A DNA stretch of 64,000 nucleotides from Subtercola sp. Z020. Its GTDB lineage: Bacteria > Actinomycetota > Actinomycetes > Actinomycetales > Microbacteriaceae. Position numbers and translations under genes: made by a program. Shown here piece after piece: positions 1 to 64,000 of the stretch. Location: positions 1-64,000 of the forward strand of contig NZ_PSTT01000109.1 of NCBI RefSeq assembly GCF_002931235.1, read 5' to 3'. The notes under the pieces were generated by a model. The model did no database searches, was not told the DNA's origin, and was given only the letters and a program-made list of their open reading frames with translations. Positions within the stretch are counted from its first letter, which is position 1, and the number at the start of each line of letters is the position of its first letter.

Positions 1-230
1 CACCCCTTTCGCACCGCCTCCCTCCCACCCGGACACTCCTCAGCCAAACCGACCCCGTATTCGCGCCACATCGGCTGAGCGGAGTCCGGGTGGGTGACCG
101 CGCGGCGAGCTGCCGCGCATCCATCGCCCACCCACCGCCCACGCGCCGGAGCGGCCGAGCGATGTTCCGGCAGCAGACCGCGCGGCGGGAGCGAGCAGGG
201 CGAGCCGGGGCGAGCGGGTAACGTGAGCAC

Positions 231-1346
231 GTGACCGCCGCGACCGCCCCGACGCGAGGCGACGGCGCACTCTGGCCGGTCGGTCTGGTCGTCGCCGGAC
301 TCCTCTGCCAGGAGATCGGCGCCTCGGTCGCGATCGGCCTGTTCCCCACGGTCGGTCCGCTCGGCATGGTCACCCTGCGCCTCGTCTTCTCCGCCCTCGT
401 TCTGGCGATCGTCTGCCGCCCCCGCGTCCGCGGTTACAGCCGCAGCGACTGGATGATCGTGGTCGCGTTCGGCCTGACCGTCGGCGGCATGAACATGCTG
501 TTCTACACCGCACTCGACAGGCTCCCCCTCGGAACGACCGTCACTATCGAGGTTCTCGGCCCGCTGATCCTGTCGGTCGTCGTCAGCCGCCGCGCCTCAG
601 CGTGGCTGTGGGCCGTGCTCGCCTTCGCCGGCGTCGCCCTGCTCAGCCAGGGCGGAACCGACGCCCTCGACCCGGTCGGCGTCGCGTTCGCCGCCGGCAC
701 CGGCGTGTTCTGGGCGGCCTACATCCTTCTCTCCGCCCGCACCGGCCAGCGCTTCCCCCGGCTCGACGGCATCGCGATCGCCATGGTCGTCGGCGCGGCC
801 ATCTCCCTGCCGTTCGGACTCCTCACGGCCGGCCCAGTGATCATCCAACCGCCGGTTCTGCTCCTCGGGCTGGCAGTCGCCCTGCTGTCGTCGACCATCC
901 CCTACGCGCTCGAACTACTCGCGCTGCGGCGGATCCCCGCGGCCACGTTCTCCATCCTGATGAGCCTCGCGCCGGCGATCGCGGCGCTGGCCGGGCTGGT
1001 CATCCTCGGCCAGCCGCTCACCGGGCTCGAGGCGGTCGCGATCGCGCTCGTCATCGCCGCGAGCATCGGCGCCGTGCGGGCCGCGTCGCTCCGCTCACGT
1101 CGCCGCGGGCTCCACTCGCCGGCGGCCGCGCCGAAGTCAGCGGCTGCTGCGTCGACGGGTTCGTCGTCGGCGGTTACTTCACCCCCGGTCGCATCGTCCC
1201 TGGGTACATCGCCGTCAGACGCGCCGTCGGGCACCTCCGCGTCGGGAGCATCGCCATCCGATAAGCCGGAGCCGACGCCCGCGGCGTACGGTACGGCTCC
1301 GGATGCCGCGGCAGCGGCCGCGCCGCCCGCCGAGCCGTTGGGGTGA
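231..1346 (+). CDS. EamA/DMT-family transporter
   Basis: Predicted inner-membrane exporter of the drug/metabolite transporter superfamily; the substrate cannot be told from sequence. About ten hydrophobic helices form two tandem EamA repeats (roughly residues 13-140 and 150-285), with typical motifs such as GPLGMVTLRL and EVLGPLILS. Residues about 290-371 are a polar Ser/Ala/Pro-rich tail not needed for the fold. The GTG start is chosen because a TAACGT -10-like box at 219-224 ends exactly 6 nt before it, so the mRNA is probably leaderless. No partner gene is evident; the next gene is a VOC protein. Confidence 0.85.
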   Translation: MTAATAPTRGDGALWPVGLVVAGLLCQEIGASVAIGLFPTVGPLGMVTLRLVFSALVLAIVCRPRVRGYSRSDWMIVVAFGLTVGGMNMLFYTALDRLPLGTTVTIEVLGPLILSVVVSRRASAWLWAVLAFAGVALLSQGGTDALDPVGVAFAAGTGVFWAAYILLSARTGQRFPRLDGIAIAMVVGAAISLPFGLLTAGPVIIQPPVLLLGLAVALLSSTIPYALELLALRRIPAATFSILMSLAPAIAALAGLVILGQPLTGLEAVAIALVIAASIGAVRAASLRSRRRGLHSPAAAPKSAAAASTGSSSAVTSPPVASSLGTSPSDAPSGTSASGASPSDKPEPTPAAYGTAPDAAAAAAPPAEPLG

Positions 1347-1398
1347 ACCGGAGTTCCATCTCTGGCGCCGTCGGTCGGCGAGTGGCACACTGGGCGCC

Positions 1399-1818
1399 AT
1401 GACCGCGACACCAGCGCCAGGAGTCTGGCCGAGCCTCCGCTTCCGTGACGCGGCCGCTGCCCTCGGCTGGCTCGTCGACACCATCGGATTCACCGAGCAC
1501 GCCGTCTACCGCGGCGACGCGGTGGGCGACCCCGAGCGCGACGTCGCGCACGCCGAACTGCTCTGGCCGGGCGGCGGCGGCATCATGCTCGGCAGTGACA
1601 CGGGCTCCGGCTGGGCGGGAAGCGCGGGCGGGCCGGGCACGGCCACGACGTACCTCAGCGCCGACGACCCACGCCCCGTATTCGAGCGCGTCGACGCAGC
1701 CGGTTGGACGATCATCCGCCCCCTCACCGAGCAGAGCTACGGCGGCAGCGAGTTCGCCTTCCTCGACCCCGAGGGCAACGCCTGGAGCGTCGGCTCCTAC
1801 CGCGGCGAAAATCTCTGA
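1399..1818 (+). CDS. VOC (glyoxalase/bleomycin-resistance) family protein
   Basis: A 139-residue single-domain vicinal-oxygen-chelate protein. It begins PSLRFRDAAAALGWLVDTIGF, ends with FLDPEGNAWSVGSY and follows the beta-alpha-beta-beta-beta pattern of the family. The Leu-Trp-Pro-Gly-Gly-Gly segment and the YLSADDPRPVFERVDAAG helix resemble PhnB-like members, which often have no proven catalytic activity. The internal ATG at 1399 is preferred over upstream in-frame codons because homology starts there and a CACACT box lies 7 nt upstream. Function beyond the fold is unknown. Confidence 0.8.
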   Translation: MTATPAPGVWPSLRFRDAAAALGWLVDTIGFTEHAVYRGDAVGDPERDVAHAELLWPGGGGIMLGSDTGSGWAGSAGGPGTATTYLSADDPRPVFERVDAAGWTIIRPLTEQSYGGSEFAFLDPEGNAWSVGSYRGENL

Positions 1819-1868
1819 CCCTCCTCCCCGTCGCCGGCCCCCATCGGCGCCCCGGCGCTGCGCTGCGC

Positions 1869-1929
1869 AACCGAGGATGACGCAGCCGATGCCTCCCCCA
1901 CAGCCATATCGGTCCGCTCATCCTCGGTT
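1869..1929. terminator. Imperfect 61-nt hairpin between convergent genes
   Basis: Outer arms AACCGAGGATGA (1869-1880) and TCATCCTCGGTT (1918-1929) are exactly complementary over 12 bp. A further 5-bp pairing (CCGAT with ATCGG) sits inside the loop. No T-run follows, as is common for actinobacterial terminators. It lies between the VOC gene and the mfd stop and could serve both directions; the terminator role is inferred. Confidence 0.45.
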
Positions 1930-1999
1930 ACGCCTCGCGTGGGGAAGCAGTTCCCGGGCGCGGCCGCGGCGGGGGCGCGGCCGCACGCGACGGCGCGGG

Positions 2000-2125
2000 C
2001 GCGGCTGCGGCGGGGGCGCGACGATCGTCGCGGGCGCGATCACACGGGCGCGACCGCACCGGCGCGACCGCACGGCAGGCGCGGGCACGGCTGCGGCGGG
2101 GGGGCGCGACGATCGTCGCGGGCGC
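2000..2125. repeat. Two-copy GC-rich direct repeat carrying 16-bp palindromes
   Basis: The palindrome CGCGACGATCGTCGCG occurs at 2017-2032 and again at 2105-2120. Both copies sit in nearly the same 40-45 bp context (GGGCGCGGCTGCGGCGGGG before, GGGCGCG after). The spacer between them holds shorter repeats of GGCGCGACCGCAC. Confidence 0.8.
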
Positions 2126-2138
2126 GGCGACGCGGGCG

Positions 2139-5100
2139 CTACTCCGCGGCGGCGGGCGCGCCCGCCGCCGGCACGGCCGCCGCAGGCGCCGGGAAGATGG
2201 CGGCGAGCAGCGACTCCACCCACGCGATGAGGTCGGCGTCGGGCAGCGGCTGCCCGTTCACCACGGGCATCGGCACGGAGAGCGCCGCCGCGGCGCCGAG
2301 GTACTTCGCCGACGGGTACATGCGCCGCAGGCGGGCCTGGGTCGAGTCGGCGAGCACAGCGGGCGCCACGCGCAGGTTCGACCCCATCGCGACGACCTCC
2401 GACAGGCCGGTGCGCTGCGCGAGGCGGCGCAGCTTCGAAACGGTGATGAGGTTCGTGACCTGCTCGGGCGGTTCGCCGTAGCGGTCGGTCAACTCCTCGA
2501 GAACCTGGTCGATCTGCCCCTCGGCTGCGCTCGGAGACGACGCGGTCGAGAGCTTCTGGTACGCCTCGAGCCGCAGCCGCTCGCTGTCGACGTAGCCCTC
2601 GGGGATGTGCGCATCCACCGGCAGTTCGAGCCGCAGCTCGGTCTGGCCCTCGGCGACGTCGCCGCGGAACGTCGAGACGGCCTCCCCGATCATGCGCAGG
2701 TACAGGTCGAACCCGACGCCCGCGATGTGCCCGGACTGCTCGCCGCCGAGCAGGTTGCCCGCCCCACGGATCTCGAGGTCTTTCAGCGCGACCTGCATGC
2801 CCGACCCGAGCTCATTGTTCGCGGCGATCGTCGCCAACCGGTCATGGGCGGTCTCCGACAGCGGCTTCAGCTCGTCGTAGAGGAAGTACGCGTACGCGCG
2901 CTCGCGCCCACGCCCGACCCGGCCCCTCAACTGGTGCAGCTGCGAGAGCCCGTATTTGTCGGCCCTGTCGATGATGAGGGTGTTGGCGTTCGGGATGTCG
3001 AGCCCGGTCTCGATGATCGTGGTCGACACGAGCACGTCGAACCTGCGCTCCCAGAAGTCGACGATCACCTGTTCGAGCACGTGCTCGGGCAGCTGGCCGT
3101 GGGCGACGGCGATGCGGGCATCCGGAACCAGCTCGGCGATGTGCGCGGCGACGCGGTTGATCGACGAGACGCGGTTGTGCACGAAGAACACCTGGCCCTC
3201 GCGCAGCATCTCGCGGTGGATGGCGGCCGCGATCTGCCGGTCGGAGTTCGGCCCGACGTAGGTGAGGATCGGGTGCCGGTCTTCGGGCGGGGTCGCCAGC
3301 GTCGACATCTCGCGGATGCCCGTGACGGCCATCTCGAGGGTGCGCGGGATGGGCGTGGCGCTCATCGAGAGGATGTCGACGTTCGTCTTGAGCTTCTTCA
3401 GCTTGTCTTTGTGCTCGACACCGAAACGCTGCTCCTCATCGATGATCACGAGGCCGAGGTCTTTGAACGTCATCGCTTCGGCGAGGATGCGGTGGGTACC
3501 GATGACCATGTCGATGGTGCCGTCTTCGAGGCCCTTGATGGTCTCCCGGGCCTCCTTCTCGGTCTGGAACCGCGAGAGTGCCCGGGTGTGCACGGGAAAA
3601 CCTGCGAAACGTTCGGTGAAGGTCTCGAGATGCTGGCGGACGAGAAGCGTGGTCGGCACGAGCATCGCGACCTGCTTGCCCTCCTGGATCGCCTTGAACG
3701 CGGCGCGCACGGCGACCTCGGTCTTGCCGAAGCCGACGTCGCCGGCGAGCAGGCGGTCCATCGGGATGGGCCGCTCCATGTCGGCCTTGACCTCGTCGAT
3801 CGTCGTCAGCTGGTCGGGCGTCTCGGCGAACGGGAACGCCTCCTCGAGCTCGCGCTGCCAGGGCGTGTCGGGCCCGAAGGCGTAGCCCTTCGACGCCATG
3901 CGCGCCGAGTAGAGCTTCACGAGTTCGACGGCGATGTCGCGAACGGCCTTGCGCGCCTTCGATTTCGCGGCAGACCAGTCGCTGCCGCCCATCTTCGACA
4001 GTCCGGGGGCCTCGCCACCGACATAACGCGTGAGCAGATCGAGCTGGTCGGTCGGCACGTAGAGCTTGTCGCCCGGGTAGCCGCGCTTCGACGGTGCGTA
4101 CTCGATCAGCAGGTATTCGCGGGTTGTCTTCACCGGGTTGCGCCCGCCGCTCGACACCTCGCGCTGCACGAGCTCGAGGAACCTGCCGATGCCGTGCGTC
4201 TGGTGCACGACGATGTCACCGGCTTTCAGCTGCAAGGGGTCGACGACGTTCTTGCGACGCGTCGCCAGCTTCTTGACCTGGCGGGCGTCGTATCCGGCGC
4301 TCCGGCCGTAGAACTCGTTCTCGCTGATCAGGGCGAGCTTGATCTCGGGCAGCTCGAAGCCGCTCTCGACGGTCGCCTTCACGAGGTAGGCGATGCCGGG
4401 TTCTGGATGCTCGGGGTACTGCTCGACGACGCGGGCCGCGAGCTCGCGCTCGGCCAGCACGTCGGCCGCCCGCTCGACGAGGCCGGCACCCGCCGCGACG
4501 ACGGCGACGCTCCAGCCCTCGCGCATCCGGCTCGCCACGTGCTCGAGCGCGCCCTCGACGTTGCCCTGGAAGCTCGGCACGGCGTCGGCCTGGATGCGCA
4601 CATAGTGCGCATCCGTACCCACGATTGCCGCCAGATGCTCGTCGACGGATGCCGTACCGCTGTCGAATGTACTCAACGTCCACCAGGGGCGGTGGATGCC
4701 CGCGGCGTCGCGCAGGTCGCTCAGCGTGATGAACTCGCCCGACGCCAGGTCGATCGGGGCCTCGGCGCCGGCGGTGGCCGCATTCCATGCTGCGGAGAGG
4801 AACTCGCGGTTCGTCTCCGTGAGACTCACGGCCCGGTTGGCCACCCGCTCGGGCGAGATGACGGCGATCGCCGCGCCCGCGGGCAGGTAGTGGGTCACGG
4901 TGACGAGCCGGTCGAGCAGGGCGGGTGCGAGCGACTCCATGCCCTCGACGGGGATGCCCTGGCCGATCTTCTCGAGCAACCCGGAGAGGCTCGGGAACTC
5001 GTGCTGCATCTCCCGCGCCCGCTGCTTCACCGATTCGCTCAGCAGCAGCTCGCGGCTCGGCGGCAGTTCGATCTCGTCGAACTGGTTCTCGAGCGACCGC

Positions 5101-5795
5101 TGGTCGGCCACGGAGAACCCGCGGATCTCCTCGATCTCGTCACCGAAGAAGTCGACCCGCACGGGGTGCTCGGAGACGGCCGGGAAGATGTCGAGGATGC
5201 CGCCGCGCACGGCGAACTCGCCGCGCCGCGTGACCATGTCGACCCGCGAGTAGGCGAGCTCGACCAAGTCGGTCGTCAACTCGGCGAGGTCGTAGCCGCG
5301 GCCACCCCTGGTGAGGCGGACCGGGTCGATGGCCGTGAGGTTGTCGGCCAGCGGCTGCAGCGCGGCCCGCACGGAGGCCACCACGATGAGGGGACGCGGG
5401 CGCACCGCGCCCTTCGTCTGGGCGTCGGCTGCGGCGGTCTGGTCGCTCCACTCGGTGAGGCGCCGGAGCGCGGCGATGCGTTTGCCGACGATCTCGGCGC
5501 TCGGGCTCAGCCGCTCGTGCGGCAGCGTCTCCCACGCCGGGAACTCGAGGATGTCGGCACCCGGCGCCAGGCAGTCGAGGCTTGCGCGAAGGCTCTCGGA
5601 GTCTCGGCCCGTCGCCGTGACGACGAAGAGCACCTGCGGCAGGCCGCGCTCGGCGCGCTGCGCCAGGAGCCCCGCGAGCAGCGGCGCACGCAGCCCGTCG
5701 GTCAGCGAGAAATCAGCGTCGCGGCCGGCCTCCGCCAGGGCGCTGTCGAACGTCGAGGCGCGCGAGAGCGCCGAGATCAAGCCCTGAAGTATCAC
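2139..5795 (-). CDS. mfd: Transcription-repair coupling factor Mfd
   Basis: ATP-dependent translocase that removes stalled RNA polymerase at DNA lesions and recruits UvrA. The 1218-residue product has the standard order: UvrB-like N-terminal domains, a CarD-like RNA-polymerase-interaction domain (GDIVVHQTHGIG near residue 525), an SF2 helicase with Walker A GDVGFGKTE near 687 and DEEQRFG near 787, GRVGRGR, and a C-terminal TRCF domain. The C-terminus ends in an Ala/Pro-rich tail. The GTG start (VILQGLI) is chosen because homology begins there and a TAGACT box lies 7 nt upstream, although the frame is open to 5876. It forms the end of a pth/rplY cluster but appears to have its own promoter. 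Confidence 0.97.
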   Translation of the reverse strand: MILQGLISALSRASTFDSALAEAGRDADFSLTDGLRAPLLAGLLAQRAERGLPQVLFVVTATGRDSESLRASLDCLAPGADILEFPAWETLPHERLSPSAEIVGKRIAALRRLTEWSDQTAAADAQTKGAVRPRPLIVVASVRAALQPLADNLTAIDPVRLTRGGRGYDLAELTTDLVELAYSRVDMVTRRGEFAVRGGILDIFPAVSEHPVRVDFFGDEIEEIRGFSVADQRSLENQFDEIELPPSRELLLSESVKQRAREMQHEFPSLSGLLEKIGQGIPVEGMESLAPALLDRLVTVTHYLPAGAAIAVISPERVANRAVSLTETNREFLSAAWNAATAGAEAPIDLASGEFITLSDLRDAAGIHRPWWTLSTFDSGTASVDEHLAAIVGTDAHYVRIQADAVPSFQGNVEGALEHVASRMREGWSVAVVAAGAGLVERAADVLAERELAARVVEQYPEHPEPGIAYLVKATVESGFELPEIKLALISENEFYGRSAGYDARQVKKLATRRKNVVDPLQLKAGDIVVHQTHGIGRFLELVQREVSSGGRNPVKTTREYLLIEYAPSKRGYPGDKLYVPTDQLDLLTRYVGGEAPGLSKMGGSDWSAAKSKARKAVRDIAVELVKLYSARMASKGYAFGPDTPWQRELEEAFPFAETPDQLTTIDEVKADMERPIPMDRLLAGDVGFGKTEVAVRAAFKAIQEGKQVAMLVPTTLLVRQHLETFTERFAGFPVHTRALSRFQTEKEARETIKGLEDGTIDMVIGTHRILAEAMTFKDLGLVIIDEEQRFGVEHKDKLKKLKTNVDILSMSATPIPRTLEMAVTGIREMSTLATPPEDRHPILTYVGPNSDRQIAAAIHREMLREGQVFFVHNRVSSINRVAAHIAELVPDARIAVAHGQLPEHVLEQVIVDFWERRFDVLVSTTIIETGLDIPNANTLIIDRADKYGLSQLHQLRGRVGRGRERAYAYFLYDELKPLSETAHDRLATIAANNELGSGMQVALKDLEIRGAGNLLGGEQSGHIAGVGFDLYLRMIGEAVSTFRGDVAEGQTELRLELPVDAHIPEGYVDSERLRLEAYQKLSTASSPSAAEGQIDQVLEELTDRYGEPPEQVTNLITVSKLRRLAQRTGLSEVVAMGSNLRVAPAVLADSTQARLRRMYPSAKYLGAAAALSVPMPVVNGQPLPDADLIAWVESLLAAIFPAPAAAVPAAGAPAAAE

Positions 5796-5889
5796 GTCGT
5801 CAAGTCTACGGTCACCCTCCGACACCCGCCCCGGCCCTTGCGCAACCGAGGAGGAGCTGCCTGTTGACCGCGTCACAGGGCCCGTGCGG

Positions 5890-6483
5890 CTACGCGGGGG
5901 GCGGCGCGTGGAAGCGCTGCTGGGCGGCCGTCAGGCCGTCGGCGGCGATGAGCTCGACCGCGTCGGCGGCATCCGCCAGCAGGTTCGGCAGCACCTGGCG
6001 CTCAGTCGACGTGAAGTCGCGCAGCACGAAGTCCGCCGCGCTCTGCCGGCCGGGTGGGCGGCCGATACCGACCCGCACCCGCGCGAAATCGGGGGTGCCT
6101 GTCGCCGCGATGATGTCGCGGATGCCGTTGTGGCCGCCGTGGCCGCCACCCGCCTTCAGCCGCAGGGTGTCGAACGGGATGTCGAGATCGTCGTGCACCA
6201 CGATCAGGTGTGCCGGGTCGAGAGAGTAGTACGAGAGCAGCCCGGCAACCGGGCCGCCCGAGTTGTTCATGTAGCTGTTCGGCTTGGCAAGCACGAAACG
6301 CGTGCCGCCGGGGACCAGTCGGCCCTCGGCGACACGCGCGTTGGTCTTGTGGGCCTTGAACGCACCCGAGAACCGGGCGGCAAGGTCGTCGAGCACCATC
6401 TGCCCCACGTTGTGGCGATTGCCGGCGTACTCGGGCCCGGGGTTTCCGAGCCCGACCACGAGCCAGCGATCGTCGACTGCCAT
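5890..6483 (-). CDS. pth: Peptidyl-tRNA hydrolase
   Basis: Releases peptides from prematurely dissociated peptidyl-tRNA so that the tRNA can be recycled. The 197-residue protein has the N-terminal signature [17 protein letters not shown] with catalytic His24, the NSYMNNSG tRNA-binding segment and the HDDLDIP motif with catalytic Asp near residue 100, then GGGHGGHNG. The ATG follows a purine-rich GGAGGTGAAGGAGGAG-like stretch about 31 bp after rplY, so the two are probably co-transcribed. The pairing of rplY and pth is common in bacteria. Length is normal. Confidence 0.97.
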
Positions 6484-6514
6484 GACAGGGAGGTGAAGGA
6501 GGAGAGAGGAACGA

Positions 6515-7120
6515 CTAGGCGGGCGTCGGAGCGTCGCTCGTCGACGCGTCGCCGGCCGACAGGCTGTCGCCCAGGTCCTGCTCCTCGGGGATCGAGATGG
6601 CGACGATGAGCTGGTCTTCGTCGCCGACGAGAACGGCGCCCTCGGGCAGCTCGATGTCCTTCGCGAGAACCTGCGTGCCGGCCTCCGCACCCTCGATGTT
6701 GACGGTGACGCGGGTCGGGATGTTCGTGGCCAGCACCTCGAGCAGCAGGGTGAAGGTGTCGAGGTCGGCAACCGTGCCCGAGACCGACTCGCCCTCGACC
6801 TGCACGGAGACCTCGACCTCGACGCGCTCGCCCTGACGAACGGTGATCAGGTCGAGGTGCTCGATGATCTGGCGCACCGGGTCCTTCTGAACGTCTTTGA
6901 CCAGCGCGAGCTGGGTGGCGCCGTCGATGTTCAGCTCGATGAGCGCGTTCGACTTGCGGATGAGCAGGAAGACCTCATGGCCCGGGAGGCTCACGTGCTG
7001 CGGCTCGCCACCGTGGCCGTAGATCACGGCAGGGATCTTGCCGGCGGCGCGGAGCTTGCGCGCCGCTCCCTTGCCGAATGAGGTGCGGGTCTCCGCGATG
7101 ATCTTGTTGTCGTCAGCCAT
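6515..7120 (-). CDS. rplY: 50S ribosomal protein L25/general stress protein Ctc
   Basis: Binds 5S rRNA in the large subunit. The 201-residue protein is the long TL5/CTC type, with an N-terminal L25 domain (about residues 5-95, [21 protein letters not shown]) and a C-terminal beta domain (about 100-190, including [16 protein letters not shown]), then an acidic/Ala-rich tail. The ATG is preceded by a good AGGAG at 7127-7131. A perfect 7-bp hairpin sits directly upstream of this ribosome-binding site (see 7133). pth follows in the same direction. Confidence 0.97.
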
Positions 7121-7132
7121 GGTGTTCTCCTC

Positions 7133-7151
7133 GCGAACCGCAGTGGTTCGC
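7133..7151 (-). promoter_or_regulatory. Stem-loop in the rplY leader next to the ribosome-binding site
   Basis: GCGAACC (7133-7139) and GGTTCGC (7145-7151) pair perfectly over 7 bp around a 5-nt loop. The stem ends about 1-2 nt from the AGGAG used by rplY. It could influence L25 translation or mRNA stability; the structure is seen, the role is inferred. Confidence 0.4.
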
Positions 7152-7287
7152 CGTGAAAGTCTCAGATATGAGAGGTGTGTGGGGTGTGTTCAACTCGAAC
7201 GCATCAGCGTGAGGAAAGACCGAGAGCCTCTTCCACCGCGTCGATAACGGATGCCGGGCATCCCTCGCCGAAGTTCAGCTTGAGAGT

Positions 7288-7824
7288 CTACACGGATTCG
7301 GCGCCCGGCCGGGAACCGCGGAGCCACGCGATCGCCTGCATGACGACCTCGTCGATGCCGCCCGAGGTGTCGAGCACGACACCGTTCTCCGAGGGGGTCA
7401 GCGGCTCGAGCGTTCCGAGTTGGGACTCGAGCAGGGCCGCCGGCATGAAGTGGTGCTCACGGTGCACCATGCGCGCCCGGAGGAGGTCGGCGCCGCCCGC
7501 CAGGTGCAGGAACGCGGCATCCGGAGCCGCCTGCCGCAGGGCATCCCGGTACACGACGCGAAGCGCAGAGCACGCGACGACGGGGCCGGCACCGGGCGCC
7601 GAGCCCAGAACCCGCCCGACCGACGCCAGCCAGGGCGCCCGGTCGTCGTCGGTGAGCGGGATGCCGGCGGCCATCTTCTGCCTGTTCGCCTCGGTGTGCA
7701 GGTCGTCACCGTCGACGAAGTCGACCGCCAGAGCGGCGGCGAGCGCCAGCCCGATCGTGGTCTTGCCCGAACCGGAGACACCCATCACGACGACGGGCGG
7801 AAGAACGAAGGAGGGAGAGGTCAC
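7288..7824 (-). CDS. gntK: Gluconokinase
   Basis: Phosphorylates D-gluconate to 6-phosphogluconate, which feeds the pentose phosphate pathway; gnd for the next step lies 2.6 kb away. The 178-residue P-loop kinase of the GntK/shikimate-kinase-like group has Walker A GVSGSGKTT near residue 15, DGDDLHTEANRQKMAAGIPL, CSALRVVYRD, and HREHHFMPAALLESQLGTLE. The GTG start is supported by a TAGGCT box (7831-7836) 6 nt upstream, suggesting a leaderless transcript whose -10 overlaps the stop codon of the preceding gene. Confidence 0.93.
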   Translation of the reverse strand: MTSPSFVLPPVVVMGVSGSGKTTIGLALAAALAVDFVDGDDLHTEANRQKMAAGIPLTDDDRAPWLASVGRVLGSAPGAGPVVACSALRVVYRDALRQAAPDAAFLHLAGGADLLRARMVHREHHFMPAALLESQLGTLEPLTPSENGVVLDTSGGIDEVVMQAIAWLRGSRPGAESV

Positions 7825-7833
7825 ACGACCAGC

Positions 7834-8808
7834 CTAAGCGCCACCACCGAGGGGCCCGAGGGCGATCAGCAGAGCATCCAGCGCCATCGACGCGGCGTAG
7901 AGCACACCGATCACGACGTACCCCAGCACCTCGCGCCGCGACCCGATGCCGGGCTTGTGCCACCACGCGAACACCCGGAAGATCCAGGGCGCGACGAGCC
8001 AGCCGAGCAGCTGGGTGCTCACGACGTTGCCGATGAAGAGGCTGAGCCAGAACGGCACCCCGCTGAGGAACGGCGTCGCCACGAGATAGCCGAACAGGAA
8101 CACGATCGGGTAGAGAACCAGCAGCACGAGCAGGTTGTCCTTGAAGATCATCAGCCTGCTGGGCCGGTCCTCGCTCCAGAAGGTGAAGCCGTAGCGCGCC
8201 TTCGAGACGCGCATGTCCGACGCGAACGCCGACCCCTCGGCCAGGAGCTTCGTGCGCTGGGGCGACTCCATCCAGGCCGTCAGGTGCTCGTCGGTGTCGA
8301 AGCTCAGGATGACCGTCCAGTCCTCCTGCACACCGGGCGTGGGGCGTTCGATCTTGTGCCCCTGGAACCCCGGGAAGTTCGCCTCGGCCGCCGAGATTCT
8401 GCGCTGCCAGGCGAGGAACGCGCCCTCGTCGGCCGGGTCGACCGTGCTGGTGACGATGATGGATGCCGCCTCCGGCACCTTCCGTTCGTCTTCCGTGACG
8501 AGGTGGATCTCCTCCTGGCCGACGAAGTGGGCCTGGATCTCGTCGAACAGCGCCGCACGCTCTGCGCTCTGCAGCCAGCCGCGCGCCGCCTCGACGTCGA
8601 CGAAGCGCTGCACGAGCACCCAGTCGAACTGCGCGGGCGGCGACGGCTCGATGACGTCACGGCCGAGAAAGCCGGGCCAGGTCGCGAGCACATTGCCGAG
8701 CTTGCGCTGCCAGGAGCGGTAGACCTCGTCGCTCTCGGGCAGCACCCTGCGCTGGACGACCAGCGAGACCGCTGGCCCCCTGGTGGTCGTCTCGGCCGTG
8801 GTCGTCAC
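7834..8808 (-). CDS. Membrane protein with two antibiotic-biosynthesis-monooxygenase (ABM) domains
   Basis: The 324-residue protein has two ferredoxin-like ABM domains, about residues 10-100 (VSLVVQRRVLPESDEVYRSWQRKL, WVLVQRF) and 105-200 (SIIVTSTVDPADEGAFLAWQRRI, WTVILSF). They are followed by a basic segment and three predicted membrane helices (about 215-320). This arrangement matches COG3224-type proteins of unknown substrate. The GTG start is 2 nt after the guaD stop, so translation is probably coupled to guanine deaminase. Whether it acts on a purine-derived compound is not known; the linkage is the only hint. Confidence 0.8.
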   Translation of the reverse strand: MTTTAETTTRGPAVSLVVQRRVLPESDEVYRSWQRKLGNVLATWPGFLGRDVIEPSPPAQFDWVLVQRFVDVEAARGWLQSAERAALFDEIQAHFVGQEEIHLVTEDERKVPEAASIIVTSTVDPADEGAFLAWQRRISAAEANFPGFQGHKIERPTPGVQEDWTVILSFDTDEHLTAWMESPQRTKLLAEGSAFASDMRVSKARYGFTFWSEDRPSRLMIFKDNLLVLLVLYPIVFLFGYLVATPFLSGVPFWLSLFIGNVVSTQLLGWLVAPWIFRVFAWWHKPGIGSRREVLGYVVIGVLYAASMALDALLIALGPLGGGA

Positions 8809-8810
8809 GC

Positions 8811-10208
8811 TCAGCCCTTCTTGTAGGCGCGTTCGCCGAACACCCACGTCTCGTCGACGGCGCGCTCGTCGCCGACGATCATGATGCCGAACAGCATGTT
8901 CGCCGCGTCGTCGACGGTGACAGGGTCGCCGCCGTCGGCGATGAGCGAGGAGTGCCAGTCGGCGCCGGGAGGGCCCTGCGTCCAGTCGAGGGCGACGAAG
9001 TCGGCTTCCTTCCCGACCTCGAAGCTGCCGACGCGGTCGTCGATGTAGAGGCCCTCGGCACCGCCCAGCGTGATCGACCAGAAGGCCCGGTAGGCCGAGA
9101 GCTTGTTGCGCTCGGCCTCCGCGCTGTCTTTCAGTGAGGGGTCGACGCTGCCGTCGAGCAGGGTGTTGTTGATCATCCCGACCTTGTAGGCGCCGTCGAG
9201 AACGGAGAGCATGCTGAACCGGTTGCCACCGCCCATGTCGGTGCCGAAGGTCATGCGCACGCGCTGCTCGGGGTCGGTGGCCTTGCCGATGCGGAACATG
9301 CCACTGCCGAGGAAGAGGTTGGAGTTCGGGCAGAACGTGACAGAGGCCTCTGCCTCGTGCAGGCGACGGTACTCCGAGTTCGACAGCCACACCGCGTGCC
9401 CGCCGGTGAACTTCGGGCCGACCAGGCCGTACTTCTCGTAGACGGCCAGGTAGTCTTCGGCGCCCTCGTGGGCCGCGCCCACGCCGCGTACCTCCGCAGG
9501 GTTCTCGGAGATGTGGGTGTGCACCCAGGCATCCGGATGCTCGCGCTTCAGCTCGGCGCACTTCTCGAGCAGCTCGGGGCTGGCGCCGAACGCGAAGCGG
9601 GGCGTGATCGCATAGAGGTTGCGGCCGACGTTGTGGTACTTGCCGATGAGGGTCTTGCTGTCGGCGTAGAAGTTCTCGGGGGTGTCGACGAAGTAGTCGG
9701 GGGCGTTCTGGTCGATGCCGGTGAGCCCGGCGATCACGCGCATGTTGCGACGCGACGCCTCTTCGAACAGCTCTTCGGTGCAGACCGGCGCACTCGACGT
9801 GAACGCCTGCACGGTCGTGGTTCCCGAGGCGAGCAGGTTGTCGAAGAAGCGCACGGCGCCGTCTTTGGCGTAGGAGCGCTCGGCGTACCGCGCCTCTTCG
9901 GGGAAGACCCACTTCTGGAGCCAGGGCAGCAGCTGCTCGCCGAAGGCGCCGAGAACGCGCGTCTGCGGAAAGTGGATGTGGCCGTCGATGAAGCCCGGCG
10001 TGATGATGCGGTGCTCGATGTGCGTGATGTCGATGTCGGCGAAGTCGTTCACGATTTCGGCATAGGGGCCGAAAGCGATGATGATGCCGTCTTCGACGAC
10101 GAGCAGGCCGTCGGAGACGAAGCGGGCGGATGCCTCTTCGTCGCCGACGTGCTTCCACGGGTCGTCGACGAAGTCGAAGAAGGTGCCACGGATTCCGGTG
10201 GTGGTCAT
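8811..10208 (-). CDS. guaD: Guanine deaminase
   Basis: Hydrolyses guanine to xanthine and ammonia in purine catabolism. The 465-residue amidohydrolase carries PGFIDGHIHFPQ with metal-binding His77 and His79, HTHISEN for the third His, GGHAVWLS, CPNSNLFLGSG and the FGTDMGGG metal Asp motif, all matching GuaD. Length is normal. The ATG is preceded by GAGAGGCAACACC. It is first in a probable operon with the ABM membrane protein. The 221-bp divergent region shared with gnd contains two inverted repeats that could be operators. Confidence 0.93.
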   Translation of the reverse strand: MTTTGIRGTFFDFVDDPWKHVGDEEASARFVSDGLLVVEDGIIIAFGPYAEIVNDFADIDITHIEHRIITPGFIDGHIHFPQTRVLGAFGEQLLPWLQKWVFPEEARYAERSYAKDGAVRFFDNLLASGTTTVQAFTSSAPVCTEELFEEASRRNMRVIAGLTGIDQNAPDYFVDTPENFYADSKTLIGKYHNVGRNLYAITPRFAFGASPELLEKCAELKREHPDAWVHTHISENPAEVRGVGAAHEGAEDYLAVYEKYGLVGPKFTGGHAVWLSNSEYRRLHEAEASVTFCPNSNLFLGSGMFRIGKATDPEQRVRMTFGTDMGGGNRFSMLSVLDGAYKVGMINNTLLDGSVDPSLKDSAEAERNKLSAYRAFWSITLGGAEGLYIDDRVGSFEVGKEADFVALDWTQGPPGADWHSSLIADGGDPVTVDDAANMLFGIMIVGDERAVDETWVFGERAYKKG

Positions 10209-10292
10209 GGTGTTGCCTCTCTCACATGCTGGTCAGACGGTGTACGGCGATGTGGTCTTCTGCACCGGCTGAGTCGTGCGAGCGCGCCGAGA

Positions 10293-10311
10293 ATTCCCCC
10301 ACGGAGGGAAT
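10293..10311. promoter_or_regulatory. Inverted repeat in the guaD/gnd divergent region
   Basis: ATTCCC (10293-10298) and GGGAAT (10306-10311) are complementary arms around 7 nt. It lies between the divergent guaD and gnd starts, about 85 bp from guaD. It is weaker than the neighbouring 18-bp palindrome; operator function is inferred. Confidence 0.3.
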
Positions 10312-10333
10312 CGTACTACCGCCGGAGGAACTT

Positions 10334-10351
10334 GTGGGGATGTTTCCCCAC
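10334..10351. promoter_or_regulatory. 18-bp perfect inverted repeat (operator candidate) upstream of gnd
   Basis: GTGGGGA-TGTT-TCCCCAC: 7-bp perfect arms with a 4-nt centre. It lies 79 bp before the gnd start in the guaD/gnd divergent region. A TACGCT -10-like box follows at about 10395. The size and symmetry fit a dimeric helix-turn-helix regulator; the regulator is not identifiable here. Confidence 0.45.
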
Positions 10352-10429
10352 ATAGTGTGTGAACATTCATCCGCTGGCCATTCCACCCGACGCACTACGC
10401 TGGATCGGGCACGCAACTGGAGGATGACT

Positions 10430-11887
10430 ATGGCAGAAACACCCGAAGCGACAGCGAACATCGGCGTCGTCGGACTGGCCGTGATGGGCTCGAACCTGGC
10501 GCGGAACCTGGCCAGCCGCGAGGGCAACACCGTGGCGGTCTACAACCGCTCGCCCGAGCGCACGCGCCTTCTGATCGACGAGCATCCTGAGGCCGGATTC
10601 GTCGCCAGCGAGAAGATCGAGGACTTCGTCGCCTCGCTCACCAAGCCGCGTACCGCCATCATCATGGTGCAGGCCGGCAAGGGCACCGACGCCGTCATCT
10701 CCCAGCTCGCCGATCTCTTCGAAGAGGGCGACATCATCGTCGACGGCGGCAACGCCCTGTTCACCGACACCATCCGCCGCGAAGAAGCGGTGACCGCGAC
10801 GGGCATCCACTTCGTCGGCACCGGTATCTCGGGCGGCGAGGAGGGCGCGCTGAAGGGCCCCTCGATCATGCCCGGCGGTTCGAACGAGTCGTGGCAGACG
10901 CTCGGCCCGATCCTCGAGTCCATCGCGGCCGTCGCCGAGGGCGAGCCCTGCGTCACCCACGTGGGAACCGGCGGCGCCGGCCACTTCGTCAAGATGATCC
11001 ACAACGGCATCGAGTACGCCGACATGCAGCTCATCGCCGAGTCGTACGACCTGCTGACCAAGGTCGGCGGGCTCACGCCGCGCGAGGCCGCCGACGTCTT
11101 CACGGAGTGGAACTCGGGCGACCTCGAGTCGTACCTGATCGAGATCACGGCCGAGGTGCTGAAGCAGGTCGACGCCGAGACGGGCAAGCCGTTCGTCGAC
11201 GTCGTGCTCGACCAGGCCGGGTCGAAGGGCACCGGTGTGTGGACGGTGCAGAACGCCCTCGACCTGGGCGTGCCTGTCGGCGGTATCGCCGAGGCTGTGT
11301 TCGCCCGCGCCGTCTCGTCGCACCCGGAGCAGCGCGAGGCCGCGCAGGCCGTCATCACCTCGCGGCCCTCGCCCGTCGAGGTGGGCGACTCGTTCGCCGA
11401 TGACGTCAACGCTGCGCTCTACGCCTCGAAAGTCGTCGCCTACGCGCAGGGTTTCGACGCGATCATCGCCGGGGCCGAGAAGTACGGCTGGGAGATCAAC
11501 AAGGGCAACATCGCCAAGATCTGGCGGGGCGGCTGCATCATCCGTGCCCAGTTCCTGAACCGCATCGTCGAGGCGTACGACAAGAACCCGGGCCTGAAGA
11601 CGCTGCTGGCCGACCCGTACTTCGCCTCGGCCGTGGCCAATGGTGAGGCCGCCTGGCGCCGCATCGTCTCGACCGCCGCGCTGTCGGGCATCCCTGTTCC
11701 CGGCTTCAGCTCGGCGCTCAGCTACTATGACTCGCTCGCGTCGAAGCGCCTGCCGGCCTCGCTCGTGCAGGCGCAGCGCGACTTCTTCGGCGCGCACACC
11801 TACAAGCGCGTCGACAAAGAGGGCACCTTCCACACGCTCTGGTCGGGAGACCGCAGCGAGATCGAGTCGGAGGGCAGCTCGCACTAG
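10430..11887 (+). CDS. gndA: 6-phosphogluconate dehydrogenase (NADP-dependent, decarboxylating)
   Basis: Converts 6-phosphogluconate to ribulose 5-phosphate, CO2 and NADPH. The 485-residue protein has the Rossmann motif GLAVMGSNLARN near residue 13, the substrate loop GTGISGGEEGALKGPSIMPGG, and the signature GTGGAGHFVKMIHNGIEYADM with catalytic Lys. Length and motifs match the long (dimeric) type. Two ATGs are close; the second (10430) is preferred because GGAGG ends 6 nt before it, while the first touches it. The nearby gluconokinase suggests a shared gluconate/pentose-phosphate role. Confidence 0.96.
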   Translation: MAETPEATANIGVVGLAVMGSNLARNLASREGNTVAVYNRSPERTRLLIDEHPEAGFVASEKIEDFVASLTKPRTAIIMVQAGKGTDAVISQLADLFEEGDIIVDGGNALFTDTIRREEAVTATGIHFVGTGISGGEEGALKGPSIMPGGSNESWQTLGPILESIAAVAEGEPCVTHVGTGGAGHFVKMIHNGIEYADMQLIAESYDLLTKVGGLTPREAADVFTEWNSGDLESYLIEITAEVLKQVDAETGKPFVDVVLDQAGSKGTGVWTVQNALDLGVPVGGIAEAVFARAVSSHPEQREAAQAVITSRPSPVEVGDSFADDVNAALYASKVVAYAQGFDAIIAGAEKYGWEINKGNIAKIWRGGCIIRAQFLNRIVEAYDKNPGLKTLLADPYFASAVANGEAAWRRIVSTAALSGIPVPGFSSALSYYDSLASKRLPASLVQAQRDFFGAHTYKRVDKEGTFHTLWSGDRSEIESEGSSH

Positions 11888-11925
11888 CAGCGCGCCGCCA
11901 GAGCAGATGGAGGATAATTTGCTGC

Positions 11926-12780
11926 ATGGCCTCTGATTCCTCCCGCCCCGTCGTGCTGGTCACCGGAACCTCCTCCGGCATCGGTCTCAGCACGGCGGTG
12001 GCTGCTGCACTCGCCGGCTGGCACGTCGTCGCCACCGTTCGACGGGCCGGCAGCGACGCCGAACTGCGTACAGCGGCCGACATCGCCGGGGTCGCCGACG
12101 ATGTCGAGGTGCGGATGCTCGACACCACAGACGCGCACGCCGCGGCCGCGCTGGTCGCCGACATCGTCGCCACCCGGGGCCGCCTCGACGCGGTGGTGAA
12201 CAACGCCGGCCAGGGCCACGTCGGAACGATCGAGCAAGACAGTCTCGACGCCGCACGCCGCGTGATGGAGGTCAACTACTTCGGCGTGCTGAACGTCACG
12301 AAGCCCGCGATGGCGCACCTGCGGGCATCCGGCGGCAGCCTCGTCACCGTCACGAGCGTGGGCGGCGTCGTCGGGCAGCCGTTCAACGAGAGCTACTGCG
12401 CGGCGAAGTTCGCGGTCGAGGGCATGATGGAGAGCCTGCACCCGGTCGCGGCAGCGGTCGGCGTTCGCGTCACTGTCGTCGAGCCCGGGGCGGTCGCGAC
12501 GCAGTTCGTCGACACGACACGGCAGAGCTTCGGGGCACTGACCGACGAGCCCGGCCCCTACCGGGAGGCGTTCGACCACTACGTCGAACGCACCGCCGGC
12601 GCCTTCTCGAACGCCCAGCGACCGGAGGGTGTCGCCGACGTGATCGTCGGCGTGCTGGCGGATGATCGGCCGCCGTTCCGGGTGCAGAGCAGCGACGCCG
12701 CGACCTCGTTCGTCGGGCTGAAGCTACGGGATCTCGACGGCGCTGCGGTCACCGGCACCACCGCGGGATGGATCGCGTGA
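11926..12780 (+). CDS. Short-chain dehydrogenase/reductase (SDR)
   Basis: Classical SDR of 284 residues: cofactor motif TGTSSGIG near residue 12, NNAGQG near 88, catalytic Ser in VTSVGG and the YxxxK motif (YCAAK) near 160, then EPGAVATQF. It is of the ketoreductase-like 'SDR family oxidoreductase' group; the substrate is unknown. A GATAAT box at 11913-11918 lies 7 nt before the ATG, indicating a leaderless start. The downstream membrane protein overlaps its 3' end. Confidence 0.88.
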   Translation: MASDSSRPVVLVTGTSSGIGLSTAVAAALAGWHVVATVRRAGSDAELRTAADIAGVADDVEVRMLDTTDAHAAAALVADIVATRGRLDAVVNNAGQGHVGTIEQDSLDAARRVMEVNYFGVLNVTKPAMAHLRASGGSLVTVTSVGGVVGQPFNESYCAAKFAVEGMMESLHPVAAAVGVRVTVVEPGAVATQFVDTTRQSFGALTDEPGPYREAFDHYVERTAGAFSNAQRPEGVADVIVGVLADDRPPFRVQSSDAATSFVGLKLRDLDGAAVTGTTAGWIA

Positions 12781-13208
12781 CCTACGGCGACGGCCGCGAC
12801 CACGACCAGGGCCACGACCATGACAGCGATGACGAGCCCGAGCTCGCCGGGTACGAACCGCACGGCAACCGCCCCCTGCGGAGTGCGCGCAAGGTGCAGC
12901 TCATGCGGGCGGTCGTCGTGCTCGGCATCGTCGCGCTGGTGCTGCCGGGCATCCTGACGACCTACAGCCTGGCGAAGGCCACGGCCGGGGCCGCCTGCGC
13001 GGCCAACGTCGCCTATCGCGTGCCGAGCGCCCGCTCGTCGACGGTACGCTTCGAGCTCTTCGGCCCGGCGGGGGTGGGCTGGGTCTGCTATTCAGTCGGC
13101 GCGTACGGCGGGGACCGCAAGCCGGTAGCCGCGCTGGGGCTCATTCCCTCGTACCCCACGCAGGCCGACCTGCGTCAGCTGCAGCCGCAGGACTCGCTGA
13201 ACCCCTAG
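12777..13208 (+). CDS. Small membrane protein of unknown function
   Basis: About 143 residues. A very acidic/His-rich cytoplasmic head (DHDQGHDHDSDDEPEL) is followed by one strong membrane helix (about residues 43-65, VVVLGIVALVLPGILTTY) and a 75-residue extracytoplasmic part with two Cys that could pair. I do not recognise a characterised family. The GTG at 12777 overlaps the SDR stop as GTGA, which suggests coupled translation; an in-frame ATG at 12768 is the alternative start. A strong hairpin follows the gene. Confidence 0.7.
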   Translation: MTYGDGRDHDQGHDHDSDDEPELAGYEPHGNRPLRSARKVQLMRAVVVLGIVALVLPGILTTYSLAKATAGAACAANVAYRVPSARSSTVRFELFGPAGVGWVCYSVGAYGGDRKPVAALGLIPSYPTQADLRQLQPQDSLNP

Positions 13209-13257
13209 CGATTCGCGGGGCGATCGGCCGCACGTCGGCGTATCGCGGGCTCATCAC

Positions 13258-13284
13258 GATCGGCCGGGCAGGGACCGGCCGATC
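13258..13284. terminator. Bidirectional terminator hairpin
   Basis: GATCGGCCGG (13258-13267) and CCGGCCGATC (13275-13284) form a perfect 10-bp GC-rich stem with a 7-nt loop. It sits between convergent genes (the membrane protein and mycoredoxin) and 7 bp from the mycoredoxin stop. No U-tract is present, as is usual in high-GC actinomycetes. Confidence 0.65.
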
Positions 13285-13291
13285 CATCGGC

Positions 13292-13561
13292 TCAGAGCCC
13301 CAGGCGGGACTTCACTTCGATGACCGAAGGGTTCGTTGCGCTCGACCCGTCGGGGAAGAGCACGGTCGGCACCGTCTGGTTGCCCCCGTTCAACGATTCG
13401 ACGAGGGCGGCTGTGCCCTCGATCTCCTCGATGTTGACCTCGGTGTACCCGATGCCGTCTTTGTCGAGCTGCTTCTTCAGGCGGTTGCAGTAGCCGCACC
13501 ACGAGGTGGAGAACATCGTGATGGTCTCAGCGGCCGGGAGGAAGTCGGTTGTCGTCGTCAT
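13292..13561 (-). CDS. Mycoredoxin (glutaredoxin-like protein)
   Basis: Small thiol-disulfide oxidoreductase expected to reduce mixed disulfides with mycothiol in the cytoplasm. The 89-residue thioredoxin fold has the active site WCGYC near residues 21-25, as in Mrx1, the cis-Pro motif TVPTVLFPDG, and a C-terminal NPSVIEVKSRLG helix. This is an actinobacterial lineage marker because mycothiol is restricted to that phylum. It lies 45 bp downstream of prs on the same strand. Confidence 0.92.
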   Translation of the reverse strand: MTTTTDFLPAAETITMFSTSWCGYCNRLKKQLDKDGIGYTEVNIEEIEGTAALVESLNGGNQTVPTVLFPDGSSATNPSVIEVKSRLGL

Positions 13562-13606
13562 GCTCAGTGCAACCGGCCGACCACCGCGTTTATTTCGGCA
13601 GCGCGG

Positions 13607-14584
13607 TCAGGCGTCGCCGTCGAACATCGACGTGACGGAGCCGTCGTCGAAGACTTCGTGGATGGCGCGCGCCAGCAGCGGCGCGATCGGCAGCACGGTC
13701 AGCGACGGGAAGCGCTTCTCATCGGGAATCGGCAGCGTGTCGGTGACGACCACGGAGTCGATGAAGTCCGACTGCAGGATGTCGTAGGCCGGGTCGGAGA
13801 ACACCGCGTGGGTCGCGGCGACGATGACGCCCTTCGCACCGGCGTTCTTCAGCGCCTCGGAGGCCGCGACGATGGTGCGGCCGGTGTCGATCAGGTCGTC
13901 GACCAGCAGGCACCAGCGGCCCTTGACGTCGCCCACGATCTCGTGCACGGAGACCTGGTTAGGCACCAGCGGGTCGCGACGCTTGTGGATGATCGCGAGC
14001 GGAGTGCCGAGCTTGTCGCTCCACACGTCGGCGACGCGCACGCGGCCCATGTCTGGCGACACGACCGTGAGCTGTTCGAGGTCGAACGTCTTACGGATGT
14101 GCTCCATGAGCACCGGCATGGCGAACAGGTGGTCGACGGGGCCATCGAAGAACCCCTGGATCTGCGGGGCGTGCAGGTCGACCGACATGATGCGGTCGGC
14201 CCCGGCCGCCTTGAACAGGTCGGCGACGAGCCGGGCCGAGATCGGCTCACGGCCGCGGTGCTTCTTGTCCTGCCGGGCGTAGGGGTAGAACGGGGCGACG
14301 ACGGTGATGCGCTTCGCCGAGGCGCGCTTCAGAGCGTCGACCATGATGAGCTGTTCCATCAGCCACTCGTTGATCGGCGTCGAGTGCGACTGGATGACGA
14401 AGACGTCGCTGCCGCGAACGCTGCCGTTGAAGCGAACGTACAGCTCGCCGTTGGCGAAGGTGTGCGAGGTCGTGCTGATCAGTCCGGTGTCGAGCTCGGC
14501 GGCGATGGCCTCTGCGAGTTTCGGATGCGCCCGGCCGGTTGCGAGAACCAGGTGCTTTTCACCGTTCGACGTGATCTCGGACAC
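13607..14584 (-). CDS. prs: Ribose-phosphate pyrophosphokinase
   Basis: Makes PRPP from ribose 5-phosphate and ATP for nucleotide, His and Trp synthesis. The 325-residue class I enzyme has FANGELYVRFNGSVRG, the ATP-binding PYARQDKKHRGREP segment, DLHAPQIQGFF (metal-binding) and the PRPP loop VDDLIDTGRTI. The gene starts directly after the glmU stop codon, with AGGAG about 8 nt upstream inside the glmU 3' end, so glmU-prs is an operon, as in many actinobacteria. Confidence 0.97.
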   Translation of the reverse strand: MSEITSNGEKHLVLATGRAHPKLAEAIAAELDTGLISTTSHTFANGELYVRFNGSVRGSDVFVIQSHSTPINEWLMEQLIMVDALKRASAKRITVVAPFYPYARQDKKHRGREPISARLVADLFKAAGADRIMSVDLHAPQIQGFFDGPVDHLFAMPVLMEHIRKTFDLEQLTVVSPDMGRVRVADVWSDKLGTPLAIIHKRRDPLVPNQVSVHEIVGDVKGRWCLLVDDLIDTGRTIVAASEALKNAGAKGVIVAATHAVFSDPAYDILQSDFIDSVVVTDTLPIPDEKRFPSLTVLPIAPLLARAIHEVFDDGSVTSMFDGDA

Positions 14585-16027
14585 TTATTCTCCTGAACTT
14601 TCCTGGGCGCGCTGGGCCGCACGGTCGGCGGCTGAACCCGCGCGATGCGCAGCGACCCACCCCTCGAGGTTGCGCTGCGGTGCGACGTTCATGGCCAGTG
14701 ACCCTGCCGGAACGTTCTTGCGCACCACTGTTCCGGCGGCGCTGTAGGCTCCGTCACCCAGTGTAACGGGGGCGACGAAGACGTTGTGCGACCCGGAGCG
14801 CACGTGCGAGCCGACCTCCGTGTGGCTCTTCGTGACCCCGTTGTAGTTGGCGAAGATCGTCGCCGCGCCGATGTTGGTGCCCTCGCCGATGGTGGCGTCG
14901 CCCACGTACGAGAGGTGCGGCACCTTGCTGCCCGCGCCGATCTCGGCGTTCTTCGTCTCGACGAAGGTGCCGATCTTGCCGTCTGCGCCGAGAACGGTGT
15001 TCGGGCGCAGGTAGGCGAACGGGCCGACGGATGCCCCGGCGCCGATCACGGCCAGCTCGGCGTCTGTGCGCTTCACCGTCGCACGCTCCCCCACCTCGCA
15101 GTCGAGGAGGGTGGTGTCGGGGCCGACCACGGCGCCGCGCGCGATCGTCGTCGCGCCCCGGATCTGCGTGCCCGGCAGCAGGGTCACATCGGGTTCGAGG
15201 GTCGCCTTCAGGTCGATCCACGTGGTCGCCGGGTCGTGCACGGTGACGCCGGCGAGCTGCCAGCCGCGGATGATCAGGGCGTTCAGTTTCGCGGCGGCCT
15301 CGCTCAGCTGGGCGCGGTCGTTGATGCCCGCGACCAGCCAGGAGTCGGCCACCGGCAGCACGCTGACCTCGGAGCCGGCGCGGCGCAGCAGCTCGATCAC
15401 GTCGGTGAGGTACTTCTCGCCCTGCGCGTTGTGCGTGCTGAGCTGCGGCAGCAGGTCGCGCAGCTGCGAGACGCCGAACATGTAGACGCCGGCGTTGATC
15501 TCGGCGATCGCGAGTTCGCTGTCGGTGGCGTCGCGGTGCTCGACGATGCGGTCGACCGTCGAGTCGCCCGCATCGTGCCGCACGATGCGCCCGTACCCCG
15601 AGGGGTCGTCGAGGTAGGCCGAGAGCAGCGTCGCCGCCGCGCGCGACCGGCGATGCTCGGCGACGAGGCCCGAGAGCGTCTGCACGTCGAGCAGGGGGGT
15701 GTCGCCGTTCATCACCAGAACGTCGCCGTCGAAGTCGGCGGGCAGGGCCTGCACCGCCTGCTCGACGGCACGGCCGGTGCCGGGCGTCTCGTCCTGGTCG
15801 ACGACCAGGCCGTCAGGCAACTGGTCGGTGATCACGTCGACCAGACGGTCGCGCTCGTGGCGCACGACGGCGATCGTGTGGGCGGCGTCGAGCTCCCTCG
15901 CCGTGCCCAGAACGTGGCTGACGATCGGAATGCCCGCAAGGTGATGGAGGAGTTTCGGCGTCTCGGATTTCATTCGCGTACCCTGCCCGGCGGCGAGGAT
16001 GATGATCGCGAGTCTGGAGTCGGTCAT
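14585..16027 (-). CDS. glmU: Bifunctional GlmU (GlcNAc-1-P uridyltransferase / GlcN-1-P acetyltransferase)
   Basis: Produces UDP-GlcNAc for peptidoglycan. The 480-residue protein has an N-terminal pyrophosphorylase domain starting ILAAGQGTRMKSETPKLLH (residues 9-27), with GDTPLL and EINAGVY, and a C-terminal left-handed beta-helix (about 255-450) with hexapeptide turns and NYNGVTKSHTEVG. The frame stays open far upstream through the tRNA gene, but homology begins at this ATG, which has GGGAGAG before it. prs follows immediately. Confidence 0.96.
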   Translation of the reverse strand: MTDSRLAIIILAAGQGTRMKSETPKLLHHLAGIPIVSHVLGTARELDAAHTIAVVRHERDRLVDVITDQLPDGLVVDQDETPGTGRAVEQAVQALPADFDGDVLVMNGDTPLLDVQTLSGLVAEHRRSRAAATLLSAYLDDPSGYGRIVRHDAGDSTVDRIVEHRDATDSELAIAEINAGVYMFGVSQLRDLLPQLSTHNAQGEKYLTDVIELLRRAGSEVSVLPVADSWLVAGINDRAQLSEAAAKLNALIIRGWQLAGVTVHDPATTWIDLKATLEPDVTLLPGTQIRGATTIARGAVVGPDTTLLDCEVGERATVKRTDAELAVIGAGASVGPFAYLRPNTVLGADGKIGTFVETKNAEIGAGSKVPHLSYVGDATIGEGTNIGAATIFANYNGVTKSHTEVGSHVRSGSHNVFVAPVTLGDGAYSAAGTVVRKNVPAGSLAMNVAPQRNLEGWVAAHRAGSAADRAAQRAQESSGE

Positions 16028-16053
16028 GTTTCTCTCCCTGTCTCCGTCAAGCG

Positions 16054-16125
16054 CTCCGCCTCCAGGATTCGAACCTAGTCCTAACAGCTCCAAAGGCTGT
16101 CGTGCTGCCGTTACACCAAGGCGGA
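16054..16125 (-). tRNA. tRNA-Gln (UUG)
   Basis: A 72-nt cloverleaf read on the minus strand: acceptor TCCGCCT pairs with AGGCGGA over 7 bp with discriminator G; D-arm region TGGTGTAACGGCAGC; anticodon stem ACAGC/GCTGT closes the loop CTTTGGA, giving anticodon UUG; T-loop GGTTCGAATCC. The CCA end is not encoded. It lies 26 bp upstream of glmU on the same strand, a conserved placement in this group. Confidence 0.96.
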
Positions 16126-16229
16126 ATGCCCGTGGCGTCTGCCGCGTGCAGTGAACAAGTCTGCCAGATCGCGCGCTCGCGCGTGACGGGCCACAGGAGA
16201 TCGTGGGCGATTGCAGCGATAATGAAAGG

Positions 16230-16730
16230 ATGCCCGATCCCGAATCCACAGACTCCGTCGACGCGATCGTCGACGCGTGGAAGCGCGAGCGGCCCGACCT
16301 CGACTTCGCGCCCCTCCAGGTGCTGTCGCGCGTCTGGCGACTCTCCCGGCACCTCGACAGGGCCCGTCGCACCTCGTTCGGCACGAGCGAGCTGGATTCG
16401 TGGGAGTTCGATGTGCTCTCCGCGCTCCGCCGGGCCGGAACGCCCTACCAGCTGAGCCCGAAGGCGCTGCTCGAAGAGACCCTGGTGTCGTCGGGAACGA
16501 TGACGAACCGCATCGACCGGCTGGTGAGCCGCGGCCTGGTCGAGCGTCGCACCTCGCCGAACGACGGTCGCGGCATCCTCGTCACCATGACGGCCGACGG
16601 GCTCGCCCGGGTCGACCGGGCCATCGACGAGCTGGTGATCAGCGAGACGCAGCTGCTCTCCGGCCTGTCGAAGCCCGACCAGGAACGGCTGGCCGGGCTG
16701 CTGCGAAAGCTCTCACGCGACTTCGGCTGA
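16230..16730 (+). CDS. MarR-family transcriptional regulator
   Basis: A 166-residue winged-helix protein. The DNA-binding region has SPKALLEETLVSSGTMTNRIDRLVSRGLVERR and the wing SPNDGRGILVTMT, both typical of MarR, flanked by helical dimerisation segments. The ATG at 16230 is selected because GATAAT (16218-16223) ends 6 nt upstream and homology begins after it. Its neighbours are a tRNA and a convergent ABC-F gene, so no obvious target gene is adjacent. Confidence 0.88.
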   Translation: MPDPESTDSVDAIVDAWKRERPDLDFAPLQVLSRVWRLSRHLDRARRTSFGTSELDSWEFDVLSALRRAGTPYQLSPKALLEETLVSSGTMTNRIDRLVSRGLVERRTSPNDGRGILVTMTADGLARVDRAIDELVISETQLLSGLSKPDQERLAGLLRKLSRDFG

Positions 16731-16779
16731 AGCCCAGCCGCCCAGCTGGCCAGCCGCCCTGCCGGCCAGCCGCCCGGCG

Positions 16780-18627
16780 TCAGGCCAGAAGCTCGCTGAG
16801 CTCCAGCCAGCGCAGCTCGAGGTCGCTCAGCGTGTTCTGCACCGTGTCCAGCTCGGCAGAGAGAGCGCCGAGGCCCGTGTAGTCGTTCGGGTCGTGCGCG
16901 GCCATCTTCACGTGGATGTCGTTCACCTGCGCGCCGTACTTCTCGAGCCGGCGGTTGACCGAGGCGAGCTCCTTCTGCGCGTTGCGGAGGTCGGCACCCG
17001 ACAGCTTCGGCTTCGCAGGAGTGCCGCCGGCACTGCCCGATCCATTCGCCGACGCACCCTGCGACTCTGTCGGGCTCGACGTCGACCCGCGCGTGCCGGT
17101 GCGCTGCTGCAGGGCGCGCACTTCGAGGTACTGGTCGACGCCCCGCGGCAGGTGGATGAAGCCCCCGTCGATCACGGCGTACTGGTTGTCGGTGACGCGT
17201 TCGAGCAGGTACCTGTCGTGCGAGACGACGAGGAGCGTACCGGGATAGGTGTCCAGCAGGTCTTCGATCGCCGCGAGCATGTCGGTGTCGAGATCGTTGG
17301 TCGGCTCATCCAGAATCAGCACGTTCGGTTCGCTCAGCAGGATGAGCAGCAGTTGCAGGCGGCGCTTCTGCCCACCCGAGAGGTCTTTGACCTGCGTCGA
17401 GAGCTGGGCGCTCGTGAAGCCGACGCGCTCGAGCAACTGGGTCGGCGTCATCTCCTTGCCGCCCGACACGTAGGAGCTGCGCTGGCGGCCGATGACATCG
17501 CTGACCCGGTCGTTCAGAATGTCGTCGAGCTCGAAGAGCTGCTGGGTCAGGGTCGCGACGCGGATCGTCTTGCCGCGCTTGACGGTTCCGCCCGTCGGCT
17601 GCAGCGAACCGGAGACGAGGCTCAGCAGCGTGGACTTGCCTGCGCCGTTGATGCCGAGCACGCCGGTGCGCTCGCCCGGGGCGATGCGCCAGGTGACGTC
17701 GTGCAGCACACGCTTCTCGCCCGCTCCCCCGACGCCGTCGTACACGACAGAGACGTTCTCGAGGTCGACCACGTCTTTGCCGAGCCGCTGCATCGCCATC
17801 GACGCGAGGCTCACCGAGTTTCGCACGGGTGGCTCGTCGGCGATCAGGGCGTTCGCGGCGTCGATGCGGAACTTCGGCTTCGCCGTGCGGGCCGGAGCGC
17901 CGCGGCGGAGCCACGCGAGCTCCTTCTTCATCAGGTTCTGGCGCTTCGCCTCCATGGTCGCCGCCATCGTGTCGCGCTCGACGCGCTGCAGGATGTAGGC
18001 GGCGTACCCGCCCTCGAACGGCTCGACCAGCCGGTCATGCACCTCCCAGGTCGCGGTGCAGATCTCGTCGAGGAACCACCGGTCGTGGGTGACGACCACC
18101 AGCCCGCCCGCGTTCGTCGACCAGCGGCGCTTCAGGTGCCCGGCGAGCCAGGCGATGCCCTCGACGTCCAGGTGGTTCGTCGGTTCGTCGAGGAAGATGA
18201 TGTCGTGGTCGCCGATCAGCAGCTGGGCGAGCGCGATGCGCCGGCGCTGGCCACCCGAGAGGTCGGCGACGCTCGCATCCCACGGGATGTCGCTGGCCAG
18301 GCCTGCGATCACGTCGCGCACGATCGGGTCCCCGGCCCAGACGTGTTCCTCGATGTCGCCGACGATGGTCTGGCCGACCGTCAGGGAGTCGTCGAGGGTG
18401 TCGGACTGGTCGAGCACGGCGAGCGTGACGCCGTTGCGGCGGGTGACGCGACCGGAATCGGGCTCGAGGCGCCCGGCGAGCATCCGGAGCAGCGTGGACT
18501 TGCCGTCGCCGTTCCGGCCGACGATACCGATGCGATCGCCCTCGTTGATGCCGATGGTGACGTCGTCGAAGATGATGCGGGTGGGGAATTCGAGGTGAAG
18601 GGACTCTGCGCCCAGTAGATGTGCCAT
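16780..18627 (-). CDS. ABC-F family ATPase (Uup-like)
   Basis: A 615-residue soluble protein with two fused ABC ATPase domains and no membrane segments. First domain: Walker A GRNGDGKST near residue 38, LSGGQRRR, LDEPTNHLD. Second: GINGAGKST near 330, LSGGQKRR, LDEPTNDLD. The linker between them (about 240-280) is Arg/Lys/Ala-rich. A low-complexity Ser/Gly/Thr stretch precedes a C-terminal coiled coil (about 555-615), as in Uup. ABC-F proteins act on ribosomes; some confer antibiotic resistance, but this one sits in a housekeeping string and is more likely a translation factor. Confidence 0.9.
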   Translation of the reverse strand: MAHLLGAESLHLEFPTRIIFDDVTIGINEGDRIGIVGRNGDGKSTLLRMLAGRLEPDSGRVTRRNGVTLAVLDQSDTLDDSLTVGQTIVGDIEEHVWAGDPIVRDVIAGLASDIPWDASVADLSGGQRRRIALAQLLIGDHDIIFLDEPTNHLDVEGIAWLAGHLKRRWSTNAGGLVVVTHDRWFLDEICTATWEVHDRLVEPFEGGYAAYILQRVERDTMAATMEAKRQNLMKKELAWLRRGAPARTAKPKFRIDAANALIADEPPVRNSVSLASMAMQRLGKDVVDLENVSVVYDGVGGAGEKRVLHDVTWRIAPGERTGVLGINGAGKSTLLSLVSGSLQPTGGTVKRGKTIRVATLTQQLFELDDILNDRVSDVIGRQRSSYVSGGKEMTPTQLLERVGFTSAQLSTQVKDLSGGQKRRLQLLLILLSEPNVLILDEPTNDLDTDMLAAIEDLLDTYPGTLLVVSHDRYLLERVTDNQYAVIDGGFIHLPRGVDQYLEVRALQQRTGTRGSTSSPTESQGASANGSGSAGGTPAKPKLSGADLRNAQKELASVNRRLEKYGAQVNDIHVKMAAHDPNDYTGLGALSAELDTVQNTLSDLELRWLELSELLA

Positions 18628-18720
18628 TGTGTCAAGTTGACCACAGAATCGCCGAGGTCACAGAGAGCGCCCGGCGAGGGCACCCTGTAGCGTCGGTGCT
18701 GACGCAGAAAGCAGGCCCCC

Positions 18721-18972
18721 ATGAGTCTCGGATTCGGTATCTTCCTCATCGCCGTCGGCGCCATCCTCGCCTTCGCGCTCGACGTGACGGTCAGCTGGGT
18801 CGACATCAAGACGGTCGGTTACATCCTGATGGGCGCCGGTTTCGTGATCGTCATCATCGGAATCGCGCTGATCGCTCGCAAACGCTCGTCGACCGCGACG
18901 ACCCGCAGCGCGGTCGACCCGGTCAGCGGCGAGCAGGTCACACGCAGCGAACGCCGCGACGACGTCGTCTGA
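18721..18972 (+). CDS. DUF6458 family small membrane protein
   Basis: An 83-residue protein with two hydrophobic helices (about 3-20 and 30-50, GYILMGAGFVIVIIGIALI) and a charged Thr/Arg/Ser-rich cytoplasmic tail. Length, topology and the start MSLGFGIFLIAVGAILAFA fit DUF6458, an uncharacterised actinobacterial family. It is divergent from the ABC-F gene across 93 bp and 10 bp upstream of apt, with which it is probably co-transcribed. Function unknown. Confidence 0.75.
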   Translation: MSLGFGIFLIAVGAILAFALDVTVSWVDIKTVGYILMGAGFVIVIIGIALIARKRSSTATTRSAVDPVSGEQVTRSERRDDVV

Positions 18973-18982
18973 CCCGCGTCGC

Positions 18983-19519
18983 GTGACAACCACCGGTGTG
19001 GCGGAGCTCATCTCTGCCCGCATGACGACCACGCCCGACTTCCCGAAGCCGGGCATCCTGTTCCGTGACCTGACGGCGCTGATGGCCGACGGCGCGGCTC
19101 TGCGGGAGGTGACGGCGGCGCTGCTCGCCGAGATGCCCGCCGACATCGACGCAGTGGTCGGCGTGGAGGCGCGGGGCTTTCTCTTCGCAGCCGCCGCGGC
19201 GCACGCGCGGGGCATCGGGGTGTACCCGATCCGCAAGGAGGGCAAGCTGCCGGGCCCGCTGCTGAGCGAGACCTACGACCTCGAATACGGCACCGCGACC
19301 ATCCAGCTGCAGCCGGACTCGCTGCCCGCCGGGTCGCGGGTCTACGTGCTCGACGATGTGCTGGCGACCGGCGGAACGATGGCCGCCGCGGTTCGCCTGC
19401 TCGAGCGGGCCGGCTACGTGGTGGCGGGGCTCGGCATCGCGATCGAGCTCGCCGACCTCGGCGGGCGGGCGGCGGTCGCGGGCTACCCCGTGCACGCGCT
19501 GCTCGCGCTCGAGGGGTGA
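18983..19519 (+). CDS. apt: Adenine phosphoribosyltransferase
   Basis: Salvages adenine to AMP using PRPP. The 178-residue type I PRTase has the substrate region FPKPGILFRDLTALM, GVEARGFLFAAAAA, the flexible loop RKEGKLPG and the PRPP-binding motif VYVLDDVLATGGTM. The start is GTG, 10 nt after the DUF6458 stop. Length and motif order match the family. It complements prs and guaD in this window. Confidence 0.94.
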   Translation: MTTTGVAELISARMTTTPDFPKPGILFRDLTALMADGAALREVTAALLAEMPADIDAVVGVEARGFLFAAAAAHARGIGVYPIRKEGKLPGPLLSETYDLEYGTATIQLQPDSLPAGSRVYVLDDVLATGGTMAAAVRLLERAGYVVAGLGIAIELADLGGRAAVAGYPVHALLALEG

Positions 19520-19793
19520 GCGGGATGCCCGTGCCGGGTGCCTGCGGCGGCGCCGCGCGCCGCTGCGCTGGTGCGGGCGCGGGTGTGGGTGCGGTCGCGC
19601 GCTGGCGCCGCGCGGCGGGCGCACGCCGTCGGGCGGCGGCGCGCCGCTGCGCTGGCGCGGCTGCGCGTGCGGGTTGTCGCCGCGCGGTGGGCGCGCGCCG
19701 TCGGGCGGCGGCGGTCACCACCCCCGGCGCTTCGATGATCGCCACCCCCGGCGCGACGGGTGTTGCGCGCTGGCGCAGGGCGGCGGCCCGCGC
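19520..19793. repeat. GC-rich imperfect repeat spacer between apt and the 2H gene
   Basis: No separate gene is supported. The 274 bp are almost all G/C with nested imperfect repeats. GCGCCGCTGCGCTGG recurs, a segment around GGCGCACGCCGTCGGGCGG recurs as GGCGCGCGCCGTCGGGCGG, and CCACCCCCGGCGC occurs twice. All frames give Arg/Ala-rich translations. Confidence 0.6.
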
Positions 19794-20540
19794 ATGATGA
19801 GCCTCGAGCTGCTGCTCGACGCGGCGACGGATGCCCGCATCCGGGCCGAGTGGACGGCCCTGGTCGATGCCGACCTCCCCAGCCAGGCCCGCCACACCGG
19901 CGCGAGCAACGCCCCGCACATCACCTTGCTCGCCGCGCAGTCCGTGAGCCCCACCCTCCGCCCCGCAGCCGCGGCGCGCCACGCCGCCGCCAGCGCCGCC
20001 GCCGCCCCCTCTGCTCCCGCCTCGGCCACCGCCCCGGCCGTCGCCGTCGCCGTAGCCGCCGTCCTACTGGCCGACGCCACAGCGGCGAGACCTCAGACGG
20101 CACCCGCGCCGGGTCTCGAGCAGGGGCACGGGCGGGAACTGGGGTTGCCGATCCCGGTCCACCTCAGTGGTCTCATCGTGTTCGGCGGACCGCCGCGCGG
20201 GCTCGTGCTGGCGCGGCTCGTCGCGGTGACCGCCGACCTCGCACTGCTGCACACGAGCGTGCACCGCCGGGCATCCGGAGTCGAGGGCCTCTCTGAGCAG
20301 ACCTCCCCCGACCACTGGACCCCGCACGTCACCCTCGCCAGCCGCCTCACCCCCGCGCAGCTCGCCTCAGCGATCGAGGTGCTCGCCGCCCACGCGGAGG
20401 CATCTGCAGCCGTGACCCCACCCGCCGCCGCTCCCGTCGCACCGCCCGTCACACCGCCCAGCGTCGCGTTCGCGATCTCGCTGCGGCACTGGAACGGCGA
20501 TACGAAGACCGTCAGCACCGTCATCCCGCCGCCCTCCTGA
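19794..20540 (+). CDS. 2'-5' RNA ligase/2H phosphoesterase-like protein
   Basis: A 248-residue protein with the two signature 2H motifs: HITLL near residue 42 and HVTLA near 180, in the spacing of the RNA ligase/cyclic phosphodiesterase fold. Between them residues about 55-105 are an Ala/Pro-rich low-complexity insertion that interrupts the fold, and the C-terminal third has another Ala/Pro stretch before FAISLRHWNGDTKTVST. The start is one of two adjacent ATGs (19794 or 19797); no clear ribosome-binding site. Substrate unknown. Confidence 0.7.
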   Translation: MMSLELLLDAATDARIRAEWTALVDADLPSQARHTGASNAPHITLLAAQSVSPTLRPAAAARHAAASAAAAPSAPASATAPAVAVAVAAVLLADATAARPQTAPAPGLEQGHGRELGLPIPVHLSGLIVFGGPPRGLVLARLVAVTADLALLHTSVHRRASGVEGLSEQTSPDHWTPHVTLASRLTPAQLASAIEVLAAHAEASAAVTPPAAAPVAPPVTPPSVAFAISLRHWNGDTKTVSTVIPPPS

Positions 20541-20550
20541 CCCGCCGCCG

Positions 20551-20567
20551 GGTGTCGCCGGGACACC
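20551..20567. terminator. Short hairpin after the 2H gene
   Basis: GGTGTC (20551-20556) and GACACC (20562-20567) with a 5-nt loop, starting 10 bp after the stop codon. Modest stem and no T-run. The rest of the 237-bp convergent spacer up to ispE holds GCGCGCGGCGGGCAGC twice near 20730-20770 and no gene. Confidence 0.35.
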
Positions 20568-20777
20568 GCTCGCCCAATCGGCGGCGAATACGGGCCCGGT
20601 CGGGCCGAGGAGTGTGCGGGAGACCACGTCTCTGCCCCATCAGGACGGACATGACGCGAACCGGCGCGACTATCGCCTCGGATGCGCTCAGCTCCGTCCG
20701 TGTGGGAGGGGTCCGAGGGCGCGCAGCGCAGCGCAGCGCGCGGCGGGCAGCGCGGCGCGCGGCGGGCAGCGGGCGGG

Positions 20778-21713
20778 TCAGTCGCCGACGACGCGGGCGC
20801 CGTGCACGGGGCCGGTGGCCCGCACGACGGTGTGGCGGCCGGCCGAGAGCGCGATCTGCAGTTCGAGGGCGCCGTCGAGGTCGGCCGCCAGGAAGGCGAC
20901 CGTCGGGCCCGAGCCCGACACGATGCCGGCGAGCGCGCCGTTGGCCTCGCCAACCTCCAGCACGCTGGCGAGCTGCGGCGCCAGGTGCAGGGCCGGGGCC
21001 TGCAGATCGTTGTGCAGGGACTCCGCGAGCATGTGCGGATCTCCTGCGCGGAGCGCCTGCAGCACGTCGGCGTCAACCGTCGGCTGGGTCTGGGCCGGGA
21101 AGATGTCCTGCGCGTGACGGTCGCGGTGGCGGTCGAGCTCCGTGTACACCTCGGGGGTCGCATTACCGTAGTCGGCGAGCGCCAGCACCCACTGGAACTG
21201 CCCCTTCGCGAGCGCCGGGCTCAGCCGGTCGCCGCGCCCGGTGCCGATGGCGGTGCCGCCCGTGAAGGCGAACGGAACATCCGCCCCCAGCCGCGCGGCG
21301 AGGCCGAGCAGCTCCTCACGGCCGAGTTCGGTGCCCCAGAGGGTGTCGCAGGCCAACAGGGTGGCCGCGGCATCCGCAGAGCCGCCGCCCATGCCGCCCG
21401 CGATGGGGACGTTCTTCGAGATCTCGAGGTGCACGCCGCCGCGGAAGCCGGCGCGGTGGGCGAGCATGCGCGCGGCGCGGATCGCCAGGTTCGACCCGTC
21501 GGTCGGCAGGTTCGAGGAGTCGATCGACCCGGTGAAGCTGACGGAGAAGTCGTCGGCGTCAGTCGCACGCACGTCTTCGTAGAGCGACACGGCCTGGTAG
21601 GCGGTCGCCACGTCGTGGTAGCCGTCGGGCATGACGGCCCCGACCTTCAGGAACACGTTGATCTTCCCCGGCGCCCTGACGTGAACCGCTTTGCCTCGCC
21701 AGTTCTGGGTCAT
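20778..21713 (-). CDS. ispE: 4-diphosphocytidyl-2-C-methyl-D-erythritol kinase
   Basis: GHMP kinase of the MEP isoprenoid pathway. The 311-residue protein has [12 protein letters not shown] near residue 14, the ATP loop [19 protein letters not shown] near 110, and [28 protein letters not shown] near the C-terminus. The ATG has a TAAGTT box 6 nt upstream (21720-21725), so it may be expressed as a leaderless mRNA in addition to read-through from rsmA. The rsmA-ispE linkage is widely conserved. Confidence 0.95.
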
Positions 21714-21760
21714 GACGTTAACTTACCTGAGCCGGGCAGAACCGTTCGACGCCCGCCCCC

Positions 21761-22618
21761 TCACTCGACCCGCGTGGCCACCTTCGCGATCGCGAGGAAG
21801 TCGTGCACCGTCAGCGCCTCTCCGCGCGCGGTCGGATCTTGCCCCGCAGCCGTGATGACCTCTGCCGCCGTCGCCGACGACCCGAACACGCTCGAGAGCG
21901 ACTGCCGCAGCATCTTGCGGCGCTGCTGGAACGCGGCATCCACCAGCTCGAAGGTCGCGAGCCGCAGTTCCTCGCTGGCGAGGCTCGTCGTCGAGCGTTC
22001 GAACGCGACCAGCACAGAGTCGACGTTGGGCACGGGCCAGAACACCTGGCGGCTCACCTGGCCTGCCGTTCGCCAGGTTCCGTACCAAGCGGCCTTCACA
22101 CTGGGGCTGCCGTAGACCTTCGAGCCGGGGTCGGCGGCGATGCGGTGACCGACTTCGGCCTGCACCATCACCACACCGCTCTGGATGCTCCAGAAATGTT
22201 CGAGGAAGTGCAGCAGTACCGGCACCGAGACGTTGTAGGGCAGGTTCGCGACGAGCCGGGTGGGGGCGCCGGGCAGGCTCATGATGCGGAGCGCGTCGTC
22301 GCGCACGACGGTCAGCCGGGCATCCGGTTGCAGCATCCCGACCGTGTGCGGCAGCTGTTCGGCGAGCCGTTTGTCGATCTCGATGGCGATCACCTCGGCG
22401 CCGATCTCGACGATGCCGAGCGTCAGCGAACCGAGCCCCGGGCCGATCTCGACGACGGTCTCTCCCGGCTGCACACCGGCGATGCGCACGATGCGCCGCA
22501 CCGAGTTGCCGTCGATCACGAAGTTCTGGCCGAGCTTCTTCGTCGGGGTCAGGTCGAGCAGGTCGGCGAGGTCGCGGATCTCGGCCGGCCCCAGCAGCGC
22601 TGCCTTCTCGTCGGTCAT
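21761..22618 (-). CDS. rsmA: 16S rRNA (adenine1518/1519-N6)-dimethyltransferase
   Basis: KsgA: dimethylates two adjacent adenines near the 3' end of 16S rRNA during 30S maturation. The 285-residue SAM enzyme has KKLGQNFVIDGNSVRRIV, SAM motif EIGPGLGSLT, EIDKRLAEQL and the catalytic NLPYNVS, then FWPVPNVDSVLVAF. The frame runs on upstream, but homology starts at this ATG preceded by GGGGGAGG. About 157 bp separate it from tatD; that gap contains no gene. It lies in a metG-tatD-rsmA-ispE series. Confidence 0.96.
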   Translation of the reverse strand: MTDEKAALLGPAEIRDLADLLDLTPTKKLGQNFVIDGNSVRRIVRIAGVQPGETVVEIGPGLGSLTLGIVEIGAEVIAIEIDKRLAEQLPHTVGMLQPDARLTVVRDDALRIMSLPGAPTRLVANLPYNVSVPVLLHFLEHFWSIQSGVVMVQAEVGHRIAADPGSKVYGSPSVKAAWYGTWRTAGQVSRQVFWPVPNVDSVLVAFERSTTSLASEELRLATFELVDAAFQQRRKMLRQSLSSVFGSSATAAEVITAAGQDPTARGEALTVHDFLAIAKVATRVE

Positions 22619-22775
22619 CGGACCTCCCCCGCCGCTTGGCCCGCGAGACGGACAGTTCGCGCCGAGACGGTCAGGTAGGGCCGTCGGTCTCGCCCGGAAG
22701 TGACCATCTCGCGGTAGAGGGCGCCGGCGTGGGTGGGGAGCGGGAGGCGGGCGGGGAGCGCTGTGCGGGGCGGCA

Positions 22776-23708
22776 TCAGTCGTCCCGGCCGGGCAGGACG
22801 ACGGGCTCGGCGTTCCACGAGCCGTACACCAGCTCGGTGTTCGAGGTGATCTGCGCGGCGAGCATCGACGCATCGGTGCCGAGGTGCTCGGCCATCGCGC
22901 GGAGCGTGTGCGGGATGAGGTACGGCGCGTTCGGCCGGCCGCGGTTCGGCGTCGGCGTCAGATAGGGGGCGTCGGTCTCGACGAGCAGCAGGTTGCGGGG
23001 CGCGACGGCCAGCGCGTCGCGCAGCTTGCCTGCGTTCTTGAACGTCACGGTGCCGGCGAACGACATGAACCACCCGTTCTCGGCGCAGATGCGGGCGAGT
23101 TCGACGTCACCCGAGAAGCAGTGGAACACCGTGCGCTCGGGCGCGCCGACCCGCTTCAGGGTCGCGATCACCTCGGCGTGGGCATCCCGGTCGTGGATCT
23201 GCAGGGCGAGGTCGTTCTCTTTCGCGATCTCGATGTGCGCCTCGAACGAACGGTACTGCGCCGCGATCGCCTCGTCGCCCGAGGTGCGGAAGAAGTCGAG
23301 CCCGGTCTCGCCGACCGCCACCACGCGGGGCCGGGTCGCCAGCTCTGCGATCACGGCGAGTGCGTCGTCGAGGTCGCCGGCCCGGTCGTGCACGGGGGCT
23401 TCGTTCGGGTGCAGGGCGACGGCGGCGAGCATCCGCGGCTCGCGGAGGGCCTGCTCCGCCGACCAGCGCGAGGTCTCGACGTCAGTGCCGACCTGCACGA
23501 CCCCGGCGACGCCGACACTGGATGCCCGGTCGAGCTGTTCGCGGTACGAGAGCTGCTCGCCCGGCGCTCCGTCTGGGCTGGCCGAGCGCTGAGGGATGAT
23601 CTCGAGGTGGGTGTGATTGTCGTACACCGGCACCACGAGAGGTTGCGGCGGCGGCGGATACGTCAGGTCGCGGCCGCGCGACGGTGCACCGCCGCCCGCG
23701 TCGCTCAC
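22776..23708 (-). CDS. TatD family metal-dependent hydrolase
   Basis: Predicted Mg-dependent nuclease (TatD DNase family). The 310-residue TIM-barrel has the metal motif NHTHLE near residue 33, GETGLDFF, QIHDRDAH, FHCFSG and the terminal ETDAPYLTP. The GTG start overlaps the metG stop (GTGA), giving an extra N-terminal stretch that ends in Pro-rich YPPPPQP. Translation is thus coupled to metG, a common metG-tatD arrangement. Confidence 0.93.
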   Translation of the reverse strand: MSDAGGGAPSRGRDLTYPPPPQPLVVPVYDNHTHLEIIPQRSASPDGAPGEQLSYREQLDRASSVGVAGVVQVGTDVETSRWSAEQALREPRMLAAVALHPNEAPVHDRAGDLDDALAVIAELATRPRVVAVGETGLDFFRTSGDEAIAAQYRSFEAHIEIAKENDLALQIHDRDAHAEVIATLKRVGAPERTVFHCFSGDVELARICAENGWFMSFAGTVTFKNAGKLRDALAVAPRNLLLVETDAPYLTPTPNRGRPNAPYLIPHTLRAMAEHLGTDASMLAAQITSNTELVYGSWNAEPVVLPGRDD

Positions 23709-25273
23709 GCCGCGCCTTCGATGGTCTCGACGCGCGGGAAGAGCGGCTCGAGGGCCGTCACGGTTCCGCTGCCCTGCCAGTCGAACGCGGCACGGATGGG
23801 CACTTCGCCGATCTCGCCGACGCCGCCGAGGGCGCTCCAGAGCTTCGCCGTCGCCTCGGGGATGACCGGCGAGAGCAGCACGGCGAGGGTGCCGACACCG
23901 TGCACGGCCGTCGCGAGCACCGCCTCGAGGCGCGGACGGTCGTCGGGGTTCTTCGCCAACTTCCACGGCTCCTGGGCGGTGATGTAGCCGTTCAGCTCGT
24001 CGACCAGCTGCCAGACGGCGCCGATCGCTTCGTGGATGGCGAGGCGCTCGATGGCGGCGTCTGCCTCGGCGACCACGCGGTGTTCGAGTGCGCGAAGGTT
24101 CTCGTCTGCCTCGGCGAGGGTCACGGCATCCGGAACCCGCCCGTCGAAGTAGCGGATGAGCATGGCGACGACGCGCGAGGCGAGGTTGCCGAAGCCGTTC
24201 GCGAGCTCGGCCTGGTAGCGGGCCGAGAGGTCTTCCCAACTGAAGGAGCCGTCCTGCCCGAAGTTGATGGCGCTCATGAAGTAGTAGCGGAATGCGTCAG
24301 ACCCGAACGTGTCGGTGATCTGGTTCGGCGCGATGCCGGTGAGCTTCGACTTCGACATCTTCTCGCCGCCCACCAGCAGCCAGCCGTGGCCGAAGACCTG
24401 CTTCGGCACGTCGAGGCCGGCGGCCATCAGCATGGCCGGCCAGATGACGGCGTGGAAGCGCGCGATGTCTTTGCCGACGATGTGGGTCGCGGGCCACAGC
24501 TCCGCGAAGCGGGCGTCGTCGCTGCCGTAGCCGGCCGCGGTGATGTAGTTCAGCAGCGCGTCGAACCAGACGTAGACGACGTGCGTGTCGTCCCACGGGA
24601 CCTTGATGCCCCAGTCGAACGACTGCCGGCTGATGGAGAGGTCGGTGAGGCCGCGCTTCACGAACGCGACGATCTCGTTGCGCACACTCTCGGGCTGGAT
24701 GAACCCCGGGTTCGACTCGTACAGGTCGAGCAGCGGCTGGGTGAAGTCGCTCATGCGGAAGAAGTAGTTGCGCTCCTGCAGCAGCTCGACCGGCTTCGAG
24801 TGGATGGCGCACACCTGCACGCCCTCGTACTGGCCGGTGCCGTCGACCAGGTCGCCGGGCTGCTTGTACTCCTCGCAGCCCACACAGTAGAAGCCCTCGT
24901 AGTCGCCCGTGTAGATGTAGCCGGCGTCGAAGAGGCGCTGCAGGAAGAGCTGCACGTTGGTCTCGTGCCGCTCGTCGGTCGTGCGGATGAAGTCGTCGTT
25001 CGAGATCTCGATCGTCTTCAGCAGCGGCTGCCAGGCCGTGGCGACGAGGCGGTCGGCCCACTCCTTCGGCGTGACGCCGTTGGCCGTGGCGGTGCGGAGG
25101 ATCTTCTGGCCGTGCTCGTCGGTGCCGGTGAGGAACCACGTGGGGTCGCCCGCCTGGCGGTGCCAGCGCGCGAGAACGTCGGCGGCGACCTCGGTGTAGG
25201 CGTGCCCGATGTGGGGCACGTCGTTCACATAGAAGATCGGCGTGGTGATGTAGAAAGAGGAGCCGTCGGACAT
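23705..25273 (-). CDS. metG: Methionyl-tRNA synthetase
   Basis: Charges tRNA-Met. The 522-residue class I enzyme has HIGHAYTE near residue 21, a zinc knuckle with CVGC near 125 and a later CAIH, WFDALLNYI and KMSKSK near 300, ending at the anticodon-binding domain without the C-terminal dimerisation domain. Two in-frame ATGs exist: 25273 (used here) and 25282, which overlaps the rsmI stop as ATGA. Coupling to rsmI favours 25282, so the N-terminus is uncertain by three residues. Confidence 0.96.
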   Translation of the reverse strand: MSDGSSFYITTPIFYVNDVPHIGHAYTEVAADVLARWHRQAGDPTWFLTGTDEHGQKILRTATANGVTPKEWADRLVATAWQPLLKTIEISNDDFIRTTDERHETNVQLFLQRLFDAGYIYTGDYEGFYCVGCEEYKQPGDLVDGTGQYEGVQVCAIHSKPVELLQERNYFFRMSDFTQPLLDLYESNPGFIQPESVRNEIVAFVKRGLTDLSISRQSFDWGIKVPWDDTHVVYVWFDALLNYITAAGYGSDDARFAELWPATHIVGKDIARFHAVIWPAMLMAAGLDVPKQVFGHGWLLVGGEKMSKSKLTGIAPNQITDTFGSDAFRYYFMSAINFGQDGSFSWEDLSARYQAELANGFGNLASRVVAMLIRYFDGRVPDAVTLAEADENLRALEHRVVAEADAAIERLAIHEAIGAVWQLVDELNGYITAQEPWKLAKNPDDRPRLEAVLATAVHGVGTLAVLLSPVIPEATAKLWSALGGVGEIGEVPIRAAFDWQGSGTVTALEPLFPRVETIEGAA

Positions 25274-25278
25274 GCTCC

Positions 25279-26118
25279 TCATCTTAAGGCGTGCCGGGCC
25301 TCCACCCGGGCGGCGAGGGCCGCCTCGTACAGGTCGCGCTTGCTGAGGCCGGTGGCATCGGCGATGGCGGCGGCCGCGTCTTTCAGCCGCGTGCCGTCGG
25401 AGACGAGCTCCTGCACCTGGGCCACACCGACCTCGAGTGTGACCTCGAGAGCCTCCGCGCCGGCGACGACCAGCACGATCTCGCCCTTCACCCCGGCCGC
25501 CGCCCACTCGACCAGCGACGCCGCGGTGCCCCGCCGCACCTCTTCATAGAGCTTCGTGAGCTCCCGGCAGACCGCGACGAGCCGGTCGTCGCCGAAGGCA
25601 GACGCGATGTTGGCGAGGGAAGCCTCGAGCCGGTTCGGCGACTCGAAGAACACCATCGTGCGGCGCTCCCGCACCAGCTCCCGCAGCACCCGCAGCCGGT
25701 CGCCCTGCTTCCGCGGCAGAAAACCCTCGAACGTGAATCGGTCGGTCGGCAGGCCCGAGACGGCGAGCGCCGAGACGACGGCCGACGGGCCCGGGATGAT
25801 CGTGACATCCACTCCCCCGGCGACCGCGGCCTGCACGAGATGGAACCCCGGATCCGAGACGGTCGGCATACCGGCATCGCTCAGCACGACGAGGTCGGTC
25901 GTGCGCGCGAGCTCGACGAGTTCGAGGGCCTTCTCGCGCTCATTGTGGTCGTGCAGGGCGATGAGGCGGGGCCGGTTCTCGACGCCGAGCGCGCGCAGCA
26001 GCTTCGCCGTGACGCGGGTGTCTTCGGCAGCGACGACCTCGGCGGCCTCGAGGGTCTCGACGAGGCGCACGGAGGCATCCTTGAGGTTGCCGATGGGCGT
26101 GGCGGCCAGGATGATCAT
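25279..26118 (-). CDS. rsmI: 16S rRNA (cytidine1402-2'-O)-methyltransferase
   Basis: Methylates the ribose of C1402 in the decoding centre. The 279-residue tetrapyrrole-methylase-fold protein has ILAATPIGNLKDAS, AAEDTRVTAKLL, LSDAGMPTVSDPG, IIPGPSA and FEGFLPRK, all diagnostic of RsmI. CAGACT lies 7 nt before the ATG (26126-26131), so a leaderless start is likely. The gene is divergent from the mannosyltransferase with only 31 bp between start codons, and leads into metG. Confidence 0.95.
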   Translation of the reverse strand: MIILAATPIGNLKDASVRLVETLEAAEVVAAEDTRVTAKLLRALGVENRPRLIALHDHNEREKALELVELARTTDLVVLSDAGMPTVSDPGFHLVQAAVAGGVDVTIIPGPSAVVSALAVSGLPTDRFTFEGFLPRKQGDRLRVLRELVRERRTMVFFESPNRLEASLANIASAFGDDRLVAVCRELTKLYEEVRRGTAASLVEWAAAGVKGEIVLVVAGAEALEVTLEVGVAQVQELVSDGTRLKDAAAAIADATGLSKRDLYEAALAARVEARHALR

Positions 26119-26149
26119 GCGCTCCAGTCTGCACCAGTACCATGGGCGG

Positions 26150-27787
26150 GTGAGCCAAGCCACCGACTCCGCGACCCCCGCGCCAGACCCGCTCGCCGGC
26201 GACGCTCCGCCGAAGCCCGAGCGCCCGCGCGGCAGTCGGCTCGACACGTGGTGGGCCGGTCTCGTCTCGACCCCGGCCCGGCAGCGCGCGTGGCGCTGGG
26301 GCGGCCCCCTCGCCGTCACCCTGCTGGCCGCGATCCTCCGGCTCTGGAACCTCGGCGACCCGCACAGCCTGGTCTTCGACGAGACGTTCTACGTCAAAGA
26401 CGCCTGGTCGCTCCTCCACCTCGGCTACGAGGGCTCGTGGCCGGCGACGCCCGACCCGGCCTTCAACGCCGGCGACGTGAACTCGTACCTCGACGCTCCG
26501 GGGTATGTCGTGCATCCGCCCCTCGGCAAGTGGATCATCGCCCTCGGCCTCGCGGTCTTCGGCGCCGAGAACAGCTTCGGCTGGCGCGTCTCTGTGGCCG
26601 TCTGCGGCATTCTCGGCGTGCTGCTGATCTCGCTGATCGGCACGAAACTCTTCCACTCGACACTGCTCGGCACGATCGCCGGCTTCCTGTTCGCGATCGA
26701 CGGCCACGCGATCGTGATGGCCCGCATCGGCATTCTCGACGGCATTCTGATGCTGTTCCTGCTGCTCGGCTTCGGTGCCTTCCTGCTCGATCGCGAGTGG
26801 CATCTGAAACGCCTGGCGGCGCGGATAGAACAGAGCGAGCGCGAGGGCCACGAGGTTCTCTGGGGCCCCGCGATCTGGTGGCGACCGTGGCTGATGGTCG
26901 CGGCCCTCACCCTCGGTCTCGCGACGGCCGTGAAATGGTCGGGCCTCTACTTCCTGGTCGCGTTCGCGCTCTACACGGTGCTGGTGGATGCCCTGGCCCG
27001 CCGACGCGCCGGCCTCCCGTTCTGGCTCAGCGCGAGCATCCTGAAGCAGGGCCTGGCCTCCCTCGTGCTGATCGTGCCGATCTACCTGGCCAGCTACCTC
27101 GTGACCTGGACGGGCTGGTTCGCCAGCTCGAACGGCTACTACCGCAACTGGGCGCAGACCGACGGTACGCCCTGGACCGGCGGCCTCGCCTGGGTGCCGC
27201 TGACCATCCAGAACTTCTGGCACTTCGAGGCTTCTGTCTACAACTTCAACGTCAACGAGCACTCGCCCCACCCCTACGCGGCGAATCCGTTCACCTGGCT
27301 GTTCATGATCCGGCCGACGCAGATGTACGTGAACACGATCAGCGACGGGTCGGGCGGCTGCGGCGAGCAGACCTGCTACGAGAACATCACCTCCGTGGGC
27401 AACGCGGCCATCTGGTGGGCCGCGACCGCTGCCATCTTCTTCCTCGTCTACCGTCTCATTCGCAAGCGCGAGTGGCAGGTCGGCATCATTCTGATGGGAA
27501 TGGTCGGCGGATACCTTCCCTGGCTGCTGTTCACGAACCGCACGATCTTCCAGTTCTACACAATCGCCTTCGAGCCGTACATGATTCTCGGGTTGACGTT
27601 CGTGATCGGGCTGGCGCTCGGTCGGCGAACGGATGCCCGGCGAAAACGCGTCTCGGCGCTCTGGGTCGTGGCGGCCTACCTCGTACTCGCGATCGCGGTG
27701 TCGGTGTTCTTCTGGCCGGTGTGGACGGCGCAGCCGATCCCGGGCTGGCTGCTGACGTTGCACTACTGGTTGCCGTCGTGGCGGTAG
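26150..27787 (+). CDS. Dolichyl-phosphate-mannose-protein mannosyltransferase (GT39)
   Basis: Integral membrane glycosyltransferase that transfers mannose from polyprenyl-phosphate-mannose to secreted proteins (Pmt family). The 545-residue protein has an acidic loop motif VFDETFYVKDAW near residue 79, HPPLGKW near 125, about ten membrane helices and a C-terminal WLPSWR close to the usual family ending. GTG is the start: a TACCAT box (26138-26143) ends 6 nt before it. The pairing opposite rsmI is typical of actinobacteria. Confidence 0.93.
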   Translation: MSQATDSATPAPDPLAGDAPPKPERPRGSRLDTWWAGLVSTPARQRAWRWGGPLAVTLLAAILRLWNLGDPHSLVFDETFYVKDAWSLLHLGYEGSWPATPDPAFNAGDVNSYLDAPGYVVHPPLGKWIIALGLAVFGAENSFGWRVSVAVCGILGVLLISLIGTKLFHSTLLGTIAGFLFAIDGHAIVMARIGILDGILMLFLLLGFGAFLLDREWHLKRLAARIEQSEREGHEVLWGPAIWWRPWLMVAALTLGLATAVKWSGLYFLVAFALYTVLVDALARRRAGLPFWLSASILKQGLASLVLIVPIYLASYLVTWTGWFASSNGYYRNWAQTDGTPWTGGLAWVPLTIQNFWHFEASVYNFNVNEHSPHPYAANPFTWLFMIRPTQMYVNTISDGSGGCGEQTCYENITSVGNAAIWWAATAAIFFLVYRLIRKREWQVGIILMGMVGGYLPWLLFTNRTIFQFYTIAFEPYMILGLTFVIGLALGRRTDARRKRVSALWVVAAYLVLAIAVSVFFWPVWTAQPIPGWLLTLHYWLPSWR

Positions 27788-28833
27788 GCGGGCGTTCCCT
27801 GCGCGGCCCGCGGTGGCTGCCGGGCCTCGTGGTCGCCGGTGCCGCCACGCTGGTCGCCTTCCTGCTGCACCTCGCGGTGCCGGCGATCCCGCTGCTGACC
27901 GCTGCGGTGGGGCTCGGGATGATCGTGGGCCAGATTCCCGCGACGCAACGACTGCTCGACAGCATCCTGAAGCCCGGTATCGCGGTGGCTGCGCGGCGCC
28001 TCCTCCGCATCGGCATCGTGCTGCTCGGGCTGAAGCTCTCGCTGGTGGACATCGCCGGGCTCGGCTGGCCGACCATCCTCGTGATCGTTCTCGTCGTCGG
28101 CATCACCTTCGCGGCGACCCTCGGACTCGGGAAGCTGCTGCGCCTGCCCGGAACCCAGCCCATTCTGATCGCCGCCGGTTTCTCGATCTGCGGCGCCTCG
28201 GCGATCGGAGCGATGGGCGCGGTGACCCGCAGCAAAGACGAAGACCAGGCCACGCCGGTCGCGCTCGTGACGCTCTGCGGAACCCTCGCGATCTTCATCC
28301 TCCCGGCGCTCCGCTTCCCGCTCGGGCTCGACGATGCCGACTTCGGGCTGTGGGTCGGGCTGAGCGTGCACGATGTGGGCCAGGTCGTCGCGACGGCGCA
28401 GATCGCCGGGCCCGCGGCGCTGGCGGTCGCCGTCGTGGTGAAGCTCACGCGGGTGCTGACGCTGGCTCCGATGGTGGCGATCGTGGGTTTCGTCGAGCGT
28501 CGGCGCGAGAGCCGGGCCGTTCAGGCCGGCACCCGCCCGGCGTCGACCGGAGCGCGGCCCGCGATCGTGCCGCTGTTCATCGTGGGCTTCCTGGCCGCGG
28601 TGCTGGTGCGCACCTTCGTGCTCGACCCGAGCGGCGCATCCATCGCCGCCCCGGTGCTGTCGGTCGCCGACACCCTGCAGACCATCCTGTTCGGCATGGC
28701 GCTGTTCGGCCTCGGCTCGAACATCCGCTTCGCCGCCCTGGCTCGCACCGGCTGGCGCGCCCTGCTCGTGGGCCTCGCCTCCTGGCTGCTGATCGCCCTC
28801 CTGTCGCTGGCGGCGGTGTCCCTCCTCCGCTGA
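27778..28833 (+). CDS. YeiH/UPF0324 family putative sulfate exporter
   Basis: A polytopic membrane protein of about 351 residues with ten or so helices. Family hallmarks are GLGMIVGQIP, RIGIVLLGLKLSL, FSICGASAIGAMGAVTRSKDEDQATPVA, LWVGLSVHDVGQVVA and the final LFGMALFGLGSNI. The function 'sulfate exporter' comes from family naming and is weakly supported. The chosen GTG overlaps the end of the mannosyltransferase gene by 10 nt; the exact start is uncertain because there is no clear ribosome-binding site. Confidence 0.85.
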   Translation: MAVGGRSLRGPRWLPGLVVAGAATLVAFLLHLAVPAIPLLTAAVGLGMIVGQIPATQRLLDSILKPGIAVAARRLLRIGIVLLGLKLSLVDIAGLGWPTILVIVLVVGITFAATLGLGKLLRLPGTQPILIAAGFSICGASAIGAMGAVTRSKDEDQATPVALVTLCGTLAIFILPALRFPLGLDDADFGLWVGLSVHDVGQVVATAQIAGPAALAVAVVVKLTRVLTLAPMVAIVGFVERRRESRAVQAGTRPASTGARPAIVPLFIVGFLAAVLVRTFVLDPSGASIAAPVLSVADTLQTILFGMALFGLGSNIRFAALARTGWRALLVGLASWLLIALLSLAAVSLLR

Positions 28834-28867
28834 CGCCCTGCCGGTAGGCCCAGCGGGCGGCGCCGCG

Positions 28868-30439
28868 TCAGCCGACGACCGGCTCCTGCTCGCGGGCGGC
28901 GTAGGCGGCGACGAGCTCGCGCTTCAGCACCTTGCCGGAGGGGCCGAGCGGCAGCGACTCGACGATGTCGATGTGGCGGGGGTACTTGTACGCCGCCACA
29001 TCCTCCTTCACGAAAGCGAGCAGTTCGTCGACGGTCGCCGACGCACCCGACGCCAACACGACCGAGGCCACGATCTCCTGCCCGTGCGTCTCGTGCGGAA
29101 CGCCGTACACGGCGACCATCGAGACGGCGGGATGCGCCGCCAGCACCTCCTCGACCTCGCGCGGGTACACGTTGTAGCCGTTCCGGAGGATCATGTCCTT
29201 CGTTCGATCGACGATGGTGAGGTAGCCGTCGGAGTCCTTCCGGCCGAGGTCGCCGGTGCGGAACCAGCCGTCGACCATCGCCTTCGCCGTGTCGTCGGGC
29301 CGGTTGTGGTATCCGTTCATCAGGTTGTGCCCCCGGATCACCAGCTCGCCGAGCTCACCGGTCGGCAGCAGCTCGATCGTCTCGGCAACCTCCGCGTCGG
29401 CAATCTCGACGTCGACACCCCAGATCGGCGTACCGATCGTGCCCGCGCGCGGCGGCACACCGACCATGTTGAAGGTCGCCACCGGCGAGGTCTCCGTCAG
29501 CCCGTATCCCTCGTGGATCTCGGTGCCGAACAGCTCCTTGAAGCGGTTGATCACGGCGACGGGGATGGCCGCCCCGCCCGAGATGCCGTAGCGCAGCGGC
29601 GGGCGCGCTTCGGTGCGGCCCGCGGCATCCAGAAGCGCAATGTACATCGTCGGAACGCCCATGAAGATGGTGCACTGCTGGTCGTTCATGACCTTGAGGG
29701 CGGTGTCGCCGTCGAACTTCGGCACCATCACGAGCGTCGCCCCGGCGCGGAAGACCGTGTTCATCGTGCAGGTCTGGCCGAAGGTGTGGAAGAGCGGAAG
29801 CGCCCCCAGCACCCGGTCGCCCTCCTCCATGTCGAAGGTGGTCATCAGCGACACGTTGACCTGCTCGACGAGCGCGAGGTGCGACCCCTCAGCGCCCTTG
29901 GGCGTGCCGGTCGTGCCGCTGGTGTAGAGGATGGTGGCGGTGTCGAAGGGGTTCCGCTGCACGTAGGTGTCGATGGGAACGGATGCCCGGCTCTCGTCTT
30001 CGAGACGCGGCGGCAGCTCGGGGTTCGCCTCGGGCAACAGCACGCTCAGAACGGGCACACCGGCGAGCGCAGCGCCCTTCGCGCCCTCTGCGAGCAGCGG
30101 AGCCGCGCAGACGAGCAGTTCGGCGCCGCTGTCACGCAGCACGTATTCGATCTCCTTGCCCTTCAGAAGGGCGTGGATCGGCACCACGACGCCGCCGAGC
30201 GACAGCACCGCATAGTAGATGCGCGGAAAGTCGGCCACGTTCGGAATGAGCATGGCGACGGCGGTTCCCGGTCCCACTCCCCTGTCGCGAAGGGCACCGG
30301 CATACTGCCGCGTCTGCTGCCAGAGCTCGGCGTAGGTGGTCTGCGACTCACCCACCACGATGGCGACCCGATCGGGCGTTCGTTTCGCGGCCTCGACCAG
30401 AATGGAGGCGACGGACATCGTGGCAAAACCTGTACTCAT
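28868..30439 (-). CDS. Acyl-CoA synthetase (AMP-dependent ligase)
   Basis: A 523-residue ANL-superfamily enzyme, most like long-chain fatty-acid-CoA ligases. Motifs: P-loop ILYTSGTTGTPKGAEGSH near residue 173, YGLTETSPVA near 325, GWFRTGDLGRKD near 405 and the catalytic Lys near the C-terminus in LPLGPSGKVLKREL. GAGAAG precedes the ATG at 30439. It is divergent from metY across 93 bp, with no other lipid genes nearby, so the physiological acid is unknown. Confidence 0.9.
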   Translation of the reverse strand: MSTGFATMSVASILVEAAKRTPDRVAIVVGESQTTYAELWQQTRQYAGALRDRGVGPGTAVAMLIPNVADFPRIYYAVLSLGGVVVPIHALLKGKEIEYVLRDSGAELLVCAAPLLAEGAKGAALAGVPVLSVLLPEANPELPPRLEDESRASVPIDTYVQRNPFDTATILYTSGTTGTPKGAEGSHLALVEQVNVSLMTTFDMEEGDRVLGALPLFHTFGQTCTMNTVFRAGATLVMVPKFDGDTALKVMNDQQCTIFMGVPTMYIALLDAAGRTEARPPLRYGISGGAAIPVAVINRFKELFGTEIHEGYGLTETSPVATFNMVGVPPRAGTIGTPIWGVDVEIADAEVAETIELLPTGELGELVIRGHNLMNGYHNRPDDTAKAMVDGWFRTGDLGRKDSDGYLTIVDRTKDMILRNGYNVYPREVEEVLAAHPAVSMVAVYGVPHETHGQEIVASVVLASGASATVDELLAFVKEDVAAYKYPRHIDIVESLPLGPSGKVLKRELVAAYAAREQEPVVG

Positions 30440-30532
30440 GAAGCACTTCTCTCAGTCGACGTTGACGTCACACAGCTTAGTTCTGTTCGTTGCGAGTGCT
30501 CCGGCAGTTTGCTGCTCCGGTAGATTCAAGCC

Positions 30533-31828
30533 ATGGCAGATCGCGAATACGGCTTTAGAACGCGGGCAATCCACGCCGGGAACATCCCCGACGAGGTGAC
30601 GGGCGCACGTGCGCTGCCGATCTACCAGAGCTCGGCTTTCGTGTTCGACGACACGGCGGATGCCGCGGCCCGCTTCGCCCTGCAGAAGTACGGCAACGTC
30701 TACAGCCGGCTCTCGAACCCGACCGTGGCCTCCTTCGAGGAGCGCGTCGCGAGCCTTGAGGGCGGCCTCGGCGCCGTCGCCACGGCCAGCGGCCTGGCTG
30801 CCCAGTACATCACCTTCGCCTCGCTCGCCGGCGCGGGCGACCACATCGTGTCGTCGGCCAATCTCTATGGCGGTTCGGTGACGCAACTGGATGTCACGCT
30901 CCGCCGTTTCGGCGTCGAGACGACCTTCGTGCGGAGCTCCGACCCGGCCGACTACGCCGCGGCGATCACCGACAAGACCAAGCTGGTCTTCGCCGAGACG
31001 GTGGCGAACCCGTCGGGCGAGGTCGCCGACATCCAGGGCCTCGCCGACGTCGCACACGCGCACGGCCTGCCCCTCATCATCGACTCGACGATCGCGACGC
31101 CCTACCTGAACCGGCCCATGGAGTGGGGCGCCGATGTGGTCATCCACTCGGCGACCAAATTCCTCGGCGGCCACGGCACGACCCTCGGCGGCGTCGTGGT
31201 CGAGAGTGGGCTATTCGACTGGCACAGTGAGAAGTTCCCGCTGTTCGGTCAACCGGTGCCGACCTACGGTGGCCTCGAGTGGTCGGGCAACTTCGGGGAG
31301 TACGCGTTTCTGACCCGGCTGCGCGCCGAGCAGCTGCGCGACATCGGCCCGGTGCTCGCGCCGCACTCGGCGTTCCTCCTGGCGCAGGGCGTCGAGACCC
31401 TGCCCTTCCGCATGCAGGCGCACGTCGACAACGCGCGCATCGTCGCCGAGTGGCTGGATGCCGACCCCCGCATCGAGTTCGTCAACTGGGCCGGGCTGCC
31501 GGCGCACCCGCACCACGACCGTGCCCTGAAGTACCTGCCGAAGGGGCCGGGCTCGGTGTTCAGCTTCGGAGTGAAGGGCGGGCGGGATGCGGGGCGCACG
31601 TTCATCGAGTCCGTCGACCTGGCGAGCCACCTGGCGAACATCGGCGACGCGAAGACCCTGGTCATCCACCCCGCCTCGACCACCCACGCCCAGCTGAACG
31701 AGCAGCAGCTGCTCGAAGCGGGCGTGCTGCCCGGCATCGTGCGCATCAGCGTCGGAATCGAAGACCCCGACGACATCATCTACGACCTCGACCAGGCCCT
31801 GTCGAAAGCAACGGAAGGTCTCTCATGA
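30533..31828 (+). CDS. metY: O-acetylhomoserine sulfhydrylase
   Basis: PLP enzyme that makes homocysteine from O-acetylhomoserine and sulfide. The 431-residue protein has GFRTRAIHAGNIPD, YSRLSNPTVASFEERVASLEG, ASGLAAQ, the PLP lysine in HSATKFLGGHGTTLGG near residue 209, SLGDAKTL-like IGDAKTLVIHPASTTH and the terminal VRISVGIEDPDDI. TAGATT (30521-30526) lies 6 nt before the ATG, indicating a leaderless mRNA and hence no upstream riboswitch. Its stop overlaps the next gene. Confidence 0.95.
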   Translation: MADREYGFRTRAIHAGNIPDEVTGARALPIYQSSAFVFDDTADAAARFALQKYGNVYSRLSNPTVASFEERVASLEGGLGAVATASGLAAQYITFASLAGAGDHIVSSANLYGGSVTQLDVTLRRFGVETTFVRSSDPADYAAAITDKTKLVFAETVANPSGEVADIQGLADVAHAHGLPLIIDSTIATPYLNRPMEWGADVVIHSATKFLGGHGTTLGGVVVESGLFDWHSEKFPLFGQPVPTYGGLEWSGNFGEYAFLTRLRAEQLRDIGPVLAPHSAFLLAQGVETLPFRMQAHVDNARIVAEWLDADPRIEFVNWAGLPAHPHHDRALKYLPKGPGSVFSFGVKGGRDAGRTFIESVDLASHLANIGDAKTLVIHPASTTHAQLNEQQLLEAGVLPGIVRISVGIEDPDDIIYDLDQALSKATEGLS

Positions 31829-32331
31829 CGCTCACCTCGCCTGCGACACCGGAACGCACCTGGGTCGGTCCCGATGCCAAGGGGCGCCTGAAGATCCTCC
31901 GTGCCGCGAAGTCGATCGCGATCGTCGGCGCTTCGCCGAACCCGGCCCGCTCGAGCTACTTCGTGGGGACGTACCTGCTGCAGTCGAGCACCTACCGGGT
32001 GTACTTCGTGAACCCGAACGCGACCGAGATCCTCGGGCATCCCGCCTACCCCGACCTCGCGTCGCTGCCGGAGGTGCCCGACATCGTCGACGTCTTCCGC
32101 AAGGCGAGCGACATCCCCGCCGTGATCGACGACGTGGTCGCGAGCGGCGCGAAGACGGTCTGGGTGCAGCTCGGCATCTGGAACCAGGATGCCGCGGTGC
32201 ACGGCGAGAGCAAGGGACTGACCGTCGTGATGGACCGCTGCATCAAGGTGGAGCACGCCCGCTTTCACGGGGGACTCCACCTGCTCGGCTTCGACACCGG
32301 CCAGATCACGGCGCGAAAGACGATCCGCTAG
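31825..32331 (+). CDS. CoA-binding domain protein
   Basis: A 168-residue single-domain Rossmann protein of the YccU/CoA-binding family: KSIAIVGASPNPARSSYFVG near residue 35, YRVYFVNPNATEILG, VDVFRKASDIPAVIDD, KTVWVQLGIWN and VMDRCIKVEHARF. The ATG overlaps the metY stop (ATGA), and this metY/CoA-binding pair recurs in actinobacteria. The biochemical role, possibly in sulfur metabolism, is not established. Confidence 0.9.
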   Translation: MTLTSPATPERTWVGPDAKGRLKILRAAKSIAIVGASPNPARSSYFVGTYLLQSSTYRVYFVNPNATEILGHPAYPDLASLPEVPDIVDVFRKASDIPAVIDDVVASGAKTVWVQLGIWNQDAAVHGESKGLTVVMDRCIKVEHARFHGGLHLLGFDTGQITARKTIR

Positions 32332-32356
32332 AGGCGTTCTGCAGACGTTCAGCCGG

Positions 32357-32857
32357 ATGTCACCCGTCGCCACTAGCGTGAGCCGGGTGAACGCTTCGAC
32401 TGCTTCCAGCTCCTTCCCCTCCTCTTTCTCCTCTTTCTCCTCTTTCTCCTCGTTCCTCGCCTCGCCCGCAGCGCTGCCGGCGGCCCCGTCTGCCGTGTCG
32501 ACCCAGTGGCTCTGCGACCACCTCGGCTCCGACACGATGGTCGTGCTCGATGCCTCGGCCACGCGGCAGAACTTCGACCGGCTGCACATCGCGACCGCCC
32601 TCTACGCCGATCTCGCCGGCGACTTCTCCGACCCGTCGGGCGCTGAGCCGTATGCGCGCCCCTCGGCCACCCGTTTCGGCACCGCCCTCGACGGCCTCGG
32701 CATCACGACCGAGACGACGGTCGTCGTCTACGACACGGCGTCGGGCCAGGAGGCCATGCGGCTCTGGTGGCTGTTCCGCTCGTTCGGGTTCGAGCGCGTC
32801 TCGGTGCTGACCGGTGGCTTCGCGAAGTGGGCCGCCGAGGAGCGCCCGATCGGGTAG
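32357..32857 (+). CDS. Truncated (single-domain) rhodanese-like protein
   Basis: About 120 residues match the N-terminal, non-catalytic rhodanese domain of thiosulfate/mercaptopyruvate sulfurtransferases: VSTQWLCDHLGSDTMVVLDA, YADLAGDFSDPSG, VVVYDTASGQEAMRLWWLFRSFG and VLTGGFAKW. The active-site Cys loop lies in the second domain of that family, and the frame stops before it. The N-terminus is a Ser/Phe repeat (SSF x4) encoded by a 9-bp repeat at 32420-32455. GTG codons at 32378 and 32387 are alternative starts. It may be a gene remnant. Confidence 0.65.
   Translation: MSPVATSVSRVNASTASSSFPSSFSSFSSFSSFLASPAALPAAPSAVSTQWLCDHLGSDTMVVLDASATRQNFDRLHIATALYADLAGDFSDPSGAEPYARPSATRFGTALDGLGITTETTVVVYDTASGQEAMRLWWLFRSFGFERVSVLTGGFAKWAAEERPIG
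32420..32455 (+). repeat. 9-bp repeat in the half-rhodanese N-terminus
   Basis: Four units of TCCTCTTTC encode SSF repeats before the rhodanese-like domain. It is one of the more pyrimidine-rich stretches in the window. Confidence 0.85.
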
Positions 32858-32916
32858 CGCTGGGGCGGCAGCTGGTTTCGCGTCAGACGGCTCTCGTGTC
32901 AGCTGGGTCTGGCGTG

Positions 32917-34620
32917 TCAGGCGGTGGGTGACTCCGCGCGCAGGCGCACCAGCAGCTCGAGAGCTGCCCCGAAGCCGATCGGCCGCAAGAGCGCATCGGC
33001 TGCAACCGGAACGAGCGCGCGCAGCACGGCGTGCCGGTAGCGGTCGTCGCCGGTCTCCCGATAGCGCAGGAACGCGGCACGGGCCGCCGCGCTGTTGCCC
33101 GACGGGTACGCACCCTCCGAGACATCCCCTTCGAGCAGCAGGCCGCGGGCGGCGAGCACGGGGTCGCCCCCGCCGGGAACCCCCCACGGTTCGGCGGCGT
33201 TCTCGGCCGATCCGAGCGCCAGGATGCTGTCGAGCAGGCGTGCTCCCTCACTGCTGTAGCGCTCGTCACCCGTCGCGGCTCCGAGCTGCAGCAGCGCGGT
33301 GGCGAACATGCCGTAGTCCTCGAGGGTGGCCCGGGCATCCGAGACCCGGCCCTCGAGCGATGCGCGAACAAGGGAACCGTCGCTTCGCAGATGGTTCTCG
33401 AGCAGGTAGTCGGCGCTCCGCCGGGCCGCCTCGACCAGACTCTGCTCGCCGAAGGCGGTCCCCGCGTGGGTGAGGGCTCCGATGGCCAGCCCGTTCCAGC
33501 CGGTCAGGATCTTCAGGTCGAATGCCGGCGGCACCTCGGCGCGGCGCGCCTCCGCCGTGAGCGCGTAGTACCCGCCCTCCGTGCGCTCGCCCGCGACAGT
33601 GCTCTCGGAATCCTGGGCCGACGCGAAACCGCCGGCGGGCTGCTGCATCTGCTCGACGAGGTACGACGCGATGCCCTCGGCCGTCGAGCGGGCCCATTCT
33701 GCGCCGGGGTGTCGCTCGGCCGCCGTCGTGTAGGCGTCGAGCAGCAGGGCGTTGTCGTACAGCATGCGCTCGTAGTGCGGGTCGCTCCAGTCCTGCCGCG
33801 TGGCGTAGCGGAAGAAGCCGCCTTCGACGGGGTCCCGCAGATCGGAAGCCGCCATGGCCTGCAGGGCGCGATCGGCGACAGGCGCATCCATCGCCTGCAA
33901 GAACTGCAGCACGGGTGCGACGGGGAACTTCGGCGCCGTGCCGAACCCCCCGTGCACGGTGTCTTCGTAGGCGTCGAGTTCGAACACGACCTGGGCCAGC
34001 TGGGCGGCCGTGGGCACCCCGTCGTCGAGGTCGCGGTCACGGTCGGCCGCTTCGCGCGGCGCCTCCCCCGAAGCGGCAGCGTCACCTGCTGCCGCGTCAC
34101 CCTCGTCGGCGGCACCCTCGCCCGCCGCGACCAGCGCGGCCAGGAGCTGGGCGGCCGTGCTCTCGACATCGGCCCGTCGCGTCGTCCACGCCTCTTCGAC
34201 CGCTCCCAGAACCTGCCGGAACGACGGGTTCCCCTGCACCGCCACCGGCGGGGAGTAGGTGCCGGCGAAGAACGCCCGGCCCTGCGGTGTGACGAACACG
34301 TTGAGCGGCCAGCCGAGGTTCTGCGTGAACGCTCCCGCGGCCGCGAGGTACACGGAGTCGACCTCGGGATGCTCCTCCCTGTCGACCTTGATCGTCACGA
34401 AGCCCCTGTTGAGCTCGGCCGCGAGCGCCGGATCGCTGAAGCTCTCCCTCGCCATGACGTGGCACCAGTGGCACGTGGAGTACCCGATGGAGACGAGCAC
34501 CGGCACGTCCCGGCGCTCGGCTTCGGCGAACGCCTCCTCCCCCCAGGGGAACCAGTCCACCGGGTTGTCACTGTGCGAACGGAGGTACGGGCTGATCGCG
34601 TCGCCGAGTCGGTTGGCCAT
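32917..34620 (-). CDS. DUF255/YyaL-type thioredoxin-domain protein
   Basis: A 567-residue protein with an N-terminal thioredoxin-like domain ([19 protein letters not shown], then STCHWCHVM with a CHWC site near residue 50) and a C-terminal (alpha/alpha)6-barrel region with [23 protein letters not shown], and SAQDSES-type motifs, as in spermatogenesis-associated protein 20. A Gly/Ala/Asp-rich linker sits at about 165-195. Enzymatic role unknown. A TACGCT box lies 6 nt before the ATG (34627-34632), so it is probably leaderless and divergent from hrpA. Confidence 0.9.
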
Positions 34621-34722
34621 GATCCCAGCGTACGCGGCGACAGAACGAGCACCGGTGTGGCGGCCGGCCGCCGCGCTCACCCCTGCCCGAGCCGGGTTCG
34701 GCGCTTGTAGACTGGAAGGCCA

Positions 34723-38595
<3,873 letters not shown>

Positions 38596-38646
38596 CCGGA
38601 ACAGTCGGTTGCCGAAGGGTGACCGTTCGGAGACGACAGGAAGGTT

Positions 38647-38666
38647 TGTACCGTCCAACCGGTACA
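38647..38666. promoter_or_regulatory. 20-bp inverted repeat overlapping the MFS gene promoter
   Basis: TGTACCG (38647-38653) and CGGTACA (38660-38666) are perfect 7-bp arms around TCCAAC. A TACACT -10-like box (38663-38668) overlaps the right arm, and the start codon is only 9 nt further. A repressor bound here would block the promoter. Confidence 0.5.
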
Positions 38667-38677
38667 CTTGATCTCTT

Positions 38678-39886
38678 GTGAGTAGTTACGCGAATCTTCT
38701 GAAGACCCGGGGCGTCGGGCGGATCATGGCCGCCCAGTTGGTGGCCCGCTTCCCCTTCGGTATGCTCTCGCTCGCCTTCCTGCTGCACATCGAGCGCGTG
38801 CACGGCTCGTACGGCGCCGCCGGCCTCGTGCTTGCCGCACTGTCGATCGGGCAGGCCATCGCCGGGCCCCTGACCAGCCGGCTGATGGGCCGCTGGGGCA
38901 TGCGCCCCGTCATCACCGGCACCATCGTGATCTGCGCGTTCGCCGTCTCCGTCATCGCCCTGGTGCCGATGACCATCCCGGTGACGATGGGCGTGGCCCT
39001 CGTGGCCGGCCTCACCATGCCGCCCATCCAACCCGCCGTGCGCACCATCTACCCGAAGATGGTGAACTCGAAGCAGCTCACGCCGCTCTTCTCCCTCGAC
39101 GCGTCTGCCCAGGAGATCATCTGGGTCGTCGGCCCGGTCATCACCACCTTCACCGCGACACAGGTCGGCACGATCGAGGGCATCCTGCTCGCGGTCGCGT
39201 TCCTGATCGGCGGCGGAGCCTGGTTCCTCTCGAGCCCCGAGCTCGGCCGTGTACGCATCCCGCGCAGCCGTAAGCGTCTCGGCGCCGTCTTGACGAAGCC
39301 CCCCGTGCTGCTGGCGACCATCGTCGGCTTCCTCCTCGTGGCGGCCTGCGCTGCGATCGAGGCCGGGGTGGTCGCCTCCTTCGGGCACGGCGGCGCCGAA
39401 GCCGGCATCGTGCTGGCGATCTTCGCTGTGGGCTCGCTCGTCGGCGGCCTCGCACTCGGGCACGTCGGAATCGGCCCATGGGCGCTCGCCCAGCGGATGC
39501 TCGTGGTCTTCATCGGCACGGCGATCGCCGCCATCTCGCTGAATGTCTGGTGGCTGTCGGTGTTCCTCTTTCTCGCCGGTGTGGGAATCGCCCCCGCCCT
39601 CGCGGTGATGTTCTCGATCGTGTCGTCGAGCGTTCGATTCAGCGAGACCGCGGAGGCCTACGGCTGGGTCGGCACAGGGCAGCTCATCGGCGCGGCGGTC
39701 GGGTCGGCTCTCGCGGGCTTCCTGATCGACGCCCAGGGGCCGACCGGCGCCTTCCTCGTGGCAGCGGGCCTCGCCCTCGTCGGCTTCCTCGTTCCGCTCG
39801 TTCTGCGCAGCTGGCACCCCGACCTCCGCGGCAGGGATGCGAGCCCGATCGCCGACACCGAACCGTTCGCCACGGTCTCGGGCTGA
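38678..39886 (+). CDS. MFS transporter
   Basis: A 402-residue major-facilitator protein with about twelve hydrophobic helices, starting NLLKTRGVGRIMAAQLVARFP and carrying the helix 2-3 loop SRLMGRWGMRPVI. It resembles YfnI/ProP-like efflux MFS members of actinobacteria; the substrate is unknown. GTG start is followed directly by homology; no ribosome-binding site is visible and a TACACT box lies 9 nt upstream. A 20-bp palindrome overlaps the promoter, so it is likely repressed by an unlinked regulator. Confidence 0.87.
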   Translation: MSSYANLLKTRGVGRIMAAQLVARFPFGMLSLAFLLHIERVHGSYGAAGLVLAALSIGQAIAGPLTSRLMGRWGMRPVITGTIVICAFAVSVIALVPMTIPVTMGVALVAGLTMPPIQPAVRTIYPKMVNSKQLTPLFSLDASAQEIIWVVGPVITTFTATQVGTIEGILLAVAFLIGGGAWFLSSPELGRVRIPRSRKRLGAVLTKPPVLLATIVGFLLVAACAAIEAGVVASFGHGGAEAGIVLAIFAVGSLVGGLALGHVGIGPWALAQRMLVVFIGTAIAAISLNVWWLSVFLFLAGVGIAPALAVMFSIVSSSVRFSETAEAYGWVGTGQLIGAAVGSALAGFLIDAQGPTGAFLVAAGLALVGFLVPLVLRSWHPDLRGRDASPIADTEPFATVSG

Positions 39887-39918
39887 GCAGAGACGGTCGA
39901 ACGCGGGAGAATGGAGCC

Positions 39919-40743
39919 ATGACAACCGCTCCGCTCATCCCGCTCAATGACGGCCACAGCATCCCCCAGGTCGGCCTGGGCGTCTACAAGGTCTCCGATT
40001 CGGAGGCGGTGGATGCCATCGCCTCCGCCCTGCAGAGCGGCTACCGGCACATCGACACGGCCACCCTCTACGACAACGAGACCGGTGTCGGCGAAGCGGT
40101 GAAACGTGCGGCGGTGCCCCGCGCAGAGATCTTCGTCACCACGAAGGTGTTCCAGGACCGGCACGGCTACGACGAAGCGCGGCGCTCGTTCGATGAGAGC
40201 CTGCAGCGACTCCAGCTGGAGTACGTCGACCTGTTCCTCATCCACTGGCCGGCACCGAAGCAGAACCGCTACGTCGAGACGTGGCGTGCCCTGGAGAAGA
40301 TCCAGGCCGATGGTCTGGCCCGCTCGATCGGTGTCTCCAACTTCCACACCCACCACCTCGACCGGCTCGCGGCCGAGACGAGCATCGTGCCGAGCGTGAA
40401 CCAGGTCGAACTGCACCCGTGGCTGCCGCAGGCGGAGCTGCGCGCGTACCACGCTGCGCACGGAATCGCGACCGAGGCCTGGTCGCCGCTCGCCCGCGGC
40501 CGGGTTCTCGACAACCCGGTTCTCGACGAGATCGCAGCCAGGCACGGCGTCTCCGCCGCGCAGGTCGTCATCCGGTGGCATGTTCAGCTCGGCAACGTGG
40601 TGATTCCGAAGTCGATCACTCCGTCGCGCATCGCCAGCAACATCGACATCTTCGACTTCTCGCTCGACGACGACGATCTGGCCCTGATCGCCACGCTCGA
40701 GAGCGGCGAGCGCACCGGGCGCGACCCCGACGACGTCGGCTGA
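39919..40743 (+). CDS. Aldo/keto reductase (AKR5-like)
   Basis: A 274-residue NADPH-dependent (alpha/beta)8 reductase similar to 2,5-diketo-D-gluconate reductases. Catalytic residues are visible: Asp46 and Tyr51 in HIDTATLYDNE, Lys in TTKVF near 75, His in LIHWP near 110; also SIGVSNFHTHHLD, NQVELHPWLPQ and VIPKSITPSRIASN. GAGAAT (39907-39912) ends 6 nt before the ATG. It is convergent with a second aldo/keto reductase of another subfamily. Confidence 0.93.
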   Translation: MTTAPLIPLNDGHSIPQVGLGVYKVSDSEAVDAIASALQSGYRHIDTATLYDNETGVGEAVKRAAVPRAEIFVTTKVFQDRHGYDEARRSFDESLQRLQLEYVDLFLIHWPAPKQNRYVETWRALEKIQADGLARSIGVSNFHTHHLDRLAAETSIVPSVNQVELHPWLPQAELRAYHAAHGIATEAWSPLARGRVLDNPVLDEIAARHGVSAAQVVIRWHVQLGNVVIPKSITPSRIASNIDIFDFSLDDDDLALIATLESGERTGRDPDDVG

Positions 40744-40774
40744 GAATCGAGACGGCCGCCGGAGCCCCGCACGC

Positions 40775-41758
40775 TCACCAGCGGGAGTGGATGCTGCCCC
40801 GGAAGTAGCGGTCGTAGATGCGGTGAACCCCCTCGTCGAAGGCCGTTCCGAGCGGAGGCACCGAGCCGGCTGACGCGTTGGCGACGGCCTGGCCGGGATT
40901 GCGGGCACCGGGGATGACCGTGCTCACCCCCGGCTGCTGCGCCACCCACGCCAGGGCGGCCGTCGCTGGCGCCACCCCTTGCGGAACGAGTTCGGCGAAG
41001 GCGCGGGCGGCCTCGACCCCGGTCTCGAAGTCGACGCCCGAGAACGTCTCCCCGACGTCGAAGGCGCTGCCGTCGCGGTTGTAGGTGCGGTGATCGTTCG
41101 CGTCGAAGGTCGTCTCCGCCGTGTACTTGCCGCTCAGGAGCCCCGACGCGAGCGGCACCCGCGCGATGATTCCCACACCGGCTTCGCGCGCGGCCGGCAG
41201 CACCTCGTCGAGCGGCTTGAGGCGGAAGGCGTTCAGGATGATCTGGATCGTCGCAGTGCCGGGCCGCGCGATCGCCGTCAGCGCCTGTTCCGTCGTCTCG
41301 ACGCTGAATCCGTAGGCCGCGATGCGCTCTTCGGAGACCAGAGTGTCGAGCGCATCGTAGACAGCGTCGTCGCTGAACACCTCGGTGGGCGGGCAGTGCA
41401 GCTGCACGAGGTCGAGAGTCTCGACGCCCAGGTTCTGGCGCGAGCGATCCGTCCACAGGCGAAAGTTGTCGAGCACGTAGTTCGAGGCGACCTGGGCCTC
41501 GCGGCGACCCATCTTCGTCGCCACCGTGATCGAATGCCCGGGATTGGCAGACAGGTACGAGCCGATCGTCTGCTCGCTGCGCCCGTCGCCGTACACGTCG
41601 GCCGTGTCGAAGAGGGTCACGCCGGAGTCGACCGCCGCATCGAGCACAGCCAGGGCATCCGCTTCGCGCACGTCACCCCAGTCTGCACCGAGCTGCCAGG
41701 TTCCGAGTCCGATCTCTGAGACGGTGCGGTGGGTACGGCCGAGTTCACGTGAATGCAT
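40775..41758 (-). CDS. Aldo/keto reductase (YajO/Tas-like)
   Basis: A 327-residue aldo/keto reductase: SEIGLGTWQLG, FDTADVYGDGRSEQTIG with catalytic Asp and Tyr, VATKMGRRE with Lys, DLVQLHCPP with His, and VIPGARNPGQAVANASA at the NADPH phosphate site. It is distinct from its convergent neighbour. TAGGCT (41765-41770) lies 6 nt before the ATG, so the mRNA is probably leaderless. Substrate unknown; a general carbonyl reductase role is likely. Confidence 0.92.
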   Translation of the reverse strand: MHSRELGRTHRTVSEIGLGTWQLGADWGDVREADALAVLDAAVDSGVTLFDTADVYGDGRSEQTIGSYLSANPGHSITVATKMGRREAQVASNYVLDNFRLWTDRSRQNLGVETLDLVQLHCPPTEVFSDDAVYDALDTLVSEERIAAYGFSVETTEQALTAIARPGTATIQIILNAFRLKPLDEVLPAAREAGVGIIARVPLASGLLSGKYTAETTFDANDHRTYNRDGSAFDVGETFSGVDFETGVEAARAFAELVPQGVAPATAALAWVAQQPGVSTVIPGARNPGQAVANASAGSVPPLGTAFDEGVHRIYDRYFRGSIHSRW

Positions 41759-41843
41759 TCCTTCAGCCTAGGGCGCATAACAACCCCGTAACCATGTTGT
41801 CCCGTGGGGCTTGTTCTCAGCGTCTTCTCTCTACAGTTGCCGC

Positions 41844-42851
41844 ATGAAACGAAAAATCCTCGTCATCGGCGTGCTCGCCTCGACGCTGCTGCTGGCCGGA
41901 TGCTCGGCCTTCGGCAGCTCGTCGTCGAACGCCTCGGGCCCATCCGGCGGCTCCGGCACATCCGGCGGCTCATCGGGCACCAGCGAGGTCGTGCCCGACG
42001 AGCCGGGTGCCTCCGACAGCGGTGGATCGCTCGCAGCGGGAGCGCCGGGTGCAGGCCGCGATGCCGCGCCCCTCCTCCCCGACGCGCAGGTCGTGACGAC
42101 GGGAACCATCGCGCTGCGGGCCGACGACCCGGTGGGCACAGCTGACCGGGCGGTCGCCCTCGCAACCGGGCTCGGCGGCCACGTCGACAACCGTACAGAG
42201 CAGTCGTCGGGCCAGGCCCGCGCCGATCTCGTGCTGCGCATCCCGAGTGCCAGAGTCGATGAGGCCGTCGACGGGCTGAAGACGCTGGCCACCGTCGACT
42301 CCGTGGCCATCACGGCGACTGATGTCACCGCCCAGGTCAGCGACGTGAACGCACGCATCACCGCGTTGCAGACCTCGGTGAACCGGCTACTCGACCTGAT
42401 GGCGAAGGCGAGCGACACCACCGATCTCATCGCGCTGGAATCGACCCTCTCTGAACGTCAGGCCGACCTCGACGGCCTCACCGCGCAGAAGAACGCGATC
42501 GCCGACACCGTTCAGTACTCGTCGATCACCGTGAGCATCGCCCGCACCGAGGCGGTCGCGGTCGCGACGCCGGGCGACTTCTGGAGCGGGCTCGGCACCG
42601 GCTGGAGTTCGCTCGTGACCGCCCTGTCGGCCGCACTCGTCGCGTTCGGCGTACTCGTGCCGTGGCTCGTCACGCTCGGGGTCATCGCCCTCGCGGTGCT
42701 GGCGATCATCCGGCTGGCCGCCCGCCGCCCCCGGCCGGCAGCGACAGCAGCAAGAGCGGCGACAGCGACACCGGCAGCAGCGACACCGGCAGCAACAGCA
42801 GCGCCAGCCACCGCAGCACCCGACCCGTCGCCCTCCGAAACATCCAGCTGA
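41844..42851 (+). CDS. DUF4349 lipoprotein
   Basis: A 335-residue predicted lipoprotein with a positively charged start, hydrophobic core and lipobox LLAGCS (Cys near residue 20). A Gly/Ser linker is followed by the DUF4349 domain (about residues 85-285): TTGTIALRADDPVGTADRAV, LATVDSVAITATDVTAQVSDVNARI and a coiled-coil region ending ARTE. A C-terminal membrane helix (about 255-300) leads into an Ala/Thr/Pro repeat tail. TACAGT (41832-41837) ends 6 nt before the ATG. Function unknown. Confidence 0.88.
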   Translation: MKRKILVIGVLASTLLLAGCSAFGSSSSNASGPSGGSGTSGGSSGTSEVVPDEPGASDSGGSLAAGAPGAGRDAAPLLPDAQVVTTGTIALRADDPVGTADRAVALATGLGGHVDNRTEQSSGQARADLVLRIPSARVDEAVDGLKTLATVDSVAITATDVTAQVSDVNARITALQTSVNRLLDLMAKASDTTDLIALESTLSERQADLDGLTAQKNAIADTVQYSSITVSIARTEAVAVATPGDFWSGLGTGWSSLVTALSAALVAFGVLVPWLVTLGVIALAVLAIIRLAARRPRPAATAARAATATPAAATPAATAAPATAAPDPSPSETSS

Positions 42852-42894
42852 TTTGCAGGCTGTAGGGAATCGACTACCCATCTGCGGTGTTGCA

Positions 42895-42909
42895 TGTATC
42901 AAAGATACA
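42895..42909. promoter_or_regulatory. TGTATC-AAA-GATACA inverted repeat upstream of the hexapeptide gene
   Basis: A 15-bp perfect inverted repeat in a locally AT-rich stretch, ending 20 bp before the TTG start at 42930. The symmetry and spacing resemble operators of small winged-helix repressors such as PadR, but no such regulator gene is in the window. Assignment to a family is inference. Confidence 0.4.
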
Positions 42910-42929
42910 AGCAGGGCAGGGAGACAGCG

Positions 42930-43346
42930 TTGAGCAAAGTGTATGTGGAGATCGAGAACGAGTTCGGCGAGCTCGCGCGGTACAAGCACCACCTGAATGG
43001 GCGAGGCTTCATCTCCGCGACCGCCACCGTGCACCCGACCGCCTACATCGAGTCGTCGGCCTACGTCGAACCCGATGCGCAGGTCGGCCAGGGCGCATGG
43101 ATCGGAGCAGGCAGTTGGATCGACAAGGGCGCCCTCGTGGGCGCAGGCGTCTTCATCGGTGCGAACGTGCACGTCGGCATGGATTCGCGCATCGGCCGGG
43201 GCGCGAAGATCGGCAGCCACACCCGCATCGGTGACCGCGCGGTGATCGCTGATTCGACGCATGTCGCGCACGATTCGGTGGTTCCCGACGACGGCGTGAT
43301 CCGTCCGTCGTCGCAGGCAGAGGGGTCGTTCGCGACAGCGGCGTGA
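42930..43346 (+). CDS. Hexapeptide-repeat (left-handed beta-helix) protein
   Basis: About 138 residues. Apart from a 25-residue N-terminal segment it is built of hexapeptide turns (ATVHPTAYIESSAYVEPDAQ, IGAGSWIDKGALVGAGVFIG, IGRGAKIGSHTRIGDRAVIA) as in acyltransferases and gamma carbonic anhydrases. TTG is chosen because GGGAG lies 6 nt upstream; an ATG at 42894 inside the palindrome is the alternative and lacks such a site. The enzymatic activity cannot be assigned. Confidence 0.7.
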   Translation: MSKVYVEIENEFGELARYKHHLNGRGFISATATVHPTAYIESSAYVEPDAQVGQGAWIGAGSWIDKGALVGAGVFIGANVHVGMDSRIGRGAKIGSHTRIGDRAVIADSTHVAHDSVVPDDGVIRPSSQAEGSFATAA

Positions 43347-43366
43347 CTGCGCTCTAAGCTGTGGCC

Positions 43367-44083
43367 ATGAGGCTCCTCTTCAGCGTGCTCCGAACGGTCG
43401 TGGCCGTGGCGATCGCCGCCGCGATCATCGGGCAGCTCATCCACTCGGCGGGGAACGCGGCGGCGGCCGACCCGGCCTCCGTCGGGTTCGTGGCCGTCAA
43501 CTTCTTCAGCTTCTTCACGATCGACTCGAACGCCGCCAGTGTCGTCGTGCTTCTCGCCGGGGTCGTGCTGGTCGCCCGTCGCGTGCACCCCGACCCGGTG
43601 CTCTTCACGACCGTGCGTGCCGCCGTGGTCACCTACATGGTCACCACCGGAATCGTCTACAACCTCCTCTTGCGGGGCATCGCTCTGCCGCAGGGCCAGA
43701 CGCTCGCCTGGTCGAACGAGATCCTGCACGTCATCGCGCCTCTCTACCTGCTTCTCGACTGGCTGTTCGCGCCCGGTCGCGTTCCGCTGGAGTGGAAGAA
43801 GCTGTGGGCGATCGTGGCCTTCCCGATCGTCTGGGTGCTGTACTCCCTGGTGCGCGGGCCCCTGGCCATCGACGCCGCGACCGGCGCACCGTGGTATCCG
43901 TACCCCTTTCTGAACCCCGCCACGTCGCCGAACGGCTACCTCTCCGTCTCGTTCTACGTCATCCTGATCGGCCTGGTCATCGTGGCCCTGGGTGCGGGCG
44001 CCATCCGGGTCAGTCGCGGCCGTGGCTCCGGCCGTGGCTCCGGCCGTGGCTCCGGCCGGCCCGAGAGACGTATAGTTAGTTAG
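43367..44083 (+). CDS. Pr6Pr family membrane protein
   Basis: A 238-residue protein with six to seven hydrophobic helices; FFSFFTIDSNAASVVVLL, VTTGIVYNLLLRG, EILHVIAPLYLLLDWLFAP and WVLYSLVRGP identify the Pr6Pr (FAR-17a/AIG1-like) family of unknown function. TAAGCT (43355-43360) ends 6 nt before the ATG at 43367. The C-terminal tail is a GRGS repeat encoded by three exact 12-bp units (44018-44053). The stop codon lies in the likely promoter of the next gene. Confidence 0.85.
   Translation: MRLLFSVLRTVVAVAIAAAIIGQLIHSAGNAAAADPASVGFVAVNFFSFFTIDSNAASVVVLLAGVVLVARRVHPDPVLFTTVRAAVVTYMVTTGIVYNLLLRGIALPQGQTLAWSNEILHVIAPLYLLLDWLFAPGRVPLEWKKLWAIVAFPIVWVLYSLVRGPLAIDAATGAPWYPYPFLNPATSPNGYLSVSFYVILIGLVIVALGAGAIRVSRGRGSGRGSGRGSGRPERRIVS
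44018..44053 (+). repeat. 12-bp exact triplicate in the Pr6Pr gene tail
   Basis: Three identical units GGCCGTGGCTCC encode GRGS x3 at the cytoplasmic C-terminus of the membrane protein. Confidence 0.9.
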
Positions 44084-44122
44084 GCTAAAGCAACTAGCCA
44101 CTGACCGACTTCGGAGCATCCT

Positions 44123-45865
44123 GTGGCCTCTCGCACCGCACTCTTCACCAAAGACCACCCGCGATACCGGTGGGTCGCGCTCAGCAACACCACTCTCGGT
44201 GTGCTGATGGCGACGATCAACTCCTCGATCGTGATCATCTCGCTGCCGGCGATCTTCACCGGCATCGGCCTGAACCCGCTCGAACCCGGCAACGTGAGTT
44301 ACCTGCTGTGGATCCTGATGGGATACATGCTCGTCACAGCGGTCTTCGTGGTGACCTTCGGGCGGCTGGGCGACATCTTCGGCCGGGTGAAGATCTACAA
44401 CATCGGCTTCATCGTGTTCACGGTGGGGTCGATCGCCCTGGCCCTCGACCCGTTCACCGCCGGCGCCGGAGCCCTGTGGCTCATCGTCTGGCGCGTGGTC
44501 CAGGGCGTCGGCGGCGCGATGCTGTTCGCGAACTCGACCGCAATCCTCACCGACGCCTTCCCGGTGAACAAGCGGGGGTTCGCCCTCGGCATCAACCAGG
44601 TCGCCGCCATCGCCGGCAGCTTCATCGGCCTGATCGTCGGTGGACTGCTCGCCGTCGTCGACTGGCGCGCCGTCTTCTTCGTGAGTGTGCCGATCGGCAT
44701 CATCGGCACGATCTGGTCGTACAAGTCGCTGCACGAGGTCGGCACCTCGGCGAAGAGCTCGGTCGACTGGCCCGGCAACATCACCTTCGCGGTCGGGCTG
44801 ACGGCCGTGCTCGCCGGAATCACCTACGGCATCCAGCCCTACGGAGACCAGACGATGGGCTGGCTGAACCCGTGGGTGCTGGCCGCGATCATCGGGGGCC
44901 TCGCCTTGCTGGTGGTCTTCGTTCTGATCGAACTGCGGGTGCCGAACCCGATGTTCAACATGCACCTGTTCGCAATCCGGGCGTTCTCCAGCGGCATCTT
45001 CGCGGGTCTCCTCGCAGCGATCGGCCGCGGCGGCCTGCAGTTCATGCTGATCATCTGGTTGCAGGGCATCTGGCTGCCGCTACACGGCTACTCGTACGAA
45101 GACACTCCGCTCTGGGCGGGCATCTACCTCCTGCCGATCACCATCGGCTTCCTCATCGCCGGGCCGCTCTCCGGCGCCCTCTCCGACCGCTTCGGCGCCC
45201 GCGCCTTCGCGACGATCGGCTTGCTCCTGAACGCAGCGACGTTCATCGCCCTGCTGCTCATCCCCGTCAACTTCGAGTACTGGGAGTTCGCGCTGATCAC
45301 CGGCCTCAGCGGTATCGGATCGGGCCTGTTCAGTTCACCGAACCGCACCGCGATCATGAACAGCGTGCCGGCGAACCAGCGGGGCTCGGCCTCCGGGATG
45401 GCCGGAGCCGCCCTCAATGCGGGCAGCTCGCTGTCGATCGGCGTGTTCTTCTCCCTGATGATCGCGGGGCTGGCGTCGTCGCTGCCGAGTGCGATGACCG
45501 CCGGCCTCAGCCAGAACGGCGTGCCTGCGGATGTCGCGGCCCAGGTCGGCCAGACTCCCCCGGTCGGCAGCCTGTTCGCCGCATTCCTCGGCTACAACCC
45601 GATCGAGAACCTGCTGGGGCCGTCGGGCATCCTGAGCTCGCTTTCGAGCCAGAACGTCGCCATGCTGACCGGGAAGACCTTCTTTCCCGAGCTGCTGTCG
45701 GATCCGTTCCACGACGGGCTCGTGCTCGTCTTCGTCGTGGCTGCGGCAATGTCGGTGGTGGCCGCGGTCATGTCGATCACCCGCGGTTCGAAGTACGTGC
45801 ACGCCGACGAATCCCCCGCCGAAAGCCCGCAGGAGCTGTCGGGGGCCTCCAGCTCCCCGGTGTAA
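44123..45865 (+). CDS. MFS drug-efflux transporter (DHA2/EmrB-QacA type)
   Basis: A 580-residue fourteen-helix exporter: [36 protein letters not shown] (motif A), [18 protein letters not shown] and [23 protein letters not shown] (motif C-like). Family members export drugs, dyes or toxic metabolites by proton antiport. The GTG start has GGAG 6 nt upstream. A MarR gene follows 9 bp later, the usual arrangement of a self-repressed efflux operon. A half-symmetric TAGTT...AACTA element lies at 44073-44096. Confidence 0.92.
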
Positions 45866-45874
45866 AGTCGAGGA

Positions 45875-46312
45875 ATGCCAGACGAATCCAGCATCGACCG
45901 CCACGACGTTGCCGAACGCCTGACGCTGGCCATCAGCAGGCTGAACCGCCGCATCCGTCCGGTCGGAGACGAGTTGAGCAACGGCGTGCTCTCCGCGCTC
46001 TCGAGCGTGAAGAACGCCGGCCCCCTCCGCCCGAGCGACCTCGCGCGCCTCGAGAACGTGGCCGCGCCGACGATGACCCGCATCGTGGCCGACCTCGAGA
46101 ACCGGGGGCTCGTCGAGCGCGAACCCGACCCGGCCGACGGTCGTTCCTTTCTCCTCCGCGCGTCGGAGTCGGGTGTGGAGGCCGTCGCCGCGGCGAAGCT
46201 GTCGCGCACCAACCGCGTGCTGCAGCTGCTCGCCGACCAGAGCGACGATGAGATCGGTCGGCTGCTGAACGCCCTTCCGGCGCTGGAGGCCGCTGCGTCG
46301 AACCGCGCCTGA
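45875..46312 (+). CDS. MarR-family transcriptional regulator
   Basis: A 145-residue winged-helix protein: LRPSDLARLENVAAPTMTRIVADLENRGLVERE with the wing DPADGRSFLLRAS. Position directly after the efflux gene suggests it represses that operon in response to a transported compound. TAAAGT (45863-45868) ends 6 nt before the ATG and GAGGA sits in the gap, so it may also have its own leaderless promoter. The stop is 3 bp from the convergent SRAP gene stop. Confidence 0.9.
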   Translation: MPDESSIDRHDVAERLTLAISRLNRRIRPVGDELSNGVLSALSSVKNAGPLRPSDLARLENVAAPTMTRIVADLENRGLVEREPDPADGRSFLLRASESGVEAVAAAKLSRTNRVLQLLADQSDDEIGRLLNALPALEAAASNRA

Positions 46313-46315
46313 CGC

Positions 46316-47074
46316 TCAGCCTGCCAGGTCGACGGGTTCGATCAGCGTCGCATCGGCCGGGTCGAGGGTGCGCGAATTGTTGACCGTGCGCGCCACCGGG
46401 TAGGTGGTGATGGAACGGGCCACCGAGGTCGAGCTGCGATCGAGCAGGTGCAGCAGGGCATCCGGAGCCGTCACACGGTCGGGGTCGAGCCACTGCGTCC
46501 ACAGGTCGGGCTGCAGGAATACGGGCATACGATCGTGCACCTCTCCCGACGCATCCCGCGCCTCACGGGTGATGATCGTGAAGGTCACGTGCCAGTCGTC
46601 GTTCTCCTTGCGCACGCTGTAGAGACCGGCAGCGGCGAGCACCTCGACATCGGCGTGGATGAAGTAGGGCTGCTTGCCGTCGCTCTGCTGCTGCCATTCG
46701 TAGTACCCGGTCATCGGCACGATGCAGCGATGGGAGGCGAAGGCGCTGCGGAACATTCCGTTCGTCGCCACCGACTCGAGCCGCGCATTGATCGGGGCGG
46801 GCCCGCCCGGCTTCGACCAGGCCGGTTTCAGCCCCCATTTCGCGAGCTCGAGGCTCCGCTCGACGCCCCGCTCGACGCCCCCAGGCGCGTCCGCACCGGC
46901 GCGATCGTCGGCTGCGGCGTCGTCGGCTCTCTCCACGCGCTCTCGGATGATCGGGGCCTCGTCCGTCGGCGCGACACTGTACCTCGGTCGCCAGTCTTCT
47001 GCGCTCCCCCCGCGCGCGATGAACTCCAGAATGAGGTCATCGGTCTCCTTGTTCATCGCGAACCTGCCGCACAT
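46316..47074 (-). CDS. SOS response-associated peptidase (SRAP/YedK/HMCES)
   Basis: Crosslinks to abasic sites in single-stranded DNA through the N-terminal Cys to protect the genome. The 252-residue protein starts MCGRF, giving catalytic Cys2 after Met removal, with PINARLESVATNGMFRSAF, RCIVPMTGYYEWQ (catalytic Glu) and the His-containing HDRMPVFL region. A polar insertion at about 50-75 is unusual. The ATG is preceded by GGGGAAGACGG. The gene is alone, convergent with MarR. Confidence 0.94.
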   Translation of the reverse strand: MCGRFAMNKETDDLILEFIARGGSAEDWRPRYSVAPTDEAPIIRERVERADDAAADDRAGADAPGGVERGVERSLELAKWGLKPAWSKPGGPAPINARLESVATNGMFRSAFASHRCIVPMTGYYEWQQQSDGKQPYFIHADVEVLAAAGLYSVRKENDDWHVTFTIITREARDASGEVHDRMPVFLQPDLWTQWLDPDRVTAPDALLHLLDRSSTSVARSITTYPVARTVNNSRTLDPADATLIEPVDLAG

Positions 47075-47097
47075 CCCGTCTTCCCCTTCGTCTTTCG

Positions 47098-47220
47098 TCG
47101 TGGCTGCGCTGGTCGTCGTCGGTCGTGGCTGCGCTGGTCGTCGTCTCTCGCTACGGCGCGGGGTGGGTGCGTTCCCATTGTTCGCGCTACGGCGCGGGGT
47201 GGGTGCGTTCCCACTGTTCG
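47098..47220. repeat. Tandem duplications downstream of the nagZ-like gene
   Basis: Two near-exact 25-bp units (47098-47122, 47123-47147) are followed by two 36-bp units (47149-47184, 47185-47220) that differ at one base. The second 36-bp unit contains the last codons and stop of the GH3 gene; the first is a downstream copy of that gene end. Confidence 0.9.
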
Positions 47221-48533
47221 CGCTGCAGCGTGAGCACCCGCACGACCGACCGGTCGAGCTGGGCCTCGCTGATCTGCCCCGACTGCACGGCAGCCGCGAT
47301 GGCGGCGACCGACGGCGCCATGTCTATCGCACTGTTGTACAACAGAATGTCGTTGCCCGCCGACACCGCCCGCACCGCGTTCGCCGAGCGGTCGGCGTAG
47401 TCGGGCAGGCCCGACGCCTCGAGCATCAGCATGTCGTCGGTGACGGCCACCCCGGTGAAGCCCAGATCGTTCCGCAGAATGTCGTGCCAGCGGGGCGAGA
47501 GCGAGGCCGGCGCGGAGTCGACCCCGGAGTAGACCAGATGACCGAACATCACGAGCGGGGCACCGGCGTCGACGCCTGCGGCGAACGACGGCGCGTCTCG
47601 CACCTGCCACTGGTCGAACGGCAGGTCGGTGGTCGGGATGCTCGTGTGCGAGTCGGCGTTCGTCTCGCCGTGACCCGGGAAGTGCTTAAGCGTACTGAAC
47701 ACCGAACCGTTCTCGGCGGTGACGGATGCCGCGACCCGGGCGGATGCCGACGCCGCGTCGGTGCCGAGCACCCGGTCGAAGATGAACGAGCCCGGGTCTG
47801 CGGTGACATCGGCGACCGTTCCGAAGTTGACCGAGACGCCGGCCGACTGCAGTAGAGCGGCACGCTGGGTGAACGATGCGGTCGTCTCGTCGACGGGCAT
47901 CGATTTCAGCCGGTCGGCGCCGGGGAACGTGTCTTCGGAGAGGCGCGTGACGTCTCCGCCCTCTTCGTCGATGGAGATGAGTGGTGTGAGCCCGGGTGTC
48001 GACGTGACGCCGGCGAGCTGCACCCGCAGGGCATCCGCAGAGGCCGGAACATTGTTGCCGAGCAGCAGGAACCCTCCGGGGCGATGAGCGGCCAGGTACT
48101 GCTCCATCGGCGCCGGATCGGTGCCCGGCACCTGCACCATGAACAGGGTCGCGATCTTGTCGCTCAGCGAGAGGGACTGCATGCGTGTCGCGGCATATAC
48201 CGTGTCGAGCTCCGCAGGGGTCGCGGGCACGAAGGCCGGGGCAGCGCCCGCGGGGCCGGCCGAGGCGGTAGAGCCGGCGGTCGGAGCGGCACCGGCGGTC
48301 GGAGCAGCACGGGCAGTCGGAGCAGAACTGGCGGTCGGAGCGGCACTCGCAGACGCAACAGCGGCGGCCGACGCAACAGCACTGCCCGCGACCTGAGAGT
48401 CAGCCCCAGGGCCTCCGCCCGTCGAACACGCACCGAGCATCCCGACCCCGAGAACCGCGACACCGGCAGCGAAAACACTCCTCCGCACACCGCGCCGCAG
48501 CACACCGCGCCGCGGCAGCCCCCGCCGGATCAC
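47187..48533 (-). CDS. Glycoside hydrolase family 3 lipoprotein (beta-N-acetylglucosaminidase NagZ-like)
   Basis: Predicted to remove GlcNAc from muropeptides at the cell surface. The 448-residue protein has an Arg-rich signal start, hydrophobic core and lipobox LGACS near residue 35, then an Ala/Thr/Pro linker (about 45-100) encoded by 18-bp-like repeats. The GH3 domain has IDEEGGDVTRL, the catalytic-loop motif KHFPGHG with His, LVMFGHLVYSG and TDDMLMLEA with the nucleophile Asp. The ATG overlaps the stop of the carbonic anhydrase gene. Confidence 0.88.
   Translation of the reverse strand: MIRRGLPRRGVLRRGVRRSVFAAGVAVLGVGMLGACSTGGGPGADSQVAGSAVASAAAVASASAAPTASSAPTARAAPTAGAAPTAGSTASAGPAGAAPAFVPATPAELDTVYAATRMQSLSLSDKIATLFMVQVPGTDPAPMEQYLAAHRPGGFLLLGNNVPASADALRVQLAGVTSTPGLTPLISIDEEGGDVTRLSEDTFPGADRLKSMPVDETTASFTQRAALLQSAGVSVNFGTVADVTADPGSFIFDRVLGTDAASASARVAASVTAENGSVFSTLKHFPGHGETNADSHTSIPTTDLPFDQWQVRDAPSFAAGVDAGAPLVMFGHLVYSGVDSAPASLSPRWHDILRNDLGFTGVAVTDDMLMLEASGLPDYADRSANAVRAVSAGNDILLYNSAIDMAPSVAAIAAAVQSGQISEAQLDRSVVRVLTLQREQWERTHPAP
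48241..48400 (-). repeat. Ala/Thr/Pro-coding repeat in the GH3 lipoprotein linker
   Basis: Imperfect 18-bp units around GCGGTCGGAGCGGCACCG on the plus strand encode APTA(S/R/G)-type repeats in the extracytoplasmic linker. Unit boundaries are approximate. Confidence 0.65.
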
Positions 48534-49063
48534 GCTCCGCCCGTGGCGCGCCGGTGCCGCGCCGCCGTCTCGCGGTACCGCAGAGCGTTGTCGTACACGG
48601 CCGCCCGCTCCTCATCGGTCAGTGCCCGACGCACCCTGCCCGGCATCCCCGCCACCAGCGACCCCGACGGAACGACCGTGCCCTCGAGAACGAGCGCACC
48701 GGCAGCGATCAGGCACTCGTCGCCGATCTGCGCTCTGTTCAGCACGGTCGCGTTCATGCCGATGAGCGTGCGGTCGCCGACCGTGCACCCGTGCAGCACC
48801 GCACCGTGGCCGACGCTCACGTCGGCTCCGATCGACACCGGAGACCCGGGATCGGCGTGCACCACGACGTTGTCCTGGAGGTTGCTGCCCTCGCCGAGCG
48901 CGATCGGTGCGGTGTCGCCGCGCACCACGGCCCCGTAGAAGACGCTGGCCGACGAGGCGACCGAAACATCGCCGATCAGCAGCGCGGTGGGCGCGATCCA
49001 CGCCTCGTCGTGAACGGTCGGGGTGACGCCGTCGAGCGTGAGGATGCTGCCGAACGGGTTCAT
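48530..49063 (-). CDS. Gamma-class carbonic anhydrase-like protein
   Basis: A 177-residue left-handed beta-helix protein of the YrdA/PaaY/gamma-CA group. Metal-binding His positions are visible in NVVVHAD and GHGAVLHG, with WIAPTALLIGDV at the start, VRGDTAPI and GMNATVLNRAQIG. A C-terminal helix (about 145-177) packs on the barrel. It overlaps neighbours on both sides by 4 nt: it starts at the stop of the flavoprotein gene and its stop contains the GH3 start, making a three-gene operon. Confidence 0.9.
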   Translation of the reverse strand: MNPFGSILTLDGVTPTVHDEAWIAPTALLIGDVSVASSASVFYGAVVRGDTAPIALGEGSNLQDNVVVHADPGSPVSIGADVSVGHGAVLHGCTVGDRTLIGMNATVLNRAQIGDECLIAAGALVLEGTVVPSGSLVAGMPGRVRRALTDEERAAVYDNALRYRETAARHRRATGGA

Positions 49064-50214
49064 GGGAGCGGTCCTAACCAGGCGTTTGCGACCGTCGAAT
49101 GCGCCGACTCGGGGTCAGAGGGATGGAACATGCCCGCGACCACATCGCGGTACAGGCGGCCGAGTTCACTCGAGTTCGACAGCGCCGAGCCGCCCGACAC
49201 CCGCAGGGCCTGGTCGACGACGAACCGCGCGTTCTCCGTCGCCCGGAGCTTCAGGCCGACCAGCCGGGGGAACCAGGTCGAGCCGAGATCGGCGAGCTCG
49301 TCGACGGCCCGGGCGAGCGTGTCGAGCTGCGGCTGCAGACCGTCCTGGGCGATCGCGGCCTCGGCCACCCGGTAACGGATGTCGGGGTCGTGCGCGTACG
49401 GCCGGCCGCCGTTCTTCAGGGAGGTGCGGCGGTGGGCGGCCTCGACGGCGAGCTGCAACGCCCGCTCGCCGATGCCGGTGTAGACCGCGGCGATCAGAAT
49501 CTCGAAGTTCGCGAAGATGGCGAAGACGAAGTGGTCGGCGCTCGGGCCCGCGGGCAGCCTGCGCACAACGCGGTCGGGTCGCGCACGAGCACCGTCGAGA
49601 ACCGTCGTGCGGCTCTGCGTGGCGCGCATGCCGAGCGTGTCCCAGTCATCGAGGGTGCTGAACCCGCCGGCGCCCCGCTCGATGAAGCCGTGCACCAGAG
49701 TGGGATGCCCGGGGTCGGTGTCGTCGAGGCCGAACACGCCGAGGCGGCTCCAGGCCGGCGAGAGCGAGGTGAAGACCTTGCGCCCGAAGTAGCGGTAGCC
49801 GCCGTCTTCATCGGGCTCGGCGCGGGTGGTGGAGCCGAACAGCACGAGGTCGTTGCCCGCCTCGCTGTTGCCGAACGCGAAGATCTCCCCCGCGGCCGCC
49901 TCCGTCAGCACGAACGACAGCGAGTCGTCGCCGCGATCGAGCAGGGCCTTCGCCACACCGGTCCAGACGAGGTGCATGTTGATGCCGAGAGCGGTCGCCG
50001 GCGCCGCTGTCGCGAGCCGGAGCTGTTCGCGGGCGACCCGTTCGAGGCCGAAACCGAGACCGCCGAACTCCGTCGGCACGAACATCCGCAGGTAGCCGGC
50101 TTCCTGCAGGTCGGCGAGGTCGTCGGCGAAGAACGCATTGCGCGCGTCGTACCCGGCGGCCCGCGAGCGGATGACCTGCAGCAGGTCGTCGCTGATGATT
50201 GTCTCCGGGCTCAC
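49060..50214 (-). CDS. Acyl-CoA dehydrogenase-superfamily flavoprotein
   Basis: A 384-residue protein with the acyl-CoA dehydrogenase fold: helical N-domain with FVPTEFGGLGFG, beta domain with FGNSEAGNDLVLFGS and GRKVFTSLSPAW, and C-terminal helical bundle with VSGGSALSNSSELGRLYRDVVAG. The catalytic Glu found near YEGT in true dehydrogenases is not apparent, and FHPSDPES resembles flavin monooxygenase members such as DszC-like enzymes. TAGTCT (50221-50226) lies 6 nt before the GTG. First gene of an operon with gamma-CA and GH3. Confidence 0.85.
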   Translation of the reverse strand: MSPETIISDDLLQVIRSRAAGYDARNAFFADDLADLQEAGYLRMFVPTEFGGLGFGLERVAREQLRLATAAPATALGINMHLVWTGVAKALLDRGDDSLSFVLTEAAAGEIFAFGNSEAGNDLVLFGSTTRAEPDEDGGYRYFGRKVFTSLSPAWSRLGVFGLDDTDPGHPTLVHGFIERGAGGFSTLDDWDTLGMRATQSRTTVLDGARARPDRVVRRLPAGPSADHFVFAIFANFEILIAAVYTGIGERALQLAVEAAHRRTSLKNGGRPYAHDPDIRYRVAEAAIAQDGLQPQLDTLARAVDELADLGSTWFPRLVGLKLRATENARFVVDQALRVSGGSALSNSSELGRLYRDVVAGMFHPSDPESAHSTVANAWLGPLP

Positions 50215-50248
50215 CGTTCAAGACTAAGCGGTCAGGCAAGATAGTCAC

Positions 50249-52153
50249 ATGGCCCTCCCGATCGAGAACTACGCACTGATCAGCGACTGTCACACCGCAG
50301 CTCTGGTCGGGAACGACGGCAGCATCGACTGGTTGTGCCTGCCGCGCTACGACTCCCCCTCGACCTTCGGGGCGCTGCTCGGCGACGAGAGCCACGGCCG
50401 CTGGAAGATCGCGCCCACCGACAGCACCGCGCGCTCGCACCGCGCCTACGTCGGCAACACCTTCGTGCTGACGACCGTGTGGACCACGTCGACCGGCGTG
50501 GTGGAGGTCACCGACTTCATGCCGCACGGCGACCGCCGGGCCGATCTCGTGCGCCGGGTCACCGGCATCTCGGGGTCGGTCGACATGACGGTCGACCTGC
50601 GCATCCGGTTCGGCTACGCCACGGCCATGCCGTGGGTGCGGCAGATTCCGACTCCGACCGTGGCGGGCGATCCCGACGGCGTGGCTTCCGCTGCCCACGT
50701 CGACCTCGTCGCTGTTGCCGGCCCCGACGCCCTCGTCGTGCGCGGCGCCGAACTGCACCCCAAGGGCCACGCCCACGTTCGCGAGTACACCGTGGCCGAA
50801 GGCGAGACCGTCGACACGGTGATGACGTGGTACCCCTCGCACCGCCCGACCCCCCTTCCGCAGGATGTCGACCGCTCCCTCGCCGACACCCTCGACTGGT
50901 GGGAGAACTGGGGCTCGAACAGCACCGACGACGGCCCCTACCACGGAGCGGTGATGCGCTCGCTGCTCGTGCTGAGGGCGCTCACCCACGAAGACACCGG
51001 CGGCATCGTCGCCGCGGCGACGACCTCGCTGCCCGAGGCGTTCGGCGGCCAGCGCAACTGGGACTACCGGTACGTCTGGCTGCGGGATGCCTCGCTGACG
51101 CTCACCGTGCTGCTCGACCACGGTTTCCACACCGAGGCCGCCGACTGGCGTGGCTGGCTGCTGCGGGCGATCGCCGGCGACCCGAACGACGTGCAGATCA
51201 TGTACGGGCTCGCCGGCGAGCGCTGGCTGCCCGAGCAGGAGCTGCCCTCCCTGCCGGGCTACAACGGCGCGGCCCCCGTGCGGATCGGCAACGGCGCGGT
51301 CGACCAGTACCAGGCCGACGTGATCGGCGAGGTGATGGTCGCCCTGCACCGGTCGCGCGTGCGCACCGGCGAAGCGAGCCAGGATGCCTGGGCACTGCAG
51401 CGCGCCCTGCTCTCGGTGGTCGAGCAGAACCTCGACCGACCCGACTCCGGCATCTGGGAGATCCGCGGGCGGGACCAGTTCTTCACCCACTCCCGCGTCA
51501 TGGTCTGGGCGGCGCTCGATCGCGGAGTGCGCGGCGTCGAGCAGTTCGGGCTCCGCGGGCCGGTAGACACGTGGCGGAAGCTCCGCGACCAGGTGCGAGA
51601 CGAGATCGAGGAGAAGGGCTTCAACGCCGAGCTCGGCTGCTACACTCAGGTCTTCGGCGGCACCGCTGTCGACGCCTCCCTGTTGCAGCTCGCCCAGGTC
51701 GGCTACTGCGAGGCCGACGACCCGCGCATGCTCGGAACCGTCGCGCAGATCGAGAAGGAGCTGCTGCACGAAGGCCTGCTGATGCGGTACCGCACCGAGA
51801 CGGGCGTCGACGGGCTGCCGGCGGGCGAGTATCCCTTTCTCGCCTGCTCGTTCTGGCTGGTCGAACAGTATGCGCGAAGCGGCCGTCTCGAAGACGGCAG
51901 GCGGCTGATGGATGCTCTGCTGCTGCTGCGGAACGACGTCGGCCTGCTCAGCGAGGAGTACGACATCACAGGCAGACGGCAGGCGGGCAACACCCCGCAG
52001 GCGCTCAGCCACCTCGCGCTCGTGCGGGCAGCCGACGCGCTCACCACGGCGCCGTCGGTGCTGAGCAGGGAGGCGGCCGGGCTGCCCGCCGAGAACGTCG
52101 ACGAACTCGCCGGCGAGCACTCCGGCGGGCTGGTGACGTCGAGCCTGCTGTGA
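50249..52153 (+). CDS. Glycoside hydrolase family 15 (glucoamylase/trehalase-like)
   Basis: A 634-residue cytoplasmic protein starting ALPIENYALISDCHTAALVG, then IDWLCLPRYDSPSTFGALLG. An N-terminal beta-sandwich (about 1-220) precedes the (alpha/alpha)6 barrel with FGGQRNWDYRYVWLRDASLT near 275, MYGLAGERWLPEQEL, WEIRGRDQFFTHSRVMVWAALDRG and a Glu-rich C-terminal catalytic region AGEYPFLACSFWLVEQ. Actinobacterial members of this group include trehalases, so alpha,alpha-trehalose is a plausible substrate. The start has a weak CAAGAT box 6 nt upstream. Confidence 0.92.
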   Translation: MALPIENYALISDCHTAALVGNDGSIDWLCLPRYDSPSTFGALLGDESHGRWKIAPTDSTARSHRAYVGNTFVLTTVWTTSTGVVEVTDFMPHGDRRADLVRRVTGISGSVDMTVDLRIRFGYATAMPWVRQIPTPTVAGDPDGVASAAHVDLVAVAGPDALVVRGAELHPKGHAHVREYTVAEGETVDTVMTWYPSHRPTPLPQDVDRSLADTLDWWENWGSNSTDDGPYHGAVMRSLLVLRALTHEDTGGIVAAATTSLPEAFGGQRNWDYRYVWLRDASLTLTVLLDHGFHTEAADWRGWLLRAIAGDPNDVQIMYGLAGERWLPEQELPSLPGYNGAAPVRIGNGAVDQYQADVIGEVMVALHRSRVRTGEASQDAWALQRALLSVVEQNLDRPDSGIWEIRGRDQFFTHSRVMVWAALDRGVRGVEQFGLRGPVDTWRKLRDQVRDEIEEKGFNAELGCYTQVFGGTAVDASLLQLAQVGYCEADDPRMLGTVAQIEKELLHEGLLMRYRTETGVDGLPAGEYPFLACSFWLVEQYARSGRLEDGRRLMDALLLLRNDVGLLSEEYDITGRRQAGNTPQALSHLALVRAADALTTAPSVLSREAAGLPAENVDELAGEHSGGLVTSSLL

Positions 52154-53001
52154 GCACGACTGCCCACATCGGCATCTCGGGCTGGCGGTACGCGCCCTGG
52201 CGCGGCACGTTCTACCCGAAGGGCCTGACGCAGGCCAGGGAGCTCGAGTACGCCAGCAGCCGGCTCGGCTCGATCGAGCTGAACGGGTCGTTCTACGCCC
52301 TGCAGAAGCCGTCGAGCTTCGAGGCGTGGAAGGCCAGCACCCCCGACGAGTTCGTCTTCTCGGTCAAGGGCGGCCGCTACATCACCCACCTGCTGAAGCT
52401 GAAGAACGCGCACACGGCCCTCGCCAACTTCTTCGCCTCCGGAGTGCTCGCACTCGAGGAGAAGCTCGGCCCGCTGCTCTGGCAGCTTCCCGAGAAGGTG
52501 ACCTTCGACGCGCAGACGCTCGACGCCTTCCTGGCGCAGCTCCCGGCGACGACAGACGAGGCGCTCCGGCTGGCGGCCGACCGCGACGAGCGGATGGAGG
52601 GCCGGTCGTGGCTCGAGCCACGCCCCGCCCGCCCGCTGCGGCACGCCCTCGAGGTGCGCCATTCGAGCTTCGACGACCCTGCGTGTCACGAGATCCTGGC
52701 CCGACACGGAGTCGCGATGGTGGTCGCCGACACGGCCGGGCGCTGGCCGATGTTCCGCGACGTCGTGACCGCCGACTTCGTCTATGCCCGCCTGCACGGC
52801 GCCGACGAGCTCTACGTCAGCGGGTACACCGACGAGGCGCTCGATCGGTGGGCGGGCGAGGTGGTCGGCTGGATGAACGGCAGCGGCGCACCCGACGGCG
52901 GGCCCCGTGACGTGTATGTCTACTTCGACAACGACGCGAAGGTGCGCTCGCCCGTCGACGCGATGGGGTTGCAGCAGCGGGTCAGCGCGCTGACCGGCTG
53001 A
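52150..53001 (+). CDS. DUF72 family protein
   Basis: A 283-residue TIM-barrel-like protein of COG1801: HIGISGWRYAPWRGTFYPKGL, ELEYASSRLGSIELNGSFYALQ, FVFSVKGGRYITHLLKL, VRHSSFDD and FVYARLHGADELYVSGYTDEAL, VYVYFDNDAK. Its activity is not known. The GTG start overlaps the GH15 stop (GTGA), so the two are translated together. Its 3' end overlaps the convergent transglutaminase gene by 20 bp. Confidence 0.9.
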   Translation: MSTTAHIGISGWRYAPWRGTFYPKGLTQARELEYASSRLGSIELNGSFYALQKPSSFEAWKASTPDEFVFSVKGGRYITHLLKLKNAHTALANFFASGVLALEEKLGPLLWQLPEKVTFDAQTLDAFLAQLPATTDEALRLAADRDERMEGRSWLEPRPARPLRHALEVRHSSFDDPACHEILARHGVAMVVADTAGRWPMFRDVVTADFVYARLHGADELYVSGYTDEALDRWAGEVVGWMNGSGAPDGGPRDVYVYFDNDAKVRSPVDAMGLQQRVSALTG

Positions 53002-55558
53002 GCAGCGACAGCGGCACGAAGAGCGCCCGACGGTCGTCGGCCGTGCTCGCCTGGGCGCTGATCGCGTGGATGATCGACCGAACGTCGGCGACGAGGGCCC
53101 TCCGGCGTTCCGCCTCTGCCGATCCAGCCGCTGCCGACCCACCCGCAGCCGATCCAGCCGCTGCCGCCGCGACCGGGGCCGCCCCCAGATCCGGCGCGAA
53201 CTGCTCCCGCTCGACCGCACGCAGCAGCCGATCGACCGGCTCCGCGGGCATGTGGTAGAGCGCTCCGAGGCGGGCTGCGAACCCGCGCGCCGTCTCGCCC
53301 GGCCGGAGCTCGAACCGGTAGTCCCGCGCCGAGTCGGCGACCTCCCGCCAGCCCGTCGAGGCGGGCATCCGGCCGACCAGCATCGCTGCCAGCCGGCGCC
53401 GGCGACGGATTCGCCGCCACAGGGCGGGGGCGATGCCGGCCAGGGCGAGCAGCACCACGACTCCGGCGATGATCAGCCAGAGGCGGCCCTGCTCGGCGGC
53501 CTGCACCTGCGGGCTCTGCGTCACGGCTCCGCTGTCGAGGTTCGGCGCGGCCCGCGGCGTGGTCGGAGCGGCCGACGAGCCGGCGCTGTCGCGGAGCGGC
53601 GTCGCCGCGGCCGCACTCTCGTAGTTCGGCAACGTGTAGTCGGGCGGCGTCAGACCGAGGCCCGGCGTCGGCTCGAAGGCGAGCCAGCCGATGCCGTCGA
53701 ACCAGAGCTCGGGCCAGGCGTGCAGCTGGTCGCTGTAGACCTGGAACGTGGTCTGGCCCTCATCGGCGATCGAACCCGACCCGCCCGGGTGGTAGCCGAT
53801 CGCCACCCGCGAGGGGATGCCGAGCGTTCGGGCCATGACCGCCATCGCCGAGGCGAAGTGGATGCAGTACCCGCTCTTCGCCGACAGGAACGTGGCGACC
53901 GCAGCGAAGTTGCCGCCGTCGTAGTGCCCCTCCACCGGCGCGGTCACCGAATACTCGAACTGCCCGCCCGTGAAGTACCCCTGCAGGGCGACAGCCTTGT
54001 CGTAGGCGTTCGCCTCACCTCCAGTGATCTGCTGGGCGGTGTTGCGGATGATCGGCGAGATGCCGCGCGGCAGGGCGAGGTAGCCCTGCAGCGCCGCCGG
54101 AACGCTCGCTCCGGCGTCGGCGAGTTGCGCCGCCGTCGGCTGAACGGCCAGGCTCGTCACCGAGTAGTCCTGCCCGGTGGTGTTCGTGTCGACGCCGGTC
54201 ACCGTGAGGCTGCCGGGGCTGACGGTCCAGTCGCCCTGCAGCCCTGAGACGGCGGACTCGGGGTAGGGCACGGGCAGCCAGTCGCTCCGCAACCCGGTCA
54301 CCTGCACGTCGGTGGTGACCGGCTGGGTGGCCACGTCGGCCGCGAGCCCGTCGGGCGTGTCGAAGCCCGTGTCGAGCGGCAGCGCGCCGTCGAGACCCTC
54401 CGGCTGCCAGGGACCGTTCGTGAAGTCCGAGAGGTTGACGAGCTTCAGGTAGAGCCCGGTCGGGGAGGTGGTCGTGTAGGTCAGCGAGAGGATCGGGTTG
54501 GTGCGCCGCAGATCCTGGCTCAGCTGGATCGACGGGTCGATGCCGCTGGAGTAGATCGACGGCAGCTGCGCCGAGAGCGGGGCGCGGAACGACTCCGGGG
54601 TGAGGCCCGGCGTCACACCGGGCAGGAAGCAGGCGAGCAGAATCGCGAGGCCCGCCGAGAGCAGGGCGCGCCCTCCGTTCCGGCCCGAACGGATGCCGGT
54701 CGACTCCCTGAGCCGCAACCCGACACCGGCGCGGGCCGCTGCGAAGAGCAACAGCAGGTAGGTCGCCGCGAGAACGCCGAACAGCACGAGGTCGAAGCTC
54801 TGCTGCCGCACGGTGTAGGGCACGGTGAGAATCGCGGCGGGAACGAGACCGACGAGCGCGGGCATCCGCAGCCCGAAGACCAGCGCGTCGGCGAGCACGG
54901 CGAGCAACCCCACCGTGAGGGCGAGGAGCAGCAGGATCGGTTGCACGGGGTCGGCGGGCACGCTCTGAACGGCGATCGACTCCCCCGCATCCGCGAGGCC
55001 CTGGCGGATGGTGTCGAGCGTACCGACGGTCGGCACCAGCCCGAACACCGCGTCGCCGGGGGCGAACAGCGCCGTCACCGCGCCGGCCCAGGCCAGCAGG
55101 GCAGCGATCGGCGGAACGAAGATCGGCACGGGCAGCAGACGCACGAGCAGGGCTGCGCCGAGCGTGAAGCCGACGACGAGAGCGGTGCTCCACCACCAGC
55201 CCGACCCCGAGAGCAGCGGAGCAAGACCGCCGACCGGCAGCATGATCAGCAGGAAGACCAGCGGTGAGAGCGCGGCCTGCGCGAGGCGCCGCGGTTCGGT
55301 GGGGCGGGCGGCGTCACGAGTCGACTCACGGGCTGCGTCACGGTTCACGGCGCGTGACGTCGAGGTGCCGGCCGAACCGCCGAACACGCCGTCGAACACC
55401 CCGTCGAACGACCCAGGGGCCTCGTCGCCGGCCGAGCGGGATGCCCGGGGCCAGCCGGTGCCGTCACCGGCGCCCGGCCGCAACCGGCCCGGGGCGCCGG
55501 GGCGTGCAGTCCGGGCGGTGCGCCGCGGGGATCGGGGGGCCTGCCTGGTGCCGGTCAC
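52982..55558 (-). CDS. TgpA-type membrane transglutaminase-like protein
   Basis: An 858-residue membrane protein. A basic, disordered head is followed by about six to seven helices (about 100-310), an extracytoplasmic TgpA region, and a transglutaminase core with catalytic Cys in SGYCIHFASAMAVMARTLGI near residue 563 and His in HAWPELWFDGIGWLAFEPTPG near 613. One more helix (about 690-715) leads to a cytoplasmic DUF4129-like tail with a Gly/Ala/Ser repeat. The GTG start overlaps the DUF58 stop. Third gene of the moxR-DUF58-tgpA operon; role in the envelope is likely but unproven. Confidence 0.92.
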   Translation of the reverse strand: MTGTRQAPRSPRRTARTARPGAPGRLRPGAGDGTGWPRASRSAGDEAPGSFDGVFDGVFGGSAGTSTSRAVNRDAARESTRDAARPTEPRRLAQAALSPLVFLLIMLPVGGLAPLLSGSGWWWSTALVVGFTLGAALLVRLLPVPIFVPPIAALLAWAGAVTALFAPGDAVFGLVPTVGTLDTIRQGLADAGESIAVQSVPADPVQPILLLLALTVGLLAVLADALVFGLRMPALVGLVPAAILTVPYTVRQQSFDLVLFGVLAATYLLLLFAAARAGVGLRLRESTGIRSGRNGGRALLSAGLAILLACFLPGVTPGLTPESFRAPLSAQLPSIYSSGIDPSIQLSQDLRRTNPILSLTYTTTSPTGLYLKLVNLSDFTNGPWQPEGLDGALPLDTGFDTPDGLAADVATQPVTTDVQVTGLRSDWLPVPYPESAVSGLQGDWTVSPGSLTVTGVDTNTTGQDYSVTSLAVQPTAAQLADAGASVPAALQGYLALPRGISPIIRNTAQQITGGEANAYDKAVALQGYFTGGQFEYSVTAPVEGHYDGGNFAAVATFLSAKSGYCIHFASAMAVMARTLGIPSRVAIGYHPGGSGSIADEGQTTFQVYSDQLHAWPELWFDGIGWLAFEPTPGLGLTPPDYTLPNYESAAAATPLRDSAGSSAAPTTPRAAPNLDSGAVTQSPQVQAAEQGRLWLIIAGVVVLLALAGIAPALWRRIRRRRRLAAMLVGRMPASTGWREVADSARDYRFELRPGETARGFAARLGALYHMPAEPVDRLLRAVEREQFAPDLGAAPVAAAAAGSAAGGSAAAGSAEAERRRALVADVRSIIHAISAQASTADDRRALFVPLSLLSRSAR

Positions 55559-56973
55559 AGTGCGAGCCTCTCGCCGTCGACGGTTCCCCACGCCGCGGAG
55601 GGTGCGTCGTCGGAGGTGATGATCTGCGCCGTCCAGCCGGCGGACTCGAGAACCTCGCGCTCGGCGACGGCCCAGGATGCCTCGGCAGCGCCCGGAGGCA
55701 CGACGATGATCGCGACCGCACCGGAGGAGAAGCGTGCGGCGCCGGCCAGGGAGTGCAGCGAGGCATCCGCGAGCCGACCGATGACAGCGAAGACCGGGGG
55801 CAGGTCGCCTCCCGCCGACTCGGTGCGGCTGAGGGCCAGCCGGTAGTCGATGCCCGCGTCGGTGTGCAGAGGATCAGCGTGCGCGGCGCCTGCGTGCACC
55901 GATCCGTCGGGGTCGGCTCCGTCGCCCGCGCCCGTGCGGCTCCCGGCAGAGCTGCTCCCGGCAGCACCGCTCCCGGCAGACTCGAGCACCGTCGTGCGCG
56001 CGGCGTGCAGCAGCAGCTCCTCGGGAGACGACGGCGAGAAACGGGCGCCGATCGAGTCGATCAGGCGCACCTGGAACCCCTCGCCGAGCAGATGCAGCGC
56101 AATCGAGGTGCTCATCGAGACGGCCCACTCGAACGGCGCCGAGAATCCGAACGGCCCAGCAGATCCGAACGACGCCGAGAACTGCCGGCGGCCGGCCGCG
56201 TACCCCGCCGCCGCGCAGTCGAGGATGACGACGGCGTGCTGGTCGTTCTGCTGGTCATCCTGTCGCACCATCAGCTCGCCGAATCGGGCGGATGCCGGCC
56301 AGTTCACGCGCCGCATCGAGTCTCCGGTCTGGTACTTGCGGGAGATCACATCCTGCTCGCCCGCTCCGCCCACCTGCCGGGAGGAGGGCGCGGAGCCCGA
56401 ACCCGACGCCAGGCGCACGGCGCCCCGCGGCAAGGGCACCGTCGAGGGCGTCACGGTCAGCACGTCGACGCCGCCGACCGGCGTGCGGCGCACCACCATG
56501 CCGAAGGGGTCGGAGATCAGCAGCGTGAGCGGGCCGACCACATGCACCCCGCGGTGCCGCGCCTCGAGGGTGTAGTGCAGCCGGTCGGTGCGGCCCCGGG
56601 AGAACTTCGGCAGGTCTGCCCTCGGGCTGGCGGCCAGAGGGCCCGCGACCGCGTCGAACCACACGGCCTCGGGCGACGGGAACAGGCCGGTGTTGGTGAC
56701 GAGGAGTTCGACCTCGACCTCCGTGCCGGCGAAGGCGAGCTCGGGGGTGAACCGCCGCTCCACCTCGAGCGGCACGCGGTAGAGCGACACGCCGACCGCG
56801 CCCAGCACCGGCAGGGCGAGCACGACCAGGGCAAGGAACGCGAAGTCCCTGCGCTGCAGGACCTCCATGACCACGAGCAGCGCCACGCCGGCCACGAGGA
56901 AGCCCCAGCCCCGGAGCGTCGGCCGAGGCATCCTGTCGCGCACGAAGGCGACCACGCGCTGGCCTGCTGTCAC
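55555..56973 (-). CDS. DUF58 domain protein
   Basis: A 472-residue protein with two N-terminal membrane helices (about 18-60), a beta-rich extracytoplasmic region, and the DUF58 signature ISRKYQTGDSMRRVNWPASARFGELMVRQDDQQ, followed by a von Willebrand A-like fold. A Gly/Ser/Ala-rich stretch at about 345-375 is low complexity. It sits 4 bp after moxR and overlaps tgpA, the classic arrangement in which MoxR may act as a chaperone for these partners. Confidence 0.92.
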   Translation of the reverse strand: MTAGQRVVAFVRDRMPRPTLRGWGFLVAGVALLVVMEVLQRRDFAFLALVVLALPVLGAVGVSLYRVPLEVERRFTPELAFAGTEVEVELLVTNTGLFPSPEAVWFDAVAGPLAASPRADLPKFSRGRTDRLHYTLEARHRGVHVVGPLTLLISDPFGMVVRRTPVGGVDVLTVTPSTVPLPRGAVRLASGSGSAPSSRQVGGAGEQDVISRKYQTGDSMRRVNWPASARFGELMVRQDDQQNDQHAVVILDCAAAGYAAGRRQFSASFGSAGPFGFSAPFEWAVSMSTSIALHLLGEGFQVRLIDSIGARFSPSSPEELLLHAARTTVLESAGSGAAGSSSAGSRTGAGDGADPDGSVHAGAAHADPLHTDAGIDYRLALSRTESAGGDLPPVFAVIGRLADASLHSLAGAARFSSGAVAIIVVPPGAAEASWAVAEREVLESAGWTAQIITSDDAPSAAWGTVDGERLAL

Positions 56974-56977
56974 GCTG

Positions 56978-58162
<1,185 letters not shown>

Positions 58163-58208
58163 CGTCGCTCCCGCTCGAGGGCGCCGTCTCGCCCGCCCAT
58201 TGCGCCCG

Positions 58209-58236
58209 ATTGTAGCCTGAGAAACTGTCAGCGCAA
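58209..58236 (-). promoter_or_regulatory. Promoter for the moxR-DUF58-tgpA operon
   Basis: On the minus strand, TTGCGC (58231-58236) and TACAAT (58209-58214) are separated by 16 bp, a good sigma-70-type match. Predicted transcription start is about 40 nt before the moxR ATG, so this operon, unlike many genes here, has a leader with a ribosome-binding site. Confidence 0.6.
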
Positions 58237-58390
58237 CGGGCTGGTCTCTCCCTGTCGGCTGCAGAAAGTGATAGAGTTTCAGCGTGTCGTGCACTAGCGC
58301 GGCAAAGTGAGCTCGGCAGCCCTCCGGACGGTGGACTAGCCGAGTTTCGCGTTTCGGTGGACCCGTCCCCTCCGAGTCGACTCCGTGCCA

Positions 58391-58917
58391 TCACACTTCA
58401 TGCACGGCGGCGACCAGGGCAGCGGCGCGCCTCTTCCACTCACCGCCCCGAAGATGTGCCCATCCGATGGCGTCCGGCAGACACAGCAGGGGTTCGTGCG
58501 ACGCCTTCTCGTGCACATATGTGAGGCGGCTCTCCGCTCCATACCGTGCCCGCTCTGCGAACACGGTGCGACGATCCAACCCGACCATCGTTTCGTCCCG
58601 CTCCAGAATGAGCCGGGAACAGGCGGTTCGGCCCGCAGGAGATCCTCGACGACGTGCCGCAGGCATCGCTCGCGTGCGGGCCCGTCCGCGAGCCCCTTCG
58701 CTGTATAGACCGTCGCAGAGACCCCGAGCGACAGGAGGGTCGAGAGGATCTGTCTGCGCCGTCGGTCGCTTTCCTTCACCATGTGCAGGCGGCTCTGCCC
58801 ATTGAGCCGCAGTGCGGCGAGCGCTTTTCTCAGCGCCGGGGCAGAGTCGCCCCGAACACAGACCGCGATCAGCGAATACCCGCCCACCTTGCTCTCGTCG
58901 ACGTAGAAGGTGCGCAC
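58391..58917 (-). pseudogene. DUF3800 family gene, frameshifted
   Basis: The first 65 or so codons from the GTG at 58917 read FYVDESKVGGYSLIAV..., the DUF3800 start, continuing through RCLRHVVEDLLRAE. The matching second half (SRLILERDETMVGLDRRTVF to LVAAVHEV) is in another frame, so the reading frame shifts near 58610-58635. One extra C in a CCC run there would join them. The uncorrected frame runs on to 58336 with unlike sequence. Local GC looks lower than in the neighbours, hinting at an acquired gene. A sequencing error is possible. Confidence 0.75.
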
Positions 58918-58937
58918 GGGAGACCAATCGGCTGGAG

Positions 58938-58952
58938 GTGAGGTTACCTCAC
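58938..58952. promoter_or_regulatory. 15-bp inverted repeat upstream of the DUF3800 gene
   Basis: GTGAGGT-T-ACCTCAC: perfect 7-bp arms with a single central base, 21 bp before the DUF3800 start and just beyond the stop codon of the metallophosphoesterase. It could be an operator for the former or part of a terminator for the latter. Confidence 0.35.
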
Positions 58953-58953
58953 T

Positions 58954-59568
58954 CTACCGCTGCGGGAGGCGGTGCAGCGTGACGTCGGTGAGGGCGCCCG
59001 CGGCGGCGTGGGCGGTGAGGTAGGTGCAGTGCGGCTGGCGGCGGCGGTCGGTGGGCGAGCCGGGGTTCAGCAGGCGGAGACCGGCGGGGGTGGTGGTGTC
59101 CCACGGGATGTGGCTGTGCCCGAAGACGAGCACGTCGGCGCCAGTCGCAACAGCAGCGCCAGCCGCGCCAGCAGCGCCCGGCGCGACAGCAGCGCCCACC
59201 GCGCCAGCAACACCAACAGCGCCGGGCGCGACAGCGCCCCTCGGGAAGGCCAGGTCGGCGCGCCGCTCGCGACCGGCGGCGGAGCCGGTCTCGTGGGTCA
59301 TCGCGAAACGGAGGCCCGCGACATCCACCCGCGCCACCTCCGGCAGCACGGCGCGGAGCTCCGGCGGGTCGTTGTTGCCCCAGACGCCGACGAGCTCACC
59401 GCCCGACGCCTCGACGCGGGCCGCGAGACGCTCGTAGGTGGCCAGGTCGACCCAGTCGCCCGCGTGGAACACCACGTCTGCGGCATCCACCGCCGACCAG
59501 AGCTCGGCGGGCAGGTCGCGCGCCCGTTTCGGCAGATGCGTGTCGGAGATCAGCAGGATTCGCGCCAT
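58954..59568 (-). CDS. Metallophosphoesterase (YfcE/MJ0936-like)
   Basis: A 204-residue calcineurin-like phosphodiesterase: [12 protein letters not shown] near residue 5, [25 protein letters not shown] and the terminal [11 protein letters not shown] and [12 protein letters not shown], together supplying the two-metal site. Between THE and GHSHIP lies an unusual 35-residue Gly/Ala/Val/Pro insertion (59136-59240) not expected in the compact family fold. TATCGT (59575-59580) ends 6 nt before the ATG. Divergent from sdaA; substrate unknown. Confidence 0.87.
59136..59240 (-). repeat. Gly/Ala/Pro-coding repetitive insertion in the metallophosphoesterase
   Basis: Imperfect GC-rich units of 9-15 bp (for example GCGCCCGGCGCGACAGC twice) encode GAVAPGAVG- and GAAGAAG-like stretches. 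They are in frame and located before the conserved GHSHIP motif. Confidence 0.7.
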
Positions 59569-59640
59569 GCGCACACGATACGCGCGCGAGCGCCGCCGCA
59601 CCGGCCGACGACGCCGGGCCGGCGCGTACACTGGCCGGCT

Positions 59641-61014
59641 ATGACTCTCAGCGCCTTCGACCTCTTCTCCATCGGCATCGGCCCGTCGAGTTCGCACACG
59701 GTCGGCCCGATGCGGGCGGCGTACCTCTTCATCGCGAGGCTGCAGCAGGATGCCCGGCTCCGGACGGTGGCGCGCGTGCGTGTCGACCTCTTCGGCTCCC
59801 TCGGCGCCACCGGGCACGGTCACGGCACGATCAAGGCGGTCATGCTCGGCCTCAGCGGGGAGCAGCCGCACCTCGTCGACCCGCTGACCGCCGATGTGCA
59901 GGTCGAGCGCTCGTCGGCCGACGGGTCGCTCACCCTCGCCGGCGAGCATCCTGTCGCCTTCGACTGGCGGAACGACATCGTGATGCATCGCCGCGAGCGC
60001 CTCGCCTTCCACAGCAACGGGATGCGGTTCGCCGCGTTCGACGCCGAGGGAACGCTGGTCGACCAGCGCGAGTACTTCTCGGTGGGCGGTGGCTTCGTGC
60101 TCGATCAGGATGAGGCGGGCCGCACCATTCTCGTACACGACCCGACCCCCGTGCCCTATCCCTTCACGAGCGGCGCCCAGCTGGTCGACCTCTGCGAACG
60201 CACGGGCCTCCGCATCAGCGACCTGGTTCTGCAGAACGAGCTGGTGCGGCGCAGCGAGGCCGAGGTGCGGGAGGGCCTGCTGCACATCTGGGCGGTGATG
60301 CAGCAGACCATCGAGCGTGGCTGCGCGGCCACCGGAACCCTGCCCGGCGGGCTGAAGGTGCGGCGACGCGCGGCCGCCCAGCGGGCGCAGCTCGAGCAGA
60401 ACGTCGATCTCGACGATCCGCTGCGGGCGATGGAGTGGGTCACCCTCTACGCGCTTGCGGTGAACGAGGAGAATGCGTCGGGCGGGCGCATCGTCACGGC
60501 GCCGACGAACGGTGCGGCGGGCATCATCCCCGCCGTGCTGGCCTACTACACCCGCTTCGTGCCCGGCGCCGACGATGACGACGTGGTGCGTTTTCTGCTC
60601 GCGGCGACGGCTGTCGGCATCCTGTTCAAGGAGAACGCGTCGATCTCGGGCGCCGAGGTGGGCTGCCAGGGCGAGGTGGGATCGGCCTGCTCGATGGCGG
60701 CAGCCGGGCTCGCCGAGGTGCTCGGCGGCTCGGCGAAGCAGGTCGAGATGGCGGCGGAGATCGGCATCGAGCACAACCTCGGGCTCACCTGCGACCCGGT
60801 CGGCGGGCTGGTGCAGATCCCGTGCATCGAACGGAATGCCGTCGGCGCCGTCAAGGCGATCACCGCGGCCCGCATGGCGGTGCGCACCGACGGCGAGCAC
60901 CATGTGTCCCTGGATGCGGCGATCAAGACGATGCGCGAGACCGGCGCCGACATGAAGGACAAGTACAAGGAGACGTCGCGCGGAGGGCTCGCGCTGAACG
61001 TGGTGGAGTGCTGA
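59641..61014 (+). CDS. sdaA: L-serine ammonia-lyase (single-chain, Fe-S)
   Basis: Deaminates L-serine to pyruvate. The 457-residue one-chain enzyme has the N-terminal beta domain [34 protein letters not shown], and the alpha domain with [39 protein letters not shown] and [23 protein letters not shown], supplying the Cys ligands of the iron-sulfur cluster. A TACACT box is 8 nt before the ATG, so it is probably a short-leader or leaderless mRNA. Complete. Confidence 0.96.
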
Positions 61015-61134
61015 GCGGGGTGTGCTGAGCGGGTTCGGCGGCTGCTGAGCCCGAAATTGTAGATTGGATCCCGAAAAGACACAAGTCCCCCGGAACGCGC
61101 TCCCGAGCATCCACCGACCGCGTATTTTTGAGTC

Positions 61135-61260
61135 ATGAGCGACAAGCGCGACGAGTCGGAATCGACGGATGCCGACACCCAGGAGAACCACAACGCGGAG
61201 ACCGACGAAGACACGGCTTCGGGTGGAGCGGCAGCAGATCCCGACCCCCAAGACCTCTAG
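61135..61260 (+). CDS. Small acidic protein (41 aa), unknown function
   Basis: A short frame MSDKRDESESTD... ending DPDPQDL, very rich in Asp/Glu/Thr and without hydrophobic segments, so probably disordered. TATTTT (61123-61128) ends 6 nt before the ATG, giving it the same promoter-start arrangement as many genes here. Codon use is GC-rich as in neighbours. It is followed 12 bp later by a DUF7882 gene. I do not recognise a characterised family. Confidence 0.6.
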   Translation: MSDKRDESESTDADTQENHNAETDEDTASGGAAADPDPQDL

Positions 61261-61272
61261 GCGCGTCGGCAC

Positions 61273-61611
61273 GTGGGCTTACTGCTCTACGGAAATCCGA
61301 GTATCGAGGTCAGCTTCGACGACCGGGCGCTGCAACACCTGCAGATCGTGATCACCGCGAAGCTGCGGCGCCGTGAGAGCTTCGTGTTCTCGTGGAACGA
61401 CTCCGCCGACGTCGGCAGCGGCCGGAGCTCGATCTGGCTCGACCCCTCCAGCACGCTCTACTACCGCTACTTCGGCAGCCGCGTGCCGGCCATCAACCGG
61501 GCGTGGATCGACCTGCTCATGGACTCGGCGAACAGCGGAAGCGGCCTCTTCTTCCTGCCCGAGCCCGGCACTGTGGCGCACAGTCCTTCGCTGTCTTCGT
61601 CGCGGGGGTGA
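61273..61611 (+). CDS. DUF7882 family protein
   Basis: A 112-residue single-domain protein: MGLLLYGNPSIEVSFDDRAL, KLRRRESFVFSWND, GSGRSSIWLDPSSTLYYRYFGS, INRAWIDLLMDSANSGSGL. Proteins like this are widespread in Microbacteriaceae and are sometimes labelled ATP-dependent DNA ligase, but no ligase motif is present; the label is not supported. The start is probably coupled to the small acidic gene just upstream. Function unknown. Confidence 0.8.
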   Translation: MGLLLYGNPSIEVSFDDRALQHLQIVITAKLRRRESFVFSWNDSADVGSGRSSIWLDPSSTLYYRYFGSRVPAINRAWIDLLMDSANSGSGLFFLPEPGTVAHSPSLSSSRG

Positions 61612-61654
61612 GCCGGCGTGCAGGAATGCAGCGTGCGCGGCGTAGTGTGCCGGA

Positions 61655-62608
61655 ATGCAGCGTGCAGCGCCTCAGCCCGGTGAGACGGTGCTGACCCGGC
61701 TGCGCTTCGAGGTCATCCCGGGCGACGAGAACCACGCTTCCCCCACCGGCGCTTCGCTGGCCGACCGCCTGCTGCGCGCCTTCCCCGCGCCCACCGGGGT
61801 CACCCTGACGGTCACGTCGCTGCCGCAGCATGGCGTGGAACGCACCCTGCGCTCGGCCGTCGAGCTGGCGGGGCTCGGGTTCCGGGTCGTGCCGCACCTT
61901 CCGGCCCGCGGCATCGCCGACCGTGCGGCGCTCGAAGATATGGTGCGCCGGATGCTCGGGGCCGGCATCACCGAGGTGTTCACGGTCTCGGGCGACGCCG
62001 CACCGGGTTCCGGGGGCGGCACGGGTGCGTACAGCACGAGTCTCGAGCTGATCCGCGACCTCGCCGACATCGCTCCGGAGCTCTCGATCGGCATCGCCGG
62101 CTACCCGGAGGGCCACCCGCACTTCAGCGACGACCACCTCCTGCAGCACCTGCGGGAACGCGCGCCGTACATCGACACCATCGTGACGCAGCTCTGTTAT
62201 TCGCCGCAGGCGGTGGCTCGCTACGCCGCGATGCTGCGGCGGATCGGGGTGGAGGCGGAGCTCTGGGTGGGCGTACCCGGCCCGATCGGCCTCGCGCGCC
62301 TCGAGACGCTCAGCGACCGGCTCGGCGTGGGCCGGTCGAAGGAGCTGCTCGGGCGCACCGGGGCTGACGGTGCCGGTTTCGACGCTGCTGGTTTCGACGG
62401 TGCCGGTTTCGACGGTGCCGGTTTCGATGCCGCCCGGTTCGACGCCGCCCGGTTCGATGCTGCGGGTTTCCTTCGCGCTGTCGAGGCGCAACCGGAGCTC
62501 GCGGATGCCGACGCGCGCGACCACCTCGCCGGAGCCCACGTGTACACCTTCAACGAGATCGAGGGACTCCCCGCGTTCGTCGAGGCTGTTACCGTGAACC
62601 ATGCCTGA
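61655..62608 (+). CDS. Methylenetetrahydrofolate reductase-like protein
   Basis: A 317-residue protein of the MTHFR/FAD-dependent TIM-barrel family: VTLTVTSLPQHGVERTLRSA, VVPHLPARGIADRAALEDMV, ITEVFTVSGDAAPGSGG, IGIAGYPEGHPHF, IDTIVTQLCYSPQAVARYAAML and VHTFNEI-like HVYTFNEIEG. It is shorter than canonical MetF and may be a divergent paralogue. A pentapeptide repeat AGFD(A/G)/ARFDA at residues about 240-272 is encoded by a 15-bp minisatellite. TAGTGT (61643-61648) ends 6 nt before the ATG. Confidence 0.78.
   Translation: MQRAAPQPGETVLTRLRFEVIPGDENHASPTGASLADRLLRAFPAPTGVTLTVTSLPQHGVERTLRSAVELAGLGFRVVPHLPARGIADRAALEDMVRRMLGAGITEVFTVSGDAAPGSGGGTGAYSTSLELIRDLADIAPELSIGIAGYPEGHPHFSDDHLLQHLRERAPYIDTIVTQLCYSPQAVARYAAMLRRIGVEAELWVGVPGPIGLARLETLSDRLGVGRSKELLGRTGADGAGFDAAGFDGAGFDGAGFDAARFDAARFDAAGFLRAVEAQPELADADARDHLAGAHVYTFNEIEGLPAFVEAVTVNHA
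62372..62470 (+). repeat. 15-bp minisatellite in the MTHFR-like gene (6.6 units)
   Basis: Six units of about GCCGGTTTCGACGCT plus a 9-nt partial encode AGFDA, AGFDG, AGFDG, AGFDA, ARFDA, ARFDA, AGF. Copies differ by only a few bases. The pattern A-x-F-D-x resembles a pentapeptide repeat but is probably too short to form the usual helix. Confidence 0.9.
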
Positions 62609-63683
62609 CCCGATGCAGCCCGACGCCACCCAGCCCGAGCCCACCCAGCCCGAGCCCACTCAGCCCGAGCCCACCTCTCCAGAGTCCTCGACGACAGGCG
62701 GCTCGGGGCAGGCTCAGCTGGCCGAGCAGCCCCTGATCGGTGTGATCGGCGGATCCGGGCTCTACCGGCTCTTCGCCGACGAGGCCAGCAGCCCGAACAC
62801 AGTGGTCAGCCTGACCGTTCCCACTCCGTTCGGAGCCACCTCCAGCCCGATCACCGTCGGCAGCATCGGCGGTCGCACCGTGGCGTTCCTCACCCGGCAT
62901 GGGGCCGACCACTCCGTCGCACCGCACCTCATCAACTACCGCGCCAACATCTGGGCCCTCAAGTCGCTCGGCGTTCGCGCCATCATCTCCTCGGCGGCGG
63001 TCGGCGGGGTGAGCCCCGACGTTCCCCCCGGAACGCTCGTACTGACCGACCAGTTCATCGACCGCACCTGGGGCCGACCCGACACCTTCTTCGACCGCGG
63101 CAGCGTGCAGCACCTCGCCGCCGCCGACCCGTTCTGCCCGAGCCTCCACAGCCTCGCCGCGAACGCGCTCACCCGCGCGGGAGAGGTCTTCTCCTCCACA
63201 GGCACGGTCGTCGTGATCCAGGGCCCGCGGTTCTCCACGCGAGCCGAGTCGCAGTGGTTCCGCGCCGCGGGCGCCCACACCGTCAACATGACGCTCGTGC
63301 CCGAGGTCACCCTCGCCGCCGAACTGAACATCGGCACTGTCAACCTCAGCTTCGTCACCGACGCCGACGCCGGGCTGGCGGCCCCCGCCTCCGCCGGTGA
63401 CAGCCCGGCAGACCCGGCTGCGGCGCCGACCGCTGCCGCGGCGGTCGATGCGGCGGCGCCCACCTCCCCCGCAGGCGAAGACGCGGTCAGCGCCGAGCTG
63501 GTGTTCCGCCGCCTGCGTGAGGCGCAGCCGCGCATCATCAGGGCCATCGAGCAGATCGTTCGCGCCATCCCGCTCGACTACGAGCCCCGCGAACTCATCC
63601 CCGCCGGAGAGGTGCAGCGCGTGCTCGAGTACCCCCTGCCCGCGCAGCCCTCCGGAAACGTGGCGGCCGACGATGCCCTCTGA
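62601..63683 (+). CDS. S-methyl-5'-thioadenosine/purine nucleoside phosphorylase
   Basis: Phosphorolyses MTA or purine nucleosides, linking to methionine salvage. The 360-residue protein has a PEP/QPEPT repeat head (residues 6-25) and a Thr/Ser/Gly linker, then the core with IGVIGGSGLYRL near 48, RHGADHSVAPHLINYRANIWALKSLGV, SSAAVGGVSPDVPPG, GPRFSTRAESQWFRAAGAHTVNMTLVPEVTLA and the Asp loop FVTDADAG. An Ala/Pro stretch (about 260-290) interrupts the C-terminal part. TACCGT lies 5 nt before the ATG. The stop overlaps the next gene. Confidence 0.88.
   Translation: MPDPMQPDATQPEPTQPEPTQPEPTSPESSTTGGSGQAQLAEQPLIGVIGGSGLYRLFADEASSPNTVVSLTVPTPFGATSSPITVGSIGGRTVAFLTRHGADHSVAPHLINYRANIWALKSLGVRAIISSAAVGGVSPDVPPGTLVLTDQFIDRTWGRPDTFFDRGSVQHLAAADPFCPSLHSLAANALTRAGEVFSSTGTVVVIQGPRFSTRAESQWFRAAGAHTVNMTLVPEVTLAAELNIGTVNLSFVTDADAGLAAPASAGDSPADPAAAPTAAAAVDAAAPTSPAGEDAVSAELVFRRLREAQPRIIRAIEQIVRAIPLDYEPRELIPAGEVQRVLEYPLPAQPSGNVAADDAL
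62616..62675 (+). repeat. 15-bp minisatellite in the nucleoside phosphorylase N-terminus (4 units)
   Basis: Four units of about CAGCCCGAGCCCACC encode QPDAT, QPEPT, QPEPT and QPEPT directly after the first five codons. Units are nearly identical. Confidence 0.9.
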
Positions 63684-64000
63684 CCCCACTCGCCCCGGCG
63701 CCGCAACCCCGCCCGCCGCAACCACGCCCAGCGCAACCACGCCAGCCGCAACCACGCCCAGCGCAACCACGCCAGCCGCAACCACGCCCAGCGAAGCCCC
63801 CGGCCTCCTGCTGGTCACCGGCGGCGCGGGATTCATCGGCTCGGCCATCGTCACCGCCGCCCTCGACCAGGGCTGGCGCGTGCGCGTGCTCGATTCCCTG
63901 CGCGCCGACGTGCACGCGACGACTTCTGCCGCCGACGGCATCCCCGCTCCCACCCCGGGCGCCGGCACCGCCGCCCGCCCCGCCACCGCGGCCGGCACCA
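63673..64000 (+). CDS. NAD-dependent epimerase/dehydratase (partial, runs off the window)
   Basis: The first 109 codons of an extended SDR. After a Thr/Pro/Ala-rich head of about 43 residues comes LLLVTGGAGFIGSAIVTAAL with the NAD-binding GxxGxxG, then VRVLDSLRADVH. A further Ala/Pro/Gly low-complexity stretch begins near residue 88. The ATG at 63673 overlaps the phosphorylase stop by 11 nt. The catalytic YxxxK lies beyond the window. Function (sugar-nucleotide or other substrate) cannot be given. Confidence 0.75.
   Translation, partial: MPSDPTRPGAATPPAATTPSATTPAATTPSATTPAATTPSEAPGLLLVTGGAGFIGSAIVTAALDQGWRVRVLDSLRADVHATTSAADGIPAPTPGAGTAARPATAAGT
63718..63792 (+). repeat. 15-bp minisatellite in the epimerase N-terminus (5 units)
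   Basis: Alternating units GCAACCACGCCCAGC and GCAACCACGCCAGCC, three and two copies, encode ATTPS and ATTPA. They precede the conserved NAD-binding domain and keep the frame. Confidence 0.9.

Follow-up and report, generated by a model that had tools for sequence, protein, structure and literature searches.

The question raised by this locus is why three consecutive, overlapping genes of Subtercola sp. Z020 should each contain an in-frame tandem repeat with a 15-bp period. The window that was analyzed is the stretch of 64,000 nucleotides at positions 1 to 64,000 of contig NZ_PSTT01000109.1, one of the 166 contigs of a draft genome. The three genes are on the plus strand and encode an MTHFR-like protein, an MTAP-like nucleoside phosphorylase, and an NAD-dependent epimerase/dehydratase. 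The MTHFR-like protein (61655..62608, 317 aa) matched PF02219 over residues 32-206 with 46.7 bits, which passes the Pfam cut-off of 24, and its gene was the sole match to PF02219 found in the draft genome. A score of 51.2 bits was obtained against the NCBIfam equivalog TIGR00676, below the curated cut-off of 293.7, and therefore the name was kept at MTHFR-like. The second gene (62601..63683, 360 aa) overlaps the first by 8 bp, and its product matched PF01048 with 135.4 bits (cut-off 25.1). The two best NCBIfam matches of this protein, TIGR01694 (S-methyl-5'-thioadenosine phosphorylase) and NF005876, gave 253 and 265 bits against curated cut-offs of 274.85 and 306 bits, respectively, and it is thus labeled MTAP-like. 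The epimerase gene (63673..65058 of the contig, 462 aa) overlaps the MTAP-like gene by 11 bp and extends past the end of the window at 64000; its product passes the Pfam cut-off for PF01370 (158.8 versus 20.9 bits).

An array of period 15 was identified with TRF in all three genes, as the earlier note had claimed. Array 1 (62366-62470, plus strand) is composed of seven 15-bp units in the MTHFR-like gene and encodes (D[AG]A[GR]F)n at residues ~238-272 (7.0 copies, 83% matches, score 119). The peptides are DGAGF, DAAGF, and DAARF, and the units fall into two sub-types that differ at 4-5 bases; units 1, 3, and 4 are identical. Array 2 (62616-62675, plus strand) is composed of four 15-bp units that encode (QPEPT)n at residues 6-25, in the N-terminal tail of the MTAP-like protein ahead of the first strand (4.0 copies, 91% matches, score 99). 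Units 2-4 of this array differ from one another by 0-1 bases. Array 3 (63702-63791, plus strand) contains six 15-bp units arranged as three 30-bp dimers, (ATTPS-ATTPA)n, in the N-terminal tail of the epimerase ahead of the Rossmann strand. It was reported by TRF at 63699-63789 for period 15 (6.1 copies, 82% matches, score 133) and at 63702-63793 as a 30-bp unit (3.1 copies, 96% matches). The ATTPS units, which alternate with ATTPA, are all identical, and two of the ATTPA units are likewise identical; the first dimer has 2 mismatches, and the other two dimers are the same. A weak fourth array, absent from the earlier note, is located at 63419-63458 (plus strand) in an inner loop of the MTAP-like protein (15 bp, 2.7 copies, 76% matches, score 45). 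At least three in-frame tandem copies are present in arrays 1-3, all with a unit length that is a multiple of three; the fourth array falls short of this copy number. The coordinates given previously were exact for array 2 but cut arrays 1 and 3 a little short, and the description of the units as nearly identical applies to array 2 and to the 30-bp dimers of array 3 but not to the two sub-types of array 1.

Codon shuffling within 30-codon blocks of the sample from the Z020 genome produced a mean of 0.6 strong arrays, with a maximum of 2 in any of 20 shuffles. The real coding sequence of this sample contains 18, including arrays 1-3, and a count of 18 was also obtained with a self-trained gene caller. 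A common origin of the three arrays was considered and rejected. The longest stretches shared by the consensus units are 4, 4, and 6 bases, as for random 15-mers, in agreement with the earlier description of the repeats as unrelated, and each dimer is confined within its own genome to its own site.

The dimers of arrays 1, 2, and 3, with up to 3 mismatches allowed, were absent from all six congeners in which the MTAP-epimerase pair is present. Orthologues that share the same arrays, which would point to a conserved domain, were looked for in these six congeners and not found. The insert formed by array 1 is missing from 8/8 aligned MTHFR-like homologues, which were the best 8 of 18 matches outside the Z020 genome. 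The last FDAAGF of array 1 aligns with FDPAPF of the homologue from G003, and by this alignment a local FDxAxF stretch was likely the seed of the array. The expansion proposed in the earlier note is supported by these absences, as a lineage-specific one. Its word "recent" stands in a relative sense, for the time since the split from congeners at ~65-80% protein identity, with only some of the units being identical. A rhodopsin search conducted with the congeners alongside the Z020 genome returned matches in the congeners.

Strong arrays other than those of Z020 were detected in the MTAP-epimerase pair of 5/6 congeners, at tails and loops. The MTAP N-terminal tail has arrays of 12 bp × 5 in G005, 15 bp × 5.3 in Marisediminicola senii, and 15 bp × 3.8 in a Curtobacterium. 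The MTAP C-terminal tail has arrays of 18 bp × 4.7, 18 bp × 3.4, and 15 bp × 3.1 in G001, G003, and G005, respectively, and inner loops of the epimerase have 15 bp × 5.6 in G001 and 15 bp × 5.3 in G011. In S. boreus (G008), whose MTAP tail is very short, the pair is free of strong arrays. The two genes of the congener G001 are fused as one 736-codon ORF with the 18-bp array at the junction, an assignment whose basis includes a shared stop coordinate. Array residues occupy variable alignment columns in 334/396 cases for MTAP and 178/196 for the epimerase, counts that are partly circular, as insertions create their own gapped columns, and that include the fused G001 protein in both sets. The N-terminal tail and the inner loop of the MTAP-like protein were modeled at pLDDT 42-53 (loop blocks 261-290 at 42-49), and the blocks of the folded core at 68-98. 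Both MTAP arrays are therefore predicted to fall in disordered regions, which is consistent with the earlier placement of the repeats, with the frame preserved, in linkers and termini.

The idea that the common 15-bp period marks out this locus is not supported, and a link between the three genes through this period was considered and rejected. Outside the locus, 15 bp is the commonest unit among the strong coding arrays of Subtercola (34/88), and given this spectrum the chance that three arrays share one period is ~0.11. With the locus left out, unit lengths in the Subtercola samples are multiples of three for 87/88 strong coding arrays versus 42/83 noncoding ones, the gene calls being our own, such that some of the "noncoding" arrays may be coding. 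For coding arrays with a score of at least 50, locus included, 71 have a unit of 15 bp and 64 a unit of 18 bp, versus 10.7 and 9.4 in codon shuffles, respectively; at 21 bp the values are 22 versus 15.4. The TRF thresholds behind this spectrum handicap two-copy units of 12 bp and less. The 15-bp peak is uneven: 18-bp arrays outnumber 15-bp arrays in G001 (12 versus 7), and only 3/13 arrays with at least 4 copies in eight other genomes have a 15-bp unit.

Arrays are enriched ~4-fold in the MTAP-epimerase pair of Subtercola, a hotspot that does not extend to the wider family. In Subtercola plus G015, the 15.7 kb of the pair contains 9 arrays, and the 78.8 kb of coding DNA on its flanks contains 11 (p = 0.003). 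In 42 other loci of the family, 10 arrays were counted in 88.1 kb of the pair versus 22 in 249.8 kb of flanking DNA (p = 0.31), and 9/42 pairs contain an array. The flanking coding lengths in these comparisons were taken from a first, cruder gene caller, which had wrongly assigned two of the arrays to a minus-strand gene. In the Subtercola sample of ~1.46 Mb from six genomes (four larger samples and two of 40 kb), the expected number of triplets of strong coding arrays starting within 1.45 kb is 0.40. Such triplets were seen at this locus, which prompted the analysis and cannot be counted as a test, and as two overlapping ones in a single stretch of G010. The density of strong coding arrays per 100 kb is 6.9-7.8 in the four larger Subtercola samples, 2.8-2.9 in the two 40-kb ones, 6.6-7.7 in G015, G018, and G025, and 0-4.5 in the other five genomes; the plain claim that arrays are unusually dense in Subtercola is weakened.

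The most probable explanation (roughly 0.85) is that the arrays are lineage-specific in-frame minisatellites that arose independently of one another through slippage-type expansion and were tolerated, perhaps neutrally, in disordered regions where the units keep the frame. A short stretch would have been tandemly duplicated, probably via replication slippage or template switching, and the array would then have grown as a single unit or a dimer was copied again. Dimer growth is visible in array 3 and identical units in array 1. In coding DNA the survivors would be mainly multiples of three, sited in disordered tails or surface loops. Both coding and noncoding DNA of this genus appear to favor units of 14-18 bp, and the frame filter would leave 15 and 18, which would account for the shared period of arrays 1-3. 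The repeated gain of arrays in the Subtercola pair may be due to its several permissive tails and loops, a proposal that is insufficient alone, since no hotspot was found in the 42 other loci.

Selection of the arrays for function would make the Pro/Thr/Ala-rich tails and the F-rich insert into tethers or interaction sites that assemble consecutive enzymes of the operon. Repeats gained at the same tails by several relatives, the joining of MTAP and epimerase in G001, and the retention of D-x-A-x-F in 7/7 units of array 1 argue for this proposal, but unit and composition vary between species at the same site, S. boreus has only a short tail and lacks strong arrays in the pair, and no common motif was recognized by eye among the listed arrays; it is considered improbable. 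Pentapeptide-repeat proteins have Ala and Phe at fixed places of a five-residue period, and their β-helix contains four units per coil. Array 1 shares the five-residue period and the placement of Ala and Phe, and might be taken for such a domain (PF00805) grafted onto the MTHFR-like protein. However, this protein has no PF00805 match at E ≤ 0.01, only PF02219, its seven units make fewer than two coils, and the array resembles an expansion of the local FDxAxF stretch, which renders a grafted β-helix scarcely credible.

An assembly or sequencing artifact, for which the draft state of the genome is the sole argument, can be practically disregarded: with lengths of 60-105 bp, the arrays keep the frame and are composed of diverged units, and arrays of this kind also occur in G001, G007, and G010, relatives whose assemblies consist of one or two contigs. 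It is very unlikely that the arrays are contingency loci in which fast copy-number change tunes expression or activity by phase variation. The identical 30-bp dimers of array 3 would be a good substrate for copy change, and arrays 2 and 3 lie directly behind overlapping start/stop junctions, but intragenic 15-bp units keep the frame and provide no on/off switch, so that the loci do not qualify as phase variable. Moreover, a comparable set of 26 in-frame arrays in Legionella pneumophila was unchanged through three months of passage (PMC2639597), and fast variation of the Subtercola arrays is therefore not to be assumed.

In genes for metabolic enzymes, several young in-frame repeat insertions can thus occur next to one another, and relatives carry different ones at the same places. 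Subtercola is a usable natural series for the origin of disordered linkers and for possible gene fusion through a repeat, and the preferred 14-18 bp unit, if upheld in more genomes, would be a clue to the copying mechanism. A broader generalization is offered tentatively, at somewhat less than even odds: a mutational process in Subtercola, and probably in some other genera of its order, may generate minisatellites with 14-18 bp units in coding and noncoding DNA and continually rewrite disordered enzyme tails and loops. The MTAP-epimerase-glycosyltransferase operon would then be its recurrent hotspot in Subtercola, and the process could also join neighboring genes, as in the G001 fusion through an 18-bp array.

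Searches of the open-licence literature returned no paper that pairs Subtercola with tandem repeats and none that joins Microbacteriaceae, tandem repeats, and intrinsically disordered. In-frame minisatellites in disordered linkers are already a known kind of genome change. According to passages of PMC7230257, a census across life, short protein repeats favor termini and accompany disorder, as in Subtercola; these passages are silent on Subtercola or a 15-bp unit. Long prokaryotic satellites are described in PMC6749651 as mostly multiples of three, many of them genic, with a density that is very uneven across species, and the Subtercola arrays are similar in all three respects. The top bacterial density in Table 1 of that source is 23 per Mb; under a rough, not like-for-like re-implementation of its criterion, four Subtercola samples reached 17.5-30.6 per Mb (34 arrays over 1.38 Mb) and the two of 40 kb had no array, whereas 7/8 other genomes gave 0-10 per Mb and the remaining one, G018, gave 50 per Mb (5 arrays from 100 kb). 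The intragenic repeats of L. pneumophila (PMC2639597) are likewise in frame with units divisible by three (26/26), and seven are polymorphic among strains. Their units range from 9 to 261 bp and many encode TPR or other structured repeats, whereas the Subtercola units cluster at 15-18 bp. A further likeness is to the aaTRs of archaeal Borg elements, described in PMC9879509 as young, independently arisen tandem repeats whose units in ORFs are all divisible by three and commonly lie in disordered regions, with one conserved region that is a hotspot with mostly different repeats in each element. Independent origin, multiples of three, disorder, and a hotspot with differing repeats are shared with the Subtercola arrays. 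Borgs are linear, extrachromosomal, and A-rich, and most of their repeats are perfect, whereas the Subtercola arrays are imperfect and are located in the tails and loops of metabolic enzymes of a GC-rich actinobacterial genome.

The contig that holds the window is 65,114 bp long, most of it covered by the window, and belongs to a 3.53-Mb genome in 166 contigs. An MTHFR-like gene (61655-62608), an MTAP-like nucleoside phosphorylase gene (62601-63683) and an NAD-dependent epimerase gene (63673 to position 65058 of the contig) overlap one another in series, all on the plus strand. The MTAP-like and MTHFR-like proteins reach the Pfam cut-offs and fall short of those of NCBIfam, so these two labels are only loose. 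The three in-frame 15-bp arrays that had been read from the sequence in these consecutive genes were recovered using TRF, with slight correction of their edges, as array 1 (62366-62470, MTHFR-like), array 2 (62616-62675, MTAP-like) and array 3 (63702-63791, epimerase). A weak fourth 15-bp array is located at 63419-63458 in an inner loop of the MTAP-like protein. Further strong arrays (TRF score of at least 60 and at least 3 copies) with units of 12, 15 or 18 bp appear at 37412-37474, 42745-42794, 44017-44058, 48274-48346, 53112-53166 and 59138-59209, five of the six within called genes. Adjoining repeats at 47097-47224 consist of 2.0 copies of a 25-bp unit (100% matches) and 2.1 copies of a 36-bp unit (97%); the units are dissimilar and the copies almost perfect.

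With the window counted in, 18 strong coding arrays were found in the 261.6 kb sampled from the Subtercola sp. Z020 genome. When the codons were shuffled inside 30-codon blocks (20 shuffles), the mean was 0.6 strong arrays, with a maximum of 2 per shuffle, and the identical procedure, applied to 150 kb from E. coli K-12, gave zero strong arrays. The density per 100 kb is 7.8 in this genome, 6.9, 6.9 and 7.7 in the congeners G001, G007 and G010, and 2.8 and 2.9 in 40-kb samples of the congeners G011 and G005. Values for other genomes are 6.8 (G015), 6.6 (G018), 7.7 (G025), 4.5 (G024), 2.2 (G017 and G035) and 0 (G012 and G014). The density in Subtercola is thus towards the high end and is equaled by some of the other genomes.

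Some match to the MTAP-like protein was obtained in 33 of the 40 genomes searched, this genome included, and strong matches at the orthologue level in 6 of 11 congeners (G001, G003, G005, G008, G009 and G011). The order MTAP-epimerase is conserved in these six and in G015. Of 43 other loci examined in the family, 42 have it too; at the one exception, L053, the contig terminates at the MTAP gene. Allowing up to 3 mismatches, dimers (two consecutive units) of each window array were looked for in the own genome and in the six congeners with the pair. Each dimer was detected at its own place only and in none of the six; the arrays are not shared with the orthologues in these congeners.

Strong arrays with other units are present within the pair in five of the six congeners and in 9 of the 42 other family loci; none is present in G008 or G015. 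Those in the N-terminal tail of MTAP encode SDSP (12 bp, G005), PVSTV (15 bp, Marisediminicola senii) and ENDRP/DTDRP (15 bp, a Curtobacterium); those in the inner loop DAGTV (15 bp, G005), AGLSPE (18 bp, a Cryobacterium) and ADETA (15 bp, a Curtobacterium); and those in the C-terminal tail AVPADG (18 bp, G001), AATVSG (18 bp, G003) and AVLGQ (15 bp, G005). The epimerase carries AAGPA (15 bp, G001) and AVDST (15 bp, G011) in separate loops; in G009 an array lies in its N-tail. The family-2 glycosyltransferase gene after the epimerase likewise bears arrays in G005 and G011, the Pfam match being that of the G011 protein. It has two arrays per species, in the tails and a loop, with unlike units (L134:9741-10652; L137:8468-9355).

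With the window's own arrays excluded from all hotspot counts, the pair in the six congeners and G015 contains 9 strong arrays in 15.7 kb; the coding DNA on its flanks has 11 in 78.8 kb, a 4.1-fold lower density (p = 0.003). The corresponding ratio in the 42 other loci of the family is 1.29 (p = 0.31). The six congener neighborhoods, pair included, contain 20 strong coding arrays in ~84 kb, where the rate in the genus sample predicts ~5.7 (Poisson p ~3e-6; flanks alone, p = 0.02). Elsewhere in the genus, at L191 of G010 (13702-15438), a stretch of 1.8 kb contains the starts of four strong coding arrays.

AlphaFold modeling of the MTAP-like protein (29 sequences) gave a pLDDT of 46-53 at residues 1-40, 42-49 at residues 261-290 and 68-98 in the folded core blocks. 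For MTAP 51 proteins were aligned and for the epimerase 50, with the fused G001 protein in both sets. Of the array residues, 334 of 396 in MTAP and 178 of 196 in the epimerase occupy variable columns (filled in <80% of sequences), versus 13% and 7% of all residues, a comparison that is partly circular because an insertion creates its own gaps. In G001 the two genes form a single fused ORF of 736 codons (L132:4700-6907, minus strand), with a common frame and stop, connected via the 18-bp AVPADG array. In the window, the two genes are in different frames, with an overlap of 11 bp.

The MTHFR-like protein was aligned with the best 8 of 18 non-own matches. The array 1 insert is missing from all eight (a 19-column gap), in agreement with the expansion proposed in the earlier note. 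Its final unit, FDAAGF, is aligned with FDPAPF in the closest homologue, that of G003, which suggests that array 1 was seeded from a local stretch of sequence. The gene is the sole PF02219 match (E ≤ 0.001) in the draft genome, which is 98.7% complete, so the insert may be carried by the one enzyme of this type that the genome encodes, and the gene may be the genome's sole, divergent MTHFR. A small DUF7882 gene (PF25355; 61273-61611) is immediately upstream; this domain is also matched in the G011 neighborhood, and similarly sized and placed genes occur in four more congeners. In five of the six pair-holding congeners a rhodopsin gene (PF01036; e.g., L137:5214-6170 and L133:7480-8436) is found upstream of MTAP, in the stretch (61612-62600 of the window) where the window has the MTHFR-like gene. 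Both genes are present in G003, and the rhodopsins of G008 are at other places. The own draft genome gave no PF01036 match, and each of the six gave at least one.

The unit size was analyzed in 1.46 Mb from six Subtercola genomes, this locus left out. Of 88 strong coding arrays, 87 have units in multiples of three, 34 at 15 bp and 21 at 18 bp; for 83 noncoding arrays the values are 42, with 12 at 15 bp. Among arrays of at least 4 copies and units of at least 9 bp, 15 bp accounts for 19 of 41 coding arrays and 14-18 bp for 26 of 41 noncoding ones. Coding arrays scoring at least 50 (locus included) number 71 versus 10.7 in codon shuffles at 15 bp and 64 versus 9.4 at 18 bp, with little excess at 21 bp (22 versus 15.4). 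A two-copy 12-bp repeat cannot reach a TRF score of 50; for the short-unit flank of the peak, the evidence is therefore the counts at four copies. When eight other genomes from the family and order are pooled, the period excess has the same shape and roughly half the density. From the 15/18-bp excess and the noncoding peak, a preference for 14-18 bp at formation, followed by a frame filter, accounts for the common period of the three arrays, for which the chance is ~0.11 given the Subtercola spectrum. A special role for 15 bp is disfavored by G001, where 18-bp arrays outnumber 15-bp arrays (12 versus 7), and by arrays with at least 4 copies elsewhere, where 15 bp is the unit in 3 of 13 from those eight genomes and in 3 of 8 from other family loci.

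The identity of units 1, 3 and 4 of array 1 and the construction of array 3 from 30-bp dimers best support independent tandem duplication followed by growth. Each array would have arisen separately through a presumed copying step, and expansions would be retained wherever the reading frame and disorder permit. Less likely explanations are that the tails function as tethers, that copy number switches rapidly, that the units constitute a pentapeptide-repeat domain, or that the arrays are an artefact.

Two elements may be new, namely the preference of Subtercola for units of 14-18 bp and the gene fusion via an array; searches of the open-licence literature showed no paper on either. The window arrays belong to a known class, the in-frame intragenic repeats described for bacteria and archaea. 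In Legionella, every one of the 26 intragenic repeats studied has a unit that is a multiple of three (PMC2639597), as has the majority of long prokaryotic satellites (PMC6749651), and the repeats of Borg elements are young, independent, in-frame and disorder-making, with a conserved hotspot (PMC9879509).
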